DNA of 24,942 bases from a virus: IMG/VR virus record IMGVR_UViG_3300042526_000115, positions 1 to 24,942 of that record. One strand, written 5' to 3'. A model generated the notes under the pieces. The model had not been told where the DNA came from. It saw only the letters and a program-made list of their open reading frames with translations, and did not search any database. The position numbers were made by a program, and so were the translations under genes. Below are positions 1-24,942 of the stretch, piece after piece; within the stretch, counting starts at the first letter, position 1; every line of letters begins with the position of its first letter.

Positions 1-134
1 ATTTGCTTCTGATTGTTTAAGTAGGGCAGTTCGATAGTGTCACAAGCAAATATTACTTTGTCATTTTCGTAACTTATCCACTTGCCCAGCGTTTGTTTGT
101 CTTGTGGTATTCTGGTTATTATTGCTGATTTCAT
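1..134 (-). CDS. DUF5675 family protein (partial, 5' end only)
   Basis: The first 44 codons of a leftward gene that runs off the window start; the ATG is at 134-132. The visible N-terminus contains a stretch like that of DUF5675 phage proteins: a Lys-Gln-Thr-Leu-Gly start, then Thr-Ile-Glu-Leu-Pro followed by Asn-Asn-Gln. DUF5675 proteins are common in Bacteroidota phages and prophages; their biochemical role is not settled, though they often lie near lysis or accessory genes. The start is well supported because its ATG overlaps the TGA of the upstream GIY-YIG fusion gene (ATGA), implying translational coupling. Family assignment rests on the N-terminus alone. Confidence 0.7.
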   Translation of the reverse strand, partial: MKSAIITRIPQDKQTLGKWISYENDKVIFACDTIELPYLNNQKQ

Positions 135-1108
135 ATTATTTTATAACCGTTTATTGCTTGATTTAATTTTCTTTTTTTAATTACAAAAGTATGATTTTTC
201 CCTAAAAATTTTGAAGCATCACTTACAGATTCAAATGTAAGAATTTCTCCATCTTTTTCTAATTTAGTTTCAGTAAATCTAAATCTTTGAGTTCCTTTTG
301 TTGATATTCCTTTGTTCCAAGCAGTATGCTTTGGAGTAAAAGGAGTAGGGCAAATGCCATCTTTTGAAAAAGTAAAATCTTTATGGAAATTACTTGAACC
401 ATTTAAAACTTTTGCCACCAATGTTTTGCTTAATTTTAATTCTTTTATCATTTTTGTTATTGAAGGATACTCTGCAATTAATTCTTTTGTTTTAAAATCA
501 AAACAATAAACCTTTTTTGATTTTCTAATTCCATTAGTTATTTTGTTTTCTTCCGTATGTCTAAAATTAATAGAGCCATCACCTCCATTAGTGCCATTCA
601 TTAAATTAGCACCGCAAGATTTATACATAGCAATTAAATTAATTTCTTTTTTCTTTACTTCTTCAAAATCAAATGTAGAATCAAGTTCTATTGCACATAT
701 TTGCTTTTCATTTCTTAAATACTTTTGAATCCATCTATCTTTTTTTGTTTTTAAGTATTTGCTTTCAGAAGTATGCTCATTAAGTCTTGTTTGTATTTTC
801 TTTTTTGTAAAACCAATATACCTAATTAATTCTTGCCCATCAACATAAAGTCCATATACTTTATAACATATTTTACTTCCTTTATTTATTTCCTCATTTC
901 TACCATTATCAAATGCTTTATCCATTTGCTCCTTTTCCATTTCTTTGGCTTGTTCTAAAATATTATTTGGCAATGAAAAATCTGTTTGTTTCCAAAGTTC
1001 TTCATATAACCATTCAACTGCGGTTTGTTCCATATTATTTTTATTTAAATTACAATAGCATTCGTGTATGTCATTTGAGCCATAACAAGCGCAACTATTT
1101 GGTTTCAT
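131..1108 (-). CDS. GIY-YIG homing endonuclease fused to a small phage protein
   Basis: A 325-aa protein with two unrelated halves. Residues 26-70 (starting Met-Glu-Gln-Thr-Ala-Val-Glu-Trp-Leu and including Gln-Ala-Lys-Glu-Met-Glu-Lys) resemble a small stand-alone protein common in Bacteroidota phages. Residues 83-165 are a GIY-YIG nuclease: Tyr85-Gly86-Leu87-Tyr88, Tyr98-Ile99-Gly100, the conserved Arg108 and the catalytic-type Glu155, then an Asn-Gly-Thr-Asn-Gly-Gly-Asp-Gly segment. Residues about 198-250 and 283-325 look like NUMOD-type DNA-binding repeats. Such enzymes cut unmarked alleles to spread their own gene. The start at 1108 is supported by an ATGA overlap with the DUF3310 gene. 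Residues 1-25 contain a CxC-x8-CxC cysteine cluster. An internal Met26 is an alternative start. The gene is visibly more AT-rich than the 138-aa gene at 1388-1804, fitting recent acquisition. Confidence 0.85.
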   Translation of the reverse strand: MKPNSCACYGSNDIHECYCNLNKNNMEQTAVEWLYEELWKQTDFSLPNNILEQAKEMEKEQMDKAFDNGRNEEINKGSKICYKVYGLYVDGQELIRYIGFTKKKIQTRLNEHTSESKYLKTKKDRWIQKYLRNEKQICAIELDSTFDFEEVKKKEINLIAMYKSCGANLMNGTNGGDGSINFRHTEENKITNGIRKSKKVYCFDFKTKELIAEYPSITKMIKELKLSKTLVAKVLNGSSNFHKDFTFSKDGICPTPFTPKHTAWNKGISTKGTQRFRFTETKLEKDGEILTFESVSDASKFLGKNHTFVIKKRKLNQAINGYKII

Positions 1109-1314
1109 AGGTTGTTTAATTTATTTATTTCATGTTGTAAATACCATGCAGCCTTTTCTAAATCTTGCAATTTGTTTTCTTTTTTATCGCATCGTAATGT
1201 ATATTTTATTACGTTACCTAAAGCAAAACCAAGCCTATAATGTTCAATTATTTTTATAACTTCCATTGGGTTATTTTCGCCTCCGTAGTGTAATGGGTGA
1301 TTGACTTTGGACAT
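1105..1314 (-). CDS. DUF3310 family small phage protein
   Basis: A 69-aa protein with the full DUF3310 signature: Val-Asn-His-Pro-x-His-Tyr near the N-terminus, a central Leu-Gly-Asn-Val-Ile-Lys-Tyr-x-x-Arg, then Leu-Gln-Asp-Leu-Glu-Lys-Ala-x-Trp-Tyr-Leu. This domain is widespread in phages and also forms part of T7 gp1.7, which is linked to nucleotide metabolism, so databases often call it a nucleotide kinase. That activity is not shown for stand-alone copies. It lies in the leftward operon, 73 bp after the 138-aa gene, and its TGA overlaps the ATG of the GIY-YIG fusion gene. Confidence 0.88.
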   Translation of the reverse strand: MSKVNHPLHYGGENNPMEVIKIIEHYRLGFALGNVIKYTLRCDKKENKLQDLEKAAWYLQHEINKLNNL

Positions 1315-1387
1315 CGTACTGTTCTTTTAAATTGTTTATACTCTCTACTCGTATGGCAGCTATTGAATAGCAACCACATTGTTAATA

Positions 1388-1804
1388 TTAAGACACGCAT
1401 AGATTCATTATATCAATCTCAATCGGTACTTCAACACCCTCTACACCATCTTTTTCTGCATAAGGATAAAGTTGGTAACCAATCGGAAAAGAACACTTCG
1501 GAGCGACTCTAAACGCATAACCATTGTTAGCTTTGCATTCGATGTAATAACCCCAATTTAACTCACACTTAACAAGCTCGCCTATTTCATACCTGCCAAT
1601 TCGCTGAATAGTGCGCTCACCTTTGATATACGCATAGAAATACAACACACAATAGTTATCTTCTTTTCGGATGCCTAAACGGATGCTATTGTAGTGATGC
1701 CAACCTCTGCTGAAGCCTATAACCTTTTGCACCCCATCACTTTTCTCGATCTCGGGAACGATAAATTCGCACGTTAATTTTGTCGGTTTCCAGAGCAACT
1801 TCAT
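1388..1804 (-). CDS. Conserved hypothetical phage protein
   Basis: A 138-aa protein beginning Met-Lys-Leu-Leu-Trp-Lys-Pro-Thr-Lys. I chose ATG 1804-1802 over an upstream in-frame start because it overlaps the TGA of the two-helix membrane protein gene (ATGA). The sequence is rich in alternating hydrophobic and aromatic residues (mostly beta strand by eye). It includes a Gly-Trp-His-His-Tyr-Asn-Ser-Ile-Arg segment and a C-terminal Pro-Tyr-Ala-Glu-Lys-Asp-Gly-x-Glu-Gly-Val segment; I recall similar segments in hypothetical proteins of other Bacteroidota phages. No catalytic motif, signal peptide or membrane segment is visible. Its GC content looks higher than that of the GIY-YIG gene downstream. 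Function unknown. Confidence 0.8.
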   Translation of the reverse strand: MKLLWKPTKLTCEFIVPEIEKSDGVQKVIGFSRGWHHYNSIRLGIRKEDNYCVLYFYAYIKGERTIQRIGRYEIGELVKCELNWGYYIECKANNGYAFRVAPKCSFPIGYQLYPYAEKDGVEGVEVPIEIDIMNLCVS

Positions 1805-1992
1805 TTTTTCATCCATTGCTGCATAAATCCAGCACCGCAAACCGCACTAACAAGTGAAGCGCATAATGAGAGGGTAAAAGTTAAATGGTCAGAGTTTCCA
1901 TTTTCTGCGCCAGTCATTGCGAATTTGACTGCCCAAAAGGACATAAATAGGGCTGATACTGCCCATAAGATAAGTGATGCTTTTGTTTTCAT
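1801..1992 (-). CDS. Small two-helix membrane protein
   Basis: A 63-aa protein with two clear hydrophobic segments, about residues 6-26 and 38-57, separated by a short polar loop (Gly-Ala-Glu-Asn-Gly-Asn-Ser-Asp-His) and ending in Met-Lys-Lys. The size and topology would suit a small holin, but also superinfection-exclusion or other small phage membrane proteins. No lysin is visible in this window, although the DUF5675 gene in the same operon sometimes accompanies lysis genes. It is translationally coupled to the next gene by an ATGA overlap. No specific family recognised. Confidence 0.7.
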   Translation of the reverse strand: MKTKASLILWAVSALFMSFWAVKFAMTGAENGNSDHLTFTLSLCASLVSAVCGAGFMQQWMKK

Positions 1993-2002
1993 AGTTAAAA
2001 GT

Positions 2003-2076
2003 TTTCGGGATCTAATTCTTCGTTAAGTAATTATTCTAATTTCGGGATCTAATTCCTCGTTTAATAATTGTTCTAA
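2003..2076. repeat. 37-bp tandem direct repeat, two copies
   Basis: Copies at 2003-2039 and 2040-2076 match at 33 of 37 positions, both beginning TTTCGGGATCTAATTC. Read on the minus strand, each encodes Leu-Leu-Asn-Glu-Glu-Leu-Asp-Pro-Glu, but in different frames. In the downstream copy the Gln codon CAA has become TAA. This looks like a slippage duplication that truncated or replaced the end of the 60-aa gene and has since begun to decay. Confidence 0.85.
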
Positions 2077-2205
2077 TTTAGGGCTTAAATGTACTTGATT
2101 TTTTCCATTTGTGATGTCGATTAGCACCCAACCACCAAGAATGTTGTTTTCTCTGTCGGTTTCTTCAAATTCCCAATGCAATGTTAATGTTGTTGTTGTT
2201 GTCAT
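2023..2205 (-). CDS. Hypothetical protein with duplication-altered C-terminus
   Basis: A 60-aa protein, first gene of the leftward operon. I chose ATG 2205-2203 because it lies about 22 bases after a good TAnnTTTG promoter element and right after an ACTAATAAC leader. It begins with a threonine-rich stretch and has a Leu-Gly-Gly-Trp-Val-Leu-Ile-Asp-Ile core. Its C-terminus (Leu-Glu-Gln-Leu-Leu-Asn-Glu-Glu-Leu-Asp-Pro-Glu) is encoded by the first copy of a 37-bp tandem repeat. Because 37 is not a multiple of three, the second copy is read out of frame, giving the tail Ile-Arg-Ile-Ile-Thr and a stop. The ancestral end was probably Asp-Pro-Glu-Asn-Phe. Function unknown. Confidence 0.7.
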   Translation of the reverse strand: MTTTTTLTLHWEFEETDRENNILGGWVLIDITNGKNQVHLSPKLEQLLNEELDPEIRIIT

Positions 2206-2226
2206 GTTATTAGTTTTAAATTTTGG

Positions 2227-2257
2227 CAAATATAAAGTAAAAATAATTAGCAAACAA
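2227..2257 (-). promoter_or_regulatory. Leftward promoter (TTG-N20-TATATTTG)
   Basis: On the minus strand, TTG at 2257-2255 and TATATTTG at 2234-2227 are separated by 20 bases, an exact fit to the Bacteroidota -33/-7 consensus (TTG-N17-23-TAnnTTTG). It would start transcription about 2220, giving a leader of roughly 15 bases before ATG 2205, and drive the whole leftward operon. Confidence 0.75.
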
Positions 2258-2281
2258 TTTTATTTTTAAAAATATTATTAG

Positions 2282-2289
2282 TAGGTTTG
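2282..2289 (+). promoter_or_regulatory. Rightward promoter -7 element (TAGGTTTG)
   Basis: TAGGTTTG matches TAnnTTTG and lies 24 bases before ATG 2314. No clear TTG is visible 17-23 bases upstream, so this promoter may be weak or need an activator. The sequence running out of it (TTTGCCGAAA, then AACAACTAACAAA and ATG) mirrors the divergent leftward promoter. Confidence 0.5.
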
Positions 2290-2313
2290 CCGAAACTTTT
2301 AACAACTAACAAA

Positions 2314-2481
2314 ATGAAACAACTTATCCAACGCTTACTCTTCGGTTACCGACCTAACCCCGATGCGTACAAACCAAAAGGTGGCGCAGTATTAACCCAA
2401 AAAGGTGGCAATGCTGAGGCCATACATTCAGCATTAGTGTTGATGCAATACAACATTCGCAATGCCGAAAAAATCAATTAA
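2314..2481 (+). CDS. Hypothetical 55-aa protein
   Basis: First gene of the rightward operon. I chose ATG 2314 rather than the upstream in-frame TTG because it follows an AACAACTAACAAA leader like those of neighbouring genes and lies 24 bases after the -7 element. The protein starts Met-Lys-Gln-Leu-Ile-Gln-Arg-Leu-Leu-Phe-Gly, an amphipathic basic segment, followed by a glycine- and lysine-rich middle. Its last 20 bases overlap the next gene. No family recognised. Confidence 0.65.
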   Translation: MKQLIQRLLFGYRPNPDAYKPKGGAVLTQKGGNAEAIHSALVLMQYNIRNAEKIN

Positions 2482-2839
2482 ACCACGCAACCGTAAGATA
2501 AGCCGCTACATTAGTGATGCTTACGTAAACATCATTAGACCCGATGTAATAGACCCACAACACTGGGATATGTGGTTGAAACATAATGCAGGATTAACCC
2601 AAGTTGAAATCGCAATGTTATTCCACGTTAAGAAATTCGAAGTGGTGCAGATACTTGCAACGGTTGTGGAGCTGCTAAAATACAAACCGAAAATTATCGA
2701 AAAGGAATGGACACAAGAATTTCGTGTATGGATAGATGGGCAACTGTTTAGAGATAAGATAAGGGCCAAACTACATGCCGCTTATAAAGTGGCAAAGAAA
2801 ACGAATAGTAACGAATTATTAATAATGTCAGAGGTATGA
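2462..2839 (+). CDS. Hypothetical protein with helix-turn-helix-like region
   Basis: A 125-aa basic protein. The N-terminus (Met-Pro-Lys-Lys-Ser-Ile-Lys-Pro-Arg-Asn-Arg-Lys) is strongly positive. Residues about 42-75 (Ala-Gly-Leu-Thr-Gln-Val-Glu-Ile-Ala-Met-Leu-Phe onward) read like a helix-turn-helix, in which the Leu-Thr-Gln-x-Glu-Ile-Ala pattern is typical of sigma-like or transposase-like DNA-binding helices. It may be an early regulator, but this is inference. It overlaps the upstream gene by 20 bases, and its TGA overlaps the ATG of the methyltransferase gene. Confidence 0.7.
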   Translation: MPKKSIKPRNRKISRYISDAYVNIIRPDVIDPQHWDMWLKHNAGLTQVEIAMLFHVKKFEVVQILATVVELLKYKPKIIEKEWTQEFRVWIDGQLFRDKIRAKLHAAYKVAKKTNSNELLIMSEV

Positions 2840-3480
2840 TAAACTTTCACAACTGCGACAATATGCAGTTTATGGCTGATGTGCCTGACAAGTATTATGA
2901 TTTGGCTATTGTTGACCCGCCGTATGGGATTGAAAGATTAAAAAAAATAAATAAAGGGGATAAAATACACAAAGCTTCAGATTCAGGAAAAAACTACAAC
3001 AACAATAAGCCAAGTAGTATTTATTTTGATGAACTGTTTAGGGTTTCTAAAAATCAAATAATTTGGGGAGCAAACAATTTTGTGCTTCCGACAAGCGAAT
3101 ACTTTTGTATTTGGGACAAAAAACAAGGATACCCAAATTTTGCCCGTTGTGAATACGCCTTTGTAAGTATGGGGCTTAAAAAACCCGCAAAGATATTTGA
3201 ACACGGAATACATCAGTATTTGAATCAATCAAAAATCCACCCCACCCAAAAGCCCGTTGCCCTTTACGAATGGCTATTATCAAAATACGCAAAGCCAAAC
3301 GATAAAATATTTGATTCGCATGGAGGCAGCGGCTCAATAGCCATAGCAGTTGACAAAGCAAACACATTAGACAAAACAAACTATTCACTTGATATTATTG
3401 AACTCGATAAGGATTACTTCGATGCCTCAGTTAACCGTTTTAATAAATATAAATCACAAACAACACTAAACTTAAAATGA
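2836..3480 (+). CDS. Orphan DNA adenine methyltransferase (beta-class order)
   Basis: A 214-aa protein of the site-specific DNA methyltransferase family that transfers a methyl group from S-adenosylmethionine to adenine N6 (cytosine N4 not excluded). Catalytic motif IV, Asp-Pro-Pro-Tyr, is at residues 27-30. His-Pro-Thr-Gln-Lys-Pro is at 135-140. The SAM-binding motif I appears as Asp-Ser-His-Gly-Gly-Ser-Gly-Ser at 160-167, a variant of the usual Asp-Pro-Phe-x-Gly-Ser-Gly-Thr, followed by Glu189-Leu-Asp191. Motif IV before motif I is the beta-class order. The protein is short, leaving little room for a target-recognition domain. No restriction enzyme lies beside it, so it probably protects phage DNA or marks it for regulation. 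Both ends are ATGA overlaps. Confidence 0.9.
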   Translation: MINFHNCDNMQFMADVPDKYYDLAIVDPPYGIERLKKINKGDKIHKASDSGKNYNNNKPSSIYFDELFRVSKNQIIWGANNFVLPTSEYFCIWDKKQGYPNFARCEYAFVSMGLKKPAKIFEHGIHQYLNQSKIHPTQKPVALYEWLLSKYAKPNDKIFDSHGGSGSIAIAVDKANTLDKTNYSLDIIELDKDYFDASVNRFNKYKSQTTLNLK

Positions 3481-3725
3481 ACATAACAGCAGAACAACCC
3501 CGCATCAAACCAAGCAACACTCAACTAAAGCAAGAATACAAACAGATGTTAGCACTTGTTGAACACAATGGATCAAGACCAGCGAAATGCAATCCGATTA
3601 CCGAAGCCGCTAAACAATTTGGATACACTCGACCCGGAATAGCTCGGTTAATGAATGGTAAAGTTGACCGTTGGAAGCCACAACATTTTATGATTTATGA
3701 TTTTCTTAAAGCATATTTAACATAA
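3477..3725 (+). CDS. Small putative DNA-binding protein
   Basis: An 82-aa protein starting at an ATGA overlap with the methyltransferase gene. Residues about 42-62 (Ile-Thr-Glu-Ala-Ala-Lys-Gln-Phe-Gly-Tyr-Thr-Arg-Pro-Gly-Ile) resemble a helix-turn-helix: Ala-Ala-x-x-Phe-Gly followed by a turn and a second helix ending Arg-Leu-Met-Asn-Gly-Lys. It could be a small regulator, but no family is recognised. It ends the first rightward operon; a strong promoter follows immediately. Confidence 0.65.
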   Translation: MNITAEQPRIKPSNTQLKQEYKQMLALVEHNGSRPAKCNPITEAAKQFGYTRPGIARLMNGKVDRWKPQHFMIYDFLKAYLT

Positions 3726-3752
3726 ATTAACACTTTAGTTGAAAATATTATT

Positions 3753-3781
3753 TTGAGGTAATGAATTTAAGTGTACATTTG
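3753..3781 (+). promoter_or_regulatory. Promoter (TTG-N18-TACATTTG)
   Basis: TTG at 3753-3755 and TACATTTG at 3774-3781 with 18 bases between them fit the Bacteroidota consensus well. The predicted start near 3787 gives a leader of about 34 bases, built almost only of A and C (repeated AAC and CAA), before ATG 3821. Confidence 0.75.
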
Positions 3782-3820
3782 CATCAACAAATAACAACAA
3801 CAACTAAAAACACTAACAAC

Positions 3821-4048
3821 ATGACAACAGCAACAATTACAAAAACATTTGGACAATTAACAATAGGAACAGTAGTTAATTTTTATAGAAGTGTAACGGC
3901 AGATGATACGAATTTTGTAGTATTAAGACAATACACAGACAAATGGGGACATTACACAGAAGTATTAAATATTGAAACATTTGAAAAAGATAATTTTACA
4001 CAGCACACAATAATTCAAAACTGCTGGTCAATAGTAAAAGAAAACTAA
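3821..4048 (+). CDS. Hypothetical 75-aa protein
   Basis: I chose ATG 3821, not the upstream in-frame ATG, because the latter lies upstream of the -7 element and would not be on the transcript. The protein begins with a threonine-rich stretch and has the look of a small beta-rich domain (Gly-Gln-Leu-Thr-Ile-Gly-Thr-Val-Val-Asn-Phe-Tyr near the start, Asn-Cys-Trp-Ser-Ile-Val at the end). No family recognised. It is the first gene after the 3753-3781 promoter and is followed by a G/C hairpin. Confidence 0.65.
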   Translation: MTTATITKTFGQLTIGTVVNFYRSVTADDTNFVVLRQYTDKWGHYTEVLNIETFEKDNFTQHTIIQNCWSIVKEN

Positions 4049-4063
4049 TACTAACAAATCAAA

Positions 4064-4080
4064 GGGGGCTAAACACCCCC
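4064..4080 (+). terminator. GGGGG/CCCCC hairpin, possible weak terminator
   Basis: Five G at 4064-4068 pair with five C at 4076-4080 around a 7-base loop (CTAAACA). The following bases (ATTTAC) are only weakly T-rich. It could be a partial terminator that lowers expression of downstream genes, an mRNA-stabilising 3' structure, or a leader hairpin for the gene at 4107. Confidence 0.4.
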
Positions 4081-4106
4081 ATTTACAAACCCAATAAAAA
4101 CTAACA

Positions 4107-4427
4107 ATGAAATCAATTCACATCACAAAATCAATTACCACAGTTACAACGTGGTTTAACGATGAGCAAAAACAAAAGATTGAACACGAATCAGATTCAC
4201 AACATTTTTATTTTTGGGCTGATGGCAAAATAGCAGCCTCATTTGAGCAAAAAGATGCAGCCGATTTGTTAAAGAAATGCGATGCTTTGGTTTCTGCTGG
4301 CTTTAACGAAATGGATTTAAGCGGTCAAGACTTCATCCCTAACAATGCTTTTCTCTCAATCGTGTTGTCACAATTTCTTCACGTTCCAAAAATCGACACA
4401 ATACATAATAATAGTAATCATAATTAA
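4107..4427 (+). CDS. Hypothetical 106-aa protein
   Basis: Begins Met-Lys-Ser-Ile-His-Ile-Thr-Lys-Ser directly after an AAAACTAACA leader. The middle contains Phe-Tyr-Phe-Trp-Ala-Asp-Gly-Lys-Ile-Ala-Ala-Ser-Phe, suggesting a small alpha/beta fold. The C-terminus is a low-complexity Asn/His tail. No membrane segment or known motif. It lies directly upstream of the SSB-like gene, so a role in DNA metabolism is possible but unsupported by the sequence. Confidence 0.65.
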   Translation: MKSIHITKSITTVTTWFNDEQKQKIEHESDSQHFYFWADGKIAASFEQKDAADLLKKCDALVSAGFNEMDLSGQDFIPNNAFLSIVLSQFLHVPKIDTIHNNSNHN

Positions 4428-4440
4428 TACAATAAATCAA

Positions 4441-4797
4441 ATGACAATCAAAGGCACAATTAAGCGCATAGGCGCAACAGTATCAGTAAGTGATGGAAAG
4501 TTTTCCAAAAGAGAATTAGTACTCACAACAACAGACCAGTACCCGCAAATAGTATCAGTTGAATTACAACAGAAGTCCTGCGCACTTGCAGATTCATTAA
4601 AAGTAGGGCAAGACATTGAGGCTTACATCAACATTCGTGGCAGAGAGTGGACAAGTCCACAAGGCGAAGTAAAGGTTTTCAACACTATTGCTTGTTGGAA
4701 AGTGGATGTGAATCCGTTTACACAAACTGAAGACCCACAAGCAAGCTATTCAAAGCCAGTGCAAAAGAAAGATGTTGAAAGCGATCTCCCGTTCTAA
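4441..4797 (+). CDS. DUF3127-like single-stranded DNA-binding protein
   Basis: A 118-aa protein from ATG 4441; an upstream in-frame start would add a non-conserved hydrophobic tail and overlap the previous gene. The body matches the DUF3127 pattern of Bacteroidota phages: Ile-Lys-Gly-Thr-Ile-Lys-Arg-Ile start, Lys-Arg-Glu-Leu-Val-Leu-Thr-Thr-x-Asp-Gln-Tyr-Pro-Gln, an OB-fold-like run of beta strands, and Asn-Ile-Arg-Gly-Arg-Glu-Trp before the last strand. The C-terminus ends Glu-Ser-Asp-Leu-Pro-Phe, close to the acidic Asp-Asp-Ile-Pro-Phe tip that bacterial SSB uses to recruit partner enzymes. Its position just before the RecT-like gene supports a role in coating single-stranded DNA during replication and recombination. 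Confidence 0.78.
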   Translation: MTIKGTIKRIGATVSVSDGKFSKRELVLTTTDQYPQIVSVELQQKSCALADSLKVGQDIEAYINIRGREWTSPQGEVKVFNTIACWKVDVNPFTQTEDPQASYSKPVQKKDVESDLPF

Positions 4798-4822
4798 TTT
4801 TAACCCTTAATACATAATAACA

Positions 4823-5506
4823 ATGAACACACAAGTAACAACAGTAACAACAATTAACACTACTGATATAATGAATATCAGTAAAGCATTTTACGAATCG
4901 GGAATGTTTACCGACATCAAAAGTGTTGCGCAGGCTATGGTCAAAATATCCGCAGGGCAAGAAATCGGAATACCTCCATTTGCCTCAATGACTGGCATTC
5001 ACATCATTCAAGGAAAGCCAACTATTGGTGCTGGTTTAATAGCATCAAGGTTAAAAGGTAGTGGCAAGTATGATTACAGAGTAGTTGAGGCATCTGAAAA
5101 GGTTTGCTCAATTGATTTCTTTCAAGGTGCTACTAAAATAGGTAATAGCACATTCACTATTGAAGATGCAAGAAAAGCACTTACAAAAAATATTGACAAG
5201 TTTCCAAAGAATATGTTATTCGCAAGGGCTATCAGTAATGGTGTGAAATGGTATTGCCCGGACATCTTTAGTGGACCAGTTTATGTACCGGAAGAAATGC
5301 AAGTAATAACTACTGAAGAAGCAACACACGTTGTAGTTGATACAACTATAGATGAGATAATTAATGACATTCAAGTATGTGTTAGTTTAGATGAAATTAA
5401 AGCGGTTTGGAAGAAGTTAACACTTAACCAGAAAACTGACTTACGAGTATTAGCAGCAAAAGATGATATGAAAGTAAAGTTGACACCGAAAGTAGTTACT
5501 GAATAA
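4823..5506 (+). CDS. RecT-like single-strand annealing protein (putative)
   Basis: A 227-aa protein. Residues 17-158 carry the pattern of phage proteins often annotated RecT or recombinase: Lys-Ala-Phe-Tyr-Glu-Ser-Gly-x-Phe, Ser-Ala-Gly-Gln-Glu-Ile-Gly-Ile-Pro-Pro (43-52), a Gly-Ile-His-Ile-Ile-Gln-Gly-Lys-Pro segment (58-66), Phe-Thr-Ile-Glu-Asp-Ala-Arg-Lys-Ala (111-119), and Phe-Pro-Lys-Asn-Met-Leu-Phe-Ala-Arg-Ala-Ile-Ser-Asn-Gly (127-140) leading to Trp-Tyr-Cys-Pro-Asp. Proteins of this kind anneal complementary single strands in phage recombination. The C-terminal 65 residues are variable. Context agrees: SSB-like gene upstream, helicases and a nuclease downstream. The RecT/ERF link is a distant-homology call. 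Confidence 0.68.
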   Translation: MNTQVTTVTTINTTDIMNISKAFYESGMFTDIKSVAQAMVKISAGQEIGIPPFASMTGIHIIQGKPTIGAGLIASRLKGSGKYDYRVVEASEKVCSIDFFQGATKIGNSTFTIEDARKALTKNIDKFPKNMLFARAISNGVKWYCPDIFSGPVYVPEEMQVITTEEATHVVVDTTIDEIINDIQVCVSLDEIKAVWKKLTLNQKTDLRVLAAKDDMKVKLTPKVVTE

Positions 5507-5507
5507 C

Positions 5508-5538
5508 TTGTTAAATTAAATAATAATTTCTATATTTG
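5508..5538 (+). promoter_or_regulatory. Promoter (TTG-N20-TATATTTG) for HNH gene and downstream
   Basis: TTG at 5508-5510 and TATATTTG at 5531-5538, spaced 20 bases, start right after the RecT-like gene's stop. Transcription would begin near 5544, giving a leader of about 100 bases that holds the long hairpin at 5567-5642. Confidence 0.75.
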
Positions 5539-5556
5539 CAACGCTTGTTCACTTAT

Positions 5557-5661
5557 GAAAATATTAAAAAATCCTATCATTCACATTGCCAATGTTGCGA
5601 CCGCAACGAGTGGACAAGCCTTTGTGTTTGATAGGTATTTTTATTATGGAAAAATTTAAAG
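5557..5661 (+). CDS. Possible 34-codon leader ORF overlapping HNH start
   Basis: ATG 5557 opens a 34-codon frame that runs through the leader hairpin and stops at TAA 5659-5661, 16 bases past the HNH start in another frame. If translated, ribosomes would melt the hairpin and could couple to the HNH start. It has no recognisable domain, and the same sequence is explained well by RNA pairing, so it may be non-coding. Confidence 0.2.
5567..5642 (+). ncRNA. Long structured 5' leader hairpin upstream of HNH gene
   Basis: One rod-like hairpin can be drawn by eye. Basal stem: 5567-5579 with 5629-5642, 13 base pairs with a single bulged U at 5636. Then a UU/UU internal loop; 5582-5585 with 5623-5626 (CACA/TGTG); 5586-5591 with 5611-5617 (TTGCCA/TGGACAA, one bulged A); and 5594-5598 with 5603-5607 (GTTGC/GCAAC) closed by a GACC loop. 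That is about 28 base pairs. The stem ends three bases before ATG 5646, so it would hide the ribosome-binding region. The segment is GC-richer than its surroundings, as structured RNAs in AT-rich genomes often are. The 3' strand is U-rich, so a transcription attenuator is an alternative. Not a known RNA family to me. Confidence 0.6.
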
Positions 5662-6203
5662 ATATTATTGGTTATGAAGGACTTTATCAAATTAGTAATT
5701 TAGGTAATGTTAAAACATTAAGAAAAATTATTAACAGAGGCGATAAAATGAAAACCTATTTTAGAAAAGAAAAAATGTTAAAACTTACTAACACAAACGG
5801 ATATTGGTATGTTAATTTATCTTGCAATGATGTTTTAAAAAGAATAAGCATTCACAGATTAGTTGCACTAAACTTCATTGACAATTTAGAAAATAAGCCA
5901 CAAGTAAATCATATTAATGGTATAAGAACAGATAATAGGGTTGAAAATTTAGAGTGGTGTACTGCAAGTGAAAATGTAAAGCACTCTTATAAAGTTTTAA
6001 AAAGAGTTCCATTTCCATTAGGAAAATTTGGCGCAAATAGCAATGTTTCTAAGTCTGTATCTCAGTATGATTTAAATGGAAATTTTATAAATAAATTTGC
6101 AAGTCAAAAAGATGCTGCTAAAAAAACGGGAACAAACAATCAATGTATATCATTATGTTTTAAAGGAAAAATAAAAACTGCAGGTGGTTTTACCTGGAAA
6201 TAA
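5646..6203 (+). CDS. HNH homing endonuclease (NUMOD4-HNH-NUMOD1)
   Basis: A 185-aa free-standing homing endonuclease. Residues 2-25 (Glu-Lys-Phe-Lys-Asp-Ile-Ile-Gly-Tyr-Glu-Gly-Leu-Tyr-Gln-Ile-Ser-Asn-Leu-Gly) are a NUMOD4 motif. Residues about 68-113 are the HNH nuclease, with His-Arg-Leu-Val-Ala, then Val-Asn-His-Ile-Asn-Gly and Asn-Leu-Glu-Trp-Cys-Thr-x-Ser-Glu-Asn. The C-terminal part from about residue 137 is a NUMOD1-type DNA-binding repeat ending Gly-Gly-Phe-Thr-Trp. I chose ATG 5646 because NUMOD4 starts there; an upstream in-frame start adds residues from the leader hairpin. The gene sits between the RecT-like gene and Gp157 with its own promoter, and is AT-rich and Lys/Asn-rich, consistent with a mobile insertion that breaks no neighbouring gene. 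Confidence 0.92.
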   Translation: MEKFKDIIGYEGLYQISNLGNVKTLRKIINRGDKMKTYFRKEKMLKLTNTNGYWYVNLSCNDVLKRISIHRLVALNFIDNLENKPQVNHINGIRTDNRVENLEWCTASENVKHSYKVLKRVPFPLGKFGANSNVSKSVSQYDLNGNFINKFASQKDAAKKTGTNNQCISLCFKGKIKTAGGFTWK

Positions 6204-6215
6204 AATAAATAAACT

Positions 6216-6710
6216 ATGAGAATTTCTATCTATAACATCGAACAAAGCTATAATCAATTAGCAGAAGAATTAATCGACAATGGCGGGGAACTTACCCCGC
6301 TTTTAGAAGAGCAGTTAGCAATTACTGAAGAACAACTACAAAACAAATCTGTTGCCTATTCATTTGTAATTAAGCAAATGGATGCTGATGTTGAAATTAT
6401 TGAGGCTGAAATTAAGAGGTTGCAGGCAGTAAAGAAACAACGTGAAAAGACATCTGATTACTTAAAGGAGCGAATCAAACACGCAATGGACACATTCCAG
6501 ATTGAAGAAATCAAGACACCATTGGTCAAGATTAACTTTCGCAAATCGGAAACTGTTGAGGTGGATGATGTCAACCAACTGCCTGCTGCATTCAAGGTGG
6601 TAAAAGTAACAGAACAAGCCGATAAGGCAGCTATTAAGGCAGCATTAAAGGATGGTGTTGAGGTTGCTGGTTGCAGCATTGCAACACATCGTAATTTGCA
6701 GATTAAGTAA
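6216..6710 (+). CDS. Siphovirus Gp157 family protein
   Basis: A 164-aa protein matching the Gp157 family (first described in streptococcal siphoviruses and linked there to phage resistance; its mechanism is unclear). The start Ile-Tyr-Asn-Ile-Glu-Gln-Ser-Tyr-Asn-Gln-Leu, a long coiled coil at about residues 25-100 and the following Thr-Pro-Leu-Val-Lys-Ile-Asn-Phe-Arg-Lys-Ser-Glu-x-Val are family hallmarks. The C-terminus, with Lys-Ala-Ala-Ile-Lys-Ala-Ala-Leu-Lys-Asp-Gly, is also typical. These proteins usually sit in replication/recombination modules beside annealing proteins, as here. The start lies 12 bases after the HNH stop, and an intrinsic terminator follows the stop. Confidence 0.85.
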   Translation: MRISIYNIEQSYNQLAEELIDNGGELTPLLEEQLAITEEQLQNKSVAYSFVIKQMDADVEIIEAEIKRLQAVKKQREKTSDYLKERIKHAMDTFQIEEIKTPLVKINFRKSETVEVDDVNQLPAAFKVVKVTEQADKAAIKAALKDGVEVAGCSIATHRNLQIK

Positions 6711-6719
6711 AAAACAATT

Positions 6720-6753
6720 GCCCATAGTTAGTAAAATAGCTATGGGCTTTATT
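6720..6753 (+). terminator. Intrinsic terminator after Gp157 gene
   Basis: GCCCATAG (6720-6727) pairs perfectly with CTATGGGC (6740-6747) over a 12-base loop, followed by TTTATT. It lies ten bases after the Gp157 stop and would end the early transcript before the origin-like region. Confidence 0.7.
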
Positions 6754-6990
6754 ATAACTACTCCGCAACGCTGCAACACATTGAGAGCCGAATTATTTAC
6801 AATATAGAATATAAAAAAATGGTAAAATATTATTTTTTAAATTTTTTGGGTTTCAATGTGGTAAAGTGTTGCAACCTGCATAGGAGTAAGCACACATTGA
6901 GCATTAAACTTGTTGCGGATTGTTGCGATGTGTTTTATTTGTTTATTACAATATTTATCTTTACATTTACAAACCGATTTTAAATAATAA
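6754..6990. other. Non-coding repeat-rich region, possible replication origin
   Basis: No gene is seen here. The pentamer GCAAC/GTTGC occurs at 6765-6769, 6773-6777, within the palindrome GTTGCAAC at 6868-6875, and at 6912-6916 and 6922-6926. CACATTGAG occurs twice (6777-6785 and 6893-6901). Between the clusters lies a very AT-rich stretch, 6791-6856, with runs of A and T. Iteron-like repeats around an AT-rich segment, immediately upstream of the primase-helicase gene, are what a phage origin would look like. An operator region is the main alternative. A weak -7-like TATCTTTA at 6956-6963 may serve the downstream leader. Confidence 0.35.
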
Positions 6991-7087
6991 TAGAATGATA
7001 CAGATTCTAATTAATAATATTGGCAGAAATGCCAACAACAAACCATCTACTTACTTGGCTGTATCCCTTGTAAGAGATGGTTTTGTT
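6991..7087 (+). ncRNA. Three-hairpin 5' leader of primase-helicase gene
   Basis: Three consecutive hairpins. H1: TAGAAT 6991-6996 with ATTCTA 7004-7009, 7-base loop. H2: TTGGCA 7020-7025 with TGCCAA 7030-7035, closed by a GAAA (GNRA) tetraloop. H3: 7037-7048 with 7075-7087, 12 base pairs with a bulged U at 7084; then a bulged A7049 and CTTAC 7050-7054 with GTAAG 7070-7074 around a 15-base loop. H3 ends ten bases before ATG 7098 and is followed by a T-rich run. The arrangement suits a cis-regulatory RNA (translational operator, riboswitch or attenuator). No known family recognised. Confidence 0.55.
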
Positions 7088-7097
7088 TTCTAATATT

Positions 7098-9491
7098 ATG
7101 ATAGTAACAATATACAAATCTCTCAAAGAGGTTACCAATGGCTTTCAACGTGATGTTAACTATGTCTTTGAGCGAATTAGGTCTGGTAAGTCACAAAAGT
7201 TAATTGAACAAATTCAAGCAGAAACTGATGAGGAAAAACAACAAGCATTAAAAAAAGAGTTACCTGCAATCAATTTTCAAGGTGTTTTCAAAGAACGAAA
7301 TGATAAAGGCATAAAGCAATTTAGCGGTTTGATGCCATTAGATTTTGATAAGTTCAAAGATAAGGCAGAAATGATTGCTTTAATGGATTCTTTGCGTGAT
7401 AATGAGTATGTGTTTGCAATGTTTATTTCGCCTCGTGGAAATGGCTTTAAATTGATAATTAAGATACCTTTAGATGGTGCATCAAACTACAAAGGTTATT
7501 TTGATTCTCTAAAGAACTATTTTGATTCAGATTATTTTGATGTTAGCAGTAGTAATATTAGTAGATTGTGCTACGAAAGCTATGACCCTAACATCTACAT
7601 TAACCCAAACGCATTAATTTATAACGAAGTTGAAGAACCAGAGTATAGTGACATAGGCACAATCACCCCAATATTTGCAATCAATTCTGATAACCGAATA
7701 ATTTCAAACCTTTTAACTTGGTGGAAGAAAAAGTATGGCAACACTAAAGGTAGCAGGAATACAAACCTATTCAAGTTAGCAATGGCATTGAATTGCTTTG
7801 GGATAGATAAACACGAAGCATTGAATGTGCTTAACGAATTTCAAGAAAGTGATTTCACGTTATCTGAAATTGAAACCTTATGCAAATCAGCCTATAAAAA
7901 GTCTGAAGTTCACGGAACAAGATTTTTTGAGGATAATGCCATTAAGTTTAAGATTGAGAAACAAGTTAGGCAGGGAAAATCTGCGAAAGAAATAATTAAA
8001 CTATTGCCAGATGTTGACCCCGAAAAAATTAATGAGGCATCAGAAACAATAAGAGAAAATATTGATGTTGAAGATTACTGGTCATTCGATGATAAAGGCA
8101 AATTTAAATTGTCACCACATAAGTATAAGTTTTGGCTGGAGAACAACAACTTTTCTAAATTTTTCCCAACGGAAAGCAAAACATTTACTTTTATTCAAAT
8201 TGACCAAAACCAAGTCGAAGAAACTAATGAAAAAAGAATAAAGGATTATGTGCTTAACAATTTAATGGAGCGCAAAGATATTGGCTATTCTCCGTACGAT
8301 TCAATGGCATCATCAACGAAAGCATTTAACATTGATTTTCTTGGTTTACTTGCATCTGCCAACATTAAGATTAAAGAGGATACGCAAGATGAGATATTTC
8401 TTTATTACAAAAATTGTGTTGTTAAAATTACAAAAGATAGCTTTGAAACTATTGACTACCTTGATGTTGATGGTTACGTTTGGAAAAACCAAATCATTGA
8501 TAGAGATTTTGCCATTAAAGACCATCACAATTCCGAATATAGAAGTTTTATATGGTATATTGCAGGGGAAAATAAACAAAAGTATAACACCTTTAAATCA
8601 GTTATAGGCTACCTTATGCATTCGTTTAAGACATCCGCTAATAATAAAGCAGTAATTTTGAACGATAGTGTAATAAGCGAAAATCCCAATGGTGGAAGCG
8701 GTAAAGGCTTATTTTGCAATGCTTTAAGTCACTTGAAAAAGGTTAGCAGTATTGATGGTAAAACATTTGATTTTAACAAATCATTTCCTTACCAAACAGT
8801 ATCAACTGATTGTCAATTATTAGTTTTCGATGATGTTAAAAAGAACTTTGATTTTGAGCGTTTATTTTCTTTGATTACTGAAGGAATAACCATCGAATAC
8901 AAAGGGCAGGATGCAATCAAATTGCCAGTGCAAAAGTCACCGAAAATAATCATCACTACTAACTATACAGTTGGCGGTGTTGGAGGAAGTTTTGAACGCA
9001 GAAAATTTGAGGTTGAATTATCTGATTACTTTAATGCTGCTAACACTCCATTAATGAAGTTTGGCAAACTACTATTCGATGAGTGGGATGATGATGAGTG
9101 GAGCAGATTTGATAATTATATGATTCAATGCGCCCAATATTACCTCAACAAAGGTTTGGTATCTGCTGAATTTGGAAACATTCACACACGCAAATTTATA
9201 AAGAACACATCTTTTGAATTCTACGAATGGACAAAAACACACGAAGTATTTAGCTTTAACGATAGACTTTCCAAGCGTGATAAGTATAACGAGTTTCTTG
9301 AAGAGTATCAAGATTTTAAGAAGTGGTTATCCCAAAAGAAATTTAAACAATGGCTTGAAAACTATTGCACATTTTATGACTATAAATATGCTGAAGGTAA
9401 TTCAACACCAATAGGCAGATGGTTTACCATTGAGAATGAATCTCAAATGTGGGAAGATTTAAGAAATGAAGAAAAACCAAATTTTCAATGA
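7098..9491 (+). CDS. Primase-helicase (BT4734-like N-domain plus SF3 helicase)
   Basis: A 797-aa replication protein. The N-terminal 200 residues resemble the BT4734/VirE-N family, related to archaeo-eukaryotic primases. They have Asp82-Phe-Asp84 in Met-Pro-Leu-Asp-Phe-Asp-Lys-Phe, a Ser-Pro-Arg-Gly-Asn-Gly-Phe-Lys strand at 111-118, and Ile-Ser-Arg-Leu-Cys-Tyr-Glu-Ser-Tyr-Asp-Pro. A linker with a PriCT-like helical segment follows (about 220-290). The C-terminal half is a DUF5906-type superfamily 3 helicase, with Walker A Gly-Gly-Ser-Gly-Lys536-Gly and Walker B Leu-Val-Phe-Asp578-Asp579, then an Ile-Ile-Thr-Thr-Asn sensor. It would prime and unwind DNA at the phage origin. I chose ATG 7098, after the leader hairpin; an in-frame ATG at 7077 lies inside the hairpin. 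Its TGA overlaps the next gene's ATG. Confidence 0.85.
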   Translation: MIVTIYKSLKEVTNGFQRDVNYVFERIRSGKSQKLIEQIQAETDEEKQQALKKELPAINFQGVFKERNDKGIKQFSGLMPLDFDKFKDKAEMIALMDSLRDNEYVFAMFISPRGNGFKLIIKIPLDGASNYKGYFDSLKNYFDSDYFDVSSSNISRLCYESYDPNIYINPNALIYNEVEEPEYSDIGTITPIFAINSDNRIISNLLTWWKKKYGNTKGSRNTNLFKLAMALNCFGIDKHEALNVLNEFQESDFTLSEIETLCKSAYKKSEVHGTRFFEDNAIKFKIEKQVRQGKSAKEIIKLLPDVDPEKINEASETIRENIDVEDYWSFDDKGKFKLSPHKYKFWLENNNFSKFFPTESKTFTFIQIDQNQVEETNEKRIKDYVLNNLMERKDIGYSPYDSMASSTKAFNIDFLGLLASANIKIKEDTQDEIFLYYKNCVVKITKDSFETIDYLDVDGYVWKNQIIDRDFAIKDHHNSEYRSFIWYIAGENKQKYNTFKSVIGYLMHSFKTSANNKAVILNDSVISENPNGGSGKGLFCNALSHLKKVSSIDGKTFDFNKSFPYQTVSTDCQLLVFDDVKKNFDFERLFSLITEGITIEYKGQDAIKLPVQKSPKIIITTNYTVGGVGGSFERRKFEVELSDYFNAANTPLMKFGKLLFDEWDDDEWSRFDNYMIQCAQYYLNKGLVSAEFGNIHTRKFIKNTSFEFYEWTKTHEVFSFNDRLSKRDKYNEFLEEYQDFKKWLSQKKFKQWLENYCTFYDYKYAEGNSTPIGRWFTIENESQMWEDLRNEEKPNFQ

Positions 9492-10900
9492 TACAATTAA
9501 GAGATTACCAACAGACATTGGTTGCAAACATTAAGCATTCATTTACCAATGGCAAAAAGAGAGTAATACTTTGCGCCCCCACTGGCTCTGGCAAAACTGT
9601 GATGTTTACTTACATCGTTAAAAATGCAATCGAAAAAGGTGGCAGGGTGCTAATATTTACCCATCGGACAGAACTACTCAAGCAATCATCAAAAACCTTT
9701 GCAAATTTTGGATTAATACCAGAGTTAATTACTGCCAATTCAACACCAGACCTCTCTCTATCTCTTCACGTTTCGATGGTTGAAACATTTAACCGAAGAA
9801 TAGAAGATTACCTACTTTTTTTGCAATCAAGAACATTGATTATTATTGATGAGGCACACTTGGAAAGTTTCACTAAATTGCTTCCACACTTTGCACCTAA
9901 TTGTTATGTAATAGGTGCTACCGCAACACCATATCGAAAAGGAAAGCAAAATAGTTTAAGTGATTTCTACACCGATATGATTCAAAATGTAGACACACCA
10001 GACCTAATTCGTGATGGTTACCTATCAGATTCAATAACCTATGGAGTTGAAATTGACCTAAAGAAATTAAAGCGAAGAGGTGATGACTACGATACTGAAA
10101 AGTATTATGAAGAAAACAAAACTTACGAAGGTGTTGTTACTAATTATAAGAGGCTAACACCAAATAAAAAAGCAATACTTTTTGCATCAAATGTTAATTC
10201 TTCAAAGCAGGTTTGCTTTCAATTTAATTGCAATGGCATCAAAGCAAAGCATATTGATGGGAATACTCCCGAAAATGAGCGCATTAGCATTCTTGAATGG
10301 TTTGCAAACACACCTAATGCAGTAATTTGCAATTGCGGAATATTAAACGCTGGATATGACCAGCCAGATATCGAAGTAGTTATTCTTTACCGAGCAACAA
10401 CATCACTACCACTATTTTTGCAAATGTGTGGAAGAGGTAGCAGAGTAACACCAACAAAGTCAAAGTTTACTATTCTTGACTTTGGAAACAATGTTTCAAG
10501 GCACGGATATTGGGAGCAAAATAGATACTGGAGTTTAGAAAAAAAGGAAAAAGAAAATAAGAAAGCAGAACCAATGAAGTCTTGCAAACAATGTGAGGCA
10601 CTTATCCCTGCACGTTCAGTTGAATGTAAGTTTTGTGGTTATATTTACAAACCGAAAACAAGAACGCAAAATGAAATGGCAGAATTAGTACTTTTGCCAA
10701 AGCCAAAATTAAATTCTTTGGCTATGAAAAGAAGTAATATAGAGAGAGTAGCTATGTGCAAGGCTGGTCTTGTTAAACCAGCATACATATTGCATCAAAT
10801 GACTGATATTGATGATGCAATGGAGTTTGTAGGTCTAATGGGATATAAAAAAGGTTGGTTACATTTTAACAGAGATAGATTCAATGTGTTCAGAAGATAA
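9488..10900 (+). CDS. SF2 DEAD/DEAH-type helicase
   Basis: A 470-aa superfamily 2 helicase of the Rad25/Ssl2-like type found in many phages. Walker A is Ala30-Pro-Thr-Gly-Ser-Gly-Lys-Thr37, Walker B is Asp121-Glu-Ala-His124, motif III is Gly143-Ala-Thr-Ala-Thr-Pro148, and motif VI is Gln312-Met-Cys-Gly-Arg-Gly-Ser-Arg319. A zinc ribbon follows, with Cys366, Cys369, Cys380 and Cys383. The N-terminal Leu-Arg-Asp-Tyr-Gln is the Q-motif-like start. It probably remodels DNA during replication or recombination. The start is fixed by an ATGA overlap with the primase-helicase gene, and its end overlaps the nuclease gene by 17 bases. Confidence 0.92.
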   Translation: MIQLRDYQQTLVANIKHSFTNGKKRVILCAPTGSGKTVMFTYIVKNAIEKGGRVLIFTHRTELLKQSSKTFANFGLIPELITANSTPDLSLSLHVSMVETFNRRIEDYLLFLQSRTLIIIDEAHLESFTKLLPHFAPNCYVIGATATPYRKGKQNSLSDFYTDMIQNVDTPDLIRDGYLSDSITYGVEIDLKKLKRRGDDYDTEKYYEENKTYEGVVTNYKRLTPNKKAILFASNVNSSKQVCFQFNCNGIKAKHIDGNTPENERISILEWFANTPNAVICNCGILNAGYDQPDIEVVILYRATTSLPLFLQMCGRGSRVTPTKSKFTILDFGNNVSRHGYWEQNRYWSLEKKEKENKKAEPMKSCKQCEALIPARSVECKFCGYIYKPKTRTQNEMAELVLLPKPKLNSLAMKRSNIERVAMCKAGLVKPAYILHQMTDIDDAMEFVGLMGYKKGWLHFNRDRFNVFRR

Positions 10901-11216
10901 GCTACACCAAGATTGTTACGTTTGGTTTCACAACACCTATCCCACTATGCGTGGTTTGCTATGCTATAACCTCAACAATAGCAAAAATAAAATAGATGGT
11001 GCAAGAAACAAGGCAAAAGGTCTTATTGCTGGTCGGTCTGATATGGTGCTATATTACCAATCAACTGCGTTTATGATTGAATTTAAAACATCTGATGGTG
11101 TGCAATCAGTTGGGCAACGTGAGTGGGAAGCATTAGTTAGGAGCAATGGTTTTCAATATCATATTGTAAGGTCTTTGGAGGAGTTTCAGAGGCTAATATT
11201 GAGCATATTAAAATAA
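10884..11216 (+). CDS. VRR-NUC domain endonuclease
   Basis: A 110-aa protein that is almost entirely a VRR-NUC domain, a PD-(D/E)xK-fold nuclease found alone in phages and fused in FAN1-type repair enzymes. The key pattern is visible: Ala-Gly-Arg-Ser-Asp53, then Ile-Glu66-Phe-Lys68 after two strands, and Gln78-Arg-Glu-Trp in the following helix. Stand-alone phage members are thought to cut branched DNA, so a Holliday-junction-resolvase-like role in clearing recombination intermediates before packaging is likely, though this is inference. It overlaps the SF2 helicase gene and closes the replication module. A promoter for packaging genes follows at once. Confidence 0.88.
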   Translation: MCSEDKLHQDCYVWFHNTYPTMRGLLCYNLNNSKNKIDGARNKAKGLIAGRSDMVLYYQSTAFMIEFKTSDGVQSVGQREWEALVRSNGFQYHIVRSLEEFQRLILSILK

Positions 11217-11228
11217 TACTTATCTTTG
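11199..11228 (+). promoter_or_regulatory. Promoter (TTG-N19-TATCTTTG) for terminase operon
   Basis: TTG at 11199-11201 and TATCTTTG at 11221-11228 with a 19-base spacer. The start of transcription would fall near 11234, about 24 bases before the terS ATG. The TTG lies inside the end of the VRR-NUC gene. Confidence 0.75.
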
Positions 11229-11243
11229 TGAACAATTGTTAAC
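11228..11243. promoter_or_regulatory. Palindrome at the terS transcription start, possible operator
   Basis: AACAATTGTT at 11231-11240 is a perfect 10-base palindrome, extending to 16 bases (11228-11243) with one mismatched pair. It overlaps the -7 element's last base and the expected transcription start, the place for a repressor or late regulator to bind. Confidence 0.35.
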
Positions 11244-11257
11244 CAACATATAACCAA

Positions 11258-11716
11258 ATGTTAACCGAGAAACAAAAGGAGTTTTGCAAGTTGTTTGTTA
11301 GTGGTAAAAATGCTACAGATTCTTATTCTATTGCATTTACTATTGCTAAACAAGGTACAAGTAAGGCAGCATCATCAAGATTGCTTAAAACGGATAAAAT
11401 TAAGTCTTACATTTCCGAACTGCAATCAGAAAACAAAAAGATAGTTGCAATGGCAAATGAAAAGGCTGCTCAAGATATTGCCGATGGTTCAATTGCCGAT
11501 GCAGCAGAACGTATGCAAATGTTGACCAAAATATTAAGAGGTGAGTTAAGCATTGAAGAAGAAGTAAGCACTCCAAGTGGCATAGTAACACTATTAGTCA
11601 AACCATCGTTTGGGGAAAGAAGAGCAGCCATAGCAGAACTAAACAAGATGGGCGGTGATTATGCGCCTGCGAAAAGTGAAGTTAAGGTGGTAGGTGAGCA
11701 ACCATTGTTCAATTAA
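11258..11716 (+). CDS. terS: Terminase small subunit
   Basis: A 152-aa protein matching the Terminase_2 family: Leu-Thr-Glu-Lys-Gln-Lys-Glu-Phe-Cys-Lys at residues 2-11, an Asn-Ala-Thr-Asp-Ser-Tyr helix-turn-helix segment, and Ser-Arg-Leu-Leu-Lys in the next helix. A central helical region for ring assembly and a short C-terminal tail follow. TerS recognises the packaging start site and stimulates the large subunit. It sits two bases upstream of terL, as in most tailed phages, and is first in the late operon behind its own promoter. Confidence 0.88.
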   Translation: MLTEKQKEFCKLFVSGKNATDSYSIAFTIAKQGTSKAASSRLLKTDKIKSYISELQSENKKIVAMANEKAAQDIADGSIADAAERMQMLTKILRGELSIEEEVSTPSGIVTLLVKPSFGERRAAIAELNKMGGDYAPAKSEVKVVGEQPLFN

Positions 11717-11718
11717 AG

Positions 11719-12918
11719 ATGTTTCGCAGAACAACCGCCATAAACAAACTATTGGCTATGAAAGCCCGAAAGCGTGTTGTACAAGGTGGTACAAGTGCAG
11801 GGAAGACCTTTGGCATCATTCCAGTTGCGGTCATTGATTATGCAACTAAAAACCCAAGACACCTCATCACAGTAGTCGCTGAATCAATTCCAGCAGTAAG
11901 GAATGGAGCGGTAAAGATATTTCAAGACACTATGTTTGATACAAATCGTTGGATTGAAGACCATTGGAGAAGCAACCCGATGGAATACAAATTCTCAAAT
12001 GGTGCAATAGTTCAATTTACTGCTTTCGATTCAGTCGGTAAAGCCAAAGCAGCAGGAAAAAGGGATGTGTTATTCTTGAATGAAGCAAACCACATTGACT
12101 ATGACATTGCTGATGCGCTAATAACCAGAAGCAACACCATTTGGATTGATTACAATCCAGATAGACAATTTTGGGTACACGATGAAATATTGACTGAAGA
12201 GGATTCTGAATTTCTTTTATTGACCTACAAAGACAATGAAGCAATTCCTCCAGAAATACTTTCAGAGTTGAATATTAAGTTAGGTAAGGCTTATCACAAT
12301 CCATTAGGTGATAAAACAGACCCAAAGAACATCAAAAATGAATACTGGCATAATTGGTGCAGAGTGTACATTGATGGTGAAGTTGGCACATTGCAAGGCG
12401 CAATTTTTCAAAATTGGGAAATCGGTGAATTCGATGAGAGTTTACCGCACGTTTATGGGTTGGATTTTGGATTCAGTAATGACCCAGATTCATTGATTAA
12501 AATAGCAGTTGATAAGAAGAGGAGAGTAATATACTTGCAGGAGTGTATGTATAAGACTGGCAATAGCACCGAGCAATTAAGTGAATCGTTGAGGTTAAGA
12601 GTAAACCCCATCAATAGCATCATCGTTGCTGATTCTGCTGACCCAAGAACTATAAACGATTTAAGGCAACGCAATTTTAACGTAATGCCAGCGCAAAAGG
12701 GTAAGGATAGTGTGAGAAATGGAATCAAGCGAATGCAAGACTATCAAATAATTGTAACTGCTGATAGTTTAAACCTCATCAAAGAGTTAAGGAATTATAT
12801 CTGGCACGATAAGAAATCAGAAACACCTATTGATGCTTACAACCATCAAATTGACCCTGCACGTTACGGATTCGATTACCTTGTACCAGTATCCACATTA
12901 GCCATTGGTGGTGCTTAA
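11719..12918 (+). CDS. terL: Terminase large subunit (PBSX-type)
   Basis: A 399-aa packaging motor with an ATPase and a nuclease domain. Walker A is Gly23-Gly-Thr-Ser-Ala-Gly-Lys-Thr30. Walker B is Asp116-Val-Leu-Phe-Leu-Asn-Glu-Ala123, with the catalytic Glu after Asn as in PBSX-type terminases. The RNase H-like nuclease has Gly247-Leu-Asp249-Phe-Gly-Phe-Ser-Asn-Asp-Pro, Val303-Ala-Asp305-Ser-Ala-Asp-Pro, and a final Asn375-His-Gln-Ile-Asp379-Pro-Ala-Arg-Tyr, giving the expected acidic triad. It pumps DNA into the prohead through the portal and makes the terminal cut. All motifs are intact. Confidence 0.95.
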   Translation: MFRRTTAINKLLAMKARKRVVQGGTSAGKTFGIIPVAVIDYATKNPRHLITVVAESIPAVRNGAVKIFQDTMFDTNRWIEDHWRSNPMEYKFSNGAIVQFTAFDSVGKAKAAGKRDVLFLNEANHIDYDIADALITRSNTIWIDYNPDRQFWVHDEILTEEDSEFLLLTYKDNEAIPPEILSELNIKLGKAYHNPLGDKTDPKNIKNEYWHNWCRVYIDGEVGTLQGAIFQNWEIGEFDESLPHVYGLDFGFSNDPDSLIKIAVDKKRRVIYLQECMYKTGNSTEQLSESLRLRVNPINSIIVADSADPRTINDLRQRNFNVMPAQKGKDSVRNGIKRMQDYQIIVTADSLNLIKELRNYIWHDKKSETPIDAYNHQIDPARYGFDYLVPVSTLAIGGA

Positions 12919-12939
12919 AATGAATTATTTTAACGAAAT

Positions 12940-12972
12940 TTGCGAATATGAAAAGAATTATTAATACATTTG
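12940..12972 (+). promoter_or_regulatory. Promoter (TTG-N22-TACATTTG) before portal gene
   Basis: TTG at 12940-12942 and TACATTTG at 12965-12972, spacer 22 bases, in the 73-bp gap between terL and portal. It would start transcription near 12978, about 14 bases before the portal ATG, boosting head genes separately from terminase. Confidence 0.6.
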
Positions 12973-12995
12973 TCCAATATTTATTCAATAAATGA
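12948..12995 (+). CDS. Possible 15-codon mini-ORF coupled to portal start
   Basis: ATG 12948 begins a 15-codon frame (Met-Lys-Arg-Ile-Ile-Asn-Thr-Phe onward, a basic, hydrophobic peptide). Its TGA at 12993-12995 overlaps the portal ATG (ATGA). It would be translated only from transcripts begun at the terS promoter, since the 12940-12972 promoter starts inside it. Too short to prove as a gene. Confidence 0.25.
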   Translation: MKRIINTFVQYLFNK

Positions 12996-14290
12996 ATTTC
13001 ATTCAAAAGGTAGTTGGGAAAATAGCAAACAAAGCATTAAGCTATGCCAACACTATATCGTTGACCGAGCAGAACAGAGAAACAATCTGGAGAGAGTTTG
13101 GTGGTCTAATGCCATTGAATTGGGGAAATAGGGCTGATTTAATGATTAGGGAGGGCTATTCAGAGAATGTTGATGTTTATGCCATAGTTAAGAAAATAGT
13201 TGATGTAAGCAAATCTATACCTTGGGTAATTGAAAGGAAAAGAGTTGATGGTACTTGGGAGAAGATTTACAATACATCTTTGCACGAACTGATGGATGAG
13301 CCAAACAATTATAAGGGCTATACTTGGAATGATATCGAAGAGCAAACCTTACTTTACTTATTGATTACTGGCAATGTTTATTTAGTTGGTAATACTCAAT
13401 TTAATTCAAGATTGATTCAAGAATTAGATATATTACCAAGTTCAGCCATTAACATTTATAACCGCAACTTAAACTTTTTTATGCCCCAACTTGAATATCA
13501 ATTCAACTTTGGTGGCACATCAAGGGTATACACGCAAAATGAATTAAAGCACATTAAGTTCTACAATCCAAATCTACAAACCTTTGATTATGGATTAAGC
13601 CCTATTCAAGTTGCTGCATACGTTGTTAAGGTAGGAAATGAAAGATGGATTGCTGATGCAAGTATATTGAGCAACAAAGGTGTTGCAGGATTAATTAGTG
13701 ATAGTTCACAGTTACCAATGACACCAGATGAGGCAACAAGGGTAGATGCTGAATTGAGGAATCGTGTTGGAGGAGCGCATAACTTTGGTAAGATTATTAC
13801 CACAAACAAAGACTTAAAGTACATTCAAATAGGTATGTCACCAAGTGATATGCAGTTACTTGAGAAAGGAATAGTAAATACCAGAGCATTGTGTAATGTG
13901 TTCGGTATTGATGCAAAATTATTCAACGATACTGCTGCAAGCACGTTTAACAATAGTTTAGAGGCGCAAAAGAATATGTATACGAATTGCATCATTCCTT
14001 TATCTGATAAAATGGCAGAGGCATACACGCAATACTTATGCACTAATCACTTTCCAAGTCAACAAGTAAGAATGCGCCAAGACTTTAGCGGTGTCGAATG
14101 TTTGCAGGAAAACAAAATGCAGTTAGCAGACTTTAAAATGAAAGGCATATTTACTGCAAATGAAGTTCGTGTTGCAATGGGCAAACCTCCCATTACTGAT
14201 GACCCAAATGCAGACAAATTAATTATATCAACAACATTACAATCTACCATAGGCAATGAGCAAAACCAAAGCACAACTGGAAGCAATTAA
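12992..14290 (+). CDS. HK97-family portal protein
   Basis: A 432-aa portal protein of the HK97/PF04860 family. It forms the dodecameric ring at the capsid vertex through which DNA is packaged and to which the tail attaches. Visible family features are His98-Glu-Leu-Met-Asp-Glu-Pro-Asn105 before the first core helix, Leu-Leu-Ile-Thr-Gly-Asn-Val-Tyr (123-130), a Ser-Pro-Ile-Gln-Val-Ala segment, and the Phe-Gly-Ile-Asp-Ala-Lys-Leu-Phe region in the clip/wing part. The C-terminus is polar and Gln/Asn/Thr-rich. It lies between terL and the prohead protease, the usual order. Confidence 0.92.
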   Translation: MNFIQKVVGKIANKALSYANTISLTEQNRETIWREFGGLMPLNWGNRADLMIREGYSENVDVYAIVKKIVDVSKSIPWVIERKRVDGTWEKIYNTSLHELMDEPNNYKGYTWNDIEEQTLLYLLITGNVYLVGNTQFNSRLIQELDILPSSAINIYNRNLNFFMPQLEYQFNFGGTSRVYTQNELKHIKFYNPNLQTFDYGLSPIQVAAYVVKVGNERWIADASILSNKGVAGLISDSSQLPMTPDEATRVDAELRNRVGGAHNFGKIITTNKDLKYIQIGMSPSDMQLLEKGIVNTRALCNVFGIDAKLFNDTAASTFNNSLEAQKNMYTNCIIPLSDKMAEAYTQYLCTNHFPSQQVRMRQDFSGVECLQENKMQLADFKMKGIFTANEVRVAMGKPPITDDPNADKLIISTTLQSTIGNEQNQSTTGSN

Positions 14291-14327
14291 GATTAAGAAA
14301 TTAGCAACTAAAATCGTAAAGAAATGA
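14256..14327 (+). CDS. Possible 23-aa basic mini-ORF bridging portal and protease
   Basis: ATG 14256 opens a 23-codon frame out of phase with the end of portal. It is strongly basic (Met-Ser-Lys-Thr-Lys-Ala-Gln-Leu at the start, many Lys after). Its TGA at 14325-14327 overlaps the protease ATG (ATGA), so it may couple portal and protease translation across the 33-bp gap. Coding status is unproven. Confidence 0.35.
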   Translation: MSKTKAQLEAIKIKKLATKIVKK

Positions 14328-15166
14328 AGTTACCAAAATTCAATGATAAGAGTGAGAAGTGGGCTTTCTTGAAGAAGAATAAAGACCTCATCATTGCTGA
14401 AAAAAAGGCTGCAACAAAGTATGCTGATTGTATTGCTTATTCATTACCAACTGAATATAAAAAAGATGGTGTAACGAAAGCAATGATAGATGACATTGAT
14501 ATGCCAGATGAGGTTGAGGTTATTACTGCGAAAGTGGTAATCAACACAACTAACATTGTGGATAGTCACGATGACTGCCACATTCAAGGCATTTGGAAGA
14601 AGTCACTAAATGAAACCAAATCATTCTACCTATTGCAGGAACACAGAATGGCATTTGATAAAGTTATAAGTGATACCATCATTGCAAGTACAAAAAAAAT
14701 GACTTGGGATAAGTTAGGATTTCCAGAGTTACAAGGTGATACTGAAGCATTGATTTTTGAGGCTGAAATAAGCAAGGATAGGAACGAATTTATGTTTAAC
14801 CAATACATTAATGGTTGGGTAAAAGAACATTCAGTAGGGATGAGATATATCAACTTATATTTGTGCATCAATTCCACATCTAAACAGTTTATGGAAGAGA
14901 AAGCAAATTGGGATAAATATTACCCAATGGTAGCGAATAAAGACTATTTAAAAGAAGATGAATATTTTTGGGCAGTAACAGAAGCTAAAATTATTGAGGG
15001 TAGTGCAGTATTAAAGGGCAGTAACTATGCAACACCTACAATGAGTGTAACTATACCAAAAGAAAATATTGAGCCGTTGAATGACACTCAACAATCCGTA
15101 GCCGAGCAATCACTACAAAAACAAAAACAAAAACAATTTTTTATTAATCTCACAAAAAACATTTAA
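14324..15166 (+). CDS. HK97-type prohead protease (putative)
   Basis: A 280-aa protein in the protease slot between portal and capsid. It has the expected pair: Leu-Leu-Gln-Glu-His107 in a mid-domain strand, and Glu-His-Ser170-Val-Gly-Met-Arg in the position of the Ser-x-Gly-Phe nucleophile segment of HK97-like (U35) proteases. Those proteases cleave the capsid delta domain during maturation. An insertion separates these regions more than usual, and the tail is Gln/Lys-rich (Lys-Gln-Lys-Gln-Lys-Gln), as often seen where proteases interact with the assembling shell. Sequence similarity is weak, so the call rests on motif plus gene order. Two bases separate it from the capsid gene. Confidence 0.72.
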   Translation: MKLPKFNDKSEKWAFLKKNKDLIIAEKKAATKYADCIAYSLPTEYKKDGVTKAMIDDIDMPDEVEVITAKVVINTTNIVDSHDDCHIQGIWKKSLNETKSFYLLQEHRMAFDKVISDTIIASTKKMTWDKLGFPELQGDTEALIFEAEISKDRNEFMFNQYINGWVKEHSVGMRYINLYLCINSTSKQFMEEKANWDKYYPMVANKDYLKEDEYFWAVTEAKIIEGSAVLKGSNYATPTMSVTIPKENIEPLNDTQQSVAEQSLQKQKQKQFFINLTKNI

Positions 15167-15168
15167 AA

Positions 15169-16464
15169 ATGAAAAGTAAATTTGAATTATTCCTTGAAAC
15201 AAAAGGATTAAACACCATATCTTTCGCAAGTCAAGAAGCAGAAGAAATGGCAAAGTTGTATAACGAATACAACGAAGAAGCAAGAAAAGCATTAGAAGAT
15301 GCAGTATCTAAAAGCGCAAGCAAAGAAGATATCGAATCTTTGAAATCAGAACTTGCTACTGCTCAAAAAGAGCAAATGGTACAATTGAACAAAACATTGA
15401 AAGAATATGGTTTGGCAATTGAGAAATTAAACAAAGATAACCAAGCAAATTCTTTAACTGCTCAAGCATCTGATATCAGAAAGGCATTAGAGGAAAACAA
15501 AGCAAACTTGACAAAGTTGAAAGACCTTGATAAATCTGCTGCTCACGGTGCTGGTTTCTCTTTCAAGGCTGTTGGTGATATGTTAGAATCTACTAACATT
15601 AGCGGTGGTAATGTGCCAGTTGAACAACGTATTGCAGGCTTAAACTTAATTGCTACACGCAGACCAAGACTAATCGATTTATTCGCTAAAGGTCAAGCAG
15701 CAAGTAACATCATTTCTTGGGTTTACCAAGCAAACAGAGATGGTGCTGCTGGTGGAACTGCTGAAGGCGCAACAAAGAATCAAATTGATTTTGATTTAGT
15801 AGTTGCATCTCAAGCGGTTGTAAAGCGTACTGCATTCATAAAGGTATCTACAGAAATGTTAGATGACATTGATTTTATCGAAAGCGAAATCAGAAATGAG
15901 TTGATGCGTTTATTGATGTTAGATGTTGAGAATACATCTTACTCTGGTAACGGAACTGCTCCTAATTTAAATGGTATCAGAACAGTTGCAACTGCGTTTG
16001 CTGCTGGTACATTTGCAGGAACAGTTGACAATGCTAATAGTGCCGATGTACTTGTTGTAGCTATGAATCAGATTGCAATTGCTAATCAAGAAGCACCTAA
16101 CGCAATATTGATGCATCCTTCAGACATCGCAGCATTGAAGTTAATGAAAGTATCAGCAACTGATAAGCGTTATGTTGACAGATTGCTTTATGTTGGTATG
16201 GAGTTAACACTTGATGGTGTTCCGATGATAGGAAGCACATTAGTGACTGCTGGTACATATCTTGTAGGTAACTTTAATTTGTCTGTTTTATATCAAAAGC
16301 AAGGTGTTATGATTAACATCGGATTAGATGGTAATGACTGGACAAAGAATATGCGTACAATCATTGCAGAATGGAGAGGTGCATTAGTAACCAAGAATAA
16401 CGATAGAACTGCATTCGTTAAGGGTACATTTGCAACTGACATTGCTGCATTAGAAACTGCTTAA
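15169..16464 (+). CDS. HK97-fold major capsid protein
   Basis: A 431-aa capsid subunit. Residues 1-about 125 are a charged coiled coil, the delta domain that acts as an internal scaffold and is cut away by the protease. The shell domain follows, with an N-arm (Val-Pro-Val-Glu-Gln-Arg-Ile near 150), an E-loop region rich in Gly/Ala (Gly-Ala-Ala-Gly-Gly-Thr-Ala-Glu-Gly-Ala), and the Lys-Val-Ser-Thr-Glu-Met-Leu-Asp-Asp segment before the spine helix. A later Leu-Met-His-Pro-Ser-Asp segment begins the A domain. The Gly-Asn-Gly-Thr-Ala-Pro-Asn-Leu-Asn-Gly-Ile motif is characteristic of HK97-family capsids. Position after the protease supports the call. Confidence 0.93.
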   Translation: MKSKFELFLETKGLNTISFASQEAEEMAKLYNEYNEEARKALEDAVSKSASKEDIESLKSELATAQKEQMVQLNKTLKEYGLAIEKLNKDNQANSLTAQASDIRKALEENKANLTKLKDLDKSAAHGAGFSFKAVGDMLESTNISGGNVPVEQRIAGLNLIATRRPRLIDLFAKGQAASNIISWVYQANRDGAAGGTAEGATKNQIDFDLVVASQAVVKRTAFIKVSTEMLDDIDFIESEIRNELMRLLMLDVENTSYSGNGTAPNLNGIRTVATAFAAGTFAGTVDNANSADVLVVAMNQIAIANQEAPNAILMHPSDIAALKLMKVSATDKRYVDRLLYVGMELTLDGVPMIGSTLVTAGTYLVGNFNLSVLYQKQGVMINIGLDGNDWTKNMRTIIAEWRGALVTKNNDRTAFVKGTFATDIAALETA

Positions 16465-16468
16465 TTAA

Positions 16469-16684
16469 ATGAGCAAAGTAAAATCTAAAGAAGTAGTAGC
16501 GGAGGCACAAACCTCTGCTGCTGCTCCTTCTGAAAAGAAATCAGAAGCGAAATTGGCAACGCAATCGACTAAAGAAGTTGAGGTTGTTATTGTCAAAGAT
16601 TTTAATGGCTTAAAAGCAGGAGAAAAAATAGTTGTATCTGAAAATATTGCTGAATTATTAACTAATAAAGGGCTTGTAAAATAA
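16469..16684 (+). CDS. Small head-region protein, hypothetical
   Basis: A 71-aa protein with two parts. Residues 1-35 are Ala/Ser/Lys/Glu-rich and probably disordered. Residues 36-71 form a compact domain (Val-Val-Ile-Val-Lys-Asp-Phe-Asn-Gly-Leu-Lys-Ala-Gly-Glu) ending in Lys-Gly-Leu-Val-Lys, a pattern seen in small phage proteins next to capsid genes. It may decorate the head or aid its assembly; this is inference from position. Four bases separate it from the capsid gene. Confidence 0.7.
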   Translation: MSKVKSKEVVAEAQTSAAAPSEKKSEAKLATQSTKEVEVVIVKDFNGLKAGEKIVVSENIAELLTNKGLVK

Positions 16685-16685
16685 T

Positions 16686-17192
16686 ATGGGAATTCTAATA
16701 TCAGCCTCCGATTTCATAGGCGAAAATAAAATAGCAACGGATGTGTTTACGGATGCTGAATTAGATAATTTCATTACGCTATACGAGTCAAAATTACTTT
16801 ATGAGTTATTAGGCATTGAGTTGTATATTTTATTCATTGCAGACCTTGTTGCAGGTGTGCCACAGACTGCGAAGTATGTGACCATTTACGATGCATTTGT
16901 AAAGGAAATAGATGATGAGATGATTACAAGTGATGGTATGAAAGTTATGTTGGTTAAATGGGTATTTTTCCACTACGTTAGAACGCAGCCACAGACCAAT
17001 ACCATTCAAGGTAACACACAAAGCGAAGGCACTATTAATATGCCCAGCGCAATGAGTTACACATCATTAGTCATTGATTACAACAAGATGATTCTAACAT
17101 TCAAAGCAATTCAAGCCTATATCGAATCTGTAAAAGATGCCGATTATCCTACATTCAAAGGTGTTTATAAAAATTATATGTCGTGGGCTTAA
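16686..17192 (+). CDS. Putative head-tail connector (adaptor) protein
   Basis: A 168-aa mostly helical protein. Its start (Ile-Ser-Ala-Ser-Asp-Phe) and a helix with Ile-Thr-Leu-Tyr-Glu-Ser-Lys-Leu-Leu-Tyr-Glu-Leu-Leu-Gly resemble the beginning of adaptor proteins that bind under the portal. Position after the capsid genes supports a head-completion role. No catalytic motif. The gene begins one base after the previous stop and overlaps the next by 10 bases. Family assignment is by position and helical pattern only. Confidence 0.6.
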   Translation: MGILISASDFIGENKIATDVFTDAELDNFITLYESKLLYELLGIELYILFIADLVAGVPQTAKYVTIYDAFVKEIDDEMITSDGMKVMLVKWVFFHYVRTQPQTNTIQGNTQSEGTINMPSAMSYTSLVIDYNKMILTFKAIQAYIESVKDADYPTFKGVYKNYMSWA

Positions 17193-17866
17193 TAACTACT
17201 AAAGACCATATTAAAAATGTTGTTGATGCAATCAATAAAACGATTGTAGTTAATTCCGTTGTTGCCGATGGTAGCAACTGGAAACTGATGACAACAAATA
17301 CGAAGTGGGCAACCTTTGGTAAAATATTAAGTGGCAAAGTGATTAAAGAGGTTGTATTCAACGAATCAATCACTATCGCAGCAGCTACCCAGCCAACTAC
17401 TGGCATCTATAATTTAGCAGCACCATTCTTTTATTTTGGAACATTTTTAGAAACCAATTCAGAGTTGATTAAGGTGTCAAGCAGTAACAATAAATTACCA
17501 TTGATTTACTTGCATATGAACGCACCAGAGAGATTTGCTGATGAGGAATCTACTATTGATTTTGAAAGTGATTGCGCTATCTATTTTCTTGTTGATGCCG
17601 ACCCAAAGAATTGGTTGAGGTCAACACATTTAGAGCAGGCAATTAAGCCAATGAAATCATTATGTTCCGAGTTTATTCGTTCTTTATTTGCGTATAGTAG
17701 AACTAACGCAAGCAACAAGATTACATACGTTGAAAATGATTATGCTAATTTCGGTAAGGTGCAATGGGAGGGAGTGAAGAGTCAAATCTTTGCGGACAAT
17801 ACCTCTGGTACTGAACTGCTAATTAAAATACCATTCAACAAATGTTTTTCCTGCTGCGAAAATTAA
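17183..17866 (+). CDS. Putative neck or tail-completion protein (GTG start)
   Basis: A 227-aa protein; the best start is GTG 17183, overlapping the end of the connector gene, since the first in-frame ATG would remove about 35 residues. It contains Asn-Ala-Pro-Glu-Arg-Phe-Ala-Asp-Glu-Glu-Ser-Thr followed by beta-strand segments and Phe-Leu-Val-Asp-Ala-Asp. It ends in a cysteine-containing tail (Cys-Phe-Ser-Cys-Cys). Genes between the connector and major tail protein usually encode head closure or tail terminator proteins; which of the two cannot be told from sequence. Confidence 0.55.
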   Translation: MGLITTKDHIKNVVDAINKTIVVNSVVADGSNWKLMTTNTKWATFGKILSGKVIKEVVFNESITIAAATQPTTGIYNLAAPFFYFGTFLETNSELIKVSSSNNKLPLIYLHMNAPERFADEESTIDFESDCAIYFLVDADPKNWLRSTHLEQAIKPMKSLCSEFIRSLFAYSRTNASNKITYVENDYANFGKVQWEGVKSQIFADNTSGTELLIKIPFNKCFSCCEN

Positions 17867-17898
17867 AACAAATTATTAATATTTAAAACAAAAACAAT

Positions 17899-18849
17899 AT
17901 GTCATTATGTTCTTGCGATGTGTCGCTACAAAACACAGGTTCACCAAGTTGCTCACCAATTATGGGTGTTGCAGCAAATTTTATTTTAGTTCCGTTAATT
18001 GCCAACGATGGTACATTTAACTACATTGACCCAACTGCTACATTAAATGATGCATACTTTACTGCATTAATTAACGAAGCAGATGATTCAAAGCGTTGGT
18101 ATCCAACTGGCAAATTAAAGAATGTTACTACTGATAGAGCAGACCCTATCTTGGAAACATTTGAAGATGGGTCAAGCGTATTCATTCGTGATGGTATCAG
18201 AAACTTTACTGCTATGATTATCAAAGGTAGCTTTGAACTTGCAAAACAATTCAACGCTAACAGATGTTCAACATTTGGAATCTTTATCGTTGATTTGGAT
18301 GGTAACATTTTAGGAACTACCAAAACTGGAAGTAACTACCTTTACCCTATTGCGTGTGATGCTGCTACTTTCTATGCAAAGCCAGTATTCACAACTGATA
18401 CAACTATCCAAAAGATAATGTTGATGGGTCAATGGGATGTTTTACAAAAGGATGATGATTTAAGAATGATTTCTGCATCTTCAATCTCTGCTGCTAACAT
18501 CGTTAACTTGAAAGGTCTTATCAATGTTTATGCTACTATTATCAGCACAAGCACTACTACAATGGTAGTTGACCTTTATGCTAAAGTTGGTGATATGGCT
18601 AATAACTACAGAATCGAAGGTCTTGTTACTGCTGATTTCGTTTCAAGTGATACTGGTTCAACAAGTAAAATGTATAATATTACTGATGCATCTGATGTAA
18701 CTGTAACTGCTGCTGAAAGCACAACTGTTGATGGTCGCTATACATTGACTTATACTGCTCAAACTGTTGCAGATGTGTTACAACCATTAATCAAGAAGAA
18801 TGGTCTTGATGGTGTTACAATGATTGGAACAACTGGTACTGTAATTTAA
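17899..18849 (+). CDS. Putative major tail tube protein
   Basis: A 316-aa protein placed where siphoviruses encode the tail tube subunit. The N-terminus has a cysteine group (Cys4, Cys6, Cys18) with Gly-Ser-Pro-Ser-Cys-Ser-Pro-Ile-Met-Gly-Val, which I recall in Bacteroidota phage homologues. A beta-rich core includes Lys-Arg-Trp-Tyr-Pro and Phe-Glu-Asp-Gly-Ser. The C-terminal third (from about residue 215) is Thr/Ser/Val-rich and may be an added beta-sandwich domain. No enzymatic motif. A terminator and a new promoter directly follow, so it may be expressed at a different level from downstream tail genes. Confidence 0.65.
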   Translation: MSLCSCDVSLQNTGSPSCSPIMGVAANFILVPLIANDGTFNYIDPTATLNDAYFTALINEADDSKRWYPTGKLKNVTTDRADPILETFEDGSSVFIRDGIRNFTAMIIKGSFELAKQFNANRCSTFGIFIVDLDGNILGTTKTGSNYLYPIACDAATFYAKPVFTTDTTIQKIMLMGQWDVLQKDDDLRMISASSISAANIVNLKGLINVYATIISTSTTTMVVDLYAKVGDMANNYRIEGLVTADFVSSDTGSTSKMYNITDASDVTVTAAESTTVDGRYTLTYTAQTVADVLQPLIKKNGLDGVTMIGTTGTVI

Positions 18850-18866
18850 TTTAAACATTCAAACAC

Positions 18867-18899
18867 AAAAGCCTTTGCAGAGATGTAAGGGCTTTTTTT
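18867..18899 (+). terminator. Intrinsic terminator after major tail gene
   Basis: AAAAGCC at 18867-18873 pairs with GGCTTTT at 18890-18896, extended by TT/AA with a bulged G, then a run of seven T (18893-18899). It lies 17 bases after the stop codon. Confidence 0.7.
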
Positions 18900-18908
18900 A
18901 TATCTTTG
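18875..18908 (+). promoter_or_regulatory. Promoter (TTG-N23-TATCTTTG) giving a likely leaderless mRNA
   Basis: TATCTTTG at 18901-18908 lies five bases before ATG 18913, and TTG at 18875-18877 is 23 bases upstream of it, inside the terminator. Bacteroidota start sites fall roughly 5-7 bases after the -7 box, so transcription would begin at or next to the start codon. Confidence 0.6.
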
Positions 18909-18912
18909 CAAT

Positions 18913-19371
18913 ATGTGGAATCTTGAAGTAATTGCACGAAATGTCAAGAAATTAAACGAGGAAACTGCGTTTAAAAAGGTTATTAGCACTCCAGCCATAC
19001 AACTTGAGGCTATTAGATTGAATCGTGATGAGCAGCTATTTAAAAGGGGTGTAGATGTGTTTGGTGTGTCGATGAGGTCACAATATGCCAGAGGAAGCAA
19101 TGTTTATGCTGATTACACTATAGCAATTAAAAATGATAAAAATCAGCCCACAGATAGAGTCACTTTGCGTGATACTGGCGCAATGTATCGAACATTTAAG
19201 ACCAAAATAGTTGGTGATGAGTTGATGCTGGATGTTGATTCAATAAAAGAGGGCAAAGACCTGCAAAAAACTTGGGGACAATTCGTAGGTCTTGATGAGT
19301 TTAGCAAAGAAATATTAATAGAGAAATCAAAACCAATAGTTTTAAACTATGTTAAGAACACAATTTTATAA
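18913..19371 (+). CDS. Hypothetical tail-region protein
   Basis: A 152-aa protein starting at ATG 18913, just after a promoter. Residues about 85-110 (Val-Thr-Leu-Arg-Asp-Thr-Gly-Ala-Met-Tyr-Arg-Thr-Phe) recall the Leu-x-x-Thr-Gly-x-Leu segment of phage virion morphogenesis or tail-completion proteins. The C-terminal part is helical. Located between the major tail and tape measure genes; a tail completion role is possible but not established. Its end overlaps an alternative start of the next gene. Confidence 0.6.
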   Translation: MWNLEVIARNVKKLNEETAFKKVISTPAIQLEAIRLNRDEQLFKRGVDVFGVSMRSQYARGSNVYADYTIAIKNDKNQPTDRVTLRDTGAMYRTFKTKIVGDELMLDVDSIKEGKDLQKTWGQFVGLDEFSKEILIEKSKPIVLNYVKNTIL

Positions 19372-19384
19372 CAACATTGACACA

Positions 19385-19801
19385 ATGCCCATCTATAACT
19401 ACTTACAAGTTGTTGAGCAGGGCAACAAGAAAGCATTGATACGCAAATGGGGATTATTTAAGCGAAATTTTACCATTGCATTTGAAGAAATCCAGCGACA
19501 ATTAGTCAATAGATTTGGCATTGCGGAAAGTTATATGGATGTGCTTGAAAAAAGGCGAGAAATAGCGTGTTTGCAGATAGATTTGCACGTTACTGATGAT
19601 AGGTTCAACAAAACACTAATTGGCATTGCAGAAGCAGAATTAAAAGAGTTAACAGACCGCAAAAGTTCAACTACTGATGAGATAAAAGATTATTTAGAAA
19701 AATATAAAGGATTTCACTTATCTTTGCATACAATTACAGTTGCAGAGTGGTTTGGTTACGTTAAGAATTATTCAAAGCAGCAAAAACAAATAAAAGCATA
19801 G
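19385..19801 (+). CDS. Hypothetical protein in tail-chaperone position
   Basis: A 138-aa helical protein. I chose ATG 19385 (Met-Pro-Ile-Tyr-Asn-Tyr-Leu), which leaves a 13-base gap after the previous gene; ATG 19349 would give 12 more residues with a 23-base overlap. It contains Arg-Lys-Trp-Gly-Leu-Phe-Lys-Arg and a charged helical middle. It lies directly before the tape measure gene, the usual place of tail assembly chaperones, but no slippery frameshift site was noted. It ends in TAG, the only one among the genes listed. Confidence 0.6.
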   Translation: MPIYNYLQVVEQGNKKALIRKWGLFKRNFTIAFEEIQRQLVNRFGIAESYMDVLEKRREIACLQIDLHVTDDRFNKTLIGIAEAELKELTDRKSSTTDEIKDYLEKYKGFHLSLHTITVAEWFGYVKNYSKQQKQIKA

Positions 19802-19805
19802 TAAA

Positions 19806-22562
19806 ATGGCAGAAGGTAAAGCGTTAGGCAAAAATGATTTATTTGAGAGTGATGCATTTAGTGATGCCATTAAAGGTGCTGATGCGTTACTTGCAATTAT
19901 TCGTGAAACAAATAAGGAAATAAAGTTAAGTTTAGCTGCTCAAAAAGAATTTGTTTCTGCTTTTAAACCGAAATCATTCGATGATGTAAAGAAATTAAAC
20001 AATGAGTTAAGGCAGACCTCTGACCTCATCAAAATGAAGCAGCAGTTGGAAGTTGCTGAATTGAAAGTACAACAACAACAACAAGCGTTAGAGCAGGCAG
20101 CAATAAGAACTGCAATTGAAAAGAATAAGTTAACCAGAGAACAGTTAAGGGCTGAAAATGATTTGGCAAAAGCAATTGATGCAGAAACCAAAGCAAATCA
20201 AAGGGCGCAACAACAATTAAAACAAACCAACGGAGAATACAAAAAAGGTGTTCAAGCATTAGCAGCAGTTAAGCAGCAGTTAAAAGAACTTGAATTTACT
20301 GGCAGAACAAATGGTAAATTATTCAAGGCATTATCACAAGAATTTACGGAATTAGATAGGCGAGTAAGAGGTGCAGAAACAAGCGTTGGAGAATTTCAAC
20401 GCAATGTAGGAAACTATGCAGGTGCTTGGAATGGATTGGGCAATAGTATTAATCAGTTAAGCCGAGAGATGCCAGCGTTTGCTAATAGCATAAGTACTGG
20501 TTTTATGGCAATCTCAAACAACTTACCACAACTGTTTGATGAGATTAATAAAATTAAGAAAGCAAATGTTGAACTTGCAAAAAGTGGACAACCAACAACA
20601 TCAGCATTTAAGCAAGTTTTAAGCGGAATATTTAGTTGGCAAACTGCATTGTCGGTTGGTGTGACATTGCTTACATTGTATGGTGCTAAAATGATTGATT
20701 TTATTGGTAATTTATTTAGTGCTGAAGCAGCATTTAAAGATGGTGCTGCTGCTATAGATGCCAACACAAATGCTATTGAAAGAAATAATCAAGCACTAAT
20801 AGATTTGCAAAAGCAAGTTGATGCTATGATTGTGAAAGAATTAGAAATGGATGGGGTGTTAAATAAATTAGATTTGGCGAGAGATGCAGCATACAACGAA
20901 TATCAAAAGAATTTAGATGATATTCAGAAGTTAAGAAAGCAGGCTGCTGATGACCAGATAAAGGCAGCAGCAGAATCTATTAGTGATGAGGAAGATAGAG
21001 TTGAATTTTTGGCAAAGTTAGGTAGAGAAGAAGTTGCTGGAGTGGTTGCTATTACAATGAAAAAAGGAATAACAAGAAAAGATTTTTCAGATGAGGAATT
21101 GAAATTATTGCAGTCAACAAATTCAAAACTATTTGCATTAAGAATACAATATGACAGAGCAGAAGAAAAGGCAGCAGAATTGTTGAATGAAACATTGGCA
21201 ATGTCTAAAAAAGAGTTTGATAAAGATGCAGAAGAAGCAGCAAAAAAAGCAGCAGAAAAAAGACAAAAATCATTGCAAGATTTATACAAAGATGAGGCAA
21301 GAATAATAGCGTTGACCAACAAGTTAAAAGCCGATGCAGTAGAAGATGACTACCAAAGGTCATTGGCAGCATTGGAAGCCGACAACCTAAATGAAATAAA
21401 AGCAATAAAAGCATCAAAATCAAGGGCAGAAACAAAGCACAAAGCATTATTGGCATTAGAATTAGACTTTTACCGCAAACGTGCAGAATTGCAATTAAAA
21501 ATGATTATGGAATTGCAGGCAGAGCAAGACAAATATCAAGATGAGGCAACTGCTAAAATAGAAAAGGAATTGACTGAAAGATTGGCAAAAGAGGCTAAAA
21601 TTAGGCACGATGCACAACTTGTAAGAATTTATCAAAATGATAAGGATGCAAAAGAAGAACTTGCTGCTAAAATAGCAGCCATTGAAGAGGAAAGAGATAT
21701 ATTATTGAAAAATGCACACCTTACTGAAGATGAGATTTACATCATTAAATATGAGGCGCAAAAGAAGATTGATGACCTTGAAAGCCAGTATTCAAAAAAG
21801 AGAATAGATACTGCTATTGATGAGGCAAACAAGTTAGTTGCAATAGCTGATAAGTGGATTAAAGCAAGGTTTGAAAAGCGCAAAGAATATTTAGATAGAG
21901 AAATTGACTTAAACAAATCAGCCATTGAGGCACAACAAAGACTTGCAGAGCGTGGTCTTGCAAACACATTAGCATTTGAGCAAAGCAAGGCAGCAAAGTT
22001 ACAACTTGAACGCAAAAGGTTGCAGGAGCAAGAAATTAAGCAGCAAAAGAGAGTGGCATTCTACAACTTGTTAAGCGGTTATGCGAAAACAGAACCAGCA
22101 ACTGCATTGCAAAAGGCAATTTTAGAAACTACATTGGCTGAAATAGTTGCAGGGAGTTTCATTGAGGGAACTGAAAATGTACAACGTGATTTAAGCGGAA
22201 ACAAGGTGCATAATGGCAAAGATGGTTATGTAATTGCAGTTGATGGTGATGAACGTATATTTAACCCACAACAGAACGCTAAAATAGGTGATATAAGCAA
22301 CGATGAGGCTGCTCAAATACTATCGGACTACCAGAGTGGAAAACTATTCAACTACGGTGATGTAACGCAGCCAATTATTAATGTGCCAAATCAACACATT
22401 GATTTAAGAAGCACTAACAATTTGTTGTTAGAGGTAAAAAAAGCCATTGAAAACAAGCCAGTAAACCACACCAATTTAAGCAATTTAGGTGATGTTATTG
22501 AAACGCAAATAACTGCTGGAGTGAAAAGGGTATTAATCCACAAAAGACAACGTAGAATCTAA
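19806..22562 (+). CDS. Tail tape measure protein
   Basis: A 918-aa protein that sets tail length and helps DNA delivery. It is mostly long charged helices: coiled coil at about 35-215 (Gln-rich, with a run of five Gln) and again at about 350-780 (Ala/Lys/Glu/Asp-rich). A hydrophobic segment at about 278-304 (Thr-Ala-Leu-Ser-Val-Gly-Val-Thr-Leu-Leu) could cross the host membrane during DNA entry. The C-terminal 150 residues are globular (Gly-Tyr-Val-Ile-Ala-Val-Asp-Gly-Asp-Glu-Arg-Ile). At the usual 1.5 angstroms per residue it would measure a tail near 138 nm. Its stop overlaps the next gene's ATG. Confidence 0.9.
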   Translation: MAEGKALGKNDLFESDAFSDAIKGADALLAIIRETNKEIKLSLAAQKEFVSAFKPKSFDDVKKLNNELRQTSDLIKMKQQLEVAELKVQQQQQALEQAAIRTAIEKNKLTREQLRAENDLAKAIDAETKANQRAQQQLKQTNGEYKKGVQALAAVKQQLKELEFTGRTNGKLFKALSQEFTELDRRVRGAETSVGEFQRNVGNYAGAWNGLGNSINQLSREMPAFANSISTGFMAISNNLPQLFDEINKIKKANVELAKSGQPTTSAFKQVLSGIFSWQTALSVGVTLLTLYGAKMIDFIGNLFSAEAAFKDGAAAIDANTNAIERNNQALIDLQKQVDAMIVKELEMDGVLNKLDLARDAAYNEYQKNLDDIQKLRKQAADDQIKAAAESISDEEDRVEFLAKLGREEVAGVVAITMKKGITRKDFSDEELKLLQSTNSKLFALRIQYDRAEEKAAELLNETLAMSKKEFDKDAEEAAKKAAEKRQKSLQDLYKDEARIIALTNKLKADAVEDDYQRSLAALEADNLNEIKAIKASKSRAETKHKALLALELDFYRKRAELQLKMIMELQAEQDKYQDEATAKIEKELTERLAKEAKIRHDAQLVRIYQNDKDAKEELAAKIAAIEEERDILLKNAHLTEDEIYIIKYEAQKKIDDLESQYSKKRIDTAIDEANKLVAIADKWIKARFEKRKEYLDREIDLNKSAIEAQQRLAERGLANTLAFEQSKAAKLQLERKRLQEQEIKQQKRVAFYNLLSGYAKTEPATALQKAILETTLAEIVAGSFIEGTENVQRDLSGNKVHNGKDGYVIAVDGDERIFNPQQNAKIGDISNDEAAQILSDYQSGKLFNYGDVTQPIINVPNQHIDLRSTNNLLLEVKKAIENKPVNHTNLSNLGDVIETQITAGVKRVLIHKRQRRI

Positions 22563-24385
22563 TGGTAAACTTGAAATTATATCTTAACAATGTGCTGATT
22601 AATCCTCCAAAGAATTTAAGAGAATTAGCGGTTGAAGTTAACTTTCAAGATGGGGAATTTGCAAATCAGCAATTGACTATTAATGATTTTGAATTTGTTC
22701 GTGAAAACATTGATGCAATTAATGGTTGGATTACTGCTGGATTTATTTTTGAGGGTATGCCATTGCGAATTGAAGAAACAGACTTAAATGGTGTTATAAC
22801 TACGTTTTTTGATGGGTATATTGACCTATCCGACCAAACGCAATTTGATGAGTATGGCATCGTTGCGAAAAGCAAACCAAAGTATTCTATTGATTGGCTT
22901 AATGATGTTGCAACTGGCTTTAGTTTTGATTACTTGTATAGTCAAGCAGGCATAATAACGCAGGCTGATTTTGTTGACATTCCTTATGTAATTTCTTCAA
23001 TACCAGATTACGAAAAGTTGGCTATTACTGTTATAGGTTTAACGCTAATTGTTGATGGTCTTGTTGCATCCGCAAATAGTTTAGGAGGCGCAATTGGTTC
23101 GGTAATTAGTGCATCACCAGATTGGGGAAATTACTTTTTGTTAATTGGCGAAATCCTTAAATTTATTGCGTTAATGATTGCTGCATTTGCTTTAATTAAG
23201 CGAATGTTTGCAGTAATAATTCAGAAAGTAAAGTATCATAAGGCAATACCTATTAGAACACTATTTATCAGAGGTTGCCAATATTTAGGCTTAACATTTC
23301 AGAGCAGCATTATTTATGCTAATGATGTGATATTACCAAAGAAATATTATGTTCCGAAAAACCCATCAAATCCATATAATTTAGATTTGTTAGGAGCATT
23401 TACACCTAACGAATTTGTGCAATATGGCTTTCCAGATGGGACATTTGCGGATTTCATTATTAAAATGAAAGACTTGTACAATGGAAAGGTGTTGTTCAAT
23501 GGGAATCAGTTATTGTTTGAGCGCAAAGATTTTCAAATTGCTACACCACAATACACTATTCCGAGTGTTATCAATACAAAGTATCAGTTAAACACCGATG
23601 AATTTACCAGCAATTTCGTTTGTACATTTCAAACTGATGTTACCGAAAGCAACACTATCACAGACTATTTAGGCACTAACTATCAAGTGACATTGCGACC
23701 AATAAATATTGTGAATTCTCAATTCGTTTTAATGAAAGGTTTGAATCAAGTTGAATTTGCTTATGCACTTGGAAAAAGAAAACTTGAATTAACCGCAGTA
23801 GAGCGTTTCTTTGATGAGATAAATGAGCAGATTGACAACATTGTAGGTGGTTCGGTAAACCTGCTTAATACAATTATTTATGTCATTAACGATGTCATAG
23901 ATGGTATTAACGATATAGTTGATTTCTTTGAAGATTTGGGTGGTCTTGTTGGATTCAACATTACAATTCCAGACATCCCACAAATACCAGAGATTCCTTA
24001 CTCACCATTAGGCGAATTGTTAGACAATAGAATAGGAATGTTGCTGCTTGAAAAGGATAGTTTTATGGTTGATAAATTATTGCGAATAGAGAGTGATGGT
24101 AAGCTAACAACAACGCAGCCAACTGCCAGAGAGCAGTTTGATTTGTTCTACACAATTGACTACTTTACGCAATACAAATATCAAGATTGGGCAGGTTTAC
24201 CATTCAATACTGTTAGCTTTAATCAAATCAGATTAAATCCATTGGTTTTTAATGGTTCAGCAGTTGGATTGATTGAATCTGCAAAATACAACATTTGGAA
24301 TAAAATTTGTGACATTAAGACAAAAACTCCTTATATTTACACCACGAATTTAATAAAGACATTCAATGAGCCAACTGGAGAATAA
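22562..24385 (+). CDS. Tail-tip or distal tail protein with hydrophobic segments
   Basis: A 607-aa structural protein directly after the tape measure, the usual place of distal tail or tail-tip hub proteins. The N-terminal 120 residues are beta-rich (Phe-Glu-Gly-Met-Pro-Leu-Arg-Ile, Phe-Phe-Asp-Gly-Tyr-Ile-Asp-Leu). Two strongly hydrophobic segments follow, about 153-183 and 191-220, unusual for a tail protein. A second amphipathic Ile/Asn/Asp-rich stretch at about 418-465 leads into an Ile-Pro-x repeat (Ile-Pro-Asp-Ile-Pro-Gln-Ile-Pro-Glu-Ile-Pro) near 469. The hydrophobic parts may contact the host membrane or the tape measure. The start overlaps the tape measure stop (TAATG). Confidence 0.72.
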   Translation: MVNLKLYLNNVLINPPKNLRELAVEVNFQDGEFANQQLTINDFEFVRENIDAINGWITAGFIFEGMPLRIEETDLNGVITTFFDGYIDLSDQTQFDEYGIVAKSKPKYSIDWLNDVATGFSFDYLYSQAGIITQADFVDIPYVISSIPDYEKLAITVIGLTLIVDGLVASANSLGGAIGSVISASPDWGNYFLLIGEILKFIALMIAAFALIKRMFAVIIQKVKYHKAIPIRTLFIRGCQYLGLTFQSSIIYANDVILPKKYYVPKNPSNPYNLDLLGAFTPNEFVQYGFPDGTFADFIIKMKDLYNGKVLFNGNQLLFERKDFQIATPQYTIPSVINTKYQLNTDEFTSNFVCTFQTDVTESNTITDYLGTNYQVTLRPINIVNSQFVLMKGLNQVEFAYALGKRKLELTAVERFFDEINEQIDNIVGGSVNLLNTIIYVINDVIDGINDIVDFFEDLGGLVGFNITIPDIPQIPEIPYSPLGELLDNRIGMLLLEKDSFMVDKLLRIESDGKLTTTQPTAREQFDLFYTIDYFTQYKYQDWAGLPFNTVSFNQIRLNPLVFNGSAVGLIESAKYNIWNKICDIKTKTPYIYTTNLIKTFNEPTGE

Positions 24386-24569
24386 CGCAAAATTAGCATT
24401 AAGTGGTTTAGCAGGGATGTTTAGTGAGGTGGAAACCTTAATTAGCAAGGCAAAGCAAGGCATAGAAACAAATGAAGAGAAAGCTATATTTGCACAAAAA
24501 TTAGAGCAGAGTGGGATATTAAAAGAATTCGAGAATGTTCGTGAAAAATTAAAAGACTTGCAAAAATAA
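24366..24569 (+). CDS. Small helical protein in tail region
   Basis: A 67-aa protein, largely one or two charged helices (Glu-Asn-Asn-Ala-Lys-Leu-Ala-Leu-Ser-Gly-Leu-Ala-Gly-Met near the start, coiled-coil-like end). It overlaps the tail-tip gene by 20 bases, and its TAA overlaps the ATG of the next gene. No family recognised. Confidence 0.65.
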   Translation: MSQLENNAKLALSGLAGMFSEVETLISKAKQGIETNEEKAIFAQKLEQSGILKEFENVREKLKDLQK

Positions 24570-24942
24570 TGGCAGTAAATATAATTAATCAAACATTTTA
24601 CGATGTAATTACTACTGGTAGTAGTGGAAGCAATTTTCCATTATTCAATATTGGTGAATCATTACTGGTTTGGACAGATGTTGAATTTTTTACTCAAGTA
24701 AACTTTACTCCTGCAGTTCCATTAGTTACTGGTAACGTTGTCAATCAAAACCATTTATATGGCAGCAATAGATTTGCAAATGTAAGCGTTGGTGACACCA
24801 TAAGAATAGTTTGTAGTGCAGGTTTCTTTGCTACTGCAAACAATCAAAAAGTTACTGTATTGGTTAAATATAGCAACAATGAGATATTAGTTTCTAATGC
24901 CATTGTTAGCGGTTTGCCAGTAACGAATAACGAAAGCAATGC
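24569..24942 (+). CDS. Tail or virion structural protein (partial, 5' end)
   Basis: An open frame of 124 codons from ATG 24569 (Met-Ala-Val-Asn-Ile-Ile-Asn-Gln-Thr-Phe) to the window end. The start overlaps the previous gene's TAA (TAATG). The visible part is Ser/Thr/Asn/Val-rich and beta-like (Asn-Phe-Pro-Leu-Phe-Asn-Ile-Gly-Glu, then Val-Ser-Val-Gly-Asp-Thr-Ile-Arg-Ile-Val), as in tail or fibre proteins. Position downstream of the tail-tip gene supports a structural role. No specific family recognised. Confidence 0.7.
   Translation, partial: MAVNIINQTFYDVITTGSSGSNFPLFNIGESLLVWTDVEFFTQVNFTPAVPLVTGNVVNQNHLYGSNRFANVSVGDTIRIVCSAGFFATANNQKVTVLVKYSNNEILVSNAIVSGLPVTNNESN

Follow-up and report, generated by a model that had tools for sequence, protein, structure and literature searches.

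What does a densely folded leader do immediately ahead of a phage primase-helicase gene, and does it belong to that gene alone? The question is raised by the window, by which we mean the whole 24,942-nt stretch of viral DNA analysed here (IMG/VR record IMGVR_UViG_3300042526_000115, positions 1 to 24,942). A preliminary description of its letters had placed three hairpins, H1, H2, and H3, at 6991-7087, with H3 ending ten bases before ATG 7098; read directly, the sequence agrees on all three hairpins and on the spacing. The description had recognised no known riboswitch, and this holds: in the window and 23 related loci, Rfam 15 returned 0 matches at gathering score, and sub-threshold matches at E <= 1 stayed at chance level, the best (E 0.069 and 0.37) lying far under the cut-offs. 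A known riboswitch or ribosomal leader was rejected on this ground, and the motif is undescribed in the openly licensed papers searched.

THE WINDOW LEADER AND ITS SURROUNDINGS

The features of the locus are collected in Table 1. The loop of H1 is the exact complement of the loop of H3 at all seven positions, and because of this match the window leader is, by prediction, a kissing-loop pseudoknot, not three independent hairpins. By our count H3 comprises 18 pairs (AAC/GTT, AAACCATCT/AGATGGTTT, TTAC/GTAA, and GG/CC), interrupted by a single extra U and by an AC/G internal loop; the preliminary description gave 17 bp with bulged U and A. Folding of the RNA from 6971 to 7110 yields -32.3 kcal/mol versus -17.9 +/- 3.3 in shuffles (z -4.4; 0/200 as good).

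Table 1. Features of the leader locus (window positions unless another locus is named)
Feature	Position	Strand	Basis or remark
Intrinsic terminator of the preceding Gp157-type gene	6720..6747	+	upstream of the leader promoter
Alternative promoter box TATCTTTA	6956-6963	+	sequence
Promoter -7 box, Bacteroidota type, TACATTTA	6962..6969	+	sequence; promoter and start site predicted
H1, 5′ hairpin TAGAAT(6991-6996)-GATACAG-ATTCTA(7004-7009)	6991..7009	+	sequence and alignment of relatives; U-A to A-U compensatory change in L010 group
H1 loop GATACAG, 5′ strand of kissing helix	6997..7003	+	7/7 pairs to 7059-7065 in all 10 distinct relatives
H2, TTGGCA-GAAA-TGCCAA, GNRA loop; optional middle hairpin	7020..7035	+	sequence and relatives
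H3, 3′ hairpin bearing the kissing loop; base runs into U-tract	7037..7087	+	sequence, fold, and relatives
H3 loop CTGTATC, 3′ strand of kissing helix	7059..7065	+	alignment of relatives, pairing counts
U-rich tract at H3 base (TTTTGTTTTCT)	7081..7091	+	sequence; U enrichment directly after H3 across leaders
BT4734-like/PriCT_1 primase-helicase, first gene past the leader	7098..9491	+	Pfam PF08800 and PF08708
CGCCAAG/CTTGGCG leader family sites	L019 7183-7269; L023 1014-1091; L029 817-894; L038 7441-7516		

A TATATTTG box, the form seen in the nearest relatives, occupies the same alignment column in 10/10 relatives. An mRNA start downstream of H3 had been named in advance as an argument against a leader; the promoter box sits upstream of H1, and the start site is predicted from it. 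Just upstream of this promoter lies an origin-like region (6760-6935) with repeated GTTGC/GCAAC motifs and, within it, a 42-nt imperfect inverted repeat (6765-6806 / 6831-6872). In many related phages, L018, L040, and L059 among them, iteron-like repeats (AGGTACACATTTAGGTACAC / AGTACACTTTT) precede the leader promoter, 150-500 nt ahead of the primase. Farther away, the window encodes a free-standing HNH/NUMOD homing endonuclease (Pfam) that precedes the Gp157 gene (5643-6203) and, on the minus strand, a gene judged by eye to resemble a GIY-YIG-type endonuclease (131-1108); in relatives, leaders too can be followed by homing endonuclease genes.

CONSERVATION AND COVARIATION

A primase-helicase search gave 80 IMG/VR loci (L numbers), and the 170 nt preceding each start codon were read. 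In the family of the window (A2: the window and L002-L017), the named pairs are formed in 94.3% of cells, compared with 40-47% when their 3′ partners are slid by 1-3 columns, and covariation reaches 0.241 versus 0.086 in shuffles (0/500 as high). The kissing helix is kept in every aligned member, and one of its pairs shows a compensatory exchange (A-U to G-C) among the 10 distinct relatives; in H3, 7 of the 18 pairs are changed on both sides among relatives of the window. The L010 group carries GATGCAG/CTGCATC loops, and most of its H3 has been rewritten with compensatory changes. The exact motif of this family was found in 17 contigs, nearly all of them already-known loci of this primase, and the three new contigs also have it ahead of this primase.

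A second family (A3: L018, L023, L028, L045, L026, and others), unrelated to the window in sequence, has the H1 TTGG-AGTGGTAG-CCAA and an H3 loop that carries CTACCACT. Its kissing helix is 95% paired and contains three exchanges (G-C to C-G, U-A to A-U, and A-U to G-C), and its covariation is 0.362 versus 0.141 in shuffles (0/500). Pairing in homologous leaders, set beforehand as the point on which the element could fail, is conserved in both A2 and A3. At paired sites G-U outnumbers A-C 18 to 5 in A3 and stands at 4 to 4 in A2; the A3 excess favours a putative element that acts as RNA.

The GNRA loop (GAAA/GTAA/GCAA) is confined to the nearest relatives; the H2 loop of the L010 group differs, and other leader types have an unrelated middle hairpin (L118, L128, and the cultured phage FCL-2) or none. 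The special role first accorded to this loop is not supported, given its absence from the L010 group and from leaders without H2, and H2 with its tetraloop, being optional, was rejected as the core of the element.

A leader family with CGCCAAG/CTTGGCG kissing strands recurs in several contigs, either before or after the primase. Family B, distinct in type, lies ~95 nt ahead of the primase ATG in L040, L041, L049, L055, L056, L058, L061, L062, L070, and L072. Its GGGG/CCCC-type helix, which runs from the transcript start, is accompanied by a conserved linker GTTGTCGGAGGCATCCAC and a U8-9 tract inside the pseudoknot, beyond which AACAGTGAA pairs with the hairpin loop TTTTCACTGTT; covariation is modest with a simple alignment, and this family may have an aptamer-like core.

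A RECURRENT PLAN BEFORE MANY GENES

The leaders follow one plan: a TAnnTTTG box, an H1 with a 7-9 nt loop, an optional H2, a hairpin whose loop pairs with that of H1, a U-tract, and an ATG 2-24 nt on, a spacing due in part to selection, as the scan demanded <=40 nt from leader to ATG. In the usual form, TATATTTG is followed after ~10 nt by an H1 of 4-7 bp, a linker with or without H2, H3, the U-tract, and ATG; the usual H1 loop has 8 nt, one A or U plus the 7-nt kissing strand, and leader length is about 57-122 nt. The same promoter box stands 11-35 nt ahead of the 5′ kissing strand in all leader clusters.

A promoter-anchored script (promoter box, 5′ strand <=36 nt away, complement in the loop of a later stem) found 47 strong matches in 585 kb of related contigs versus 0 in shuffles, a comparison in which the shuffles were first-order Markov and the finder had been developed on part of the data later counted. 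Many contigs are close relatives, and clusters, rather than matches, are the proper count: 37 groups were obtained, two of which were dropped as implausible, leaving 35 sequence clusters. When the promoter was not demanded and only structure and an ORF start were used, 13/862 ORF starts matched versus 1, 1, and 3 with shuffled upstream regions, and each convincing non-coding match had a TAnnnTTTG-like box 11-35 nt before the H1 5′ strand. Loops pair over a mean of 7.4 nt with their own partner versus 3.8 nt between leaders.

The recognised functions of the genes that follow are mostly replication and recombination, along with RNA repair. By Pfam and PHROG they include the BT4734-like primase-helicase, ResIII/DEAD and Dda/PIF1-like helicases, a RecT-like annealing protein, RNA ligase, replication initiation, DNA methylase, and HNH and GIY-YIG homing endonucleases, besides several small genes without recognised function; there are no structural genes among those tested. 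Where another gene precedes the primase, the plan stays at the operon head (L023, L035, L036, L038, L045, L048, L071, and L073). One 44.8-kb relative (the contig of L076) has at least six units with different loops before different genes, and such different loop letters within one genome favour action in cis. The earlier view of a structured leader of the primase-helicase transcript is borne out, the element being conserved and placed in cis. The specific idea of autoregulation by the encoded protein fares worse and is disfavoured, because the same plan precedes helicase, RecT-like, RNA ligase, replication-initiation, and homing-endonuclease genes and is not confined to the gene of a binding protein.

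Outside the promoter, one clear module is conserved in sequence: an AGUA/GAA internal loop (loop E / sarcin-ricin type), found in 6/39 leaders versus 0.03 expected. In the six independent leaders that carry it (L019, L027, L071, L059:7714, L128:3498, and L158), it separates the outer H3 stem from the kissing loop.

The element is present in the cultured phages FCL-2, V175, elemoF/elemoA, and Harreka_1. In Flavobacterium columnare phage FCL-2, a complete H1-H2-H3 leader (37475-37596) stands before gp54, a PHROG replication-initiation protein. The related phage V175, 87% identical to it over the promoter and upstream sequence, carries the leader at that locus too, with GTAGAGAG/CTCTCTAC loops versus CATCCAC/GTGGATG in FCL-2; elemoF and elemoA have GTGGAGG/CCTCCAC versus TGAGAGC/GCTCTCA in 75%-identical regions, and Olleya phage Harreka_1 has GTGGTGG/CCACCAC. 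No single argument for the predicted contact is stronger than these orthologues, in which the loop letters have been replaced and the loops remain complementary. The element heads many replication genes in phages that infect Flavobacterium-type bacteria, a host assignment that for the metagenomic members is presumed from cultured relatives. No element was found directly upstream of the bacterial-MAG primase loci L107-L111 (primases 38-49% identical), and no convincing one in Flavobacterium phage 6H, in the parts of crAss001 and phi38:1 that were scanned, or as a primase leader in Polaribacter Leef_1, Bacteroides BT-TP2, Maribacter Panino, and MW202828.

TERMINATOR CHARACTER AND A PROPOSED MECHANISM

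The U-tract past H3 scores 3.06 versus 0.95 at the same distance in other 5′UTRs, with U itself part of the score; when U is left out of scoring, it still makes up 67-88% of the first four positions past H3. The intrinsic-terminator score of d'Aubenton-Carafa exceeds 0 in 19/35 leaders. A GC-rich hairpin with a U-tract between promoter and first gene, as expected of an attenuator, is a feature of the class; the H3 of the window copy scores as a weak intrinsic terminator, below threshold (d = -11).

The predicted leader structure is well supported. Comparison among relatives underpins the hairpins, the kissing helix, the order of promoter, leader, and gene, the U-tract, and the recurrence of the plan with different letters, all as read from sequence. 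As to function, we propose at about even confidence a cis-acting leader that gates expression of the replication gene, most likely as a transcription attenuator. Transcription would start just past the TAnnTTTG box, in an elemo phage at a site predicted 4-7 nt beyond TATCTTTG. H1 would fold first, and its loop would then capture the complementary H3 loop during transcription of H3, which would close directly ahead of the U-tract, 10 nt before the start codon. The hairpin clamped by the kissing helix would act as a promoter-proximal attenuator at which RNA polymerase is stopped or paused; in transcripts that pass it, the hairpin would occupy the ribosome landing area. The replication and recombination genes would in this way stay restrained until some factor alters the folding or overrides it. 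What we infer is that there is a block, by termination or at translation, together with its sign and the factor behind its release.

The attenuator is the leading reading for the class because of the enriched U-tract and the 19 leaders that pass the terminator score; for the window copy it is in real doubt, given d = -11. Three further points count against it: the kissing helix does not exclude H3, the U-tract of family B (L040 type) lies inside the pseudoknot and not after it, and the distance from H3 to ATG varies from 2 to 24 nt. No competing antiterminator fold is evident in the leader. More tentatively, and with confidence well short of even, one may imagine a phage-wide RNA regulon in which a single structure-reading factor, a protein or a polymerase component, recognises the kissing geometry irrespective of its letters and releases all replication-gene leaders together, the loops being kept different so that copies in the same genome do not cross-pair.

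ALTERNATIVE READINGS

A translational operator is unlikely, if a serious contender. The pseudoknot would be bound by a phage protein, possibly a replication protein, that blocks ribosome entry, as T4 gp32 does at the pseudoknot of its own mRNA (PMC3014915). The leaders do consist of pseudoknots followed by an A/U-rich start region, the genes downstream are mostly for replication and recombination, and a reader of shape could tolerate changing letters. The AGUA/GAA module, far above expectation, also counts in favour but is present in only part of the leaders; a U-tract directly past the hairpin would not be needed, and own-gene autoregulation misfits one plan before many unrelated genes.

The position of the leader directly after a promoter, as in HK022 putL (PMC9378689), and the start of the 5′ kissing strand near the predicted start site could instead point to a put-like or stabilising 5′ element, by which the polymerase is made terminator-resistant or the 5′ end of the mRNA is protected from decay. 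We consider this improbable: put sites share sequence, whereas these leaders vary freely in their letters, and a terminal hairpin with a U-tract resembles a stop rather than an antitermination site.

With its own promoter and terminator-like end, the unit might also be a separate trans-acting small RNA that ends at the U-tract of H3, the next gene being merely a neighbour. This is quite improbable, in that an ATG comes 2-24 nt past the end of the leader in 35 clusters (in a scan that demanded <=40 nt), and the loop letters, which vary from copy to copy within one phage, are already taken up by the kissing helix inside the leader, leaving no shared seed.

A leader-peptide attenuator, in which the frame 6995-7096 (MIQILINNIGRNANNKPSTYLAVSLVRDGFVF and a stop) is translated through the hairpins, draws on a frame, of 32 codons in the window, that is also open in the L008 and L010 groups and on another through H3 in L019; it is highly improbable and was rejected as a general mechanism, as ATG is depleted in the leaders (7/35 versus 17.5 expected) and a frame runs through H3 in only 3/35, and variation in the family of the window alters amino acids and keeps pairs. 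Single-stranded DNA origin or primase-loading hairpins, suggested by the adjoining GTTGC motifs and by GGTACAC repeats upstream of the promoter in relatives, are barely credible for an element with several copies per genome before different genes, a fixed order of promoter, leader, and ATG, and the G-U counts given above for A3 (even with A-C in A2).

COMPARISON WITH KNOWN SYSTEMS

Kissing loops are familiar in other regulatory RNAs. In ColE1 plasmids, fully complementary 7-nt loops of RNA I and RNA II kiss, and the Rop protein reads their shape, not their letters; unlike there, where two plasmid RNAs meet in trans, the contact here would lie within one leader. The expression platform of cobalamin riboswitches uses a kissing loop to link its regulatory hairpin, close to the ribosome site, with a domain farther upstream. 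The phage leaders likewise tie a kissing loop to a putative regulatory hairpin but have no conserved aptamer core and no Rfam match.

Among working analogues, the T4 gene 32 pseudoknot and HK022 putRNA come closest, but neither unites a kissing helix and a U-tract with recurrence ahead of many genes. T4 gp32 binds a pseudoknot at the 5′ end of its mRNA and spreads from there over an A+U-rich start region (PMC3014915). Like our leaders, this RNA places a pseudoknot in the 5′ leader for a phage replication gene, with an A/U-rich start region behind it. It differs in serving a single gene per phage and not being repeated before others, in the position of its pseudoknot 67 nt upstream of the start codon, and in having no terminator-like hairpin with a U-tract. 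HK022 putL, of about 70 nt and two stem-loops, lies downstream of early promoters (PMC9378689) and is similarly a promoter-proximal structured phage RNA; unlike our leaders, putRNA is conserved in sequence, suppresses termination, does not itself end in a U-tract, and has no kissing helix mentioned in PMC9378689. Single hairpins over the ribosome site block translation of the phage homing endonuclease genes mobE, segB, and I-TevI (PMC3014915). These too are leader structures ahead of HNH/GIY-YIG genes, whereas here a kissing pair with a U-tract is found, also ahead of replication genes.

IMPLICATIONS

Gene timing in phages of the Bacteroidota is little known; the RNA module described here is definable, heads their replication genes, and occurs in cultured phages. 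Seldom does a loop-loop contact come with so clear a natural experiment as these wholesale swaps of loop letters between sister phages, with complementarity kept. The module, absent from Rfam 15, lends itself to asking whether structure alone sets expression.
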